Positions 1 to 56,345 of a stretch of 56,345 nucleotides of DNA are shown here, in pieces. The position numbers were made by a program, and so were the translations under genes. Below the pieces are notes generated by a model. That model made no database searches. It worked only from the letters and a program-made list of their open reading frames with translations, and was not told where the DNA came from. Origin of the DNA: an uncultured Bacteroidales bacterium (GTDB taxonomy: Bacteria; Bacteroidota; Bacteroidia; Bacteroidales; Muribaculaceae); contig CAMWNF010000003.1 in the NCBI GenBank assembly GCA_947175535.1, positions 1 to 56,345 of the forward strand, written 5' to 3'. The first letter of the stretch is position 1. Each line of letters begins with the position of its first letter.

Positions 1-987
1 GCCAAGATTGTCAACAACGAACAGTTCCCCGTTCAGTTCATCTTCTCGGGCAAGGCTCACCCCGCCGACGGTGCAGGTCAGGGGCTGATAAAGCGCATCA
101 TGGAAATCTCCCACATGCCCCAGTTCGAAGGCAAGATTATCTTCCTCGAAGACTACAACATGATTGTTGCTAAACGTCTTGTGACAGGTGTCGACATCTG
201 GCTCAACACTCCGACCCGTCCTCTCGAAGCATCAGGTACGTCAGGCGAAAAGGCAGAGATGAACGGCGTGCTTAACTTCTCCGTGCTCGACGGATGGTGG
301 TACGAAGGCTACCGCTTCAACGAGAAAGCCGGCTGGGCTCTCACCGACAAGCGCACTTACACCGATCAGGCTCAGCAGGATAAACTCGACGCTGCAACCA
401 TCTACTCTATGCTCGAAAACGAGATTATCCCCCTCTACTTTGCCAAGAATTCGAAAGGCTACTCTCCCGAATGGGTTCAGTATATCAAACGCTCAATCGG
501 CGACATCGCTCCTCACTTCACCATGAAGCGCATGATTGACGATTATATCGCACGCTTCTACGACCCGGAAGCAGCGCGCTCAAAGAAACTCGCCGCCAAC
601 GATTTTGCTCTCGCGAAAGAAATCGTTGCATGGAAAGAAAAAGTTGCTGCTGCTTGGGACGGAATCAAAGTGTTCGACATCCGTCATTCAGGAGAAATCT
701 CAAACTCTTCTACAGGTCAGAAAGTACGCATCGAAGCCATTATCGACACCAACGGTCTCGGTAAGGATTTACATCTCGAACTCGTTGTTCACCGTCTCGA
801 AGACGGCATCGAGCACTTCGTTTCGACCAAAGACTTCAAGGTTATCAAGGAAGAAGGCAACGTCCTCACTTACGAACTCGACACCGAGACCAACGATCCC
901 GGCGTGTTCCGCGTAGGCTACCGCCTCTATCCCTATAACCCCAACCTCCCCCACCGCCAGGACTTCGCCTTCACCCGCTGGATTTAA
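1..987 (+). CDS. glgP: alpha-glucan (glycogen/starch) phosphorylase, C-terminal part
   Basis: The reading frame is open from the first base, so the gene begins upstream of the window; 328 codons are visible. Known family role: phosphorolysis of alpha-1,4-glucan to glucose-1-phosphate in the cytoplasm (GT35). The motif [14 protein letters not shown], followed by VLDGWW, matches the pyridoxal-phosphate site of the family, with the Schiff-base lysine at codon 250-252. [14 protein letters not shown] is typical of the short 'alpha-glucan family phosphorylase' branch found in Bacteroidales. The last ten codons are duplicated 639 bp downstream (see the repeats). The original terminator of this gene now probably lies beyond that insert, at 1658-1697, although another hairpin at 1063-1096 can also stop transcription. 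Product call is firm; the N-terminal half is not visible. Confidence 0.93.
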
Positions 988-990
988 TAT
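963..990 (+). repeat. 28-bp direct repeat, left copy (3' end of glgP)
   Basis: Perfect 28-bp match to 1602-1629. This copy encodes the last codons and stop of the phosphorylase plus three following bases. The match stops exactly at both ends: flanking bases differ on each side. Such gene-end duplication is what site-specific integration at the 3' end of a gene leaves behind. Confidence 0.95.
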
Positions 991-1062
991 AGCTTTGCCC
1001 GTTATGTATGGGATGTGGATTCTGCATATTGCATACCATCACATAAACAATTAATTTTAAGT

Positions 1063-1096
1063 AAATAGCCTGTTTCATATGAAGCAGGCTATTTTT
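1063..1096 (+). terminator. rho-independent terminator after glgP
   Basis: A perfect 10-bp stem (1063-1072 with 1085-1094) is followed by a short T run. It lies 75 bases past the glgP stop, inside the cassette, and would insulate the small genes from phosphorylase transcription. Confidence 0.8.
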
Positions 1097-1142
1097 GTAG
1101 ATAAAAAAGAAATGATATTAACAAATTTAGAATCATTTATAT

Positions 1143-1150
1143 TATCTTTG
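1143..1150 (+). promoter_or_regulatory. -7 promoter box of the two small cassette genes
   Basis: TATCTTTG matches the Bacteroidetes TAnnTTTG consensus exactly and lies 16 bases before the 47-aa gene. No clear TTG -33 box was seen at the usual distance. Confidence 0.6.
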
Positions 1151-1166
1151 TAGATATATATATGTG

Positions 1167-1310
1167 ATGAAGCAGATAATATTTAATACAGCTAATAAAT
1201 CCGTATGGCTTGAAAAAATCTTTCAAATCCACTCGGAATATGCACATACTATAGATATTGACCTCTCTACTTTTGAGAACGAAGAAATATTAGAAACATT
1301 CAATTGGTAA
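1167..1310 (+). CDS. small protein of unknown function (47 aa) paired with a STAS-like gene
   Basis: Begins with ATG at 1167 (a GTG directly precedes it) and ends at TAA 1308-1310, ahead of the next gene's ATG at 1316. The product starts MKQIIFNTANKSVWLEKIFQ and is acidic toward the C-terminus (ENEEILETFNW). I do not recognise the family. The fitting promoter box upstream, the tight coupling and the shared AT-rich composition argue that it is translated. STAS-like DUF4325 proteins often sit beside an ATP-binding partner; this protein is far too short to be one, so it may be a small regulator or a decayed remnant. Confidence 0.5.
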   Translation: MKQIIFNTANKSVWLEKIFQIHSEYAHTIDIDLSTFENEEILETFNW

Positions 1311-1315
1311 TAGAT

Positions 1316-1600
1316 ATGTGTACAATAGTATTAAACGATTTACTTTCTAATTCCGCTAATCTGCCGGACGCAGGTATGAAATTTTATGATATTATTAAGG
1401 ATGCGCTCGATAAATCAGAAAAAGTCGTTGTAAACATGACTAATGTCACAGCACTTCCTTCCATTTTTCTAAATGTTTCAATTGGTAAGGTAATAGAAGT
1501 TTATGGCATAGATAGACTGCGACATAATCTTTCTTTTATTAATATTACTAAAGGGCAAGCTATGAGATTTAGGGACTATGTAACAAATTATAAAGCATAA
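1316..1600 (+). CDS. STAS-like domain protein (DUF4325 type)
   Basis: 94 aa from ATG 1316; an upstream TTG at 1304 is less likely. The pattern of a helix (FYDIIKDAL), a strand (EKVVVNMTNVTAL), then SIFLNVSIGKVIE resembles the STAS-like DUF4325 fold, where the segment after the strand usually reads 'SSFLNEAFG'. STAS domains act as anti-anti-sigma or small-ligand switch modules, usually with a kinase or ATPase partner; none is present here. The stop lies one base before the second 28-bp repeat, so the gene fills the end of the cassette. Function beyond the fold is unknown. Codon use is clearly more AT-rich than in the flanking glgP. Confidence 0.7.
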   Translation: MCTIVLNDLLSNSANLPDAGMKFYDIIKDALDKSEKVVVNMTNVTALPSIFLNVSIGKVIEVYGIDRLRHNLSFINITKGQAMRFRDYVTNYKA

Positions 1601-1601
1601 C

Positions 1602-1629
1602 CTTCGCCTTCACCCGCTGGATTTAATAT
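1602..1629 (+). repeat. 28-bp direct repeat, right copy
   Basis: Identical to 963-990 (phosphorylase gene end). It lies one base after the STAS-like stop codon and just before the likely ancestral glgP terminator. Confidence 0.95.
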
Positions 1630-1657
1630 CGCGCGGTGGATAATAACTAATATTGAT

Positions 1658-1697
1658 AAGCGGCAACTTTCTTACAACGAAGCTACCGCTTTCTTTT
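1658..1697 (+). terminator. probable ancestral glgP terminator
   Basis: Six-base stem AAGCGG (1658-1663) with CCGCTT (1686-1691), extended inward by imperfect pairs, then a T-rich tail. It directly follows the right-hand repeat, as expected if this was the original 3' flank of glgP. Confidence 0.6.
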
Positions 1698-1706
1698 TGA
1701 AATTAC

Positions 1707-1856
1707 CTATGTGTCGCTCCACTGGAGCAAGCAAAGGGTCTTAATCTCGTCTGCCGAGAAGTCGGAGGCGAGAAGCTGATAAACATAACGTAGTTGTTTA
1801 TCGCCTAATTCGTGCCAGCCTTGCGGCACTCGGAAATTGATTGAAATGTTCTGCAT
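1707..1856 (-). pseudogene. 49-codon remnant or very small gene, MQNISINFRVPQGWHEL-type
   Basis: Opens with ATG at 1856 and ends with TAG at 1707-1709. The product contains GWHELGDKQLRYVYQLL and ends in LCLLQWSDT. From memory, this start resembles the N-terminus of longer (150-200 aa) hypothetical proteins in Bacteroidales accessory or phage-like regions, which suggests an early stop or a truncated copy. Base composition is higher in GC than the neighbouring small genes. It could equally be an intact micro-protein; no upstream promoter box is obvious. Confidence 0.45.
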
Positions 1857-1861
1857 AGAAA

Positions 1862-1900
1862 GTGGGCTTTAACGCACTTCGAAAGTACGGTAAAGCCCAC
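1862..1900 (-). terminator. terminator of the secreted-protein gene at 1921-2307
   Basis: Perfect 10-bp inverted repeat (1862-1871 with 1891-1900), 20 bases past the stop of the minus-strand gene and followed on that strand by a modest T-rich stretch. Confidence 0.6.
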
Positions 1901-1920
1901 ACACTTAATTATCCTAAATA

Positions 1921-2307
1921 TTATTTACAAGAAGGGTTACCGATACTTACAGTGATATTCCGGAGCTTCCCATCATAGGATTGAACTTTATTACATTCAA
2001 CACGAGTAGTCTGGTTAGGAGAGATGGCGGGAGAAAAATATACATTTTTTTGCAAAAGTGTAACAGGATGCCATAGAAGTTCTCCATTACTGTATGTGCA
2101 TGCTTCTGCATTAACTGTGATGTAAAGAGAAACAAGAGGCTTATTTGCACTATTTGCAATAGTTACATAACCTGAACCTTTTGTTGTATATGCAGTAGCA
2201 GATACATAATCGGTGCTTGAGCCTCCAACCATACAAGATGTGGTTGCTTCTTCTGCATATGTGATAAAACTAACACATAGCATCAACAAAAATAAAAATT
2301 TTTTCAT
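1921..2307 (-). CDS. small secreted protein of unknown function (128 aa)
   Basis: ATG at 2307 gives MKKFLFLLMLCVSFITYAEE, a standard signal peptide with cleavage probably after TYA. A longer frame reaches further upstream but only through a less likely start. The mature part is about 110 residues, Thr/Ser/Asn-rich, with four cysteines (SCMVGG, EACTYS, VECNK, PSCK), so two disulfides are possible in the periplasm or outside the cell. No known domain was recognised. AT-rich composition and position next to the cassette suggest accessory origin. It is preceded by a structured leader containing a terminator-like hairpin, so expression may be attenuated. Confidence 0.7.
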   Translation of the reverse strand: MKKFLFLLMLCVSFITYAEEATTSCMVGGSSTDYVSATAYTTKGSGYVTIANSANKPLVSLYITVNAEACTYSNGELLWHPVTLLQKNVYFSPAISPNQTTRVECNKVQSYDGKLRNITVSIGNPSCK

Positions 2308-2349
2308 ACGCGTTGCGTTTTGTTTGGTCTTACAGCCCATCCGACCGTT

Positions 2350-2384
2350 ATAAAAATAAAGAAGCGTGGACTGCTATGCCACGC
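2350..2384 (-). terminator. terminator or attenuator before the small secreted-protein gene
   Basis: Six-base stem GCGTGG/CCACGC (2364-2369 with 2379-2384) followed on the minus strand by TTCTTTATTTTT. It lies between the promoter at 2573-2602 and the gene start at 2307, so it either ends a separate RNA or acts as an attenuator. Confidence 0.6.
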
Positions 2385-2566
2385 CTTTATGTGAAGGTGG
2401 TCGGATTACCTTATGCGAAGATGTGGAATAAACAGCTCCACGCCTATGACGCGGAGACCGTTTTGCCATCTCTTGCGCATTGTGATAAGTTTCCGACGCT
2501 TTTCACATACAAGCAGAAGACATAACGCCTCTTGTTTTCAATACGTTGAAATGGAGAAACTCCAAT
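2350..2566 (-). ncRNA. structured leader RNA or small RNA (repetitive Bacteroidales-type element)
   Basis: A consensus promoter fires leftwards into this stretch, and it ends in a terminator hairpin, giving a predicted transcript of about 215 nt. The interior is GC-rich compared with its AT-rich surroundings and has several short self-complementary segments. From memory, near-identical text occurs at many loci in Bacteroidales genomes, where it is often mistaken for short proteins. I could not check this. I therefore treat the open frames across it as artefacts and call a structured RNA. Confidence 0.5.
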
Positions 2567-2572
2567 TCGCTG

Positions 2573-2602
2573 CAAATTTACGAATTATTTCTTAACCTAC
2601 AA
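2573..2602 (-). promoter_or_regulatory. promoter for the leader RNA and secreted-protein gene
   Basis: On the minus strand, TTG (2600-2602), 19 bases, then TAAATTTG (2573-2580): an exact Bacteroidetes promoter. Start of transcription is expected near 2566. Confidence 0.7.
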
Positions 2603-2995
2603 TTTTTCTATACGAAAAAAATTGGTATTTTTATTAGAGCTTTTCGTTTGGTGAAAATTTTTAATGGTTGTCAGGGGAGTCGGCATCATCATATTACTCC
2701 AACTAAAAACTGGCGTGAAATTCCTTTGAAATAATTTAGGATAAATATTAATAAGAGAGTGGATTATGAAATGTTTCATAGTCCACTCTCTATTTTTACA
2801 CAATCATTAACATTTATGTCCTCTATTCTTGCCCATGGCCGTATATAATTTTGTCAGTGTAAAAGGGTGGACAAAAGAAATTGATAAAATGTGTGTTTAA
2901 CGAGATTGATGCATTATGACTGTAATATTGATAGTAATCTGTTTCTTTGCGTGGATAGGACAGGTTTTGAAGGATGGCGGCAATGTAAGGTAATG
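2603..2995. other. intergenic stretch without recognised gene
   Basis: About 390 AT-rich bases. The only clear structure is the hairpin at 2754-2796. No open frame with convincing composition or start, and no tRNA-like fold, was seen. Confidence 0.6.
2754..2796. terminator. strong 18-bp hairpin with T run
   Basis: Arms 2754-2771 and 2774-2791 pair over 18 positions with a single G-T wobble and a two-base gap, followed by ATTTTT on the plus strand. No annotated plus-strand gene ends here, so it may close an unrecognised small RNA or act as a transcription barrier. Confidence 0.65.
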
Positions 2996-3026
2996 TTTGT
3001 CGTGTTGGGATAATTGTGTAATTTTG
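2996..3026 (+). promoter_or_regulatory. promoter of the chromate transporter operon
   Basis: TTTG (2996-2999), 19 bases, TAATTTTG (3019-3026): exact consensus. The predicted transcription start at about 3031-3033 lies before ATG 3038 by only a few bases, which favours ATG 3053 as the translation start. Confidence 0.75.
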
Positions 3027-3052
3027 TCTGTTGTAAAATGACGGATAAAACA

Positions 3053-3646
3053 ATGGACAAAAAAGCATCGTTAGCCCGCTTATTCGCGACTTTTTTCAAA
3101 ATCGGAGCTTTCACCTTCGGTGGCGGATGGGCGATGATAAGCATTATCGAACGTGAGATTGTCGATAAATATCATTGGATTGACCGCAATGAATTTCTCG
3201 ACCTTCTGGCAGTGGCGCAGTCTCTGCCCGGTATTCTTGCCGTAAACATTTCTGTCGCGGTGGGCGACAAGCTGCGCGGCCTTAAAGGCAGTATATTCTC
3301 AGCGGCAGGAACCATAGCACCAAGTTTCTTAATCATCCTACTCATCGCTATGTTCCTGACGCCCGATATCATCACGAATAACCCGGTGATATCAGCGATA
3401 TTCAAGGGCATACGTCCGGTAGTCGTGGCTCTCATTGTCGCACCGGTAATAACTTCCGCCAAGTCAGCGGGCATAAACTGGAAAACGGTATGGATTCCCG
3501 TTGCAGTCGCTTTGCTGATATGGTCAAAGTTGCCGTTTGTCTCCAATCCCATTTTATATATTGTTCTCGGCGGTCTGGGCGGATGGTATATACTTAACCG
3601 CAGTGTGAAGGCAAACAAAGACAGAAAGGAGGAGGCTGAGCAATGA
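3053..3646 (+). CDS. chrA: chromate transporter, first half-size subunit
   Basis: CHR-family membrane protein of half-length type (197 aa from ATG 3053; ATG 3038 would add five residues). The family moves chromate or related oxyanions outward across the inner membrane; the physiological substrate in anaerobes is uncertain. Seen: the hallmark FTFGGGWAM near the N-terminus, the AVAQSLPG segment, a GIRPVV motif and about five to six hydrophobic segments. The stop overlaps the start of the second subunit by four bases with AGGAGG upstream of it, so both are translationally coupled. Short CHR proteins work as pairs with opposite topology, which fits here. Confidence 0.88.
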   Translation: MDKKASLARLFATFFKIGAFTFGGGWAMISIIEREIVDKYHWIDRNEFLDLLAVAQSLPGILAVNISVAVGDKLRGLKGSIFSAAGTIAPSFLIILLIAMFLTPDIITNNPVISAIFKGIRPVVVALIVAPVITSAKSAGINWKTVWIPVAVALLIWSKLPFVSNPILYIVLGGLGGWYILNRSVKANKDRKEEAEQ

Positions 3647-4215
3647 TGATTTATCTTAGACTTATATGGAGCTATCTGAAAATAGGCTTCTTCGGCTTTG
3701 GCGGCGGTTATGCCATGCTCGCTCTGATTGAAAACGAGATTGTCACGCCCGGGTGGATTACTGAAAAGATGTTCACTGACATTGTGGCAATATCGCAAAT
3801 GACACCGGGACCAATCGGCATCAACTCGGCGACTTACATCGGCTATGTCGCACCGATGCACTCTTCGCCGGAATTAAGTTCTCCGTTCTGGGGTATTCTC
3901 GGCTCTATTATATGTACGCTCGTCGTAATCATCCCGTCGTTTCTTCTTGTGCGATATGCAAGCCATTACATAAGGAAACACCGTGACAGCGTGGTCATAA
4001 AAGGTATATTCAACGGTCTGCGACCGGTTGTCATCGGTCTTATAGCATCGGCAGCGCTTATATTGATGAACGGGGATAATTTCGGCACAACCAACCCCGA
4101 TATCATCAAAAGCGTAAGTCTTGCAGCCGTCGCTCTCGCCGTTACGCTGCTGACCAAGGTTCATCCCATCCTGATTATTGTCTGCGCCGGGGTCGCCGGG
4201 TATATATTATTCTGA
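3643..4215 (+). CDS. chrA: chromate transporter, second half-size subunit
   Basis: 190 aa. Repeats the CHR signature: FFGFGGGYAM near the N-terminus, MTPGPIGIN, and GLRPVVIG in the middle. It overlaps the upstream subunit by four bases and is preceded by a clear AGGAGG, unusual in this window, which fixes ATG 3643 (a second ATG follows immediately). The two proteins likely form an antiparallel heterodimer in the inner membrane. folC follows after six bases, so all three are probably cotranscribed from the promoter at 2996-3026. Confidence 0.88.
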   Translation: MMIYLRLIWSYLKIGFFGFGGGYAMLALIENEIVTPGWITEKMFTDIVAISQMTPGPIGINSATYIGYVAPMHSSPELSSPFWGILGSIICTLVVIIPSFLLVRYASHYIRKHRDSVVIKGIFNGLRPVVIGLIASAALILMNGDNFGTTNPDIIKSVSLAAVALAVTLLTKVHPILIIVCAGVAGYILF

Positions 4216-4221
4216 TAAGAT

Positions 4222-5511
4222 ATGACTTACGAAGAAACCCTCGACTATCTTTATACTAAGACGCCGATGTTTCAGTCAATCGGTGCGGGAGCTTATAAAC
4301 CGGGACTCGATACGGTCAAAGCGCTAAGCAAAATGTTCGGCAACCCGCACAAACGGTTGAAAACAATTCATGTCGGCGGGACTAACGGCAAAGGCTCGAC
4401 AGCGCACACCATCGCCGCCGTGCTTCAGTCTGCGGGATACAAGGTAGGGCTTTTCACTTCACCACATCTCATAGATTTCCGCGAACGAATAAGAGTTGAC
4501 GGCGAAATGATTGGCAAAGAAAAGGTCGTTGATTTTGTCGACCGTTTTATTGCCGCAGGCGGAGAAAAACTCTGTCCATCATTTTTCGAACTGACAACAA
4601 TCATGGCATTCGAACATTTCGCCGAAAGTGAGGTCGATGTAGCTGTCATCGAAGTCGGTCTGGGTGGCAGACTCGACAGCACCAACATCATCGTGCCCGA
4701 CCTGTCAGTCATCACCAATATATCGAAAGACCATACGGCATTGTTAGGAGATACATTGCCGGAGATTGCGGCAGAGAAAGCCGGTATTATTAAAGAAGGT
4801 GTGCCGGTCGTTATCGGGGAATCTGAGGGCGATGTGCGCAATGTGTTCCGTGACAAGGCTGCACTATTGCACTCACCTATCTATTACGCGGATGACATCA
4901 AGGAATTTGAAGATGCTCAGCCATCGAACGATAAAATTATTTATAAAGGCACAAAATGGGGAGACATTACCGGTGAGCTTTGCGGCGATTGCCAGACAAA
5001 AAATGCCGCTACTATATTGTGTACCCTCGACAGGTTGAATGAAATCGGATATAAAATCACGCCAGAAGCGGTCTCAAAAGGGTTCAGCCGGGTGTCCACA
5101 CTGACCGGTCTTGCCGGCAGATGGATGAAAATCAGCGAAAATCCGACAGTTATCTGTGATACGGGGCATAATGTCGGAGGTTGGGAATATCTGAGTAAAC
5201 GACTGGCAAACTATGGCGACAGACTGCATATGGTAATTGGTTTTGTCAACGACAAAGACATCAGCGGAATACTATCCATGATGCCTGCCAACGCTCATTA
5301 CTACTTTGTAAAGCCGTCGGTCAATCGCGGACTATCTGCTGAAAAGCTGACTGAACTTGCCAATAAGAACGGTCTGGAGGGATTGACATTTGAAACAGTC
5401 GCAGAAGGATATGAAAAAGCCCTCTCTCAATTGAAAGAGGGCGATACAATCTTTGTCGGCGGCAGCACATTTGTCGTCGCCGATATACTGGCTCTTATCG
5501 AACGGCAATAA
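4222..5511 (+). CDS. folC: bifunctional folylpolyglutamate / dihydrofolate synthase
   Basis: 429 aa, normal for FolC. The enzyme ligates glutamate to dihydropteroate and then to folates, using ATP, in the cytoplasm. Seen: P-loop GTNGKGST at residues 53-60, the Mur-ligase-like [10 protein letters not shown] at 146-155, SKDH at 169-172, and AAEKAGIIK around 183-191. The C-terminal ligase domain has CDTGHNVGG. It is the third gene of the chromate transporter operon by spacing, though the functions are unrelated. It runs into ridA on the opposite strand with a 17-base overlap, so the two 3' ends are antisense to each other. Confidence 0.95.
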
Positions 5512-5881
5512 CTTCTATCTCGACAAGAACATTCTTGGGCAGAGTCTTAACTGCTACAGCCGAGCGAGCGGGATAAGGTTCGGTGAATGTCGCTGCATAT
5601 ACTTCATTCATGGCAGCGAAATCGTTCATATCTGCGAGGAACACAGTCGTCTTCACCACATTGTCAACAGTCAAATCGGCTGCAGCGAGTATGGCTTTCA
5701 CATTAGCGAGCGACTGCTCTGTCTGAGCCTTGATACCTTCAGGAATCTCACCTGTTTCGGGATTAAGGGGTATCTGACCTGAAGCGAAGACTATCGACGA
5801 GGTTGTTGTCTTAGCATCGATTGCCTGACTGTAGGGTCCGATTGCGCCTGGGGCGGCAGTTGTTGAAATTACTTTTTTCAT
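5495..5881 (-). CDS. ridA: RidA family reactive-intermediate deaminase
   Basis: 128 aa, the usual size for RidA/YjgF. The family hydrolyses enamine and imine intermediates released by PLP enzymes; trimer, cytoplasmic. Seen: [10 protein letters not shown] near the N-terminus, [14 protein letters not shown], and near the C-terminus [20 protein letters not shown], containing the conserved arginine that binds the substrate carboxylate. It is the last gene of a minus-strand operon with the BrkB-like gene (ATGA overlap at 5878-5881) and the channel gene. It overlaps the end of folC convergently. Confidence 0.93.
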
Positions 5882-7305
5882 GCTTCTGTAGTTTTTGATG
5901 ATTGAATATTATCTTTTTCCTGATTATCAGGTTGTCTGAGTGTCAATTTACCTTTTACTTCCACAAGTGTTTCCACCGGGATATCAACAAGCTTCACTGA
6001 GCCTGCAAACTGGTTGAGACAAGTGGTCATCTTATCATAGATTTCGACAACACCAGGGAACATTTTATCGAACGACGGGATGAAACCGTGTCTGCCGGAA
6101 GCCTCAAGTCGGTCACGAATTTCCGAAACCGTTATTTTATCGACTTCCATTGCCGGCTGATAACCGTATGATTCCTGTTTTTCATCCAACACAACTCGTG
6201 AGACGAGACCTGACTTGACAAGCGAGTCGACAGCGTCACCGACGAGTCGCGATGGCAGATGATAGCCGACGATAATATCTCTGACCGTCAATGGTGGCTG
6301 ACCGTCAGCGAACCGACGGACAATTACGGCGGCGACAGCCATTATAACTTTCTCGCGATACCGCAGGGATATACGGTCTACATCTTCTTTGAAATCAAAT
6401 TCAAATATGTTTTGCGAGGCATAACAGAGTACCGCCCCCGATAAGGTTATCACCCATACGAGCTGAAGCCATATCAACATCAGGGGTATAAACGAGACGC
6501 TTCCGTAAATCGCATTATATTTGGCTACATACATCTGACCTGTCACGAAAATCCACTGTAGTATCATAAAGCCTGTTCCGGCAAGTACTCCCGCAATCAA
6601 GGCATTGGCGAATTTGACTTTAACATTCGGTATAAGCATATAGACCGCCGTAAAAAACAGCCATGTGAAAATCCACGACCCCGCTTCCAGAAAAAAGGTA
6701 ACCAGCGGCGTCAGAAATTTGAAATGGAATATCGCATCAATTGTTGAGGACAAAAGCATATTGAGACCTCCGGCACAAATCATAAGAACCGGAAGAATAA
6801 GCAACATCGCTGTATAGTCAGTAACTTTTCTCCACAGACTGCGACCCGTCTTGACACCCCAAACAGCATTAAAGCTGTCCTCTACGCTACTCACAAGGGA
6901 AATCAACGTCCAGAGAAGAAACAGCAGTCCGATACCGACAAACACACCCTCACTGGCTTGATTGAGATAAGAATCTACAAATGCGAGCATACGGCTTATA
7001 GCCTCTTTCTGAGCATGAAAAATCGAATAAATTTCTGTCTCTATCAGCGACTGCAGACCGAAACCCCGTCCAAGCGCAAAAAGCATGGCAAGTGCCGGCA
7101 CAATGGCGAGAACCGTTCGATAGGTCATTGCGCACGCCTGAGACTGGATATCAGCACTCATAAACGAACGTACGGACAGATTAACAGTTTTGATTATCTT
7201 GACCTTAACCGTATTCTTGCGTTCGTTCCAGACATTAACCGTACCATACTGCCAAAAGGCAGTGGCACGATGACGAAGACTGTCGATTTTCTTTCCTATG
7301 TTCAT
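5878..7305 (-). CDS. YihY/BrkB family inner-membrane protein
   Basis: 475 aa. An N-terminal cytoplasmic stretch is followed by six hydrophobic segments between about residues 60 and 310 that fit the YihY/BrkB fold ([32 protein letters not shown] are typical). Function in the family is unsettled; it was once misnamed ribonuclease BN. The roughly 150-residue tail resembles a winged-helix-like extension ([24 protein letters not shown], then DRLEASG), common in Bacteroidetes members. Start and stop overlap the neighbours by four bases on each side, giving a tight three-gene operon: channel, BrkB, ridA. Confidence 0.88.
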
Positions 7306-8126
7306 TGAGCTGACTGAACTTCAGATTGTGAGCCGTTATTATCGGCAAAGTTAGTATTATTTCCGTCTTGCGCGGTTGATTCTATCTCTTTTTTATCACT
7401 ATCATTGTTGTCAGAATTATCTGACGATGACGAATCAGACGATGAAGAACCTGAAACAGCGTTAGCCACATAGACCGTAAAGACAGGGAAAAGAATCAGT
7501 CCCCCACCCGACAACACAACAGAAAGGATTTTACCGACGGTAGTGACTTCCGTTATATAGCATCCGGCTGTCGTAAGAGTCATGATAGTCCACCAGAGCG
7601 CGGACCAATATGTATCCACCCCTGCATTGACAGAATGTTCCTCTACATAGAACATAAGGCTTGAGAAGTAAACAACGACCACAAACAAAGTTATATATGC
7701 ACGGAACAGGCTCGATACCTTATCGCTGTGTATTGTTCCTGTTACTTGAACTATGATATATGCAGCGCGGAGCATCGGCAGCAAACGCAGCAGGAACAAC
7801 ATCTCTCCCGACACATGTAACCCGAGATAATCGATGATATTAACTATCGGGATACACAGAAAAAAGAATATTATGTTCATTGTAATCACCCGCCAGTTGT
7901 GGTCGCCGAAAATACAGTCAATCACTATGTCAATCATGAATATCACACATATCCAGAACTGGAAGCGCAGATATTGCGGGTCGACAAGGAACGAAATATT
8001 CTCGAATATATCACGGGTAATAATCAATATCAGCAACACGGCGGCGCCAAGCACTACCATATGAAGCGATGTCAGCACGATGCGCCTGAGTTTTGACACT
8101 TCTTTTTTACTATTATCAGCAGCCAT
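7302..8126 (-). CDS. voltage-gated-like cation channel with atypical pore
   Basis: 274 aa from ATG 8126 (an in-frame TTG three codons earlier is less likely). Topology: about six membrane segments, including an S4-like LLRLLPMLRAAYI with regularly spaced arginines, a pore helix (WSALWWTIMTL) and a final helix. This is the architecture of tetrameric potassium channels. The selectivity filter reads TTAGCY at residues 185-190, where potassium channels normally have TVGYG, so ion selectivity cannot be assumed. The last 50 residues are a Ser/Asp/Asn-rich cytoplasmic tail, without an RCK domain. First gene of the operon with the BrkB protein. Confidence 0.75.
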   Translation of the reverse strand: MAADNSKKEVSKLRRIVLTSLHMVVLGAAVLLILIITRDIFENISFLVDPQYLRFQFWICVIFMIDIVIDCIFGDHNWRVITMNIIFFFLCIPIVNIIDYLGLHVSGEMLFLLRLLPMLRAAYIIVQVTGTIHSDKVSSLFRAYITLFVVVVYFSSLMFYVEEHSVNAGVDTYWSALWWTIMTLTTAGCYITEVTTVGKILSVVLSGGGLILFPVFTVYVANAVSGSSSSDSSSSDNSDNNDSDKKEIESTAQDGNNTNFADNNGSQSEVQSAQ

Positions 8127-8255
8127 AGCTCTCAATAAATTAGAAACAGTTGAAACGGCAGACTATTCATCCACCTATATATCCAACAAAAACACGCCCC
8201 TATTGTTTGCTCATGACGGCAAAACAAAAGGAGCGCGCGAAAATCAATTATTATG

Positions 8256-9953
8256 TTATCGATTTAGTTCTTTGGTTGCAGAGCCTCCACGCCGTGTAAC
8301 AGTTATCTGACCCGGGACGGGAGCAGCTGTGCGTATGCCATTAAGTTGATAATACTCGACGTTTGAGTCTAAATCAGTAGTGACTTCGTTTATAGCTGTC
8401 GTTATAAACTCACCACCTCCGTTGATATATAAAGGGACTGAGTATTCAGCTCCGTTATATTCTACTGTCATATGACTGGAATAGTGACCGTCTGAAGCGG
8501 TAAGGACGTTACCGTTTACCTGTCCTACTTTTTCCGGAACCTTGATTGTGTAGCCGGTTACATCGGGAGATACCAGAACTCCGTATTGATTGTAGCCATA
8601 TACGACAGGCGTGTATGTTTCTCCTGATGAAAGCGCAACCTTCTTGTCCCGGATTTCTATAGAGGCGATAACATTATCGACCGGAGCGACAGCAACAGCG
8701 AAAAGAGCGTTGACAACAACACGCGGTGCTCCTTCAGGGCGGTCTTTATCGAGACTTGACGTCGACGGCACGTTTTTAACGCCGAGACCATCGACATACA
8801 TAGTCGATGAACCGCCACCATCGAAGTTCATGGCATCAGAGCATCCTATATAACGCATTATAGCCGCAAGTTCGGACTGACTGACACCATGTGAACCGCC
8901 GGCATTACGACCGTCGACAACAGCCATGAAAAGTTTTGACTTGTCGGCGTTATAGCCCACGGCACTGCGCGGTTCGGGACCCGAAAGATGTTCGGGATAT
9001 GATAATGTCTTATCTGTCGCGCCCTTAGTCAATATTCGGGGGAAGCCTCCGAGCACTTCTTTAGCCTGCGTGGACAGCCCGTCTGCCTGAAATGAAATCC
9101 AGGAAGTAATGATATCTCCTTTTTTCAGCTTACGTAGAAAATCACGGGTACTTCCATGCCCCGAAAGCACATAGCCATCTTCGGGAATTTTCATATTTCC
9201 GATGGCCTCTTCAGGGTCTTCAACCACTTCGAATTTAAGACGATTGCCATAAAGGACATTGTCGCCGACAGGTCTAAGCTTCACCTCGACACCATAGGAA
9301 TTTGTTCCGGTATAACCCACATTCCCATACCGGCCGTCAAAATTGGATTGCCATGACGGAGTATATAGAAGCAATTCATCATCCCAGCGCTGTGCGTTTA
9401 GATGAAATGCACAAGTTTTTCCATCAGGAAACTGAAAGTAACCTTCCCACGCTCGGTAGACATGACGGGCAAACGCGGGAACACCTTTTTCATCGAAGAT
9501 GATATAATAAGGGTCTATATCGGCGCCGTCCGTCTCATAATTAGTCAGAAAACCGTTGGCTACACACAGTCCAATACCATTGTACGGAAAATGTGTATTA
9601 AAGAAGTCGGCGTTTACTCCGGCAAAATAGCGTTCGCCAGGCTTATTCATCCGTTCGGCAATTTCAGGAACAGTCTCAAGCATGCGCAGATGATTACCCG
9701 CTTTGGCGGCACGCATCTCGACATATTGATTATTCAAATCAGTTACGGTGTAGTAAATATTATTCACTACGGGAGATTCAGTATCGATAGATTCTATACG
9801 GAGTTCCGTTTCAGTTGTGCCGGGACCTACAGTCGCATGATATAAAGTGTCGACCTTATATTCTGCATTTCCTATAGTCCACTGTGTAGCGGCAGACAAG
9901 TTAATAAGTGAAGCAGATAAAATAGTTGCAGTTGACAACGCAATTCTTTTCAT
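8256..9953 (-). CDS. secreted phosphodiester glycosidase family protein (NAGPA-like, DUF2233)
   Basis: 565 aa with signal peptide (LSASLINLSAA). The central domain resembles phosphodiester glycosidases that uncover mannose-6-phosphate or act on cell-wall sugar phosphodiesters: VNADFF at 113-118, the RSAVGYN segment, VVDGRN, and MNFDGGGSSTM near residues 374-384, which holds the catalytic-site glycines and aspartate. After the domain come Ig-like linker strands. The extreme C-terminus, YYQLNGIR then GQITVTRRGG, resembles the short sorting-like tails seen on secreted Bacteroidales proteins, so surface or outer-membrane delivery is possible. Single-gene unit with its own promoter box upstream. 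The true substrate is unknown. Confidence 0.85.
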   Translation of the reverse strand: MKRIALSTATILSASLINLSAATQWTIGNAEYKVDTLYHATVGPGTTETELRIESIDTESPVVNNIYYTVTDLNNQYVEMRAAKAGNHLRMLETVPEIAERMNKPGERYFAGVNADFFNTHFPYNGIGLCVANGFLTNYETDGADIDPYYIIFDEKGVPAFARHVYRAWEGYFQFPDGKTCAFHLNAQRWDDELLLYTPSWQSNFDGRYGNVGYTGTNSYGVEVKLRPVGDNVLYGNRLKFEVVEDPEEAIGNMKIPEDGYVLSGHGSTRDFLRKLKKGDIITSWISFQADGLSTQAKEVLGGFPRILTKGATDKTLSYPEHLSGPEPRSAVGYNADKSKLFMAVVDGRNAGGSHGVSQSELAAIMRYIGCSDAMNFDGGGSSTMYVDGLGVKNVPSTSSLDKDRPEGAPRVVVNALFAVAVAPVDNVIASIEIRDKKVALSSGETYTPVVYGYNQYGVLVSPDVTGYTIKVPEKVGQVNGNVLTASDGHYSSHMTVEYNGAEYSVPLYINGGGEFITTAINEVTTDLDSNVEYYQLNGIRTAAPVPGQITVTRRGGSATKELNR

Positions 9954-9985
9954 ATAAAAAATCCGGTAATAATGATTAGTTTATA

Positions 9986-9993
9986 CAAAGTTA
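9986..9993 (-). promoter_or_regulatory. -7 box of the phosphodiester glycosidase gene
   Basis: TAACTTTG on the minus strand, 32 bases upstream of the start codon. No good TTG at the expected distance. Confidence 0.55.
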
Positions 9994-10081
9994 CCGAAAT
10001 TTACCCTTATATTCACATACAAAAAGCTGAATATCTAACCAATTTTACAGTTTATTAGCTATAAAGACCCTAAAAATTGAT

Positions 10082-10089
10082 TATTTTTG
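10082..10089 (+). promoter_or_regulatory. -7 box just before rmuC
   Basis: TATTTTTG fits the consensus exactly but ends only seven bases before the rmuC ATG, so the transcript would be nearly leaderless. The -33 region is poor. Confidence 0.5.
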
Positions 10090-10096
10090 CATCTGT

Positions 10097-11281
10097 ATGA
10101 CTATAATTATCATTACCGCACTACTCTCTTTTTTGACTGTAGCCATAGTTCTTATAATTCGGCTGCAAAAGCGCAACCGTGAATTAACGAATGAAAACCG
10201 TCGGTTGGCACTTGAAAACGCCCGCACAGGCGAGCGGCTTAACGTGATGGCAGAAAATGAAGTTCGCTCACAGGAAGCCACACGCGACCGTTTTGCCGCA
10301 ATGGCGGCTGAAGCACTCGAGCGCAATGCCAAAACCCTCAACGAACAAAACCGCATGCAGATAGCCGAACTGCTCGCCCCAATGAAAGAAAATCTCGATG
10401 ATTTCAGAAAATCATATACGGACGCATACGGTAAGGAGAGCGAAAAGCGAGCTATGTTAGAGCATCAGCTGAGCGAACTGTTCAATCTTAACAGGAGCAT
10501 CGGAGAAGAAGCCCGTCGTCTCGGCGAGGCACTCAAGGGAAATACAAGTGTGCAGGGACAATGGGGAGAGATGGTGCTCGAGAACATACTCGAACGCTCG
10601 GGATTGCTGCGTGGTCAGGATTATTTCGTACAGAAAACCGTAGATGCAGAAGATTCCAACGCGCGACCGGACATTGTAATATCCTGTCCGGGTGAAAGGA
10701 ATATCGTTGTCGATTCAAAAGTTTCGATGTCTGATTATCTCCGCATGATTAACGCTCCTGACAGACAGACCGTAAAGGCTGCCGGAGAAGCGCATGTCGC
10801 CTCTGTAAGAAAACATGTAGCCGAGCTTAAACGGAAGAATTATCAGAGTCTTCTCAGCGGACGTAACGCAGACTTTGTCATGATGTTTATTCCTCATGAA
10901 GGAGCATACCTTGCTGCAATGCAACTCGACAACACCTTATGGCAGACCGCCTTTGACAGCCGTGTAATCATTGTGTCACCTACACATCTGGTCTCAGTGG
11001 TGAAACTTGTCGAAATGCTGTGGCGTCAGGACAAACAGAACCGTAACGCCATTGAAATCGCTGAACTCGGAGCAAAAATGCTCGACAAACTAAGCAATTT
11101 TCTCAGCGACTTGGGAAAGATAAAAAGCAATCTCGAATCCGCACAGAAAGCTTACGATGCCGCAATAATAAAATTCGAAGGGCGTGGCGGAATCCGCAGC
11201 ATAGCTGAAAACATGCGCGACAAAGGCATCAAAGGCACCCGTGACCTCCCACCACGAAAAACTCCGGAAAATTATTCCTGA
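10097..11281 (+). CDS. rmuC: DNA recombination protein RmuC family
   Basis: 394 aa. N-terminal membrane anchor (IIIITALLSFLTVAIVLII), then a long coiled coil rich in Glu/Arg (residues about 25-110), then the RmuC core with QGQWGEMVLENILERSGL and RPDIVI...VVDSKVS, which belongs to a PD-(D/E)XK-like nuclease fold. In E. coli RmuC limits inversions at short repeats; the exact activity is not settled. ATG 10097 fits the membrane anchor. The gene overlaps the sigma-factor gene tail-to-tail by ten bases. Confidence 0.9.
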   Translation: MTIIIITALLSFLTVAIVLIIRLQKRNRELTNENRRLALENARTGERLNVMAENEVRSQEATRDRFAAMAAEALERNAKTLNEQNRMQIAELLAPMKENLDDFRKSYTDAYGKESEKRAMLEHQLSELFNLNRSIGEEARRLGEALKGNTSVQGQWGEMVLENILERSGLLRGQDYFVQKTVDAEDSNARPDIVISCPGERNIVVDSKVSMSDYLRMINAPDRQTVKAAGEAHVASVRKHVAELKRKNYQSLLSGRNADFVMMFIPHEGAYLAAMQLDNTLWQTAFDSRVIIVSPTHLVSVVKLVEMLWRQDKQNRNAIEIAELGAKMLDKLSNFLSDLGKIKSNLESAQKAYDAAIIKFEGRGGIRSIAENMRDKGIKGTRDLPPRKTPENYS

Positions 11282-11781
11282 CGATAATCCTTCAGTTCGA
11301 CCTGCAATCGCTGACGGGCAAAATATATTCGGCTTTTGACTGTGCCGAGAGGCAGTCCGGTGCGCTCGGCTATCTCTGCATATTTATAACCGCTGAGATG
11401 CATCGAGAACGGTACACGATAGTCATCGTCGAACGAATCAATCACTCTGTGAATTTCCTGCACAGCAAGGGAACCGTCGGGCGTTTCGTAACCTGAATCC
11501 TGAGGGAGGTTCAACAGATATAAATCCTCGCTGGTATCTGCAACAGTTGATTTTCGTGAAGCCTTGCGATAATTATTGATGAACAGATTTCTCATAATGG
11601 TGAAAACCCATCCCTTGAAATTGACGTTATCGACATATTTTTCTTCATTATCAAGCACTTTTAGAGTAGTGTCCTGAAGAAGGTCATAAGCATCATCGCG
11701 GTTAGAAGTCAGAGTATAAGCAAAGTTCAACATATTATTCTGAATCTCCAGAAGCTTTGCTTGAAAAGTTTTAGATACCAT
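11272..11781 (-). CDS. ECF-type RNA polymerase sigma factor
   Basis: 169 aa from ATG 11781; the frame extends 14 codons upstream but MVSKTFQAKLLE is the natural start. Region 2 is visible as DDAYDLLQDTTLKVLDN with GWVFTIMRNLFINNYRK, and region 4 as YAEIAERTGLPLGTVKSRIYFARQRL, the DNA-binding helix-turn-helix. No anti-sigma factor gene is adjacent, so it belongs to stand-alone ECF factors common in Bacteroidales; the targets cannot be read from this window. Two hairpins lie in its presumed leader (11827-11871). Confidence 0.93.
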   Translation of the reverse strand: MVSKTFQAKLLEIQNNMLNFAYTLTSNRDDAYDLLQDTTLKVLDNEEKYVDNVNFKGWVFTIMRNLFINNYRKASRKSTVADTSEDLYLLNLPQDSGYETPDGSLAVQEIHRVIDSFDDDYRVPFSMHLSGYKYAEIAERTGLPLGTVKSRIYFARQRLQVELKDYRQE

Positions 11782-11826
11782 AAATCGTAGGTTTTGAATT
11801 AAACGAGATACAACAACATTCACATA

Positions 11827-11871
11827 GACATCGTTGAAAAGATGTCATAAGGCTGATTTTGTCGCCTTATG
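11827..11871 (-). promoter_or_regulatory. two overlapping inverted repeats upstream of the ECF sigma gene
   Basis: GACATC (11827-11832) pairs with GATGTC (11841-11846). CATAAGGC (11846-11853) pairs with GCCTTATG (11864-11871). The two hairpins share a base at 11846, so they compete in part. They lie 46-90 bases before the sigma ATG and could be a leader switch or an operator; no T run follows. Confidence 0.4.
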
Positions 11872-11956
11872 AAAAGACAACAATCCACGATGAATAATTC
11901 CTCTCAGATTATGATTTATTAAAAAGAATTGAGATAACGTTACGCCGTTTTAACAC

Positions 11957-13987
11957 TTACTTCTTCTTTTTTGCGCGTAACTTAGCCGCGGTCTTGCGAT
12001 GGTGAGTTGCGTTCCCGTCGTCTTCTATTTCTTCATAAATGGCTGCAAGCGAATCATGTATTTCCGGAATATTGGGATTACGGTCAACGGCAACTAACAT
12101 GCGGTCGAGCGCATTGGCATAATCCTCACACGAATGAAAGAAACGTCCGAGTTCGTATGGCGGTCGGTAATCATGCTCATCCATCTGCGCCGCTTTTTCC
12201 ATAAGTGAAATAGCTCCGTCGGCATCACTCATAGACAAAAGAGCCTGTGCCTTTCCGAGCATTGCTTCCATATGGCGTGGATAGACCGCTAACGCCTTGT
12301 CATATTGTTTCACCGCTTTTTCGGGGTCCCACTTCTTAATCCTCAGCATTTCGGCTTTTTCAAAATACTCATCCGCTATCTCCCGAAGCTGCGTATCCTG
12401 TATAAGATAATCGGCAAGAAGATTGTGATAGCGCAAATCTGCATCGTCTGTGAATTTACGAATCTTTATCGCGAGCAGGCGCGCAATCGTAGGCTTAGCC
12501 AAATCGTTTCGGAAAGCTGACGCCTGGCATAGATATCTTACGGCAAGACCATAATTTTCTTCCTTGAAAGCATTCGCCGCGTCTCTATAAAGTAAATCAG
12601 CTTGCGCAGAACGAATCGCCTCCTCAAACGCAACATTATCATTGTACTTGCGACTGAACTGTCTTATTTCGGGATTAACAAATATATCCCGTTCGTTGAG
12701 AGTGCTCTTCATGCGGATTCCTTCAAGAGACGTGCAACGGCTCAAAGCCACGTAACTCTGTCCTCCGGTGAATGCTCCTCGACCGACATCGACATTAATA
12801 TGTTTGAAAGTCAATCCTTGACTTTTGTGGATGGTCAATGCCCAGGCAAGTTTGAGAGGATATTGGGTGAATGAACCTATAACCTCTTCTATAACTCGCT
12901 TTGTAGCGGAATCATATTTAAATCTGATATTATCCCAACGCTCCGGTTCGACTGTGTAGACAGAACCTGTCTCAAGTTCAACCCGTATCTCATCGTCGGT
13001 CGCCTCTATAACCCTGCCGAGAGTGCCGTTGACCCAACGGTGAAAAGGGGCGGCATCATTTTTTACGAATACGACCTGTGCGCCTTCTTTCAATGTAAGT
13101 TCCAAATCGGTAGGATAAGAACTTTCGGGAAAATCTCCTGTCACGGAACCGATGTAAATACGCGTAGGTGTATTCAACGCTGCCAGACGTGTTTCATTGA
13201 TATGGTCAACCATGTCGCGCCGGGTAGCGATAGTCATTGTAAATGCTTCCTTATCTTCATCGTCGTCGTAGCCAGACAACAATCTCGAATTAATCGCCAT
13301 AAGGTCAGCTTTTGTAGGATTCCCATCGCGGATGCGGTCAAGCATCTCGACAAACTCACGGTCAGTCTGGCGATATACTTTCACCAACTCTACCGATACT
13401 AAATCCATTTCCTCAAACACCTTGGCATTAAAAAAATATGGAGCATGGTACCAGCGGCGCAAAATCTCCTTCATATCAGGAGTAACGACCGGCTCGAGCT
13501 GGAATATATCACCGACGAGCAATAGCTGCTTGCCTCCGAAAGGCTGACGGCGGTTGCCTGTTACAAATCGAAGTATACGGTCAATGAAGTCTATCATATC
13601 CGCTCTCACCATTGAAATCTCGTCGATAATTATCAGTTCGAGATTTTTTATAAGTTTCAGACGCTCACGACCTAACTTCAGTACAGAAAAAAGTCTGTGC
13701 GGATTCGAAAAGTCTGGGTCATCGGGCATCAAAGGTTTGAAGGGTAGATGAAAAAACGAATGCAGAGTCTGCCCTCCGACATTGACTGCGGCAATGCCCG
13801 TCGGAGCAAGCACAACAAGTTTCTTACCAGAGTTTTCTGTTATATATCTCAGAAAAGTTGATTTTCCTGTTCCTGCCTTTCCGGTAAGAAATATAGAGCG
13901 ATTTGTAGAATGCAATAGAGCGAGAACCTTGTTAAACTCGGGATTCTCAAAATCAATGCTGTTATTTATTGCCGGTTTATCGCCCAT
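11957..13987 (-). CDS. PIF1-like helicase fused to C-terminal TPR repeats
   Basis: 676 aa from ATG 13987. The N-terminal part is a superfamily 1 helicase of the PIF1/RecD-like group: Walker A GKAGTGKST at 36-44, APTGIAA at 61-67, Walker B IIIDEIS at 119-125. Toward the end of this core are LAWALTIHKSQGLTF and YVALSRC, helicase motifs V/VI-like. From about residue 480 the chain becomes helical with tetratricopeptide repeats (AVKQYDKALAVYPRHMEAMLGKAQALL and following). The fusion suggests recruitment by a partner protein. It likely unwinds DNA or DNA-RNA structures in the cytoplasm. Single-gene unit with its promoter box within the preceding terminator. Confidence 0.88.
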   Translation of the reverse strand: MGDKPAINNSIDFENPEFNKVLALLHSTNRSIFLTGKAGTGKSTFLRYITENSGKKLVVLAPTGIAAVNVGGQTLHSFFHLPFKPLMPDDPDFSNPHRLFSVLKLGRERLKLIKNLELIIIDEISMVRADMIDFIDRILRFVTGNRRQPFGGKQLLLVGDIFQLEPVVTPDMKEILRRWYHAPYFFNAKVFEEMDLVSVELVKVYRQTDREFVEMLDRIRDGNPTKADLMAINSRLLSGYDDDEDKEAFTMTIATRRDMVDHINETRLAALNTPTRIYIGSVTGDFPESSYPTDLELTLKEGAQVVFVKNDAAPFHRWVNGTLGRVIEATDDEIRVELETGSVYTVEPERWDNIRFKYDSATKRVIEEVIGSFTQYPLKLAWALTIHKSQGLTFKHINVDVGRGAFTGGQSYVALSRCTSLEGIRMKSTLNERDIFVNPEIRQFSRKYNDNVAFEEAIRSAQADLLYRDAANAFKEENYGLAVRYLCQASAFRNDLAKPTIARLLAIKIRKFTDDADLRYHNLLADYLIQDTQLREIADEYFEKAEMLRIKKWDPEKAVKQYDKALAVYPRHMEAMLGKAQALLSMSDADGAISLMEKAAQMDEHDYRPPYELGRFFHSCEDYANALDRMLVAVDRNPNIPEIHDSLAAIYEEIEDDGNATHHRKTAAKLRAKKKK

Positions 13988-14002
13988 AACTCTCAGTCCA
14001 TT

Positions 14003-14010
14003 CAAAAATA
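14003..14010 (-). promoter_or_regulatory. -7 box of the helicase gene
   Basis: TATTTTTG on the minus strand, overlapping the T run of the upstream terminator and ending 15 bases before ATG 13987. It gives a very short leader. Confidence 0.5.
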
Positions 14011-14012
14011 TA

Positions 14013-14049
14013 CCGGAAAGTCACGGCGCCAACGCCCATGACTTTCCGG
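14013..14049 (-). terminator. terminator of the FadL-like gene
   Basis: Perfect 11-bp stem (14013-14023 with 14039-14049) followed on the minus strand by a T-rich run; 29 bases past the stop of the FadL-like gene. Confidence 0.8.
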
Positions 14050-14077
14050 CTATAAAGTTACGAAAATTTATCGGAGA

Positions 14078-15688
14078 TTAGAATTTGTAACCTACTGAAA
14101 GAACCAGAGAGTTGTAATTTTCTTTCACATTTGCTGACGGAGCGATATTTCCTTCCCAATTGGTATAAGCCTGGAATTTACTTTCGCGATTCTTATGTAC
14201 ATAAGCAGCATCGAAATACCATCCTTTATACTTATATCCGACACCGCATGAGATATATTGAGTCAGTTTGCTGTCGAGAGAGAAGCTGGGATCAGTTCCA
14301 GAGGTAAGGACTTCAACATTTCCATCAAGGGCAGACTGCTTCACATTGCAGCTCTGAGCATTGTAACCTGCACGGAGGCTGAGCTGAGGAGTCACGCGAT
14401 ATTCAACACCGACACGCACAATATTGGCGCCCTGGAAAATATCTTTTATATTGCTGTTAACAACGCCGTCGGATTCGAATGTATTATAATAGTCACCGGT
14501 CTGATATTTAACATGCATGGCGTTATAAGCCTGACGCTCATAATCGACACTCACAATTGCCTGATTACCGATTACGACAGCTGCACCTACCATAATACGC
14601 CACGGCGTGCGGAGACGCGAGTCAAATGAAGCCCACTCAGTATATTCATTACCCGCCAATGGATTATTATCAGATTTTGCTTTCGATGGATCATAGTAAC
14701 TATAATCAACTTCAGCGTCGTAACCGTGTGAAAGGTTGAAATATGTTGGAGTATGAACGGCAAAGCCAAGTCTCAAAGCCTGAATGGGTTTCACTATCAC
14801 ACCAGCCTTAAAATTCCAGCCATTGCCTGTAATATGTTTTGTGTTGGATAGCTCAAACCCGGCATCACCTGTAGTTGTAGAACTTCCGCCATTAGCAGGG
14901 ATACGTGCATCCGCCATGCTTTCACTATAATATGCATCGCGAGTATAACTTATATCAGCAACTCCGATGCCTATACCCCAATACACCATATCACTCACAT
15001 TACCTGCAATATCGAAATTATATTGGTCGATATAACCGCGTTCTCTGACTTTATAAAGCGCGTCACCGACAGTTCCATTCTGATACAATCCCTGATAACT
15101 GTTAGGCGAACCGGGACGGTCGTTTATCATATAGGAGTTATATGCAAGAATGCTGAGCCAGTCATAATCAGACTGAAGATAAGGATTATAGTTCTCGGCA
15201 AATGAAAGACCTGAAGAAGGCTGACCGTCACTGAAACCGGCTATATAATTGGTCAGAGATGTCGATGTAGGGTTATTGTAACCGTTGATTATGCGGTCAA
15301 ACGAAGCTACTCGGCCATAAGTCGCACCCCACGATATCGAACGCAAACCCGAGCCAATCCACGCCGTACCGATATAACCGAAGTTGTTGCAGAACGCCTT
15401 TGTCTGGTTTTCCTTTACAGAGCCTTGAGAAGTCTGTGTGTTATATGAACGGAAATTGATGTCAAGAGTCGCTCCGATTTCACTTCCTCGATATACACCT
15501 ACGCCCGCAGGGTTCTGACCGAGCGTTGAAAGGTCACCTCCGAGGGCGGTAAATGCACCACCCATAGACATAAATCTGGCAGTACCGCGCATCTCGGTCT
15601 GAGACAAATTGTAAGCATCGACCGTGCTCTGAGCAAACGCTAAAGCAGGAAGTATAGCTACGACAGCGGGTAATAATATCTTTTTCAT
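14078..15688 (-). CDS. OmpP1/FadL-like outer-membrane beta-barrel protein
   Basis: 536 aa from ATG 15688, with signal peptide LLPAVVAILPALAFAQ. The N-terminus after cleavage (GTARFMSMGGAFTALGGDLSTLGQNPAGV) is the hallmark of the FadL/TodX/OmpP1 barrel family in Bacteroidetes, often mislabelled 'hemin receptor'. Alternating aromatic strands run to the end, with a terminal SVGYKF typical of barrel closure. The family lets hydrophobic compounds cross the outer membrane. It follows the Trp/Gly-rich gene by 48 bases in the same orientation, most likely one transcript from the promoter at 17008-17038. Confidence 0.88.
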   Translation of the reverse strand: MKKILLPAVVAILPALAFAQSTVDAYNLSQTEMRGTARFMSMGGAFTALGGDLSTLGQNPAGVGVYRGSEIGATLDINFRSYNTQTSQGSVKENQTKAFCNNFGYIGTAWIGSGLRSISWGATYGRVASFDRIINGYNNPTSTSLTNYIAGFSDGQPSSGLSFAENYNPYLQSDYDWLSILAYNSYMINDRPGSPNSYQGLYQNGTVGDALYKVRERGYIDQYNFDIAGNVSDMVYWGIGIGVADISYTRDAYYSESMADARIPANGGSSTTTGDAGFELSNTKHITGNGWNFKAGVIVKPIQALRLGFAVHTPTYFNLSHGYDAEVDYSYYDPSKAKSDNNPLAGNEYTEWASFDSRLRTPWRIMVGAAVVIGNQAIVSVDYERQAYNAMHVKYQTGDYYNTFESDGVVNSNIKDIFQGANIVRVGVEYRVTPQLSLRAGYNAQSCNVKQSALDGNVEVLTSGTDPSFSLDSKLTQYISCGVGYKYKGWYFDAAYVHKNRESKFQAYTNWEGNIAPSANVKENYNSLVLSVGYKF

Positions 15689-15736
15689 CTGATTATTGCT
15701 TTTGAAATTAGTCAAAACGTACTACTGCACCGAAAA

Positions 15737-16912
15737 TTACCGGCGACCGCGGCTACCGCCTCCTCCTGCCGAACCGTGAGAGCCGGATGAACCTCTTGAG
15801 AAACCGCCGCCGCTTGAACGGAATGAACCGGAAGACTGGGTAGAACGATAGTTATTTGAATTATTATATGAATTACGGTTGTAATTGTTATTCGAATTAT
15901 TATTCGAATTGCTGTTCATCATCTCGCGACCTCTGCCCTGATTACCCGGACGGCTTGTATTTACATTCGAGTTATTATGCGAACCATTTGCCGCAGGAGT
16001 ATAATTACCAGGACGGGATGAGGCATTTACGGAAGAAGCGGAGCTGTAACGACCGCGACCCATATTGCCGGGACGTGAAGCCGAAGAAGGCATTGAACCT
16101 GACGAATAGGAACCTGGACGGTGTGTAGCCATCGAACCAGAACCTACGTAGTTATGAGGACGCGATGAGCCTGAAGGGGTAGACGGTCTCCATGCCTGAA
16201 CCGGAGCCCAGCCCCAAGAGGGACCCCATGACGGACCCCAACCTGGTCCATAGGCAGGACCCCAGCCGGGACCCCAGCCCCAAGAAGGTCCCCATGCAGA
16301 GCCCCATGACCAAGACCAATAAGGGTCCCAGCCCCAAGAGTTCCAACCCCATGAATAGTAGGGAGAATACCACGAATTCCAATACCAGGGATTGCCATAA
16401 CGCCAAGACCAAGACGGACCGTAATAATTCCACGGATCATTGTCAATGACGTAAATATTAATGTTCTGAGGCTGTGACATTGCGTAAGTATAGACTTCCT
16501 TCAACTCCTCGTCATCACTTCCCGACACGATATCGGGATTGTGGAAACGTTCGATTCGCTGAGTGTATGAGAAATCAGTACCGCCATTTACATCAGACAC
16601 AATACTGTCAGAAACAAGAAATTGACCGCGACGGTTGTAAGCGTCGACATCGATATCGAGCGAACCGTTTGCAGGAACTGTATAAGTGTCAGCAGACGGA
16701 TAGTCCGTTACTGCATTTTTACCATTGACAATATAAGCCGAATTAGAAGTTTTCTGCTTTGCTGACACAGTTTTCTGCTCGGTTTTTTTCTTTGATGCAT
16801 CATAATAGATGTCGTCGTCATAATAATATGACTGAGCGACTGCGATTGAGGCGGCAGATGCCACAAGCATCATCGCAACAACCTGTTTTTTGATATTTGA
16901 TAACTTTGTCAT
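15737..16912 (-). CDS. secreted low-complexity Trp/Gly/Tyr-rich protein
   Basis: 391 aa with signal peptide (VVAMMLVASAASIAVAQ). Three zones are visible. Residues 30-160 have ordinary composition and an acidic segment. Residues 161-241 hold 22 tryptophans in 81 residues, mixed with Gly, Pro, Ser and Tyr. Residues 242-391 are Ser/Asn/Gly/Arg-rich with repeated RPG and GRGR elements and a basic end. Such composition resembles disordered or phase-separating adhesive proteins; no known domain was recognised. It precedes the FadL-like barrel gene, so it may be a surface or periplasmic partner. The GC-rich WG stretch gives long spurious frames on other strands. Confidence 0.8.
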   Translation of the reverse strand: MTKLSNIKKQVVAMMLVASAASIAVAQSYYYDDDIYYDASKKKTEQKTVSAKQKTSNSAYIVNGKNAVTDYPSADTYTVPANGSLDIDVDAYNRRGQFLVSDSIVSDVNGGTDFSYTQRIERFHNPDIVSGSDDEELKEVYTYAMSQPQNINIYVIDNDPWNYYGPSWSWRYGNPWYWNSWYSPYYSWGWNSWGWDPYWSWSWGSAWGPSWGWGPGWGPAYGPGWGPSWGPSWGWAPVQAWRPSTPSGSSRPHNYVGSGSMATHRPGSYSSGSMPSSASRPGNMGRGRYSSASSVNASSRPGNYTPAANGSHNNSNVNTSRPGNQGRGREMMNSNSNNNSNNNYNRNSYNNSNNYRSTQSSGSFRSSGGGFSRGSSGSHGSAGGGGSRGRR

Positions 16913-17007
16913 CAGAGAGATATATTAGAAGGTAAATAATCTGTTTTCGATATATATTTGACTACAGAGGCGGTGTAAAGTTTAATCTGTAGCCAATGAT
17001 TGAACAA

Positions 17008-17038
17008 CAAAGATAATCAATATTGGGCGTAATTCAAA
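17008..17038 (-). promoter_or_regulatory. promoter of the Trp-rich / FadL-like operon
   Basis: On the minus strand TTTG (17035-17038), 19 bases, TATCTTTG (17008-17015): exact consensus, about 95 bases before the start codon, leaving a roughly 90-base leader. Confidence 0.75.
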
Positions 17039-17078
17039 TTCACAAACAAAAAAAGTATCGCAAAAGACCTGTAACAAC

Positions 17079-17140
17079 ACAAAAAATCTGCCGGTTCCGA
17101 TAGCCAGACATCAACGGTCTGATATCTTAACCGGCAGATT
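17079..17140 (-). terminator. terminator of the HdeD-like gene
   Basis: Perfect 12-bp stem (17085-17096 with 17129-17140), with an inner CAGAC/GTCTG pairing, then TTTTTT on the minus strand. It lies 34 bases past the stop. Confidence 0.85.
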
Positions 17141-17173
17141 GCAATGTCATTTCTTATAACCTTTTATCGCATC

Positions 17174-17728
17174 TTACTTTTCGATGCTTTCAGGTTTGAG
17201 GTCATAAGCAGCGATTGCTACAGTGAAGCCCCAATAGATGAATGCAATAGATGCCAGGAATGAAACCATGTACATATCGCTTGTCCAACCGGCTTCAATG
17301 AAGAAGAAACCGATAACGGCAAGAAGGATACCGTTGATGATTCCAAGCCACCAGTAGCGGTTGCGACGGCGTGCAGCACCTACAAAAGCTTCAATACCCC
17401 AATACAGGAATACGAATGCGAGGAAGTAAGGGAATACTGCTTCTGAAAGGATGATACTGCGCACGAGCATGAAACCGACAAACATATCGATAACACCTCC
17501 GGCAATCCACCATCCCCAGCCTTTGGGAGAATTAGGACCTGCGGCAACGCAGAGCTGGACGATACCGGTTAAAACCAAAAGCCAGCCGAAAATCTGAGAG
17601 GCAACTGCATAACCAGCTGCAGGCCAGAACCAATATGCAAAGCCACCAATAACTAATAAAATACCTACTACAAGAATAAGCCACCACCATCGTGTCTGAC
17701 CTACTGATTTGAAATCTACTGCTTTCAT
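17174..17728 (-). CDS. HdeD family (DUF308) membrane protein
   Basis: 184 aa with six hydrophobic segments in three repeated pairs, the pattern of the HdeD/DUF308 family (WWLILVVGILLVIGGF, GWWIAGGVIDMFVGFML, YWWLGIINGILLAVIGFFFI). HdeD in E. coli is linked to acid resistance at high density; the biochemical role is unknown. Short charged N- and C-terminal tails face the cytoplasm. Single gene with its own strong terminator. No clear promoter box upstream. Confidence 0.85.
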   Translation of the reverse strand: MKAVDFKSVGQTRWWWLILVVGILLVIGGFAYWFWPAAGYAVASQIFGWLLVLTGIVQLCVAAGPNSPKGWGWWIAGGVIDMFVGFMLVRSIILSEAVFPYFLAFVFLYWGIEAFVGAARRRNRYWWLGIINGILLAVIGFFFIEAGWTSDMYMVSFLASIAFIYWGFTVAIAAYDLKPESIEK

Positions 17729-17849
17729 AACATAAATAATTTAGTTTAACTTTATTTCTTTTTTGTTTTGTTTCAGTTTGTATTTATAACAACGTTTTCT
17801 GTAAGTTGGTTGTCGTAATACTGATAAAAAAGTGTATCAGAGCCTATTT

Positions 17850-19166
17850 TCAGAAAGAGAACTGTGCCATAAGTCCTATGCGACGTGCCCAGCGGGTCTC
17901 ACCGCTGACGTTTTTGCGGCATCCTAAATCAAATTCAGCTCCAACCTGCATGCGCGGAGTCAGATTCCAGAACGCATTGACTGCATAGAACTGACCGGAC
18001 TTATATTCGTCGGGAGCAACGGTTCCTTTAGGGCAATAGCGAGTCTGACTCGCAGTAATGGAAGCGAACAGTGAATGAGTAAAATTATACTGAACTCCTA
18101 TATTCCATCCGTATGCCGCAGGAGCATACAGGCGTCCCGGGTCTGAAGTATCGGCGACAAGGTCATAATTACCTATAAGCAGGTCGCCACCAAGACTCTC
18201 GTAACCATGTCCATATGAAGCGTTGACATAAGTCGTTATCATCGGCAGCGGATGAGCTACAGAGCTGAGCTGCAAACCCCACCCCGCTACATTATGATTG
18301 GTTTCCTGCACGAGATTACGGTAAGACAAAGTGCGCACAATGCCTGATAATCTCACATGCTGACCGCGCATCCACTCATATTGCGCAAACGCTGCCCAAT
18401 CAGGCATCCAGTTATCACACTTTGCCGCAAGTGTTCCGTCTGCTCCTATCTGAGGAGCGGGAGTCTCGGCTGAAACTGCAAACACCCAATGTTTTTTAAC
18501 CGTAGGCATCCATCTTACGAGAACCGAGGTAGGTGAAATTTTATTATTGGGACCTTGGGCATCTACTGTCGGAGGAGTTGCCGCAGGGTCACTGAATGTC
18601 GAGTTAGCATAACCGACAGCAAAATCATTGATTACGGCGTATGCTTTTTTAAGCTGGAAATCACGCGACTGGTAGCCGTTGAAATTAGCTTCGATATATA
18701 ATTGATAATAACCGAGTTTCTTGTTCCGACCTATAACACGGAAAAAGAGACAAGTCCCCGCAGGCGTAGTATCGAAATGTTTCATTTTGGTCGGTTGCGG
18801 GTCCATCGGAATAAGATAAGGAGCGAACCCACTCGCAGGAATAGCACCGCCCCAGTCATAATATCCACGCATTCTGACACATCCGCCTATACCCATCGCC
18901 AGACTTGCATCCTTGCTCATGAATAGGAAATATGGAGCATCGGGGTCCTGGAAATGACGGAATTGGTCGTAATAAAAATCTTCTATAAGAGCCTTGATAG
19001 AATCCGTATAGCCGACAGTACCCGAGGGTTTGCCGTCGATAGTTATTATTTTATGCGATGTCACCATCGAATCTATATGCGCGTCGACAAGGCTCTGACG
19101 GGCGAAGGATGATTGTGATACAAAGCCTGTAAGAGCTACGGCTGCAATAATTTTTTGAAACGACAT
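17850..19166 (-). CDS. DcaP-like outer-membrane porin
   Basis: About 438 aa from ATG 19166; ATG 19175 would add MYS. Signal peptide IIAAVALTGFVSQSSFA. The barrel part contains GGCVRMRGYYDWGGAI, a segment characteristic of DcaP-type trimeric porins (usually 'G-x-v-r-x-x-g-y-x-x-x-D'), then alternating strands to the terminal LMAQFSF. DcaP proteins take up small anionic substrates; the specificity here cannot be told. The short N-terminal region before the barrel (VDAHIDSMVTSHK, KALIEDFYYDQ) looks helical. Single-gene unit. Confidence 0.75.
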   Translation of the reverse strand: MSFQKIIAAVALTGFVSQSSFARQSLVDAHIDSMVTSHKIITIDGKPSGTVGYTDSIKALIEDFYYDQFRHFQDPDAPYFLFMSKDASLAMGIGGCVRMRGYYDWGGAIPASGFAPYLIPMDPQPTKMKHFDTTPAGTCLFFRVIGRNKKLGYYQLYIEANFNGYQSRDFQLKKAYAVINDFAVGYANSTFSDPAATPPTVDAQGPNNKISPTSVLVRWMPTVKKHWVFAVSAETPAPQIGADGTLAAKCDNWMPDWAAFAQYEWMRGQHVRLSGIVRTLSYRNLVQETNHNVAGWGLQLSSVAHPLPMITTYVNASYGHGYESLGGDLLIGNYDLVADTSDPGRLYAPAAYGWNIGVQYNFTHSLFASITASQTRYCPKGTVAPDEYKSGQFYAVNAFWNLTPRMQVGAEFDLGCRKNVSGETRWARRIGLMAQFSF

Positions 19167-19312
19167 AGAATACATAATGTTAATGAATGATACAATATTA
19201 ACCACGGGGCTACAGAATTTGTTTCGCAGCTCTGCGAAAAAACATAAAAATGTCTCGTTTTTATTATTTCTTTTTTATTACACATATTTAATAAATATTG
19301 ATTAAAAAATTG

Positions 19313-19320
19313 TAACTTTG
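19313..19320 (+). promoter_or_regulatory. -7 box of the nqr operon
   Basis: TAACTTTG, exact consensus, 63 bases before the nqrA ATG. The surrounding 60 bases are extremely AT-rich; the -33 element is not clear. Confidence 0.6.
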
Positions 19321-19383
19321 CGTTTGAATGAAAATCTTATACCGGAACTAATTCTCACTCAATAACCAACGGACAACACCCGT

Positions 19384-20721
19384 ATGAAACTCAAACTCAA
19401 AAAAGGTCTTGACCTGAAAATAGCCGGCAAAATCACTGATATGGTACCACGCCATACTGATGTAAGGATTTTTGCCGTTGCGCCTGACGACTTTCCGGGT
19501 CTCAAACCTAAGGTAGACGTCAAAGAAGGAGACGCCGTTATAGCCGGCTCACCTTTAATGCATGATAAACATCATGAAGAAGTAAAACTTGTCGCCCCTG
19601 TCAGTGGAACAATCAAAGCTGTTGTCAGAGGAGAACGCAGAAAAGTAATTCGCGTTGAAATAGAAAAAGACGACCGCGATGCAATAAGACAATTCGATAT
19701 CGCATCAGTCTCATCCCGTGATGACGCGATGAGACTTCTCGCTGAAGCAGGTCTGCTGGCTGAAATCCGTCAACGTCCCTATGACATCGTGCCCAATCCG
19801 GAAGTCGCTCCCCGCGATATCTTTGTCACAGCAATAGATTCGGCTCCTCTCGCCGTATCGCCGGAATTATCTGTCGCAGACAAAACGAAACAAATTCAGT
19901 CTGCCATCGACTTTCTCGGGAAAGTCACCGACGGTAAAATATATATTTCGGTCAGACCGGAAACCGTATTACCGGAATTCAAAGGAGCGGTAAAAGTAGA
20001 AGTGACAGGTGCTCACCCTGCCGGAAACGCAGGTGTGCAGGCGGCGAATATCGCTCCTGTCAACAAAGGAGAGACAATATGGACTCTTGATATCGTGACC
20101 CTTGCTCGGATTGGAGAACTCGTGATGACCGGCAAGCGTGAATTTTCGACAATAGTGGCAGTGACCGGTCCTGAAGTAGCTCAACCATGTGTCATAACGA
20201 CCTTCGAAGGCGCTCAGGTAGCCCCTCTGCTGAAAGAGGCTCAGCTAAAAGATACGAATCACCATATCCGCATCATCTCTGGTAATGTGTTGACAGGTAT
20301 TGTAACTGAAATGGACGGGTTTATCCACTTCCCCTATCGTCAGCTAACGGTTATTGCCGAGGGTGACGACAAAGCCGAATTCATGGGTTGGGCATCATTC
20401 TCACCGGCAAAGGCAAGTGTCAGCCCGACTTTCCCCGGACATTTCTCCGACAAAGCTTTCGTGCCTGACGCCCGTCTTAACGGCGGTCGTCGAGCTATGA
20501 TTATGAGCGGAGAATACGATAAGGTCATACCGATGGATATTCTTCCCGAATATCTTCTGAAAGCCATTATCGGTAAAAACATCGACGCAATGGAAAAACT
20601 CGGCATATATGAGATTGCCCCCGAAGATTTCGGCGCAGCGGAATATGTCGACACATCCAAACTTCCGTTACAGCAAATCGTGCGCGATGGTCTTGACTAT
20701 ATGCGCGAAGCTCTTGAATAA
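19384..20721 (+). CDS. nqrA: Na+-translocating NADH:quinone reductase subunit A
   Basis: 445 aa, usual length. NqrA is the peripheral cytoplasmic subunit of the six-subunit sodium pump that couples NADH oxidation to Na+ export; it is related to RnfC and linked to quinone binding. Seen: KLKLKKGLDLKIAG start, lipoyl-like hammerhead VDVKEGDAVIAGSPLMHDK, and the conserved GAHPAGNAGVQAANIAPVNKGE. First gene of a complete operon in canonical order A-B-C-D-E-F with short gaps. Confidence 0.97.
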   Translation: MKLKLKKGLDLKIAGKITDMVPRHTDVRIFAVAPDDFPGLKPKVDVKEGDAVIAGSPLMHDKHHEEVKLVAPVSGTIKAVVRGERRKVIRVEIEKDDRDAIRQFDIASVSSRDDAMRLLAEAGLLAEIRQRPYDIVPNPEVAPRDIFVTAIDSAPLAVSPELSVADKTKQIQSAIDFLGKVTDGKIYISVRPETVLPEFKGAVKVEVTGAHPAGNAGVQAANIAPVNKGETIWTLDIVTLARIGELVMTGKREFSTIVAVTGPEVAQPCVITTFEGAQVAPLLKEAQLKDTNHHIRIISGNVLTGIVTEMDGFIHFPYRQLTVIAEGDDKAEFMGWASFSPAKASVSPTFPGHFSDKAFVPDARLNGGRRAMIMSGEYDKVIPMDILPEYLLKAIIGKNIDAMEKLGIYEIAPEDFGAAEYVDTSKLPLQQIVRDGLDYMREALE

Positions 20722-20744
20722 TATCGACAAAGCAATTACCGACT

Positions 20745-21962
20745 ATGAATTTTCTAAAAAAATATCTCGACCGGGTGCGCCCCAATTTCGAAGAAGGCGG
20801 CAAGCTCCATGCTTTTCACTCGGTGTTTGACGGCTTCGACACATTTCTGTTCACTCCGTCGACGACTTCAGGTGCGAGAGGTGCTCACATCCACGATGCC
20901 ATAGACTCGAAACGCACCATGATTATTGTAGTAGCCGCGTTGATGCCGTGCTTCTTCTTCGGCATGTATAACACCGGCTATCAGCATCAGCTCGCACTCG
21001 GACACGACACATTCCCATTCTGGGAAATGATGCTCTACGGTTTCCTTGCCATAATACCGAGAGTAGTCGTTGCCTACGTCGTTGGTCTGGGCATAGAATT
21101 TATTGTAGCCCAATGGCGTAAGGAGGAAATCCAGGAAGGCTTCCTCGTTACGGGCATCCTTATACCGATGATACTCCCGATAGAGACCCCATTGTGGATG
21201 CTCGCAGTCGCAACCGCGTTCTCTGTTATTTTCGTGAAAGAAGTATTCGGCGGAACAGGTTATAATGTGCTAAACGTAGCTCTGTTTACACGTGCGTTCC
21301 TCTTCTTCGCATATCCTGCCCAGATGTCGGGCGACAAAGTATTCGTCGCCACCGGCACAGCTTTGGGTTACGGTCATGCTGTCCCCGACGGCTTCACATG
21401 CGCAACCCCGCTGGGTCAGATTGCCACACAGACCACTGACCAGCTCACGCTGACAGGTGTTGACGGAAAGATATTGACGACATGGGATGCGTTCATCGGT
21501 CTTATTCCAGGTTCATTCGGCGAGACATCCATGCTCTGCATATTAATCGGAGCTTCAATTCTACTTCTGAGCCGCATCGCCGACTGGCGTGTAATGTTCT
21601 CTGTCTTCGCCGGAGGACTTATTATGGGCTGGATTGCCAACGCGTGCGCAACGCCGACCTACCCTGCTTCGTATCTCACTCCGATTGATCAACTACTATA
21701 CGGTGGTTTCGCTTTTGCAGCCGTGTTTATGGCTACTGACCCCGTTACAGCTGCAAGAACGACAATCGGTAAATATATCTACGGTTTCCTTATCGGTGTA
21801 ATTGCAGTAATTATCCGAACTTACAACAACGGATATCCTGAAGGCGCAATGCTTGCCGTCCTTCTTATGAACTGCTTCGCTCCGCTCATCGACTGGTGTG
21901 TCGTCCAGGCTAACATCAGCCGCCGTATGCGCAGAACAAAAGTAATCTCTAAAAACGCATGA
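20745..21962 (+). CDS. nqrB: Na+-NQR subunit B
   Basis: 405 aa, integral membrane subunit with about ten helices. It carries a covalently bound FMN on threonine: DGFTCATPLG places that threonine at residue 221. N-terminal MNFLKKYLDRVRPNFEEGGKL is typical, and GYNVLNVAL plus the riboflavin-site region follow. It overlaps nqrC by a few bases, which implies coupled translation. NqrB provides the sodium path across the inner membrane together with D and E. Confidence 0.97.
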   Translation: MNFLKKYLDRVRPNFEEGGKLHAFHSVFDGFDTFLFTPSTTSGARGAHIHDAIDSKRTMIIVVAALMPCFFFGMYNTGYQHQLALGHDTFPFWEMMLYGFLAIIPRVVVAYVVGLGIEFIVAQWRKEEIQEGFLVTGILIPMILPIETPLWMLAVATAFSVIFVKEVFGGTGYNVLNVALFTRAFLFFAYPAQMSGDKVFVATGTALGYGHAVPDGFTCATPLGQIATQTTDQLTLTGVDGKILTTWDAFIGLIPGSFGETSMLCILIGASILLLSRIADWRVMFSVFAGGLIMGWIANACATPTYPASYLTPIDQLLYGGFAFAAVFMATDPVTAARTTIGKYIYGFLIGVIAVIIRTYNNGYPEGAMLAVLLMNCFAPLIDWCVVQANISRRMRRTKVISKNA

Positions 21963-22672
21963 CTATGAACAAGCAAAGCAATACCTACACAATAATATAT
22001 ATAATAGTGCTCGTGCTTGTCGTCGGCTCGGCACTCGCACTGACTGCAATGGCTCTTAAACCACGCCAGCAGGAAAATGCCGACGCAGATAAAAAGCGTC
22101 AGATTCTTGCGGCTGTCCACATCACGGCAGACCCTAAGGATATATCATCGACTTTCGATAAGTATATCACCGACCAGTTTATCGTCGACGAAGCCGGCGA
22201 ACGTGTCGGTGACGATGCATTCGCTGTAAACGTCGCTAATGAATCGAAAACAGCCCCGGAAAAACGAGAACTGCCGGTCTATGTCTGCACACTCGCAGAC
22301 AAAGGCGAAACCAAATACATCCTGCCTGTCTACGGCGCAGGTCTTTGGGGTCCGATATGGGGCTATGTCGCTCTCGATTCAGACGGTTCGACAGTCTATG
22401 GCGCATACTTCGCACATCAGGGTGAGACTCCGGGACTCGGTGCAGAGATAGAAAAACCGGCATTCTCAGACCAGTTCGAAGGCAAACAGATGTTCAAAGG
22501 TGACAAGTATCTGCCTGTGACTGTTGTCAAGGCAGGACAGAAACCTCTCGGCGACGAAGATTATGTCGACGCGGTTTCAGGAGGCACCATTACAAGTAAA
22601 GGAGTCGCAGCCATGCTCAACGACTGTCTGACACCTTACAAGAATTATTTAGAAACACTTAGAAACAAATAA
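21959..22672 (+). CDS. nqrC: Na+-NQR subunit C
   Basis: 237 aa with one N-terminal membrane helix (IIYIIVLVLVVGSALALTAMAL) and a periplasmic FMN-binding domain. Covalent FMN threonine is T210 in VSGGTITSKG, equivalent to the S-G-A-T motif of the family. GLWGPIWGYVAL is also conserved. ATG 21959 overlaps the nqrB stop; ATG 21965 is an alternative two codons later. NqrC passes electrons from the Fe centre to NqrB. Confidence 0.96.
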   Translation: MTMNKQSNTYTIIYIIVLVLVVGSALALTAMALKPRQQENADADKKRQILAAVHITADPKDISSTFDKYITDQFIVDEAGERVGDDAFAVNVANESKTAPEKRELPVYVCTLADKGETKYILPVYGAGLWGPIWGYVALDSDGSTVYGAYFAHQGETPGLGAEIEKPAFSDQFEGKQMFKGDKYLPVTVVKAGQKPLGDEDYVDAVSGGTITSKGVAAMLNDCLTPYKNYLETLRNK

Positions 22673-22675
22673 GCC

Positions 22676-23302
22676 ATGGCAGAAAAAGTATCTAACAAAA
22701 GTGTTCTTTTCAATCCGCTGTCAAAGAATAATCCGGTAATAGTACAGGTGCTCGGTATCTGCTCTGTGCTTGCCGTGACAGCGAAGCTGGAGCCTTCGAT
22801 AGTAATGGGGCTGTCGGTAATCGCCGTGCTCGCATTCTCAAATGTGATTATCTCCCTTCTGCGCAACACTATCCCGACCAATATCCGAATAATAGTTCAG
22901 CTTGTGGTCGTGGCAGGTCTTGTGGTCATAGTGAGCCAGCTTCTTGAAGCCTATGCTTATGATGTCAGCAAGCAATTGTCGGTGTTCATCGGTCTTATAA
23001 TCACCAACTGTATTCTGATGGGACGCCTTGAGGCATTTGCTATGGCAAACCGTCCGTGGCCGTCGTTTCTTGACGGTATCGGAAACGGTGTCGGCTATGC
23101 AATCATCCTCATAATCGTCGGATTTTTCCGTGAATTGCTCGGCAGCGGCACTCTCTTAGGATATCAGATTGTTCCGCAGGCATTTTACGAAGCCGGTTAC
23201 GTGAACAACGGTCTCATGATTTTGCCGCCTATGGCTCTCATTGTGGTGGCATGCATCATCTGGGTGCATCGCGCGCGCAATAAAGAACTTCAAGAAGATT
23301 AA
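22676..23302 (+). CDS. nqrD: Na+-NQR subunit D
   Basis: 208 aa, six membrane helices, homologous to NqrE and RnfE. Seen: [17 protein letters not shown] near the start, [17 protein letters not shown] in the middle with the cysteine of the membrane-embedded iron site, and [12 protein letters not shown]. The gap to nqrC is three bases. NqrD and NqrE form an inverted pair that holds a 2Fe-2S centre inside the membrane. Confidence 0.96.
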
Positions 23303-23330
23303 TTTCATCACATAGTCCCCTGATAAAACA

Positions 23331-23948
23331 ATGGAAAATCTGAATATATTCATAAGGTCGATTTTCGTCGACAACATGATTTTCGCCTACTTTCTGGGCA
23401 TGTGTTCGTTTCTTGCCGTTAGCAAGAACGTCAAGACAGCTTTCGGTCTGGGCATCGCCGTCACATTCATGCTTGTGATAAGCCTTCCGATAAACTACCT
23501 GCTCGAAACTTATGTTCTCCGCGCAGGTGCGCTGAAATGGCTTGGTCCGGAGTACGCTGATGTTGACCTCAGCTTTCTTTCGTTAATACTGTTCATCGCG
23601 GTCATCGCTTCGATGACTCAGCTCGTCGAAATGGCTGTGGAGAAATACAGTCCCGCTCTATATGCGTCGCTCGGCATCTTCCTGCCGCTTATTGCAGTAA
23701 ACTGCGCCATCCTCGGCGGTTCGCTCTTCATGCAGCAACGTGACTTCGGCAGTGTGTGGACAGCAGTATGTGCAGGCGGAGGCTGGGGTATCGGCTGGCT
23801 GCTGGCGATTACAGCGATTGCTGCTATCCGCGAACGCATCGCGACATACTCCAATATTCCGAAACCTCTGCGCGGCATCGGCATCACATTTATATTAACC
23901 GCTTTGATGGGTGTAGCTTTCATGAGCTTCCTCGGCATAAAACTCTGA
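23331..23948 (+). CDS. nqrE: Na+-NQR subunit E
   Basis: 205 aa, six helices, paralogue of NqrD with opposite topology. Seen: FIRSIFVDNMIFAYFLGMCSFLAVS and FLPLIAVNCAILGG, each contributing a cysteine ligand. A 28-base gap follows nqrD and six bases precede nqrF. Complete and without oddities. Confidence 0.96.
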   Translation: MENLNIFIRSIFVDNMIFAYFLGMCSFLAVSKNVKTAFGLGIAVTFMLVISLPINYLLETYVLRAGALKWLGPEYADVDLSFLSLILFIAVIASMTQLVEMAVEKYSPALYASLGIFLPLIAVNCAILGGSLFMQQRDFGSVWTAVCAGGGWGIGWLLAITAIAAIRERIATYSNIPKPLRGIGITFILTALMGVAFMSFLGIKL

Positions 23949-23954
23949 TACGCC

Positions 23955-25253
23955 ATGACTCTGAATATCATTTTAAGCTCTGTCACATCTCTGACCCTTA
24001 TGGCAGGCGTGGGCATATTCCTTCTCATAACCCTGCTGTTGGTCATCGTACTGCTTACTGCAAAAAAATTCCTCGTTAATTCGGGTGCCGTCACCATCAA
24101 TATCAACAACGACAAAAATGTCGAGGCTGAGTCTGGCAAAAGTCTGCTTTCGACCTTGGCTGACCAAAATATATTCCTACCGTCGGCTTGTGGCGGCAAA
24201 GGCAGTTGCGGTCAGTGCAAAGTTCAGGTACTCGAAGGTGGTGGTGAAATACTCCCCACCGAGACCGTTCATTTCACACGCAAACAGATTCAGGAAGGCT
24301 GGCGTCTCGGCTGTCAGCTTAAAGTGAAGGACAATCTCAAGATTGACGTGCCGGCTTCGGTTCTCGATGTCAAGGAATGGGAATGCGAGGTTATCTCTAA
24401 CCGTAACGTTGCGACCTTCATCAAGGAGTTTATCGTAAAACTGCCTGAAGGCGAACATATGAATTTCCTACCCGGCTCCTATGCTCAGATTAAAATTCCG
24501 CCATTCATGATGGATTATGCAACGGACATCGACCGTGAACTTATCGGTCCGGAATATCTGCCGTCATGGGAAAAGTTCGGTCTCTTTGACTTACACTGCA
24601 AAAACGACGAGACCACTATCCGCGCCTACTCTATGGCAAACTATCCCGCCGAAGGAGACCGCATCATGCTGACAGTCCGTATTGCTACCCCACCCTTCAA
24701 ACCGAAACCCGCCGTAGGCTTCATGGATGTAAACCCGGGTATAGCGTCAAGCTATATCTTCACACTCAAGCCCGGCGACAAGGTGATGATGAGTGGTCCT
24801 TACGGAGACTTCCATGTCAACACCGACTCAAAAGCAGAAATGATGTGGATTGGTGGTGGAGCAGGCATGGCTCCTCTCCGTTCGCAAATCATGTATATGA
24901 TGAAGACGCTCAAATGCACCGACCGTGTAATGAATTATTTCTACGGAGCACGTGCGCTTAACGAAGTGTTCTATCTCGAAGACTTCCTCGCTCTCGAAAA
25001 GGAATTCCCCAACTTCAAGTTCCATCTCGCACTTGACCGTCCCGACCCGGTAGCCGACCAGATTGGCGTCGCTTACACTCCCGGCTTCGTTCATCAGGTC
25101 ATCTACGATACATATCTCAAAGATCATCCCAATCCAGAGGATATCGAATATTACATGTGCGGTCCCGGTCCGATGAGTAACGCAGTCAACGGCATGCTCG
25201 ATAGCCTCGGCGTCGAACCATCGTCAATACACTACGATAATTTCGGTGGCTAA
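23955..25253 (+). CDS. nqrF: Na+-NQR subunit F (NADH-oxidising)
   Basis: 432 aa. One N-terminal helix (FLLITLLLVIVLL), then a 2Fe-2S ferredoxin domain with Cys 79, 85, 88 and 120, then an FAD/NADH reductase domain: RAYSMANY at 223-230 binds FAD, GGGAGMAP at 300-307 binds NADH, and YYMCGPGPM is near the end. It feeds electrons from NADH into the complex. Last gene of the operon, with a strong terminator 32 bases downstream. Confidence 0.97.
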   Translation: MTLNIILSSVTSLTLMAGVGIFLLITLLLVIVLLTAKKFLVNSGAVTININNDKNVEAESGKSLLSTLADQNIFLPSACGGKGSCGQCKVQVLEGGGEILPTETVHFTRKQIQEGWRLGCQLKVKDNLKIDVPASVLDVKEWECEVISNRNVATFIKEFIVKLPEGEHMNFLPGSYAQIKIPPFMMDYATDIDRELIGPEYLPSWEKFGLFDLHCKNDETTIRAYSMANYPAEGDRIMLTVRIATPPFKPKPAVGFMDVNPGIASSYIFTLKPGDKVMMSGPYGDFHVNTDSKAEMMWIGGGAGMAPLRSQIMYMMKTLKCTDRVMNYFYGARALNEVFYLEDFLALEKEFPNFKFHLALDRPDPVADQIGVAYTPGFVHQVIYDTYLKDHPNPEDIEYYMCGPGPMSNAVNGMLDSLGVEPSSIHYDNFGG

Positions 25254-25285
25254 CAATAACTTTCACTAACATAACTCACATCCGC

Positions 25286-25325
25286 GCAAGCGACCTCACT
25301 GATGTTTTGGGGTCGCTTGCTTTTA
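25286..25325 (+). terminator. terminator of the nqr operon
   Basis: Perfect 10-bp GC-rich stem (25286-25295 with 25311-25320) followed by TTTTAT. It supports placing the next gene's start at 25341, after the hairpin. Confidence 0.88.
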
Positions 25326-25340
25326 TCCGACAGTCGAATT

Positions 25341-25823
25341 ATGAAACCGATGAGAAAATCCAGTCGTCAGAAAGACACAGCATGGGCTTTGGACGTATTT
25401 GACAAAGCCCCATACATAACCGTTAGTATGACCCGACCTGACGGCACTCCTTATGGCTTACCTTTGTCTGTCGCCAGAAAGGACGGCCAGACGTTTTATT
25501 TCCACTGCGCCGATGAAGGAGAGAAAATCGATTGCCTTATCGGCAACCCGATTGTCAGCCTTTCAGCCGTAAGCAAATGCACGCCGAAATATGAGGAAGA
25601 GAAAAACAACTTCACCGAGTATTATCACTCAGCCGTAGCCATCGGCAAAGCGGAGTTCGTCACTGACGACAACGAGAAAATCGAAGCACTCCGATTGATT
25701 TGCGAACGCTTTCTACCGCACTACATGGAACATTTCGACGAAGCAATTGTGCGCAGCCTCAACCGCACAACCATCGTCCGCATCTCCCTCACCGAACCCC
25801 CAGTCGGCAAATCCAAACCATAA
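25341..25823 (+). CDS. pyridoxamine 5'-phosphate oxidase-like flavin-binding protein
   Basis: 160 aa from ATG 25341; the frame extends upstream into the nqr terminator, so that part is not used. The split-barrel features are visible: ALDVFDKAPYITVSMTRPDGTPYGLPLSVA, FYFHCADEGEKIDCL, VSLSAVS, and YYHSAVAIGKAEFV. This matches the Bacteroidales group annotated as 5-nitroimidazole-reductase-like (NimA-type) or PPOX-class proteins, which bind FMN or a related cofactor. The reaction cannot be assigned from sequence. No promoter was found; it may be transcribed by read-through from nqr. Confidence 0.82.
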   Translation: MKPMRKSSRQKDTAWALDVFDKAPYITVSMTRPDGTPYGLPLSVARKDGQTFYFHCADEGEKIDCLIGNPIVSLSAVSKCTPKYEEEKNNFTEYYHSAVAIGKAEFVTDDNEKIEALRLICERFLPHYMEHFDEAIVRSLNRTTIVRISLTEPPVGKSKP

Positions 25824-25877
25824 GTATTAAAACATAAATGTTTTACATCAGATGATACTCTATACAAAATTTCTTTA

Positions 25878-25885
25878 TACCTTTG
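25878..25885 (+). promoter_or_regulatory. -7 box of the long-hairpin RNA
   Basis: TACCTTTG matches TAnnTTTG exactly. Predicted start of transcription is at about 25890, some 25 bases before the first arm of the hairpin. Confidence 0.65.
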
Positions 25886-25889
25886 TAGT

Positions 25890-26075
25890 GTCTTAGAGAA
25901 GATAACATTAGAAAAAAAGAAAGGTGCCTCAGCTCTTGTAAAATCGCCAGTTTAACAAAGAATACACGAGGTACGGTGACAGCTCTATATAATGTGGGCT
26001 GCCTATCCGTGCGTGTATTCGGGTGTTTGGCGATACCTACAAGAGTGCAAGGATGACAGTCCACTTTTCTTTATA
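25890..26075 (+). ncRNA. long-hairpin non-coding RNA, 6S-like candidate
   Basis: Nested arms pair in strict order over about 157 bases: 25916-25926 with 26062-26072 (one wobble), 25933-25940 with 26038-26045, 25943-25949 with 26028-26034, 25960-25968 with 26012-26020, plus ACGG/CCGT and CAGC/GCTG near the tip. Pairs are interrupted by internal loops rather than bulky junctions. The length, the end-to-end helix and the own promoter are those of 6S RNA, the small RNA that binds RNA polymerase. I cannot confirm the family by alignment. An inverted-repeat remnant of a mobile element is the alternative, but no transposase or target duplication was seen. Confidence 0.6.
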
Positions 26076-26146
26076 TAACTTTAGTTAGAATAATCTCCAA
26101 TATCAGGCTGTCTGAGGGGAACAAAAACTCTTGTAAAATTCGCCTT

Positions 26147-26629
26147 ATGAAAAGAGCAATGTTAATGCTTATGGCTGTCTTAATGTTCAGCGTAAGCGCA
26201 TGGTGTCAAAATGCAGCGTCAATTGGACGAGCAGTAACGCAAGTTGATGATTTTGCGTATTCTAAAAAAATGTTGACTGGTGATGGATTTGTCCTCAATC
26301 AAAAGCAGACTACGACGACATGTTTAGTTTATGAATGGCCAAAAGCAAAGTACGCTGATGAAGCTATGATTGTAAAAATCTATAAGATGCCTAATTCGCA
26401 GAAAGTAGAAAAATGTGTAATATTGATTGGTCAAAAATATCTTTCGCATTTTGGTTCACAATTGCGTGAATATGGATATAGCCGAACTAATCCAAACGGT
26501 CTTTCAATTGAACCATTCCAAGAACTCTACGAAGATGAGAAATTTGCTATGGGCGCAAGAATAAATAAACGCGGTTGGTATGAAGCGACTTTCTTTCGCT
26601 GGGGAAGGAATGTTAATGTTGATGATTAA
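26147..26629 (+). CDS. secreted protein of unknown function (160 aa)
   Basis: ATG 26147 gives the signal peptide MLMLMAVLMFSVSAWCQ. The mature part is about 140 residues, mixed alpha/beta by eye, with TTTTCLVYEWPKAKY and EKCVILIGQKYLSHF; two cysteines after the signal peptide. I recognise no domain. Composition is more AT-rich than nqr. The leader repeats the first arm of the preceding RNA (26128-26144 compared with 25933-25948), so regulation by that RNA is conceivable. Confidence 0.75.
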   Translation: MKRAMLMLMAVLMFSVSAWCQNAASIGRAVTQVDDFAYSKKMLTGDGFVLNQKQTTTTCLVYEWPKAKYADEAMIVKIYKMPNSQKVEKCVILIGQKYLSHFGSQLREYGYSRTNPNGLSIEPFQELYEDEKFAMGARINKRGWYEATFFRWGRNVNVDD

Positions 26630-26803
26630 AGATAGACGATTTTAATAAAAGCAAAATCATCAATAAGATTTATAAACAATAGTCTGCAGTGGAGTATTAT
26701 TACAATGTTGCCAAACAAATATAACAAACTCCATTGCATTCTATTTTAGTACTGAATATCTATAAAATAACCATCATCAAAAGGTGTCTGTCTTGGCGCT
26801 GGC

Positions 26804-26941
26804 ATGTTATTCGGTTGTGTATTTGGATTGTTTTCTTGGTTAGCAAAACGTAATCAAAAGATGAATGAAAAAGATGATATAAATGATTTGATGCGTCAGT
26901 ACTTAGAAAAGAAGCTCCGAGAAGAGAATGAAGAGAAGTAA
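26804..26941 (+). CDS. possible small membrane protein (45 aa)
   Basis: From ATG 26804 to TAA 26939-26941: a hydrophobic start (LFGCVFGLFSWLA) followed by a charged, helical tail (YLEKKLREENEEK). The frame is open eleven codons further upstream and adds more hydrophobic residues (GVCLGAG), but has no start codon there. It may therefore be the remains of a slightly longer gene. No promoter was identified. The charged tail looks genuinely coding. Confidence 0.35.
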   Translation: MLFGCVFGLFSWLAKRNQKMNEKDDINDLMRQYLEKKLREENEEK

Positions 26942-26994
26942 TCTTACTTAACACCACATAATTAATACCCGGTTGACGGGAATATTGAAAAACT

Positions 26995-27031
26995 AAAGCG
27001 AGACCACTCAATTGGTGAGCAGCCTCGCTTT
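26995..27031. terminator. bidirectional terminator after the leucine-rich-repeat gene
   Basis: Eight-base stem AAAGCGAG/CTCGCTTT (26995-27002 with 27024-27031). On the minus strand it is followed by a T run, fitting termination of the gene ending at 27088; on the plus strand it would end the small gene. Confidence 0.65.
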
Positions 27032-27087
27032 ATTGTTGGTATGCTTCTGAGGAAGCTATTTAGTTTCTTAGAGTTACAATCGGATGA

Positions 27088-28146
27088 TTAGTAGTTCCAC
27101 TGGCAAGCAATCATGTGGAGGTTCGGGCAAGCGATTGTGCGGAGGTCGGTAATCATGTTGAAGCGGCAGTTGATGTAAGTAAGAGCCTGGTCAAATGATA
27201 CGTCGAGCATTGTAAGTTCGTTGTTGTTGCAAATCACACGCTGGAGGAAAGTCTGGTTGCTGAGAGTCAACTGAGTAAGGTCGTTGTAAGAGCAATCGAC
27301 ATACTGAAGCTGCGGGCAATTGTTGACAGTGAATGAAGTGAGGTCGTTGTAAGAGCAAACTACGTCAAGAAGAACGTTGCAATCACGAACTGCGAGAGAC
27401 TTCATGTTGTTGTCTGAGCAAACGAATGTTGAAAGAGAGGGAAGACCGCTGACAATCATATTGGTGATTGAGTTGTCGTCGATATTGAGGTTCTGGAGAC
27501 TTTCAACACCTTCGAGGTTAAGAGTAGTGAGCTTGTTGTAGCCGCAGTAGAGGTTCTTAAGAGCCTTGCAGTTAGCCACGCTGAGAACTTCGAGGTCGTT
27601 TGACTGGCAGTTCACAGTCTTAAGAGTGGGTGAATTTGAAAGGTCGAGAGCTACGAGGTGGTTAGCTGCGATGTTGAGGTTTTCAAGAGCAGTAACACCG
27701 TCGAGAACGAACTCTGTCATACGGTTGTTGTTAGCTGAAACTTTAACGAGGTTGGTGCAACCGGTAAGATCTGCTTCAGTAATCTTGTTACGAGAGATGT
27801 TGAGTTCAGTGAGAGCGGCATCACCTGCGAAAGAAACTGAAGTGATAGCGTTGCGTGAAACGTCTACACTCTGGAGAGCTGTGAAACCTTTGAGGTTAAG
27901 CTCACCTGCGAGTTTCTTGCCTTTCCAGTCAATTTTGGTAACGTGACCGTTTTCAACTGTTACGCCTTCCCATGTTGCGGGAGACTTAACGTCAGTGATT
28001 TTAAGAGCCTGAGCGTTGGTTGCTTCCTTTTCCGCGGGAGCTGCGAGGAACGCCTGAAGCTGTTTCAACTCGTTTTTGTCGAATTTCTGTGCGTTGACTG
28101 CCAAACTACTTACGATGACAGCAAACAATAAAGCGATTTTTTTCAT
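27088..28146 (-). CDS. secreted leucine-rich-repeat protein
   Basis: 352 aa from ATG 28146 (an ATG three codons upstream is possible); signal peptide IALLFAVIVSSLAVNAQ. After a short helical region the chain is about eleven leucine-rich repeats of 20-23 residues with the pattern L-x-x-L-x-x-S/N-x-N-x-L/I-T, for example LQNLNIDDNSITNMIVSGL and LQYVDCSYNDLTQLTLSNQ. Such InlJ-like repeats serve in protein binding at the surface of Bacteroidales. The last repeat ends the protein without a visible sorting domain, so it is probably periplasmic or released. Single gene with its own terminator. Confidence 0.85.
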   Translation of the reverse strand: MKKIALLFAVIVSSLAVNAQKFDKNELKQLQAFLAAPAEKEATNAQALKITDVKSPATWEGVTVENGHVTKIDWKGKKLAGELNLKGFTALQSVDVSRNAITSVSFAGDAALTELNISRNKITEADLTGCTNLVKVSANNNRMTEFVLDGVTALENLNIAANHLVALDLSNSPTLKTVNCQSNDLEVLSVANCKALKNLYCGYNKLTTLNLEGVESLQNLNIDDNSITNMIVSGLPSLSTFVCSDNNMKSLAVRDCNVLLDVVCSYNDLTSFTVNNCPQLQYVDCSYNDLTQLTLSNQTFLQRVICNNNELTMLDVSFDQALTYINCRFNMITDLRTIACPNLHMIACQWNY

Positions 28147-28294
28147 ATCAAACATTTAATAATAGTTGTTATAAATTAATTCTGCATTTCACTCCCGCTT
28201 TTCAGCGTTCGTACATTTCTAACGTCTAAGTTACTAAAAAGGTTTGACATATCACAAAAAAAATCGAAAAAATTATTTAAGATTTTCTAACTAC

Positions 28295-29839
28295 TTAAAA
28301 AGGAGTCTCTTCGCCATGCGCTGAAATTATGTCAACTGAGCCACCCGACAGCGGAGAAGCCGAAAACGGGTCACCGCCCTGCGAAGGCATATTCAAACTC
28401 GACGTGGTTGAGGCCATGATTGCCTCTCCTCCTTCTTCAAGCCAGTTTTCGAAACGAGCGAACTGAGCGCGGAAGCGCATGTTGACATCCTTTACCGAGC
28501 CACTACGGTGCTTGGCGATAATAAACTCGGCAAGTCCGCGTATATCTTTTCCGCTGGGATCGGTGTCGCTGTGATAATAGTATTCGGGGCGATGGATGAA
28601 GCATACGATGTCGGCATCCTGTTCGATTGCGCCGGATTCACGAAGGTCGGAAAGCTGCGGACGCTTGTTGTCACTTCGGTTTTCCACCTGACGGCTGAGC
28701 TGTGAAAGAGCGATGATGGGAATGTTGAGTTCCTTCGCCAGCTGCTTCAGCGAACGGGAAATCATGCTGACTTCCTGTTCGCGAGAACCGAATTTCATGC
28801 CCGAAGCATTCATCAGCTGAAGGTAGTCGATGATAATCATCTTTATATCATGCTCTCGGACGAGGCGACGGGCTTTGGTGCGCAGTTCGAACACTGACAG
28901 CGACGCCGTATCGTCGATATAAAGCGGTGCGCCGTTAAGATGCTTTATGCGTGCCATCAGCTGGTCCCATTCGAGCGATGTCAGCTGACCGCTTTTGATT
29001 TTTTCGCCGGGAAGCTCACACACATTTGAAATCAAACGGTTGACCAACTGCAGATTACTCATTTCGAGCGAGAACACAGCAATCGGGATATTGTAGTTGA
29101 CAGCCATATTCTTTGCCATAGAGAGGACGAATGCGGTCTTGCCCATCGCCGGTCGCGCAGCAATAATAATAAGGTCGGAATTCTGCCAACCAGATGTTAC
29201 TTTGTCAAGCTCGTGGAAACCGGTCTGCAGTCCGCTCAAACCTGATGTTCGGTTTGCGGCAGCCTGAATCTGGTCAAGAGCCGACGTAATGACAGGGTCA
29301 ATCTGAGTGACGTCCTTCTTAACATTCCTCTGAGAGATTTCAAACAGCTTGCCTTCGGCTTCCTGAAGCAAATCGTCAACGTCAATACTCTCGTCAAAAG
29401 CATTTTTCTCTATCTGCGCAGAGAAAGATATCAATTCACGTGCAAGATATTTCTGCGCCACGATGCGCGAGTGAAATTCGACGTGCGCTGCCGAAGTCAC
29501 GTTTGACGTAAGTTGCACGACAAACGCCGCGCCTCCAACTTCATCAAGTGTGCCGTTGCGTTTCAGCTGCTCGGTGACAGTCAGCAGGTCGATAGGCTGT
29601 TGTGATGCACCGAGAGTCTGAATGGCCTCATAAACCTTCTGATGGGCAGGTTCATAAAAACTCTCAGGTTTAAGAATGTCACATACGACTGTATATGCGT
29701 CCTTCTCAATCATCAGAGCACCCAACACGGCTGCTTCTACGTCAGTATCGCGGGGAGACAACCTGCCGAGCGCATCAGCAGTCGGCGCAGTCTGACCTTT
29801 TTTTCGATAATTATATGTTTTATTACTTGCTTCTGCCAT
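28295..29839 (-). CDS. dnaB: replicative DNA helicase
   Basis: 514 aa, slightly longer than the E. coli protein because of a roughly 25-residue N-terminal and a Gly/Ser-rich C-terminal extension. The hexameric helicase unwinds DNA at the replication fork. N-terminal domain (DTDVEAAVLGALMIE) is followed by the RecA-like domain with Walker A ARPAMGKTA at 228-236, IIIDYLQLM for Walker B, LSQLSRQVE, and SDLRESGAIEQDAD. No intein is present. Single-gene unit with a good promoter upstream. Confidence 0.97.
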   Translation of the reverse strand: MAEASNKTYNYRKKGQTAPTADALGRLSPRDTDVEAAVLGALMIEKDAYTVVCDILKPESFYEPAHQKVYEAIQTLGASQQPIDLLTVTEQLKRNGTLDEVGGAAFVVQLTSNVTSAAHVEFHSRIVAQKYLARELISFSAQIEKNAFDESIDVDDLLQEAEGKLFEISQRNVKKDVTQIDPVITSALDQIQAAANRTSGLSGLQTGFHELDKVTSGWQNSDLIIIAARPAMGKTAFVLSMAKNMAVNYNIPIAVFSLEMSNLQLVNRLISNVCELPGEKIKSGQLTSLEWDQLMARIKHLNGAPLYIDDTASLSVFELRTKARRLVREHDIKMIIIDYLQLMNASGMKFGSREQEVSMISRSLKQLAKELNIPIIALSQLSRQVENRSDNKRPQLSDLRESGAIEQDADIVCFIHRPEYYYHSDTDPSGKDIRGLAEFIIAKHRSGSVKDVNMRFRAQFARFENWLEEGGEAIMASTTSSLNMPSQGGDPFSASPLSGGSVDIISAHGEETPF

Positions 29840-29861
29840 TTTATACTATTAATTCCGTCTG

Positions 29862-29892
29862 CAAAGTTACATTATAATATAGCATAATCCAA
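29862..29892 (-). promoter_or_regulatory. promoter of dnaB
   Basis: On the minus strand TTG (29890-29892), 20 bases, TAACTTTG (29862-29869), 23 bases before the start codon. Confidence 0.7.
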
Positions 29893-30031
29893 CCGACCGT
29901 CTTACGGGTTATCAACTCTTTTTCAACATTCGATATTATCAATGAGTCTGTGCATCCACTTATATTATCCGATTATTCCCATCAATTGGCATTTTTGTCT
30001 TATTCACACCCGTAATTATATCCATTTTTAC

Positions 30032-30039
30032 TACTTTTG
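30032..30039 (+). promoter_or_regulatory. -7 box of the RND efflux operon
   Basis: TACTTTTG, exact consensus, 26 bases before the TolC-like gene. The -33 region lacks a clear TTG. No local regulator gene or operator was seen. Confidence 0.55.
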
Positions 30040-30065
30040 TAAAAACTTTTATTTCTACAGTCTTA

Positions 30066-31505
30066 ATGAAATCAAACCGATTATTACTGTCAATATTTCT
30101 TGCTCTCGGAGCCGGCTTTCCTGCATTAGCTCAGCAAGCCGACATACCGATGTTAAGTCTTGAGCAATGTCTCGGTATCGCTCTCAGCGAAAGTCCGACT
30201 GTCAAAATCGCCGATATGGAAGTGGCGCGCGCCGACTATTCCAAAAAAGAAACGCTTGGTCAGCTCCTGCCTTCGATAAGTTTCGGTGCGTCATATAACC
30301 GAACTCTCGCCAAGCAGGTGATGTATATGAACATGGACGGTTTCGGCGGCATGGGCGGTGCAGGCTCGAGTTCTGAAAATGAAGAAACCGAAATTGAAAG
30401 CCGTGCTTCAAACTCACGCGCAGGCAGCAACGGAGGTATCAAAGTAGGTCTTGACAACTCGTTCAGCACAGGCTTCTCTGCATCAATGCCCTTGATTGCA
30501 CCTCAGCTGTGGCAATCGATGAAACTAAGCGACAGCCAGATACTCCGCAGCATAGAGCAAGCCCGCTCGTCACGTCTTGAACTCGTAAATCAGGTCAAAA
30601 GCGCATATTACACTCTTTTGCTGGCTGAAGATTCTCGTCGAGTGATTATCGAAAGCTACGACATGGCGAAACTAAATCACGAGATATACACAAAAAAACA
30701 TCAGGCAGGAGCAGCATCTGATTACGATGTACTGCGTACGTCTGTAGCGATGAAAAACATCGAACCCGAGATGATGCAGTCTGAAATCGCAATCAAACAG
30801 GCGCGTCTGCAATTGCTGATTCTCATGGGACTTGACGCCGGCTTTAATTTCACCACTGCCGAAGGGTTGGCGGTCTATGAAGATTCGATGTATGACACAG
30901 CAATGTCAATAAGCCGGGACTATAGCCTTAACCCTACATTGAAGTTAAATGAAATCGACAGTCAGATAGCTCGTCGCAACGTCAGCATTCAGCAAGCGGC
31001 ATGGTTCCCTACTCTTGCCCTCTCGGCTAACTACAACTGGACGTCTATGTCAAACGGTTCGCCCTTGCGAAACTTCCGCTGGACACCATATTCAGGTGTC
31101 GGACTGACACTGTCATTACCCATTTTTGAGGGAGGTCAGCGTTATTCACGCGTGAAACAGGCTAAAATCCAAGCTGCGGAACTGCTCATGCAGCGTGAGA
31201 ACCTTGAGCGTACCATCGACTCTCAGGTCACACTCGCCATAGACAACATAAATGTAAACATCAAACAGATAGCATCGTGCGCAGAAAGCGTCAGTGAAGC
31301 AGAAAGAGCTCATGACATCATGCAGAAAAGTTTCGAAATCGGAGCAGCGTCATATCTTGACCTTCGCGATTCCGAACTATCTCTGACACGCGCTCGTCTC
31401 GCCCGCTTTCAGGCAATCTACAACTTCCTTGTCGCACACAGCGAACTTGAATTGCTCCTCGGTAATGCTCCAATCGAAAAATATACCAAATCTCTGAATA
31501 ACTAA
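30066..31505 (+). CDS. TolC-family outer-membrane efflux channel
   Basis: 479 aa; signal peptide SIFLALGAGFPALAQ. The two-fold TolC pattern is visible, with long helices such as RLELVNQVKSAYYTLLLAED and ENLERTIDSQVTLAID, and the conserved DLRDSELSLTRARLARFQAIYNFL near the end. Unusually, a Gly/Met/Ser/Glu-rich insert interrupts the first half (about residues 93-125, GFGGMGGAGSSSENEETE). It likely lies in an extracellular loop or the first beta strands. First gene of a four-gene efflux operon. Confidence 0.92.
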   Translation: MKSNRLLLSIFLALGAGFPALAQQADIPMLSLEQCLGIALSESPTVKIADMEVARADYSKKETLGQLLPSISFGASYNRTLAKQVMYMNMDGFGGMGGAGSSSENEETEIESRASNSRAGSNGGIKVGLDNSFSTGFSASMPLIAPQLWQSMKLSDSQILRSIEQARSSRLELVNQVKSAYYTLLLAEDSRRVIIESYDMAKLNHEIYTKKHQAGAASDYDVLRTSVAMKNIEPEMMQSEIAIKQARLQLLILMGLDAGFNFTTAEGLAVYEDSMYDTAMSISRDYSLNPTLKLNEIDSQIARRNVSIQQAAWFPTLALSANYNWTSMSNGSPLRNFRWTPYSGVGLTLSLPIFEGGQRYSRVKQAKIQAAELLMQRENLERTIDSQVTLAIDNINVNIKQIASCAESVSEAERAHDIMQKSFEIGAASYLDLRDSELSLTRARLARFQAIYNFLVAHSELELLLGNAPIEKYTKSLNN

Positions 31506-31519
31506 ACACATTAATATAT

Positions 31520-32557
31520 ATGAACTCATCAATCAGACCGGCTTTAACCATCCTTGCTGCGGTAGCCGTAGCAAGTTCAATCAGTTCTTGCTCAAAAAAA
31601 GAAGAAACTCATGCCGTCGAAGCCGTTGAAGAATTGCCGAAAGTCGAAACAAGTGTCGTGACAGCACGAGACGTGCCACAAATTAACGAATACACCGCAA
31701 CTGTTGAAGCAGACAATATCAATAATATAGCACCCGCCACACCTAACCGAATCAAGACTATCGAAGTCGAGGTCGGAGACCATGTGCGCAAAGGTCAGAC
31801 ACTTGTCACCCTTGACCGCTCGAACAGCGATCAGTTGAAAATAAATCTTGACCAGATTGAGCGCGAATATAACCGTGCGGTTCAGCTGCTTGAAATCGGA
31901 GCCGGTACCCAACAGGCGGTCGACCAGCTTAAAGCGCAGCTTGACGCAGCCCGCTCGCAATATTCCAACATCATAGAAAACACCGTGCTTATCTCCCCAA
32001 TAAATGGAGTTGTTACCGGACGCAATTATGACCCGGGCGATATGACGGGAAATCTTCCTGTGCTCACCGTTGGTCAGTTATCTCCTGTTGTCAAAGTTAT
32101 GATAAATGTCACTGAGAGCGATTTGTCTAAAATACGCGTTGGAATGCCGGTGACGGTCAGTTTCGATGCATTCGATGAAGAAGTATTTGAAGGGAAAGTA
32201 TCTCGCATACATCCTACGGTCGACACCGCCACACGCACTTTCCGCACTGAAATACTTATCTCCAATCCTGCCGAACGTATCATGCCCGGTATGTTTGCGC
32301 GCGTAAGCGTCAATCTCGGCGAACGAAACAATGTTGTCGTTCCCGACCGTGCTATCGTGAAGCAGACCGGCTCCGGCAATCGATATGTATATGTTCTTCA
32401 CGACGGCAAAGTATATTACGAACGTGTCGAACTCGGTCGACGTCTCGGTGATGCCTATGAACTGCTTTCGGGCGTCAACTCAGGCGACACCGTAATCATT
32501 TCGGGGCAGACACGCCTCGCCGACGGCGTTGAAGTCGATGTTATTTCAGCCCGATAA
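31520..32557 (+). CDS. RND efflux periplasmic adaptor (membrane fusion protein), lipoprotein
   Basis: 345 aa with a lipobox (VASSISSC), so it is anchored to the inner membrane by lipid. Domain order: barrel-sandwich lipoyl half (APATPNRIKTIEVEVGDHVRKGQ), a short helical hairpin (LDQIEREYNRAVQLL ... AARSQYSNI), the second lipoyl half (LISPINGVVTGRNYDPGD), then beta-barrel and membrane-proximal domains (PGMFARVSVNLGERNNVVVPDRAIV). It bridges the TolC-like channel and the RND pump encoded on each side. Confidence 0.94.
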   Translation: MNSSIRPALTILAAVAVASSISSCSKKEETHAVEAVEELPKVETSVVTARDVPQINEYTATVEADNINNIAPATPNRIKTIEVEVGDHVRKGQTLVTLDRSNSDQLKINLDQIEREYNRAVQLLEIGAGTQQAVDQLKAQLDAARSQYSNIIENTVLISPINGVVTGRNYDPGDMTGNLPVLTVGQLSPVVKVMINVTESDLSKIRVGMPVTVSFDAFDEEVFEGKVSRIHPTVDTATRTFRTEILISNPAERIMPGMFARVSVNLGERNNVVVPDRAIVKQTGSGNRYVYVLHDGKVYYERVELGRRLGDAYELLSGVNSGDTVIISGQTRLADGVEVDVISAR

Positions 32558-32596
32558 CCAAACGCAATTATTAAAATTCTTTTTCAATAATATAAT

Positions 32597-35500
32597 ATGA
32601 GTCTCTACGGCAGCGCTGTAAAACGCCCGATTATGACGACACTGTGTTTTGTCGCTGTAGTCATTCTCGGTCTTTTCTCACTTTCCACTCTTCCTATCGA
32701 CCTCTATCCTGATATCGATACCAACACCCTTATGGTAATGACCACATACCAAGGTGCAAGTGCGCAAGATATCGAACAGAACGTCACACGTCCGCTTGAA
32801 AACGTGCTTAACTCAGTCAATGACCTTAAACACATCACCTCTAAATCCCGCGAAAACATATCTGTCATCACACTTGAGTTCGAATATGGCAAAGACATTG
32901 ATGTTCTCACCAATGATGTCAGAGACAAACTTGACCTGGTATCGTCGGCACTTCCTGACGATGCAGAGACTCCCATCATATTCAAGTTCTCGTCAGATAT
33001 GATTCCTATCCTGCTCCTCTCTGTGCAGGCTGACGAGAGTATGCCGGGACTCTACAAAATCCTTGACGAAGCGGTCGCAAACCCTCTCGCTCGTGTCAAT
33101 GGAGTCGGTTCTGTTTCCATTTCCGGTGCACCAAAACGTGAAATCCACATTTATGTCGACCCTGTAAGACTTGAAGCCTATAACCTCACAATCGAGCAGA
33201 TAGCGTCGGTCGTAGCAGCAGAGAACCGTAACATTCCCGGCGGCGCGTTCGACATCGGTTCTGACACATATTCGCTTCGCGTACAGGGTGAATTTACTTC
33301 GTCTGACCAGATGCGCGACATCGTGGTCGGCTCACGCGACGGAAAGAATATATTTCTCCGTGATGTAGCACGCATAGACGACTCGCTCGAGGAACGCGCC
33401 CAGCAGACTTTCAACAATGGTGTGAAAGGTGCGATGATTGTCATCCAGAAACAGAGCGGCGCCAATTCGGTGGAAATCTCGAACAAGGTGCTTAAAATGT
33501 TGCCCTCGCTCCAGAAACGTCTGCCTTCAGACGTAAAAATCGGCATCATCGCAGATACGTCAGACAATATCCGCAACACAATCGCTTCACTTGTCGAGAC
33601 CGTGCTTTATGCCCTTCTGTTTGTGATTATTGTGGTATTCTTCTTCCTCGGACGCTGGCGAGCCACACTTATCATCACCATAACAATCCCGATTTCTCTT
33701 ATAGCCTCATTCATTTATCTTGCAATTACAGGCAATTCTCTCAATATCGTGTCGCTGTCGGCATTATCAATTTCCATCGGCATGGTGGTCGACGATGCGA
33801 TTGTGGTGTTGGAAAACGTAACCACACATATTGAACGAGGCTCCGACCCCAAACAGGCGGCTATTCACGGCACAAACGAGGTCGCCGTATCGGTTATCGC
33901 ATCTACTTTGACACTTATCGCCGTATTCTTCCCGCTGACACTCGTCACCGGCATGACCGGCGTGCTTTTCCGTCAGCTCGGCTGGATGGTGACCATCATG
34001 ATGATTATCTCGACTGTGTGCGCGCTCTCACTCACCCCCATGCTTTGCTCGCTCCTTCTTAGAAGAGTCAATCATCACGGCAAAATTTACAATGCATTGT
34101 TCGGTCCTATCAGCCGCGGACTCGATGCTTTCGACCGCGGATACGGCAGTCTGCTAAAATGGGTGGTTGGACACCGGCTCATAACTATCATCATTTGTAT
34201 TTCAACCTTCGTCGGTTCGATATTCCTGATGAAACATGTCGGAACGGAGTTTTTCCCGACTGCCGACGACGGACGTCTAAGCGTCAATCTCGAACTTCCT
34301 ATCGGTACACGCGTAGAGATTTCTCAAGATGTCACCGAACGTCTTGTCAAGGAATGGCAGGAAAAATATCCTGAAATACGTGTCATAAACTTCACCGTCG
34401 GAACCGCATCGAGCGACAACACATTCGCATCGCTGAGAGACAATGGCTCTCACATCGTTTCGATGAACATAAGTCTTGTTGACCCCGGACTGCGAGACCG
34501 TGGAATCGTGGAAATCGCAGGTCTTATGCGCGAGGACCTCAAATCTTATCCGCAATACAAAAAAGCGCAGGTAAAAGTCGGTGGAAACATGGGGGGCATG
34601 GGCGGTCAGTCGTCAATCGACTTCGAAATCTACGGTTATAATTTCGAAGAGACTGACTCGGTGGCACAGCGTCTGAAACGCGTTCTTGAGGCAATTCCCG
34701 GCACAGCCGACGTCAATATCTCACGCTCAGATTATCAGCCGGAATATCAGGTTGACTTCGACCGCGAGAAACTTGCGATATACGGTCTCAATCTACAGAC
34801 AGCAGCGACTTATCTCCGCAATCGAATCAACGGCTCGACCGCATCGCGTTTCCGCGAAGACGGCGAGGAATACGATATCAAAGTTCTCTATGACCCTGAC
34901 CACCGCACATCTATTGACGACATCGAGAACATCCTAATTTATAACTCAGCCGGCAATGCTGTGCGAGTGCGCGATGTCGGCAAGGTTGTCGAACGCTTCA
35001 CCCCGCCCACAATCGAACGTAAAGACAGGGAGCGTATCATCACGGTCAACACGGTCGTGCAGGACGTGCCGATGAGTCAGGTCGTAGCTGCCGCGCAAGC
35101 AGAAATCGACAGAATGGAAATACCCCAGGGTGTCTCTATCCAACTCGCCGGCAACTATGAAGACCAGCAGGATTCGTTCCGCGACCTTCTGATGCTCGCC
35201 GCTCTTATTATTATTCTCGTATATATCGTTATGGCTGCGCAGTTCGAGAGCTACACTTATCCTGCAATCATCATGACCTCGCTGCTGTTCGCTTTCTCCG
35301 GCGTATTCATCATCCTCTACCTCACCGGACATTCGCTTAACGTTATGTCGATGATTGGAGCGATTATGCTTATCGGCATCGTGGTCAAGAACGGTATCGT
35401 GCTTATCGACTATATCTCGCTCAACCGTGAGCGCGGGATGTCGATACGCCTTGCGGTTATCGACGGCGGCATGTCGCGTCTGCGTCCTGTAATCATGACC

Positions 35501-35722
35501 ACGCTCACCACCATCCTCGGCATGGTTCCTATGGCGGTAGGCACAGGACAGGGTGCAGAAATGTGGCGACCCATGGGTACAGCCGTCATCGGAGGTCTGA
35601 CATTCTCGACCATTCTGACCCTGCTTTTCGTACCGGTGCTTTACTGCGTCTTTGCTCACAACGGCATACGCAATTCTCGCCGAAAATTTCACAAATCTCT
35701 TAACGCAACTACTGAAAAATGA
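32597..35722 (+). CDS. RND-family multidrug efflux permease (HAE1 type)
   Basis: 1041 aa, normal for AcrB-like proton antiporters. Twelve membrane helices and two large periplasmic loops. Proton-relay residues are present: Asp399-Asp400 in GMVVDDAIVVLENV (helix 4) and Lys931 in IVVKNGIVLIDYI (helix 10). N-terminal AVKRPIMTTLCFVAVVILGL and FFPTADDGRLSVNLELP are typical. Substrates cannot be inferred. Its stop overlaps the PG0541-family gene by four bases. Confidence 0.96.
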   Translation: MSLYGSAVKRPIMTTLCFVAVVILGLFSLSTLPIDLYPDIDTNTLMVMTTYQGASAQDIEQNVTRPLENVLNSVNDLKHITSKSRENISVITLEFEYGKDIDVLTNDVRDKLDLVSSALPDDAETPIIFKFSSDMIPILLLSVQADESMPGLYKILDEAVANPLARVNGVGSVSISGAPKREIHIYVDPVRLEAYNLTIEQIASVVAAENRNIPGGAFDIGSDTYSLRVQGEFTSSDQMRDIVVGSRDGKNIFLRDVARIDDSLEERAQQTFNNGVKGAMIVIQKQSGANSVEISNKVLKMLPSLQKRLPSDVKIGIIADTSDNIRNTIASLVETVLYALLFVIIVVFFFLGRWRATLIITITIPISLIASFIYLAITGNSLNIVSLSALSISIGMVVDDAIVVLENVTTHIERGSDPKQAAIHGTNEVAVSVIASTLTLIAVFFPLTLVTGMTGVLFRQLGWMVTIMMIISTVCALSLTPMLCSLLLRRVNHHGKIYNALFGPISRGLDAFDRGYGSLLKWVVGHRLITIIICISTFVGSIFLMKHVGTEFFPTADDGRLSVNLELPIGTRVEISQDVTERLVKEWQEKYPEIRVINFTVGTASSDNTFASLRDNGSHIVSMNISLVDPGLRDRGIVEIAGLMREDLKSYPQYKKAQVKVGGNMGGMGGQSSIDFEIYGYNFEETDSVAQRLKRVLEAIPGTADVNISRSDYQPEYQVDFDREKLAIYGLNLQTAATYLRNRINGSTASRFREDGEEYDIKVLYDPDHRTSIDDIENILIYNSAGNAVRVRDVGKVVERFTPPTIERKDRERIITVNTVVQDVPMSQVVAAAQAEIDRMEIPQGVSIQLAGNYEDQQDSFRDLLMLAALIIILVYIVMAAQFESYTYPAIIMTSLLFAFSGVFIILYLTGHSLNVMSMIGAIMLIGIVVKNGIVLIDYISLNRERGMSIRLAVIDGGMSRLRPVIMTTLTTILGMVPMAVGTGQGAEMWRPMGTAVIGGLTFSTILTLLFVPVLYCVFAHNGIRNSRRKFHKSLNATTEK

Positions 35723-36012
35723 AATCAGTCTTTATAACATTCGACCAGGCACACTACGAACACATCATCGATATTCTCGAACGCAATAACTGCCGCGGCT
35801 TCACGGCATGGCAGCAGGTGTCGGGTCGCGGCACACGCGACGGAGAACCGCATTACGGTTCTCACGCATGGCCATCGCTCGCATCGGCAATCATCACGAT
35901 GGTCGAAGACCGCCGTGTCGACACTCTGCTTGACAAGCTGCGCGGTCTCGACGACGAACGTCCGAAACTCGGGCTAAGAGCCTTCGTGTGGGATATTGAA
36001 AAAAGCATCTGA
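35719..36012 (+). CDS. PG0541 family transporter-associated protein
   Basis: 97 aa, soluble, with a start overlapping the end of the RND pump gene. The sequence (MKSVFITFDQAHYEHII, then RGFTAWQQVSGRGTRDGEPHYGSHAWP) matches the small PG0541 family named after Porphyromonas gingivalis, whose genes regularly follow RND operons in Bacteroidales. The fold resembles small ferredoxin-like P-II/DUF3240-type sensors, so a regulatory role on the pump is a reasonable guess; no biochemical function is known to me. Confidence 0.85.
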   Translation: MKSVFITFDQAHYEHIIDILERNNCRGFTAWQQVSGRGTRDGEPHYGSHAWPSLASAIITMVEDRRVDTLLDKLRGLDDERPKLGLRAFVWDIEKSI

Positions 36013-36130
36013 AATATTTCTGCCATTATAACAAAAATTTGACTGACTCGAAAAAAATTTGTTACTTTGCCTTATAAATGCATTACAAGGCAAAATTTAA
36101 GAGTTACTCAATATTCATAATCATTACATA

Positions 36131-37780
36131 ATGAAAAAAAGCGCATTGCAGAAAGCCCGCGCGGCTTATCAACCCAAGCTCCCAATCGTGCTGACAGGAG
36201 CAGTAAAAGCCGTTGAAGGCAAGCCCACTACATCGGTGGCAGACCAGGAAGAAATTCAGAAATTGTTTCCCAACACCTACGGTCTCCCCGAACTCCGTTT
36301 CGAAAAGAACCCCAACCCCGCTCCCGGCAAGCCGATTAACGTCGGCGTAATCCTCTCCGGCGGTCAGGCTCCCGGCGGACACAACGTCATCTGCGGTCTC
36401 TTCGACGGCATCAAGAAAATCAATCGCGACAGCCGCCTTTTCGGCTTCACCATGGGTCCCGGCGGTTTTGTTGACCACAAATACATCGAACTTACCGCTC
36501 CTATCATCGACGAATACCGCAACACCGGCGGTTTCGACATCATCGGCTCAGGTCGTACAAAACTTGAAAAGAAAGAACAGTTCGACAAAGGTCTTGAAAT
36601 CCTCCGCGAACTCGATATCAAGGCTCTCGTAATCATCGGCGGTGATGACTCCAACACCAACGCCGCTATCCTCGCCGAATACTACAAGAGCATCGACGCA
36701 GGCGTTCAGGTTATCGGCTGTCCCAAGACCATCGACGGCGACCTCAAGAACGATTTAATCGAAACTTCATTCGGTTTCGATACAGCTACTAAAGTCTACT
36801 CTGAAGTTATCGGCAATATCCAGCGCGACTGCAACTCGGCAAAGAAATACTGGCACTTCATCAAACTCATGGGTCGTTCGGCAAGCCACATCGCCCTTGA
36901 GTGCGGTCTCCAGACTCAGCCCAACATCTGCATAATCTCTGAAGAAGTCGAAGCCAAGAACATGACTCTCCAGCAGGTTGTCAACTATATAGCCGATATC
37001 GTTGCACGCCGTGCGGCTGAAGGCAATAACTTCGGTACAGTCCTCATCCCCGAAGGTCTCATCGAATTCATTCCCGCGATGAAATCGCTTATCGCCGAAC
37101 TCAACGACCTCCTCGCTGCCGAAGGTGAAAAATTCGCAGCACTCAATCACGCCGAACAGCGTCGCTTCGTGCTCGAAAAACTTTCTCCCGCCAATGCCGA
37201 AACTTACGCTTCTCTTCCCGAAGGCGTTGCCCGTCAGCTCACTCTCGACCGCGACCCTCACGGAAACGTTCAGGTATCGCTCATAGAGACCGAAAAACTT
37301 CTCAGTGAAATGGTTGCAAAACGCCTCAAAGAGATGAAAGCCGAAGGCAAATTCTCAGGCAAATTCTCAGCCCAGCACCACTTCTTCGGCTACGAAGGCC
37401 GTTGCGCCGACCCCTCTAACTTCGACGCAGACTATTGCTACGCACTTGGCTACAACGCCGCTTGCCTTATCGAAGCCGGTGTTACTGGTTACATGTCGTC
37501 AGTCCGTAATCTCGTCAAACCCGCTATCCAGTGGATTGCCGGCGGTATCCCCATCACAATGATGATGAACATGGAACGTCGTCACGGCGAAATGAAGCCC
37601 GTTATCCAGAAAGCTCTCGTGCGTCTCGACGGTGCGCCTTTCCAAAAATTCGCTTCACAGCGCGACGAATGGGCTATCAACACCTGCTACGTCTATCCCG
37701 GTCCTATCCAGTACTTCGGTCCCGCTGAAGTCTGCGACCAGCCGACAATGACACTCCGCTACGAACATCAGGCTAAATAA
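36131..37780 (+). CDS. pfp: pyrophosphate-dependent 6-phosphofructokinase (PFP)
   Basis: 549 aa, long PFP type. Phosphorylates fructose-6-phosphate using pyrophosphate, reversibly, in glycolysis. Seen: [11 protein letters not shown] at 76-85, GGDDS at 170-174 (the aspartates that select PPi over ATP), [11 protein letters not shown] at 198-208, and [13 protein letters not shown]. Codon use is strongly biased to NNC, as in the aldolase gene 7.7 kb away, which suggests high expression. A TTACTTTG element at 36061-36068 may be the -7 box. A strong terminator follows. Confidence 0.96.
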
Positions 37781-37821
37781 GCCGCTTCGCAGCAACTGAT
37801 ATTACCCGAATCACAGCTTGT

Positions 37822-37867
37822 AATCCTGCCCCGGGGAGCACTTCCGCTCTGGGCAGGATTTTTTTTA
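37822..37867 (+). terminator. terminator of the PFP gene
   Basis: Perfect 10-bp stem AATCCTGCCC with GGGCAGGATT (37822-37831 and 37851-37860), then a run of eight T from 37859. It isolates PFP from the following island. Confidence 0.92.
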
Positions 37868-37898
37868 TTGGCGCGTGCGCATTTTTATATTATCTTTG
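37868..37898 (+). promoter_or_regulatory. promoter of the TPR regulator gene and probably the island
   Basis: TTG (37868-37870), 20 bases, TATCTTTG (37891-37898). The box ends four bases before the ATG at 37903, so the transcript probably starts at or next to the A of the start codon (leaderless). Confidence 0.65.
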
Positions 37899-37902
37899 TA
37901 AC

Positions 37903-39591
37903 ATGCACAAATTGTTAAGCCTCATAATAATTTGCCTGACCCTTGGTGCCTGTCACCAGAATAATGAGACCGACACCGCTCTTTCAAACGCTGATACGCT
38001 TATATTCTCAGCGCCTGATTCCGCAGTCACTCTTCTTGACAGTCTATCGACCGGCGACATGTCAGATTTTCAGCGCGCCCGTCACTCTCTCTTGCTTGCA
38101 AAAGCCCGAGCAAAGGCAGGCATCATCTTAGCCGATTCTCCTGCTGACTCTCTGCTGTCTCGTTCCATCGCCTCACTGAGTAAAGCCACCGCCCTGTTTC
38201 AAAACCGCGGCGATAGTCTTGAAACCCAGACACTCTTCTATCTCGGTGTCCTCCTCGGCTACCGCGGTGACTACTCAGACGCACTGATTGCATTAATGGA
38301 ATCAGCCGACATTTCCAAAAATAACAACGACCACTTCTACCTCGCGATGTCCTACCGCGAACAAGCCGAAATATACACCGACTTATATGCTTTCGAACAA
38401 GCTGCCAAGTTTGGAAAGTTAGCTTACGAATCCTTTGTCCAAGCTAATCGCCCGCTCCATGCTAAATGGGAGCAAGTATCATTGATTCCATCACTTTCTT
38501 ATTCTAATCAATATGAGGAGGCGAAAGAACTGATTACCACACTTCTCAATGACAGTCTAATTCTATCCGATGAAACTTTAAGACGACAAGTTTATGTACA
38601 TGCCTGCGAATTGAGCATTAAACTCTCAGATGTTGAAAAGGCTGAAAAATATTTTAATGCTTTTCTTAAAGAAGGGGGCACCCCATCGTCAAGATTATAT
38701 GCTGCGATGACTCGGATTAGTCTTAAAGCGGGCGACATTGATAACGCTAAGCAATTTTACCGTAAGGCGATTTCTAAAGCTGAGGACGACACAGACTCTC
38801 TCGCGGCAAAACTCGCTTTAGCTCAATTGCAAGCAGCGGAAAGCGATTTTCAACATGCATATCTCAATCAGACCAAGGTTTACAACCGATTAAATACCAA
38901 AGTAAATCGCTTGACAACTCATCCCTATACGTCTCTGTTGAGCGAACATTACCACACAAAAAGCATTGAACAGACCGCCCAGAGACAAATTGCAGAACAA
39001 CGCATATGGATTGGCGTTCTTGCAATAATTATGCTGATAGCATTCTCATGTTTACTGTCACTATATTACCGAAAACGTTTGCTTCGCAAAGAGTTAGAGC
39101 TTGAGCATATTTTTTCAGACATGCAGGCTCTGCAGTTAAAACTGGAAAGTCTTATTATTCAGCGTACTCCGGACATTGAAAATCCACGCTTGAGCGCATT
39201 ACCTGCAACTTTATTAAATACTCTATGCAAATCAAGATATATCTTATCTCCCGGAGATAAAGGTTACAAAGATATCGGAAAGATTGCCGTTGATTTTATC
39301 GATACTATTAAATCTTCAGAAATATTACGCGATCTCGAACTGTATATAGATCAAACAAATAATGGATTAATGACCCGTTTCAGAGAGCAAATCACCAATT
39401 TACCTTCGAGCTATTATAACCTCGCCCTACTGACTTTTATCGGTTTTTCGAATGATTCTATTTGCTGCATATTAAAAATTGGTGATGGAGCAGCCCGAAA
39501 CGCCAGAAGCAAAATTCGAGCGGCCATCAACTGTGCAGATTGCCCCGATAAAGAGCTTTTCTTGATCTATTTCAAGAAAATGAGAGGCTAA
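37903..39591 (+). CDS. membrane-anchored TPR lipoprotein with C-terminal helix-turn-helix-like domain
   Basis: 562 aa. Lipobox CLTLGAC at the N-terminus. Residues about 50-340 form tetratricopeptide repeats (TLFYLGVLLGYRGDYSDALIALMESADI and others). One membrane helix lies at about 368-388 (IWIGVLAIIMLIAFSCLLSLYY), then a coiled segment and a C-terminal domain with LALLTFIGFSNDSICCILKIGDGAARNARSKIRAAI, which resembles a LuxR-type helix-turn-helix. This layout is that of Bacteroidales TPR-transmembrane regulators: a periplasmic sensor and a cytoplasmic DNA binder. The first third has host-like GC, the rest is AT-rich. It sits before the envelope cluster and is its likely regulator. Confidence 0.8.
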   Translation: MHKLLSLIIICLTLGACHQNNETDTALSNADTLIFSAPDSAVTLLDSLSTGDMSDFQRARHSLLLAKARAKAGIILADSPADSLLSRSIASLSKATALFQNRGDSLETQTLFYLGVLLGYRGDYSDALIALMESADISKNNNDHFYLAMSYREQAEIYTDLYAFEQAAKFGKLAYESFVQANRPLHAKWEQVSLIPSLSYSNQYEEAKELITTLLNDSLILSDETLRRQVYVHACELSIKLSDVEKAEKYFNAFLKEGGTPSSRLYAAMTRISLKAGDIDNAKQFYRKAISKAEDDTDSLAAKLALAQLQAAESDFQHAYLNQTKVYNRLNTKVNRLTTHPYTSLLSEHYHTKSIEQTAQRQIAEQRIWIGVLAIIMLIAFSCLLSLYYRKRLLRKELELEHIFSDMQALQLKLESLIIQRTPDIENPRLSALPATLLNTLCKSRYILSPGDKGYKDIGKIAVDFIDTIKSSEILRDLELYIDQTNNGLMTRFREQITNLPSSYYNLALLTFIGFSNDSICCILKIGDGAARNARSKIRAAINCADCPDKELFLIYFKKMRG

Positions 39592-39814
39592 AACGCTATG
39601 AATCTATTGCTTGCTTAATACACTAAACCTAATAGATTGTAAATCAAGTTAATACATAAAAATTACATGTGAGTTTTATCAGTCAAGACTAATCAACTGA
39701 TTAACAAATACTTTTACTTGCCGTTTTTCAATTAAATTACGTCGGAATTACATCATATTATTGTAATTCATCTTTTGGATGCATAATTTAGCGACATAAA
39801 AATCATCAAAAATT

Positions 39815-40186
39815 ATGCAACTCATTAAAACCATTCTAATCTTTTTCGTTATCTGTTGTACTTACACAATTACAATTTACGCAGATGATTCTTCGGAAGA
39901 AATAATAATATTACCTCCAATCAATAAAGATAAACCATATAAACCCCAAGCCCCTTCGCGCGTACAACTACAAGCATATTACAATGGAATAGGAATTACC
40001 ATTACTTCATCCGTGACCTTACAAGCTGAAGTAATGATTTATGATAATCTCACCGAAGAGCAATATTACAACGGCGTAGCAACGCTCGCGCCCTCGTTCT
40101 TCTGCGAAATTCCGGTTAATGCAAAATCGGTCTCAATCATTATAAATACCCCATCTGCAGAATATCAGGGAGTTCTTTATAAATAG
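39815..40186 (+). CDS. small secreted DUF3244-like protein (123 aa)
   Basis: Signal peptide (IKTILIFFVICCTYTITIYA), then an acidic start and one small beta-sandwich-like domain: RVQLQAYYNGIGITITSSV, VMIYDNLTEEQYYNG, FFCEIPVNAKSVSIIINTPSAEYQGVLY. This pattern fits the DUF3244 family, small exported proteins found in Bacteroidales next to O-antigen-ligase-like genes. One cysteine lies in the mature part. It could be the exported substrate of the cluster or a structural companion. The gap to the ligase-like gene is 19 bases. AT-rich like its neighbours. Confidence 0.72.
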   Translation: MQLIKTILIFFVICCTYTITIYADDSSEEIIILPPINKDKPYKPQAPSRVQLQAYYNGIGITITSSVTLQAEVMIYDNLTEEQYYNGVATLAPSFFCEIPVNAKSVSIIINTPSAEYQGVLYK

Positions 40187-40205
40187 AAATCAAGTCCGCG
40201 TAACC

Positions 40206-41774
40206 ATGAAGCAATTGAGCAAATATTGTCAGTATTTTACATTGGAAAATATCGTTGTTGCAGCACTTTGCATCACAGCCTTATTTGCCAAGTCAAAATT
40301 AATGACAGACCACGCGATAGTTCCGAAACAGTTATACACAGGTCTCGTTCTGTCGCTGTCTATCGTTGCAATAGCCGTAAAACTTTTGTTGGGAAAAGGC
40401 TTTAAGATCACACCTTACTCATGGTCAGTTATCATTACGGCGATATGCAGCGCGGAGTCTCTTTACGCAATCTTTCAATTTTGCGTAACCCGACTTTTAG
40501 GTCTTGACGTATTTATCTGCGGAACATTCGAGAATCCCGTAGGATTAATGTCAGCATTATGTCTTGCTCTTCCATTTACGCTGTATGCTATTGCGCAGAC
40601 TTGCCACAAAAAGACGTTTATCGCCGCCGCTATAGTTATCGTTTTAGCAATTTTTGCAAGTCAGTCACGCACAGGCATAATCGCAGCATTATTAGTTCTC
40701 CTTTGCTTCGGATTAAGATTTTCAAAACTATCGCTTTCAAAACGATTGTTCATTGTTGCAGGATTAACAGTCATACTTATTGCCGTTTCGTGTCTGATTA
40801 ATACAGATTCTGTCACCGGGCGTCTTCTGATTTGGCGTGCTTCATTACCCTTGATTTCTGCCACGCCCTTCTGCGGCTATGGCATAGGTGCTTTCGGGCG
40901 ATTATATATGGAGGCTCAGGCAGAGTATCTTAGTGCTTTTTCGCCTGACAGCGATTATGCAATGCTCGCCGGCAATTCGATAGTGCCGTTCAACGAATAC
41001 ATCGATTTTTATCTGAATTTCGGTATACTTGGTCTTTTAATATTTATTGGATTTGTTTCTTTCCTGATTTTTGCGTACTGCCGCGCTATCGAATCATATA
41101 AATCTTATGCTCTCTATTCTTTAGGAGCATTGGCATTCATTTCTCTCTTCTCCTATCCGTTCACCTATCCCTTTACTTATGTAATCATCCTTATATCAAC
41201 GCTTTTCATAATCAAGAACTCTTTTAAGTTCTCTCCGGTAAAACTTTTGAAACCTGCTGTTGCCTCAATCATGCTGTTGATTGGAGTCTTTTGTTCATAC
41301 AAAGTCTATGACCGTATTGACGCTGAATTACAATGGGGTAAAGCGTTTATAAAAGGAGACCTAAATGCTTATGCAATTTTGAAACCGCGGTTGGAGCATA
41401 TTCCGCATTTCCTTTATAGCTACGCCTTTGAAGCATACAAAAGAGAAGATTATGATTTAAGCCTTTCGTTAGCTGAACAATGCAGCAACGATCTGTCTCA
41501 TTACGACCTTGAATTGCTTTTAGGCGACATTTATCTCAAAAAAGAAAACTATGACAGGGCAGAATTTCACTATAAACATGCAGCAGAAATGATACCTTGT
41601 AGATTTACACCTCTCTTGGCATTATATGATACATTTACTGCATTAGGAGATGAACACATGGCCAAGGATATTGCTGAATATATTTTAGCTAAGCCGATTA
41701 AAGTTCATTCTCGTACAGTTGGACTAATTAGGCATAAAATGCAAAAGGCTTTAAAAGTTACCTCTAACAAATAA
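40206..41774 (+). CDS. O-antigen ligase / Wzy-like membrane protein with C-terminal TPRs
   Basis: 522 aa. About ten to twelve membrane segments in the first 375 residues, then two to three TPR-like helical repeats (YDLSLSLAEQCSNDLSHYDLELLLGDIYLKKENYDRAEFHYKHAAE). The ligase-type loop is visible as TGRLLIWRASLPLISATPFCGYGIGAFGRLYMEAQAEYLS, resembling the PF04932 (RfaL/Wzy) domain, where an R-x-x-x-W segment and a G-Y/H-G-x-G motif are conserved. Family members transfer or polymerise glycans on lipid carriers at the periplasmic face; some relatives glycosylate proteins. The companion genes here are protein-modifying, which makes a protein-directed role conceivable. Confidence 0.8.
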   Translation: MKQLSKYCQYFTLENIVVAALCITALFAKSKLMTDHAIVPKQLYTGLVLSLSIVAIAVKLLLGKGFKITPYSWSVIITAICSAESLYAIFQFCVTRLLGLDVFICGTFENPVGLMSALCLALPFTLYAIAQTCHKKTFIAAAIVIVLAIFASQSRTGIIAALLVLLCFGLRFSKLSLSKRLFIVAGLTVILIAVSCLINTDSVTGRLLIWRASLPLISATPFCGYGIGAFGRLYMEAQAEYLSAFSPDSDYAMLAGNSIVPFNEYIDFYLNFGILGLLIFIGFVSFLIFAYCRAIESYKSYALYSLGALAFISLFSYPFTYPFTYVIILISTLFIIKNSFKFSPVKLLKPAVASIMLLIGVFCSYKVYDRIDAELQWGKAFIKGDLNAYAILKPRLEHIPHFLYSYAFEAYKREDYDLSLSLAEQCSNDLSHYDLELLLGDIYLKKENYDRAEFHYKHAAEMIPCRFTPLLALYDTFTALGDEHMAKDIAEYILAKPIKVHSRTVGLIRHKMQKALKVTSNK

Positions 41775-41805
41775 ACTATAATTAAACATTACCCAATCAT
41801 CTGTG

Positions 41806-42516
41806 ATGAAACTATTAAAATTAATCTCTATTTTTGTCCTAATTATTTTTACGAGTTGCCAATCGGAATTACTTTTAGATGAACCTGAACCAAGTTTGCC
41901 ATACCTTAATATTGATGGGGAAATTGATATAAACAATCTTTCAGCTGAGGAACTGCAAATTTTGTTTTTGGCATCTCAGCGTTTTCAACTTATTTGCAAT
42001 GAGGATGGTTTGTATGAAATAAGTCCTAAAAATTACAAAGAGTTAAGCATCTCGGAAAATATTTTTTGCTTTTTCCAAGAAATTGTAGAATCATCAAATG
42101 ACAACTGTGATATAAGAAGACATAATCTTATCTCACGTGATCCAATTGGTTACGGCAGCGATTGTGTTGTTTGGGCCATTGCAAATGCTACAGGCATGAG
42201 CTACTATGATGTTTTTAATCACGTTCTCGCATCTACCGGATTTGTTGGTGTTACGAAAGATAACATGTTTTCCGTTTTAGGAGATCCTCGCTATGGTGGA
42301 AGCGCAATGGATGTAAATTCTTTTTCTTCACCGGAAGCCCTATCTACCCGATACGTAATCGTATATCATGATCCGGAATATATGGATGAGAATACTTATC
42401 ACGCAGTAAACGGCTTTTTACAAACATCAAACGATCAGTTTATTTGCAAAGACTATCAGAATAATTGTTCACGTATAGTAGACTCAGATATGATAAAAGC
42501 TATCTATTATTATTGA
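41806..42516 (+). CDS. papain/C39-like cysteine peptidase lipoprotein
   Basis: 236 aa from ATG 41806 (a GTG directly precedes it). Lipobox LIIFTSC. The catalytic-like cysteine is C120 in GSDCVVWAIANATGMSYYD, at the head of a helix as in papain-type and C39 peptidases; the histidine is H199 in YHAVNGF, followed by D216 in ICKDYQN. All three are in the order Cys, His, Asp. The product is probably an outer-membrane or periplasmic lipoprotein. The substrate is unknown; the neighbouring small secreted protein is a candidate. The family call rests on the motif layout only, so confidence is moderate. Confidence 0.62.
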   Translation: MKLLKLISIFVLIIFTSCQSELLLDEPEPSLPYLNIDGEIDINNLSAEELQILFLASQRFQLICNEDGLYEISPKNYKELSISENIFCFFQEIVESSNDNCDIRRHNLISRDPIGYGSDCVVWAIANATGMSYYDVFNHVLASTGFVGVTKDNMFSVLGDPRYGGSAMDVNSFSSPEALSTRYVIVYHDPEYMDENTYHAVNGFLQTSNDQFICKDYQNNCSRIVDSDMIKAIYYY

Positions 42517-42529
42517 AATAGTATAAATT

Positions 42530-43327
42530 ATGATACTACGATTATTATTAGGAATAATAGCATTATTATTAGTTGATTATGCTAATGCCAAGAATTTACA
42601 CGGCATCTTTAGAATGTCTTTTTCTGAAGCCGAAGATTCAACATTGATTACACCGATGAGTGTATTTAATGAGTACAAAAATGATTTAAGTGACTGTGAT
42701 ACAAAAATAACAATTCCGAATGATTTCGAACCTATTGACTTAAGAACTTCATCTTTCTACATAAGGAGCTCGCCTTGTTTCCCGGATACGCCCCAATCAA
42801 TATATCCTTTGGGCCTACAAAATCGGGATAAAAGCGTTATGATGCTATTTCCAACGCTTTATTTCGACATGGGCAATGAAACGTTACGCCGGGGAGCAGA
42901 AATAGAAAAAGAAATTAGAGCTAATTTTAAAGATTGTGACCTTGATGTCAATCCGTACGTTGCAATCTATAATGTTAAAGGGAAAAAAAATGCCGCCAAT
43001 GCAGATACGCTGGCAATCTATGAATTAAACCCTAAAAACTGTTCAGCTCTATATTCTGAAGAATTCCCTTACTGCATAGGCATTTATCTACGTAAAGCCG
43101 AGCATCCCGGTTTGCTGCTTAAATTACTTTTGAACAAAGATACTTACACCGATAAAGAAAAATATATCAAACTTATGCTCGACACTATAAAGTACGGCGA
43201 CAATTCAACCCGTCTAACAATGATAGAGGAGCAATTGAAAGGACATTACACTGATTTAGGCTTCCCATCTGTTCCTCGTCACCCGTATAAAGCCCAACCG
43301 GTAATGGATGAAATTTCTACGGATTAA
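42530..43327 (+). CDS. secreted protein of unknown function (265 aa)
   Basis: Signal peptide LLLGIIALLLVDYANA with likely cleavage before KNLHG. The mature chain has five cysteines (SDCDT, SPCFP, KDCDL, KNCSA, PYCIG), a central region ending in DVNPYVAIYNVKGKKN, and a C-terminal helical part (LLLKLLLNKDTYTDKEKYIKLMLDTI). No family was recognised. It lies 13 bases after the peptidase gene and 26 before the transglutaminase-like gene, so it belongs to the same transcript. It may be the substrate or a chaperone of the cluster. Confidence 0.7.
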   Translation: MILRLLLGIIALLLVDYANAKNLHGIFRMSFSEAEDSTLITPMSVFNEYKNDLSDCDTKITIPNDFEPIDLRTSSFYIRSSPCFPDTPQSIYPLGLQNRDKSVMMLFPTLYFDMGNETLRRGAEIEKEIRANFKDCDLDVNPYVAIYNVKGKKNAANADTLAIYELNPKNCSALYSEEFPYCIGIYLRKAEHPGLLLKLLLNKDTYTDKEKYIKLMLDTIKYGDNSTRLTMIEEQLKGHYTDLGFPSVPRHPYKAQPVMDEISTD

Positions 43328-43353
43328 CCAATTGCTAGTAAAATATCCTTTCA

Positions 43354-45333
43354 ATGAATCATAGTTTAAGACCAATCGTATATTTTTTGTGGATATCAAT
43401 TTTATTTTTAAAAAATACCGGCTGTACCACAAATTATTCGCCAATAGAATCTTCACTGAACATCTCCGGTTCAAATCAAAAAGAACTGCAGAAAGTACTT
43501 GACTATTATGCTGACGACTCATTAAAACTTGAAGCGGCTAAGTATTTGATTGAAAACATGCCGGGACATTTTTCATTTGTTGATACCATTCCAGTAAACC
43601 ACTTCTATGATTCTTTGGATTCACTCCTCACTGTAATGCAGGATCAGCCATATTCTGAAATTGCTGATTCCGTAAAGAGTATATATTATCGCAACAAGAT
43701 AGAAGATTTAGAAACAATTGATGATATTTGTGTTATCAAATCAGATTTCTTAATCGATAATATTGATCGTGCATTTGAGGTTTGGGAAAATGTTCCGTGG
43801 TGTCGCGGACTTAATTTTGATGAGTTCTGTGAATATATCCTTCCTTACAAAGTAGCGGAGACCCAAGAACTTAAGCCATGGCGAGCAGAATATAATGCCA
43901 TCATTGCCGATTCGCTGGAACGAATGATGAGTTGCTCACTTTATCGTATTTCAGCGTTTCAAGCGGCTGAATTTGTCAATAATTGTCTCAAAAATGAATT
44001 CTGTCGCGATCCCGATGATCAGACCATGCCGCCAATGTTCTATCGACCTCTGACTCGTCTGAGAGTACCCTACAGCACATGCGAAGACTTATGCCTTTCA
44101 GGTATCAGCATTTTTCGGGCAGCAGGTATTCCGGTCGCCATAGATTATGTACCGTTATGGGGGTATGGGAATCGCGGTCATTCGTGGGCTATAGTACGCG
44201 CTCCTAACGGTCATGATATGCCTTTTGTCCCTATTCACATGTCTCCTTATGTACAGCATAAGATAAACGAAACAATTTCTAAAGTCTATCGTCGAACCTA
44301 TGCCCGCAACCAAGAATTAGTAAAATTAAATGATGGCTCACGATTTGTGCCCGAGACATTTAGGAATATTTTTCAGCGTGACGTTACACCGCTATATGCC
44401 GATACTAAAAATATCGACTTAAAAATCAATATTCCCGATAATGAATATGCCTATCTGTGTACAACAAGCCGTTCGTTCTGGCAGCCAATAGCGTTTACCC
44501 AAGTAAAAGACGGAAAGGCAAAATTTATTGATATGGGGAAAGGATGTATCTATCTACCTGTCTATTTCGACAAAAATGGTAATATGATATCATTTACAGA
44601 GCCTTTCAAACTCGACTGGGATGGGTCAATTCAATACTTAAATGCGAATTTTGACAAAACGATTAATGCGACTTTGTATCGCAAAGGTCCATTGCTCGAA
44701 TATGCGTGGCGGGTGGCAGTTATGATGGAGAACGGTCAATTCGAAGCATCTAATTCTCCGGATTTCAAACAGTCTGTCACCGTGGGTTCTGTTACTACTC
44801 CAGCCGACCAAGCCGGCGAAATAAATATCCCTGACAGCATAGGAAGTTATAGATATTGGCGGTATATCCAACGCGGAGATTCCGCAAAGTGCTATCTTGG
44901 TGAATTAACTTTTATCAATGATAGCAGTAACATAACCGATAAAGGCAAAGTAATTGGTAATTTTATAGAATCCCAAAATGATATTCTAAGTGATGGTAGA
45001 AGAGCTTTTGATGGAGATGTGCTTACCCCCCTTTCTTTTACTCGCCCGAATGAAGCGTGGGTTGGTCTTGATTTCGGGAAACCTGTATCTATTGATAAAA
45101 TTCGTTATGTACCCCGAAGCGATGGAGATATGATAGAACCCGGGGATGCATATGAGCTTAAATATTGGCACAATGGTATGTGGCAGACTCTTGACAGAAA
45201 GGTCGCAACAACCGTTTCAATAGATTTCGAAAACATCCCATCCAACACTATATATATTCTAAGAAACTTGACGAAAGGAAAAAGCGAACGGATTTTTATG
45301 ATTGACGAAGAAGGCAAGCAAATTTGGTGGTAA
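43354..45333 (+). CDS. transglutaminase-like lipoprotein with discoidin-like C-terminal domain
   Basis: 659 aa. Probable lipobox ILFLKNTGC. The central domain has the transglutaminase-core order: C243 in the helix CEDLCLSGISIFRAAGIPVAI, H276 in NRGHSWAIV, and D288 in NGHDMPF. After beta-rich linker regions the last 150 residues resemble an F5/8 type C (discoidin) sandwich: RRAFDGDVLTPLSF, WVGLDFGKPVSIDKIRYVPR, WHNGMWQTLD. Such architecture occurs in Bacteroidales exported proteins and could crosslink, hydrolyse or amidate peptides at the surface. Last gene of the island; the aldolase follows after 158 bases with its own promoter box. Confidence 0.78.
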   Translation: MNHSLRPIVYFLWISILFLKNTGCTTNYSPIESSLNISGSNQKELQKVLDYYADDSLKLEAAKYLIENMPGHFSFVDTIPVNHFYDSLDSLLTVMQDQPYSEIADSVKSIYYRNKIEDLETIDDICVIKSDFLIDNIDRAFEVWENVPWCRGLNFDEFCEYILPYKVAETQELKPWRAEYNAIIADSLERMMSCSLYRISAFQAAEFVNNCLKNEFCRDPDDQTMPPMFYRPLTRLRVPYSTCEDLCLSGISIFRAAGIPVAIDYVPLWGYGNRGHSWAIVRAPNGHDMPFVPIHMSPYVQHKINETISKVYRRTYARNQELVKLNDGSRFVPETFRNIFQRDVTPLYADTKNIDLKINIPDNEYAYLCTTSRSFWQPIAFTQVKDGKAKFIDMGKGCIYLPVYFDKNGNMISFTEPFKLDWDGSIQYLNANFDKTINATLYRKGPLLEYAWRVAVMMENGQFEASNSPDFKQSVTVGSVTTPADQAGEINIPDSIGSYRYWRYIQRGDSAKCYLGELTFINDSSNITDKGKVIGNFIESQNDILSDGRRAFDGDVLTPLSFTRPNEAWVGLDFGKPVSIDKIRYVPRSDGDMIEPGDAYELKYWHNGMWQTLDRKVATTVSIDFENIPSNTIYILRNLTKGKSERIFMIDEEGKQIWW

Positions 45334-45411
45334 ATTTTTATCCTTGTAACATTACTGAAAATTTTCATGAATTATAACAGAGTGAGTTGAGGCTGTTTGA
45401 AAAATAATTCT

Positions 45412-45419
45412 TATTTTTG
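45412..45419 (+). promoter_or_regulatory. -7 box of the aldolase gene
   Basis: TATTTTTG, exact consensus, 72 bases before ATG. The -33 spacing is unclear. Confidence 0.55.
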
Positions 45420-45491
45420 CAGTGAGTTTGAACGAATCAATCTCTACATACATAAAACAATAGTTTTCACCCAAATAACTCAAACTTCAAA

Positions 45492-46490
45492 ATGGTAAGT
45501 TACAAAGACTTAGGCCTCGTGAACACTCGCGAAATGTTTGCTAAGGCTATCAAAGGCGGTTACGCTATCCCTGCCTTCAACTTCAACAACATGGAACAGC
45601 TTCAGGCTATCATCAAAGCTGCTGCTGAAGAAAAATCTCCCGTTATCCTCCAGGTTTCGAAAGGCGCCCGTAACTACGCTAACGCTACCCTTCTCCGTTA
45701 CATGGCTGAAGGCGCAGTTGAATATGCAAAAGAACTCGGTTGGGAACATCCCCAGATCGTGCTACACCTCGACCACGGTGACTCTTTCGAACTCTGCAAG
45801 AGCTGTATCGACAGCGGTTTCTCTTCTGTAATGATCGACGGTTCTCACCTCCCCTACGAAGAAAACGTTGCCCTCACAAAGAAAGTATGTGACTACGCTC
45901 ACCAGTTCGACGTAACAGTCGAAGGCGAACTCGGCGTGCTCGCCGGCGTTGAAGATGAAGTTTCTGCCGACCATCACACTTACACCGACCCCGAAGAAGT
46001 TATCGATTTCGCTACCCGCACAGGCTGCGACTCACTCGCTATCTCTATCGGCACATCTCACGGCGCTTACAAATTCACTCCCGAGCAGTGCACACGCAAC
46101 GCAGAAGGCAAACTCGTTCCCCCGCCTCTGGCATTCGACGTTCTCGATGCAGTTATGGAAAAACTCCCCGGTTTCCCCATCGTGCTCCATGGTTCGTCTT
46201 CAGTTCCCCAGGAAGAAGTTGACACCATCAACATGTTCGGCGGCAAACTTCCCGATGCAATCGGCATCCCCGAAGAACAGCTCCGCAAAGCAGCCAAGAG
46301 CGCAGTTTGCAAAATCAACATCGACTCTGACAGCCGTCTCGCTATGACAGCTGCTGTCCGCAAAGTCTTTGCTGAAAAGCCCGCTGAGTTCGACCCCCGC
46401 AAATACCTCGGTCCGGCTCGCGACAACATGGAAAAACTCTATCGTCACAAGATTGTCAACGTGCTCGGCAGCGCCGGCAAAGCTGAATAA
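45492..46490 (+). CDS. fba: class II fructose-1,6-bisphosphate aldolase
   Basis: 332 aa, zinc-dependent class II aldolase of glycolysis and gluconeogenesis. Seen: YAIPAFNFNN near the start, HLDHGD at 92-97 with the catalytic Asp and a zinc-binding His, EGELGVLAGVEDE, and PIVLHGSSSVP with the second zinc His region. Codon use is strongly biased to C-ending codons, as in PFP. Together with PFP it probably forms a formerly adjacent glycolytic pair now split by the island. Terminator follows. Confidence 0.96.
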   Translation: MVSYKDLGLVNTREMFAKAIKGGYAIPAFNFNNMEQLQAIIKAAAEEKSPVILQVSKGARNYANATLLRYMAEGAVEYAKELGWEHPQIVLHLDHGDSFELCKSCIDSGFSSVMIDGSHLPYEENVALTKKVCDYAHQFDVTVEGELGVLAGVEDEVSADHHTYTDPEEVIDFATRTGCDSLAISIGTSHGAYKFTPEQCTRNAEGKLVPPPLAFDVLDAVMEKLPGFPIVLHGSSSVPQEEVDTINMFGGKLPDAIGIPEEQLRKAAKSAVCKINIDSDSRLAMTAAVRKVFAEKPAEFDPRKYLGPARDNMEKLYRHKIVNVLGSAGKAE

Positions 46491-46512
46491 TCTGTAGCCG
46501 ATTAAATAACTT

Positions 46513-46551
46513 ATAAAGGCTGCGTCATCACAGGCGCAGCCTTTATGTTTT
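46513..46551 (+). terminator. terminator of the aldolase gene
   Basis: Perfect 12-bp stem (46513-46524 with 46535-46546) followed by a T-rich stretch. Confidence 0.9.
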
Positions 46552-46616
46552 TATTATATGAACTATTTTCTCTCTCCGATTGTTCTTCAAGTATATATAA
46601 CTTTAACCATCACATT

Positions 46617-47270
46617 ATGAAATTCTCAAAGACATTCCTTATTCTCGCCTTTGCCGCAGTCTGCTCACTCTCAGCGTCAGCTACAGGAGATCTTAAAGAC
46701 CTGCTCAACTCAGTTTCTTCCGGCTCATCTGACAAAGGTTCAAATCCGCTTGGGGCTATCGGAAATGCGATTTCAAATCTCACCGCATCTTCAAAATTTG
46801 AACTCGCCGACTTGCGCGGAACATGGAACTATGAATCTCCCGCTGTTACATTCAAAAGCGACAACGCCCTTCAGAAAGTAGGAGGCGCGGCAGCTGCCAC
46901 AACTATCGAAAACAAAATAGCTCCTTACTATCAGAAAGCCGGAGTTACAGCTCTAAAACTAACAGTCGATGAAAATAACAATTTCACAATGTCGCTGAAA
47001 AAAGGCACTCTGAAAGGAACTGTAAGCAAAGACGACCAAGGTAACCTTCAGTTCAACTTCAACGCCTTCGGCAAGATAAAACTCGGCAAGATTAGCGCAT
47101 ATGCAACAAAATCCGGCAAGACGCTCAACCTTACTTTCGATGTTTCGAAACTTATTTCGATAGTCAAAACAGTGTCTTCAGTGTCAGGCATCTCCAGTCT
47201 CAATACAATCAGCTCTTTGCTGTCATCATATGATGGCATCTATGCCGGATTCAAGCTCAAAGCAAATTAA
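46617..47270 (+). CDS. DUF4923 family lipocalin-like secreted protein
   Basis: 217 aa from ATG 46617; the frame extends upstream into the aldolase terminator, so that part is not used. Signal peptide TFLILAFAAVCSLSASA. The mature protein starts DLKDLLNSVSSG, then LRGTWNYESPAVTFKSDNALQKVGGAAAATTIENKIAPYY, typical of the DUF4923 family of Bacteroidales, described as lipocalin-like. Function unknown. A near-consensus -7 box TAACTTTA lies at 46598-46605. Single-gene unit with a terminator at 47296-47338. Confidence 0.88.
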   Translation: MKFSKTFLILAFAAVCSLSASATGDLKDLLNSVSSGSSDKGSNPLGAIGNAISNLTASSKFELADLRGTWNYESPAVTFKSDNALQKVGGAAAATTIENKIAPYYQKAGVTALKLTVDENNNFTMSLKKGTLKGTVSKDDQGNLQFNFNAFGKIKLGKISAYATKSGKTLNLTFDVSKLISIVKTVSSVSGISSLNTISSLLSSYDGIYAGFKLKAN

Positions 47271-47295
47271 AGATATATCGTGCAACGATTATAGT

Positions 47296-47338
47296 AGACT
47301 CTTGATTGTTTAATTTATAAATGCTCAAGAGTCTTTTT
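47296..47338 (+). terminator. terminator overlapping the presumed TrkH start
   Basis: Perfect 10-bp stem (47296-47305 with 47325-47334) followed by T-rich sequence. It covers the ATG at 47321 of the next gene, which raises doubt about that start. Confidence 0.75.
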
Positions 47339-49189
47339 CATAAAAGCAAACTTCTGACGAAGCGCTATGGAAACAAAATGGCGCTTCGCAGACGTCATTT
47401 TGTCCACCACTTCAATTATCTTATTACAAAAGTTGGCACCTTTGTCAACGTAGCGGCAATACTTGCAGCCCTCTTCTGTCTTATAGAACTGACTCTATAC
47501 TTCGGTTTCGACCGCACAGCGTCAGAGGCATTCGCTATAAAAAGACTTTTCAGAATACCACAGGCGGTTTTCGGTCTCAACATTCTTATAAATCTTTTGG
47601 GAAACGTCCATCCCAAAATCAGGAATGTAAGGATACTGAAATGGGTAGTCAACTCCGCCCTCGTTATATCGGTAATCGCGTGGATTTATCCACGACCTTC
47701 GTCACCATGGCTTCCGTTACTCTCCCGAATTATATATAGCGATACGTTTCTCCTCGCCGTTCTCTCTTCATACTCCATACTTGAATTGTGTCAGGCTGTG
47801 ATGCGCGTCATCCACCGTCGCACCAATCCCGCACTGATACTCTCCGGCAGTTTCATCGTCTTTATTCTGATAGGGTCGTTTCTTCTGATGCTGCCTAAAT
47901 GCACCACTCAACCGATAAGTTATGTCGATTCGCTTTTCGTATCGACAAGCGCGGTCTGCATAACAGGATTAACCCCTGTCGACATACCATCTACCTTCAC
48001 ACCGCTCGGCTTGCTGATACTCAGCATTCTCATTCAGATAGGCGGATTGGGCGTGATAACATTCACCAGCTTTTTCGCGATATTTTTCAGCGGGGCACCA
48101 TCGATATATAGTCAGTTACTTATAAAAGATGTGATATATTCCAAGACGATAAACAACCTCATTCCCACCCTGCTCTATATACTCGCATTTACCGTTACAG
48201 TCGAACTAATCGGAGCTGTAGGAGTATATTTCACAATCCCTGCTACTTTAGGATTGTCAATAACAGATAAACTGATTTTTGCTGGTTTCCACTCTTTATC
48301 TTCATTCTGCAATGCAGGTTTTTCATGTTTGCCCGGAGGAATGGCAAATCCGGCTCTGATGAACGGCACTCAGTCAATCTATGTTGTCACGTCTATCCTG
48401 ATTTTTGCGGGAGCTGTGGGGTTCCCAATCCTCGTGAACTGCAAGGACATTTTTGTCTCTTGGATAAAACGGCTATTCTCTTTCTCAAAAGGACTCCGGG
48501 TCAATCGTAGGCTTCATGTCTACGACCTTAACACTAAACTCGTGCTGATAACTACACTATCTATTCTCGCTGTAGGCTCCATAGCATTTTTCATACTTGA
48601 ATATGACAACACTCTTGCCGGAATGTCAGTTGAAAAGAAAATAACTCAATCGGTTTTCAACTCATTGATACCCCGAAGCGCAGGATTTTCATCTGTAAAT
48701 CCTGCTATGTTTATGCCTCTGACGCTTCTGCTTATAGTCGTGCAGATGTGGATAGGCGGTGCATCTCAGTCTCTCGCCGGCGGTATAAAAGTAAATACAT
48801 TCGCCACGGTCATTCTAAATCTGCGGGCAATCATCCGCGGACAGTCTGCAGCAACAGCATTCGGCAGACAGATAACCCATGGTTCGAGCCGACGTGCCTA
48901 TGCTGTACTTGCCATTTCAATCGGCGCATTTCTCACTTACGCTATTGCGGTAATTGCACTCGAACCAGCTCTATCTGTCAAAGCATTGCTATTTGAGGTT
49001 ACATCGGCACTGTTCACGGTCGGCTCATCGCTCGGCATCACCGAGCAACTTTCACCGGCGTCAAAAATAATCCTTTCGACCGCAATGTTTGTCGGTCGTG
49101 TCGGTATATTGTCACTTCTGATTGGTTTCGCCTCACAATACCGCGACAAATCTCCTCATTATCCATCTGAAAGCATAATAATAAGCTAA
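47321..49189 (+). CDS. trkH: Trk/Ktr-type potassium uptake membrane subunit
   Basis: 622 aa from ATG 47321, or 603 aa from ATG 47378. The later start has GGAAACAAA directly before it and avoids the terminator hairpin, so it may be the true one; I list the longer frame. Four repeated pore segments of the TrkH/KtrB superfamily are visible (SAVCITGLTPVD, HSLSSFCNAGFS, IPRSAGFSSVNP, LFTVGSSLGITEQL), each with the conserved filter glycine. An extra N-terminal pair of helices is typical of Bacteroidetes members. It pairs with the NAD-binding subunit encoded 12 bases downstream. Confidence 0.9.
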   Translation: MLKSLFHKSKLLTKRYGNKMALRRRHFVHHFNYLITKVGTFVNVAAILAALFCLIELTLYFGFDRTASEAFAIKRLFRIPQAVFGLNILINLLGNVHPKIRNVRILKWVVNSALVISVIAWIYPRPSSPWLPLLSRIIYSDTFLLAVLSSYSILELCQAVMRVIHRRTNPALILSGSFIVFILIGSFLLMLPKCTTQPISYVDSLFVSTSAVCITGLTPVDIPSTFTPLGLLILSILIQIGGLGVITFTSFFAIFFSGAPSIYSQLLIKDVIYSKTINNLIPTLLYILAFTVTVELIGAVGVYFTIPATLGLSITDKLIFAGFHSLSSFCNAGFSCLPGGMANPALMNGTQSIYVVTSILIFAGAVGFPILVNCKDIFVSWIKRLFSFSKGLRVNRRLHVYDLNTKLVLITTLSILAVGSIAFFILEYDNTLAGMSVEKKITQSVFNSLIPRSAGFSSVNPAMFMPLTLLLIVVQMWIGGASQSLAGGIKVNTFATVILNLRAIIRGQSAATAFGRQITHGSSRRAYAVLAISIGAFLTYAIAVIALEPALSVKALLFEVTSALFTVGSSLGITEQLSPASKIILSTAMFVGRVGILSLLIGFASQYRDKSPHYPSESIIIS

Positions 49190-49201
49190 AAATCAACTGT
49201 C

Positions 49202-49891
49202 ATGAAATATCTCATCATTGGTTTAGGAATCTACGGGTCAAATCTCGCCCTTGATCTCGCGGCTCTCGGTCACGAAGTCATCGGCGCTGATAACCGCCAA
49301 AGCAACATTGAAGCCATCAAAGACTATATTTCAACTGTCTATCATGTAGATTCAACGGAAGAGAGCGCGTTAAATGTCTTGCCGCTTAAAAATGTTGACG
49401 TAGTCATCGTTGCCATAGGCGAAAACTTCGGTGCAAGCGTTAAAACGGTCGCGCTGCTGAAAAAACTCGGAGTGAATCATATCTATGCACGCGCTATCGA
49501 CAAACTTCATGAATCAATTCTCGAAGGTTTCGACATCGACCGTATATTAACTCCCGAGCAGCGCGCTGCCGCCGATCTTACAGACGAGATGGAACTCGGT
49601 TCGAAGGTTACATCGATGAAAATCGATGCGCAGACCTACATTCTTAAATTCAAAGTACCCCAATATTTTGTCGGAGACTTATATAATAATCTTGACTTTG
49701 AAAATTATAATCTTAAAATTGTAGCCGCTACTCGACCGGAGAATAAGACTAATTTACTCGGAATATCTCGAAAGGAGCAAGTTGCGATTGATTTTACAGA
49801 ATCCGATTTAACAGTCGAAGCCGACGACGAAATAACCGTCATCGGCTCCGCAAAAGGTTTCAAGGCTCTTTATCGCGAAATCAATCGCTAA
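49202..49891 (+). CDS. trkA: Trk/Ktr potassium system NAD-binding regulatory subunit
   Basis: 229 aa. Rossmann RCK-N domain with GLGIYGSNLALDLAALGHEVIGAD (G-x-G-x-x-G) and an acidic end of the second strand, then an RCK-C domain from about residue 140. Gates the potassium channel subunit encoded just upstream in response to nucleotide binding, at the cytoplasmic face. The stop lies five bases from the end of a convergent gene. Confidence 0.92.
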   Translation: MKYLIIGLGIYGSNLALDLAALGHEVIGADNRQSNIEAIKDYISTVYHVDSTEESALNVLPLKNVDVVIVAIGENFGASVKTVALLKKLGVNHIYARAIDKLHESILEGFDIDRILTPEQRAAADLTDEMELGSKVTSMKIDAQTYILKFKVPQYFVGDLYNNLDFENYNLKIVAATRPENKTNLLGISRKEQVAIDFTESDLTVEADDEITVIGSAKGFKALYREINR

Positions 49892-49896
49892 CGCAA

Positions 49897-50190
49897 TTAT
49901 ACCTCGTAATCGACGCATGCGCGGTCTGCCTTGTGTCCGGCAAGCAGTCCTGCAGCTGCTACGTGTGCGGGATGTTTTGCATAAACGTCGACATCGCTCA
50001 TCTTGTCAACGACTGCTGTCAGAACGACATCCCAACACTCGGCAGGATTTTCATTAATACCGACCTCAATCGAACGCAATACATCGATCTCGGCGGGAAG
50101 TTTTTCAAGAGCTTCCTTAAAACTCTGTGCAACGGCACGACGCTCTTCTGGTGTGCCTGTCAGTTTGAATGTTACAATATGTTTTACCAT
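49897..50190 (-). CDS. Dabb (stress-responsive alpha/beta barrel) family protein
   Basis: 97 aa. Matches the Dabb fold: MVKHIVTFKLTG start, LEKLPAEIDVLRSIEVGINE, WDVVLTAVVDKMSDVDVYAKHPAHVAA with the conserved histidine-proline pair. Small dimeric barrel; enzymatic role unknown. Last gene of a minus-strand run behind the ABC-F gene (11-base gap). Confidence 0.9.
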   Translation of the reverse strand: MVKHIVTFKLTGTPEERRAVAQSFKEALEKLPAEIDVLRSIEVGINENPAECWDVVLTAVVDKMSDVDVYAKHPAHVAAAGLLAGHKADRACVDYEV

Positions 50191-50201
50191 AATATAGGAA
50201 T

Positions 50202-51833
<1,632 letters not shown>

Positions 51834-51836
51834 CTA

Positions 51837-53147
51837 TTAGAAAAGCGCTTCGCTCAGACGTTTGAGAGCCTCAAGTTTATCCGAGCTACGAATTACCATC
51901 GAAATATTATAATTACTACCACCGTATGAAATCATTCTTACGGGAATATCGCGCAACGCAGTCACTGCAAGCGCCTCAAAACCGCGATTGTGCCATTCGA
52001 GGTCTCCGACGACACAAACTATCACCATATCGCGGTCAAACGTCACCGTGCCGAAATTCTTGAGGTCGTCGACCAGAGCGGCAAGATGACTCTCGTCATC
52101 AATCGTGACAGTCACACCGACTTCCGAAGTTGCCATCATATCGATGCTCGTCTGATGCTTTTCAAATGTTTCAAACACCTTATGCAGGAAACCGTAGGCA
52201 AGTAGCATCCTGCCTGATTTTATCTTTATTGCCGTAATATTATCCTTTGCCGCAACCGCCTTGATCTTTCCGTCGGGTGGCATATTATAAATTACAGTTC
52301 CGCGCGCCTTAGGGTCGAGTGTATTCAGCAGACGGACAGGGATATTAGCCAGTTTTGCCGGCAAGACGCAGTTGGGATGCAAAATCTTGGCTCCGAAATA
52401 AGCCAGTTCGGCAGCCTCTTCAAAATTCAACTCTCCGACCGGAGCCGTGTTTTCAACATAACGCGGGTCGTTGTTATGCATACCGTCTATATCGGTCCAT
52501 ATCTCTATCTCCTCCGCGTCAATCACCGCGCCGATAATCGAAGCCGAATAGTCACTGCCGCCTCGTTTCAGATTATCAACCTCTCCCACCGAGTTAAGAC
52601 ATATATACCCTTGCGTGAGAAAGACATCTGCATCCCTGTTAAGGTCAAGCAGACGGCGCAGACGCACGGATACATAGCGCATGTCGGGTTCGCCGTTCGC
52701 GTCAGTACGCATATAATCGAGCGCGGGGAGTAAAACGGATTTAATCCCGATTTCATTCAGATATATATTCATCAATGCTGTCGACATCAATTCTCCCTGC
52801 GCAAGTATTTCCTTACTTACTGCAAGCGAATATTCGCCGCGCACAAGCGCCCTGATAAACGAAAATCTTTCGCCAATCACAGCTTTTGCTCTTGCATGCG
52901 CACCAGGAGTAACAAACAGCTCATCAATAACCGCATTATATTTGAGGTTTAGGTGATTAAGTGTTTCCTGCGCTCCGGGAACATTTCCTTTCGACAGATA
53001 ATCTGCTATTTCAACGAGTGTATTGGTCGTCCCTGCCATTGCTGACAGAACTACGACATTGCGTCCGCTTGCCTTTATCAGACCCGCCACATGTTTAATG
53101 CGTTCAGCCGAACCGACCGACGTACCACCGAATTTAAGAACTTTCAT
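51837..53147 (-). CDS. lysC: aspartate kinase (monofunctional)
   Basis: 436 aa. Phosphorylates aspartate in the first step toward Lys, Met and Thr. Seen: KFGGTSVGSAERI at the N-terminus, LAQGELMST, RGGSDYSASIIGAVIDAEEIEIWTDIDGM, then a tandem ACT region (about residues 300-436: TAIKIKSGRMLL, GVTVTIDD, VCVVGD) for feedback control. No homoserine dehydrogenase domain. First gene of a run with the ABC-F and Dabb genes, with its own promoter box. Confidence 0.95.
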   Translation of the reverse strand: MKVLKFGGTSVGSAERIKHVAGLIKASGRNVVVLSAMAGTTNTLVEIADYLSKGNVPGAQETLNHLNLKYNAVIDELFVTPGAHARAKAVIGERFSFIRALVRGEYSLAVSKEILAQGELMSTALMNIYLNEIGIKSVLLPALDYMRTDANGEPDMRYVSVRLRRLLDLNRDADVFLTQGYICLNSVGEVDNLKRGGSDYSASIIGAVIDAEEIEIWTDIDGMHNNDPRYVENTAPVGELNFEEAAELAYFGAKILHPNCVLPAKLANIPVRLLNTLDPKARGTVIYNMPPDGKIKAVAAKDNITAIKIKSGRMLLAYGFLHKVFETFEKHQTSIDMMATSEVGVTVTIDDESHLAALVDDLKNFGTVTFDRDMVIVCVVGDLEWHNRGFEALAVTALRDIPVRMISYGGSNYNISMVIRSSDKLEALKRLSEALF

Positions 53148-53178
53148 CTACAAAGATTAATTGGTGAATTTGGGACTG

Positions 53179-53186
53179 CAAATTTA
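53179..53186 (-). promoter_or_regulatory. -7 box of the aspartate kinase gene
   Basis: TAAATTTG on the minus strand, 31 bases before the start; a partial -33 match (TCG) lies 19 bases upstream. Confidence 0.6.
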
Positions 53187-53224
53187 CAAAAAATCGCCCG
53201 TTATTCGACCATAATCTGCTGTTT

Positions 53225-54238
53225 TCAATTATCTCCCGCCGCAATTATCCACGAAAGACCGGCAATAAAGAGCACAAACATCAGCGTAAGCAACAGATTT
53301 GTCTTACGGTCAGCACCCTTGAATTCTTTCCAGATAAAGACACCCCATATCGCGGCAACCATCGGCGCACCCTGACCAAGCGCATAAGAAATCGCGCCAC
53401 CCGCCTTTCCTGCAGCGATATAGCTGCACGCTGTTCCGAGACACCATATCGCGCCGCCGAGCGCACCGACAAGATGTGTGCTCATCGACCCTGCGAAATA
53501 CTGACGATAGGTAACTGGCTGTCCGACAAACGGTCGACGCATAGCCCATGTCGTAAACACAAAATTACTCAGGAACACGCCCACAGAGAAGATAAACAAC
53601 GCTCCGTAGGGCGTCAGCATTCCGACAGACGGATTTTCGAAATCATTCAAATCCATAGCTGCCGCTACGAAGCGATAGAAGAACGACATCAGAACACCCG
53701 CACATACCGCAAGAACAATCCCTTTGCGGTGGGTCGACGCTGATTCGTCAGACTTACCTGCCATGCGACCGGAGGCGACTCCGCTGCATATTATCGCCGC
53801 TACGACAAGAGTCACGCCGATAGCCAGCAGCAACGCATTTCCCTTAGGTTCACCTATATAGTTGATTATTACGCCGAGTACCAACGCAATGCCAACCCCG
53901 AGCGGGAATGCCACCGACATACCTGCCAAAGAAACCGAAGCCGAAAGAAGGATGTTTGAAGCGTTGAACACAATGCCGCCGACAATCACACTGCCGATTG
54001 ATGCCCACGATGCCTGCGATAAGTCCTCGACAAAAGGTCTGCCGTGTTCGCCGATGCTGCCGAAAGTAAAACCAATCAGCACGGAGAAAAGCAACATGCC
54101 GATTACATAATCCCAGTAAAACAGTTCGTAACGCCATGTTTTCGCAGCAAGTTTCTGAGTGTTACCCCAGGAGCCCCAGCACATCATCGTGATGAAACAG
54201 AGGATAACTGCCATTGTGTAGTTGTCGACTATAAACAT
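53225..54238 (-). CDS. GRP-family sugar transporter, probable ribose uptake
   Basis: 337 aa, ten membrane helices in two halves. MCWGSWGNTQKL near the N-terminus and SYALGQGAPMVAAIWGVFIWKEFKG near the C-terminus match the glucose/ribose porter (GRP, PF06800-like) family of the drug/metabolite superfamily. Encoded 34 bases after the ribokinase gene in the same orientation, so ribose or another pentose or nucleoside-derived sugar is the likely substrate (inference from context). Confidence 0.85.
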   Translation of the reverse strand: MFIVDNYTMAVILCFITMMCWGSWGNTQKLAAKTWRYELFYWDYVIGMLLFSVLIGFTFGSIGEHGRPFVEDLSQASWASIGSVIVGGIVFNASNILLSASVSLAGMSVAFPLGVGIALVLGVIINYIGEPKGNALLLAIGVTLVVAAIICSGVASGRMAGKSDESASTHRKGIVLAVCAGVLMSFFYRFVAAAMDLNDFENPSVGMLTPYGALFIFSVGVFLSNFVFTTWAMRRPFVGQPVTYRQYFAGSMSTHLVGALGGAIWCLGTACSYIAAGKAGGAISYALGQGAPMVAAIWGVFIWKEFKGADRKTNLLLTLMFVLFIAGLSWIIAAGDN

Positions 54239-54272
54239 AATGTAGGGTGAATTATATTGTTTGTTTATTAAA

Positions 54273-55202
54273 TTACTGATGTTTAACGCTGTCTACCTCA
54301 GCGCGCGTCGGTATCGCCTGCTGCGCTCCTGCTCTCGTAACAGTCAATGATGCCGCAAGATTACCGAACAGCACGGCCTCGTCGATATTCTTACCTTCCG
54401 AAAGCGCCACACACAGGCCTCCGCAGAACGTGTCGCCCGCCGCCGTCGTATCTACTGCCATAACTTTGAACGACGGCACCAATGTTGACTCGCCTCCGCG
54501 ACAGATCATCGCTCCTGCCGAACCCAACGTTATAACAAGGGTAGGCACACCTAACGCACTCATTCGGTCGACAGCTGCTGTCACCGAAGCCGTGCATGGC
54601 ATACCCGATATCAGTTCAAGTTCGCTACGGTTCGGTATCATTATATCGACGTTTTCAAGCAGTTCCTTCGGGAGCGGAGTTGTCGGAGCAGGAGCGGGAT
54701 TAAGGACGACCTTAACTCCATTCTTTTTCGCTATCCGCGCGGCATGCGTCACCGTAGACACCGGCACTTCAAGCTGCATCAGCAGAATTTCAGCACCGTC
54801 AATAAGTTCTTCTGCAGCGTCGATATCAGACGGAAGCAGCATCGCGTTCGCACCTGAAGCGACCGAAATACTGTTCTCTCCTTCTGCATCAACGTTGATT
54901 AAAGCCACTCCCGACGCGCAATGTTCCGCCGTTCCGAGATGCGATATATCAATACCCTCACCAGCAAGCTGTTCGCGGGTCTGACGTCCGAAAATATCAT
55001 CACCGACCTTTCCGATAAACGCCACATCTCCGCCGAGACGAGCCACTGCAACAGCCTGATTTGCACCCTTTCCGCCGGGATTCATCATAAACTCCCCGCC
55101 GAGAACCGTTTCACCCGGTCGTGGCATACGCTGGCAGCGCACCACCATATCGGTATTACTACTACCGACAACAACTATTTTCTTTGATAATTTCTTATTC
55201 AT
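54273..55202 (-). CDS. rbsK: ribokinase
   Basis: 309 aa, PfkB-family sugar kinase; phosphorylates ribose to ribose-5-phosphate. Seen: VVVGSSNTDMVVRCQRMPRPGETVLGGEFMMNPGGKGANQAVAVARLGG (binding loop GGKGANQA), NPAPAP in the middle, and near the end DTTAAGDTFCGGL with the catalytic Asp; most relatives have T-G-A-G-D, here T-A-A-G-D. First gene of a two-gene sugar operon with the GRP transporter. Confidence 0.93.
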   Translation of the reverse strand: MNKKLSKKIVVVGSSNTDMVVRCQRMPRPGETVLGGEFMMNPGGKGANQAVAVARLGGDVAFIGKVGDDIFGRQTREQLAGEGIDISHLGTAEHCASGVALINVDAEGENSISVASGANAMLLPSDIDAAEELIDGAEILLMQLEVPVSTVTHAARIAKKNGVKVVLNPAPAPTTPLPKELLENVDIMIPNRSELELISGMPCTASVTAAVDRMSALGVPTLVITLGSAGAMICRGGESTLVPSFKVMAVDTTAAGDTFCGGLCVALSEGKNIDEAVLFGNLAASLTVTRAGAQQAIPTRAEVDSVKHQ

Positions 55203-55218
55203 AATGAGCTTGAGATAG

Positions 55219-55226
55219 CAAATTTA
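55219..55226 (-). promoter_or_regulatory. -7 box of the ribokinase operon
   Basis: TAAATTTG on the minus strand, 16 bases before the start codon. Immediately upstream lies the terminator of the fimbrillin gene. Confidence 0.6.
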
Positions 55227-55239
55227 CGAACTTTTACCC

Positions 55240-55275
55240 AAAAATAAAACAGAGACGCCCTAATAGCGTCCCTGT
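55240..55275 (-). terminator. terminator downstream of the fimbrillin gene
   Basis: Ten-base stem with one mismatch (55249-55258 with 55266-55275) followed on the minus strand by TTTTATTTTT. It lies about 110 bases past the fimbrillin stop. Confidence 0.75.
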
Positions 55276-55386
55276 TCGAAAGACGTAATCTCCCTATTAT
55301 ATCTTCCCTTAAAACTGAGTGGTAGTGTTTTTCAGATAAAGGTTCGTATAAAATATCGTATAATTATTATTTACTATACTAAAGTC

Positions 55387-56345
55387 TTATGCTTCTGCTT
55401 GTTGATTATTTTCTGTCCATTCTACAATCGATACTTTTGCGGATATGGGATTTTCAAGAATTGGTTCATGCGGTTTCGTAGGATCTCCATTCATGTATAT
55501 TCCCACTCCATTGGTAAAATCGATAGTAAATGTGTATTTATGTCCTGCTTTTATATCCAATACTCCTTCCCCAAGAGGAATTTTTGCACATCCATAATCC
55601 TCTGGAATTTTGAATGGGAAAAGGTTTGCATAGGCGGGATTAAAAAACATTCGCTTTTCTTTTTCCTCTTCAGTCCATTGATCAGGAGTAGGATAAATCT
55701 GTTTTCCGTCACGATAAACTTTTAGAACAACCTTTAAATATACTTGATATTTATAATCATTATCAAGATTAAAAGTCTGATCTTTAATGAAGAATGGCCC
55801 GCATTTATCAGTAAGTGATTGCAGTTCATTACTTACTGTAAGTAGTTTTGATGGAGCAGTATAGATATTGTTTAAGTATGCTGTACTCTCCCATTTATTA
55901 TTGGTGATTGAGTATGTAGACCGGTAATACGGATTGCTTAAATAAACAGAATGAATTACAACAGTATGGTCGGCACTTGGATCTATTTTCGCTTTGAACT
56001 CTATCTGCGCATATGCGTGAGTAAACGAAAGTGAAATTCCTGTATTTGCTTCCTCTTTCGTTATTTGCGTTGTGGCTGTAATTAAGTCATAATGGGTGTT
56101 TGTACACATCCCAACAGCGTTCTTTATTACACAATTATTAGGACTCAGAGAGATTTGACTATAATCACTTTCCTTATATCCGCTCGAATTTTTAGTATAT
56201 TCTTTATTTGGATCAGAATTCAAACGCTCGGGCGACGGCCAAAAAGCAGTAAAATTTATGGTCTCTTTTTCATCAGGCCAATATATCTTCTCTGCTGATT
56301 TGAAATTACCATATTGGTCTTTTATGAATGGAGTTGCTTCAAAAA
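55387..56345 (-). CDS. fimbrillin family protein, C-terminal part
   Basis: The frame is open to the window edge, so the N-terminus and signal are missing; about 319 residues are visible. Seen: a W-P segment followed by INFTAFWPSP, then SLSFTHAYAQIEFKAKID, a strand pattern, IPLGEGVLDIKAGHKYTFTIDF, and a C-terminal VSIVEWTENNQQAEA. This is the layout of Bacteroidales FimA/Mfa1-like fimbrillins, surface fimbrial subunits or tips with two transthyretin-like domains. AT-rich compared with ribokinase, as is common for surface antigens. Confidence 0.85.
   Translation of the reverse strand, partial: FEATPFIKDQYGNFKSAEKIYWPDEKETINFTAFWPSPERLNSDPNKEYTKNSSGYKESDYSQISLSPNNCVIKNAVGMCTNTHYDLITATTQITKEEANTGISLSFTHAYAQIEFKAKIDPSADHTVVIHSVYLSNPYYRSTYSITNNKWESTAYLNNIYTAPSKLLTVSNELQSLTDKCGPFFIKDQTFNLDNDYKYQVYLKVVLKVYRDGKQIYPTPDQWTEEEKEKRMFFNPAYANLFPFKIPEDYGCAKIPLGEGVLDIKAGHKYTFTIDFTNGVGIYMNGDPTKPHEPILENPISAKVSIVEWTENNQQAEA

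Follow-up and report, generated by a model that had tools for sequence, protein, structure and literature searches.

What a row of six envelope genes might accomplish together, and which of their products would be the one acted upon, is the question raised by this locus, no described function for such gene sets having been found in the literature searched. The original prediction regarded them as a likely dedicated pathway that exports a small protein, trims it and covalently modifies or attaches it, the DUF3244 protein being the one in which cleavage or added groups were to be sought. The features concerned, all within the whole stretch of 56,345 nucleotides that was analysed (the window), are the following:

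37868..37898, + strand: Bacteroides-type promoter-like site TTG-N20-TATCTTTG, an exact match directly 5' of the TPRreg gene
37903..45333, + strand: cluster of six envelope genes (TPRreg, DUF3244-like, LIG, CYS, EXP, TGL)
37903..39591, + strand: TPRreg, with a lipoprotein-like N-terminus, TPR repeats, one TM-like segment and a C-terminal LuxR/NarL-like HTH
39815..40186, + strand: small exported protein, DUF3244-like by profile comparison, encoded next to the regulator
40206..41774, + strand: LIG, WaaL/PglL-like polytopic membrane protein with C-terminal TPR
41806..42516, + strand: CYS, papain/C39-like lipoprotein of 236 residues
42530..43327, + strand: EXP, exported, without known family, with a predicted Mog1/PsbP-like fold
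43354..45333, + strand: TGL, transglutaminase/PNGase-like lipoprotein with an F5/8C-like, carbohydrate-binding-like tail

The six genes are real, and their predicted layout—one direction, mostly short gaps—was confirmed. Exact matches to the TTG-N20-TATCTTTG motif, which resembles a Bacteroides-type promoter, number four on the + strand of the window, one of them before TPRreg and none in the gaps within the cluster; since that site lies very near the ATG of TPRreg, translation may really begin at a later codon. Concerning anti-phage defence, PADLOC gave no match at E 0.01 for five proteins.

The ligase-like and transglutaminase-like proteins

The Wzy_C domain of LIG scores 49.4 bits, above the curated cut-off of 31.7, and is common to the WaaL O-antigen ligases and the PglL O-oligosaccharyltransferases (7tpg, 9rmk), together with conserved arginines, an alignable HN/FNE region and exported proteins encoded nearby; unlike these enzymes, LIG carries C-terminal TPRs. 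In an alignment of 22 hand-chosen sequences, LIG keeps two arginines, as against the conserved R215 and R288 of E. coli WaaL: R155, present in 20/22 (one Lys, one Thr) and probably equivalent to R215, judging from order and motif, and R206, present in 22/22, the region of which was aligned with 7tpg. The catalytic histidine (H338 in WaaL, H349 in PglL) is, however, replaced by Phe or Leu in all 22 sequences, the window protein having Phe262 within the motif PFNEY, and position 264 is acidic (Glu or Asp) throughout.

As a control, 18 other Wzy_C proteins of relatives were aligned, eight fetched loci being without alignment. His was found in 14 of the 15 proteins with a letter in the column, the remaining one (L201) having Glu; in L190 a His lies two columns off beside a gap, and L197 and L211 fall short of the column. 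The LIG-type proteins in the same alignment have Phe in 5/5. Such proteins occur in 36 of 198 Muribaculaceae genomes, many of them near NVEALA, DUF3244 or transglutaminase-like genes, and only three loci with the close LIG type were found in the collection of named genomes.

Concerning TGL, its C243 (18/19) and H276 (19/19 in the hand-chosen alignment) align with the core Cys and His of the transglutaminase-like superfamily and of peptide:N-glycanase (3esw, 1x3w). The column of the PNGase Asp holds Asp in only 4/19 sequences and Val in the window, so that the Cys-His-Asp triad of PNGase is not conserved here; a further difference is the carbohydrate-binding-like tail fused to TGL. The window protein has no PF01841 match at E 0.1; its relative in L124 matches PF01841 at 4.1e-6, above the cut-off, and the TGL core profile matches PNGase at 5e-4.

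Recurrence of the gene set and exchange of cargo

The neighbourhood of LIG was surveyed at 37 loci, obtained from 39 matches by leaving out three (a 67-residue piece with a stop in G036, the TPR part only in G157 and a 104-residue piece in G163:C64) and adding L164 from another family. TGL lies within 8 kb of LIG at 23/37 loci, papain-like proteins accompany it at 11/37 and NVEALA/propeller/S26 genes at 15/37, the two latter kinds never together (0/37) and neither at 11/37, the neighbour counts being lower bounds because many loci stop at contig ends. A recurring envelope unit that combines a regulator with small exported proteins and with three proteins resembling enzymes, as originally proposed, is thus borne out; where CYS and EXP would stand, LIG often has other genes beside it.

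These other genes define the loci with NVEALA, 6-bladed propeller, DUF1573 and S26 peptidase genes plus an O-antigen-ligase-like protein. Such loci, L124, L135 and L136 among them, have the same backbone as the window, made up of LIG, TGL, the TPR regulator and the DUF3244-like protein. The window differs in having CYS and EXP instead, the NVEALA, propeller, DUF1573 and S26 profiles giving no match at E 0.01 among its kept ORFs from 30000 to 52000. The family names are those of Pfam, with the NVEALA and propeller matches of L116 lying below the Pfam cut-offs.

The LIG tree (36 sequences) shows that its clades largely follow the cargo class. On the 30 rows assigned to a class, the four cargo classes need three changes, which is the minimum, and all five groups need eight, versus a mean of 19.0 after shuffling, with 0/200 shuffles as low; L049 was assigned to the CYS/EXP class by EXP alone, and L062 and L177 to the NVEALA class by S26 alone. 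The distances of LIG and TGL also correlate (20 loci, Mantel r 0.60, 0/5000 permutations as high). Modularity, cargo exchange and gene association are thus shown for the LIG sets.

The reading favoured here, with a probability of about 0.4, is that the window carries one form of a modular Muribaculaceae envelope device for maturation or display with exchangeable cargo, and that EXP acts as a partner to CYS and probably inhibits it. The recurring parts would be the membrane-spanning TPR/HTH regulator with its DUF3244-like neighbour and LIG, often with TGL; the exchangeable part would be the exported cargo, in the window CYS plus EXP. All the biochemical steps are those that we infer: the regulator would sense an envelope signal and switch on the operon, CYS and EXP would be exported through Sec, and EXP would bind CYS and restrain it in the periplasm, inhibiting whatever peptidase activity it may possess, until display. 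The TPRs of LIG would dock the cargo, and LIG with TGL might mature or anchor it at the outer membrane by some putative attachment chemistry. Only tentatively can a further step be taken, namely that LIG and TGL form an undescribed Bacteroidales device that matures or anchors exported proteins, not glycans, in which LIG would do without the WaaL histidine (acidic residue 264 perhaps taking its place) and be specialised for cargo clade by clade, with TGL as an exchangeable helper; the cargo would perhaps comprise a papain-fold enzyme with its partner, NVEALA peptides and other small exported proteins.

CYS, EXP and the alternative readings

CYS has a papain fold. Its residues C120, H199 and D216 are invariant in the six hand-chosen sequences aligned and, from their order and the secondary structure, are putatively catalytic. 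The count of CYS genes excludes three weak matches (G013, G114, G192), four more from another search and, in G019, a degenerate piece that contains four stops. Neither the window CYS nor that of L045 matches any Pfam family at E 0.1, hence none matches C10; those of L046 and L048 have no Pfam match at E 1, that of L164 matches only PF15644, at 0.044, and comparison of the CYS profile with the sequences of solved structures gave nothing (best E 0.62). In profile comparisons nothing convincing linked CYS to C4p (which resembles 9jg8/9jdd), EXP to the small exported protein families SX3 or SX6, or the DUF3244-like protein to SX6; the matches were confined to low-probability N-terminal stretches.

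The gene next after CYS encodes EXP in 8/8 cases, one CYS being broken (L050). Of the expectation that the genes belong together, this part stands, CYS never having been seen without EXP; EXP and TGL are also found where the other genes are missing. A comparable arrangement is that of the Bacteroides C10 operons (bfp/bfi, btp/bti), in which, according to the excerpted account in PMC3462683, genes of exported papain-like proteases are co-transcribed with adjacent genes of small exported, inhibitor-like proteins described as staphostatin-like. CYS differs from those proteases in having no Pfam match and EXP from those small proteins in its predicted Mog1/PsbP-like fold, and LIG and TGL are without counterpart in that excerpted account. 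The structure models of this analysis were built from 10 and four sequences, and one row is misaligned in alignment A14.

EXP could instead be the substrate, trimmed by CYS and attached or modified by LIG and TGL, with its multiple copies serving as multiple substrates. It is exported, it is multicopy beside LIG (three in L046, four in L047 and, in L049, three ORFs, one with two EXP stretches) and its polar residues D57, E128, D159, K189, H192 and K198 are invariant in the 18 hand-chosen sequences aligned; moreover, pglL genes adjoin pilin genes, their likely targets, in 21/31 cases, as stated in the part of PMC3643930 consulted. We nevertheless consider this rather doubtful, since EXP is also present in genomes without a LIG or CYS match and since a close relative has, at its pfk-fba site, a lone EXP without any LIG, TGL or CYS gene there, which shares 196/264 amino acids with that of the window at dN 0.17 and dS 3.2 (saturated), pointing to purifying selection.

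In another view CYS and EXP would be an effector-immunity pair in bacterial competition, with a papain-fold enzyme at the surface or released, a periplasmic immunity protein and orphan immunity copies elsewhere. This is unlikely: ordinary peptidases and transporter peptidase domains match CYS at equal or higher Z, its 236 residues have no apparent delivery domain and no Pfam domains, and the EXP core is conserved, not diversified (18 sequences). EXP has no match in the plasmid and phage collections.

That the exported DUF3244 protein is what CYS trims and what LIG and TGL covalently modify or attach is quite improbable. Its gene is indeed codirectional with LIG at a 19 bp gap and is met again, together with LIG and TGL, in loci of the NVEALA type; it was not found, however, near the other seven CYS genes (six loci), where EXP is the constant neighbour, and the fixed pathway proposed around it is therefore not sustained. 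It adjoins the TPRreg gene in 8/8 testable loci, one divergent—10 matches less L063 and L106 at contig ends—six of these being seeds picked by eye and two, the window and L176, found by the profile search itself. Since the gene goes with the regulator rather than with the peptidase, processing of its product is not the best reading. The window protein matches no Pfam family, PF11589 included, at E 0.1, and its profile matches the DUF3244 structure 3sd2 weakly (E 0.0055); TPRreg scores 44.7 bits against the BT3442 family (cut-off 940). As far as the excerpts go, BT2221 of B. thetaiotaomicron, listed as DUF3244 (PMC10434189), is the btiZ product, for which PMC3462683 gives a predicted role in inhibiting a protease.

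That unrelated genes came together here by chance is hardly credible: the cluster is an AT-rich island (GC 0.35–0.43 versus 0.52 in the flanking pfk and aldolase gene, fba) at a site with other gene content in the relatives G593 and G003 (both genes searched in 31 genomes, the site inspected in three), but the set recurs, with LIG, CYS, EXP and TGL together in G019, in G163 and on another contig of the same genome as the window, CYS, EXP and LIG as consecutive genes in L164 of another Bacteroidales family, and strong CYS matches in the four Muribaculaceae genomes that have the closest LIG type.

Returning to the modular device, LIG-type proteins would by domain be annotated as O-antigen ligases, an annotation that such a device would correct. 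With the WaaL histidine lost and the LIG clades largely following the cargo, what was a series of DUFs now poses a question open to experiment, namely whether proteins are attached or matured at the surface of gut commensals by the LIG device.

The six-gene cluster and its site

The ORF check of the window found the six genes (37903..45333, forward strand, between pfk and the aldolase gene fba) as the original prediction had described them: a TPR/HTH regulator (TPRreg), a small exported DUF3244-like protein, a WaaL/PglL-like membrane protein (LIG), a papain/C39-like lipoprotein (CYS), its exported neighbour (EXP) and a transglutaminase/PNGase-like lipoprotein (TGL). The first two genes are separated by 223 bp, and the gaps from the DUF3244-like gene onward measure 19, 31, 13 and 26 bp. 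The motif for Bacteroides-type promoter-like sites matches exactly upstream of TPRreg and again upstream of fba (identity assigned by eye) 3' of the cluster, with no exact match in the gaps within the cluster; terminator-like sites in the cluster scan occur at chance level. The GC content of the cluster is 0.35-0.43 versus about 0.52 for pfk and fba.

The content of the pfk-fba gap varies among relatives (loci L272 and L273), consisting in genome G003 of small proteins and a protein resembling the TPRreg C-terminus, and in genome G593 of EXP and three other genes, of which one looks TonB_C-like and another radical-SAM-like when read by eye. The pfk of G593 is 97% identical to that of the window, and its orphan EXP gene, located between pfk and fba, lies between two copies of a ~70 bp sequence (L273:2672-3776) with a counterpart in the window at 37799-37869, 3' of pfk, as if a cassette had been gained or lost at this site by recombination between direct repeats. 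This orphan gene appears to be under purifying selection, with dS saturated.

Recurrence and exchange of cargo

The six-gene envelope cluster is confirmed and extended to a recurring device with other versions of the cargo, i.e. the exchangeable exported proteins at LIG loci, elsewhere. Among 198 genomes of the family, LIG has matches in 36, TGL in 90 (many of these matches being distant, limited to the core and located in longer ORFs), EXP in eight and CYS in seven, four of the latter strong. These four (G000, G019, G132 and G163) are the same genomes that possess the closest LIG type, a coincidence whose chance we estimate at near 1.6e-8 under independence of the genomes, an assumption that does not hold. 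Of 393 genomes of the order, seven contain EXP and six CYS (four weak); at L164, from a genome of another family, CYS, EXP and LIG are consecutive, TGL not being seen on this contig, which stops soon after CYS.

TGL is found at most 8 kb from LIG in 23 of the 37 LIG loci, CYS near LIG in five, and C4p, a second papain-like family resembling the C39-like structures 9jdd and 9jg8, in six. NVEALA, propeller or S26 genes are present at 15 loci; a papain-like gene together with an NVEALA-class gene at none of the 37, and neither of them at 11. The C4p loci have small exported proteins of their own, SX3 and SX6, mostly multicopy. TPRreg, DUF3244-like, LIG and TGL are common to the NVEALA-type loci and the window, as judged by profiles with seeds chosen by eye in these loci. 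In the maximum-likelihood tree, LIG mostly groups by cargo class, with the L164 protein apart from the other CYS-type rows and the C4p clade weakly supported; TGL tracks the cargo class less strictly, that from L047 belonging to the NVEALA-type group.

Decayed TGL and C4p genes occur in LIG clusters as separate fragments only (L051:7765-8451; L055:11796-12346). The NVEALA-like peptides at L176:10941-11195 and L178:3990-9460 carry an (A/E)N(V/I)EAL motif past the hydrophobic N-terminus; both loci also have an S26 peptidase gene, and the motif could be its cleavage site. Standalone TGL-type genes (L110, L111, L113, L114 and L117) adjoin a riboflavin-synthesis-like gene, identified by eye from its N-terminus.

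The CYS-EXP pair

In CYS, C120, H199 and D216 are invariant, and chains of papain-like and C39 peptidases can be aligned to residues 109-236; the structure model is weak, and Foldseek gave no match to it with an E value of 0.001 or lower. Several CYS relatives have acidic residues after the lipobox Cys, a putative signal resembling that for surface export of Bacteroidetes lipoproteins. The EXP fold is predicted to be Mog1/PsbP-like, with moderate confidence.

EXP is the next gene for all eight CYS genes (window, L045, two at L046, L047, L048, L050, where CYS is broken, and L164). Three genomes that lack matches to CYS and LIG (G003, G073 and G196) also have EXP, and it occurs as double-domain and TonB_C-fused proteins. 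With CYS accompanied by EXP in all eight cases, and EXP also alone, the pattern fits CYS as a putative peptidase and EXP as its obligatory inhibitor or immunity partner. Exported inhibitor-like proteins co-transcribed with C10 proteases in Bacteroides, as described in PMC3462683, offer a precedent; one of them, BT2221, is given as a DUF3244 protein in PMC10434189. The same asymmetry also agrees with EXP being a substrate and with the two forming an effector-immunity pair, both of which are kept as rival readings.

At L126:7063-12196, three exported proteins in tandem, each with an EXP domain, follow a TPR regulator gene; the one scanned (8735-10414) has TonB C-terminal domains, too, and LIG, TGL and CYS have no match in the surrounding 18 kb. 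On contig 1 of the window's own genome (L127:6042-9445), a TPR regulator gene adjoins a gene for a two-EXP-domain protein, the other cluster genes being absent there.

LIG and the proteins around it

TPRreg has a single TM-like segment and a C-terminal region with profile matches to LuxR/NarL-type DNA-binding domains. The TGL core resembles peptide:N-glycanase, its Cys and His being conserved and the Asp position not, and the tail resembles the carbohydrate-binding domain 2yb7 (E 6.7e-22), which we take to be CBM62.

LIG is, by domain scan, a Wzy_C protein with TPRs at the C-terminus. Its domain profile aligned the WaaL structure 7tpg (E 2.4e-6) and, weakly, the oligosaccharyltransferase 9rmk (E 0.016), in both of which the His of the HN motif aligns with a Phe of LIG. 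At that position all 22 LIG proteins compared have F or L, and at residue 264 all have Glu or Asp; the two arginines are kept in 20/22 and 22/22. As a control, the relatives' Wzy_C proteins outside the LIG family have His in 14 of the 15 with a letter in that column, and one further protein has His beside a gap. The two Arg and one His examined are the three residues named for WaaL and PglL in PMC3643930. LIG should not be labelled an O-antigen ligase before a test. In G000 (91% complete), the only two Wzy_C matches are both LIG proteins, and this search found no ordinary WaaL.

The original choice of the DUF3244 protein as the one exported, trimmed and modified or attached is not supported, and the attachment chemistry of the cluster is putative. 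The window holds one of the cargo versions in which this recurring envelope device occurs.
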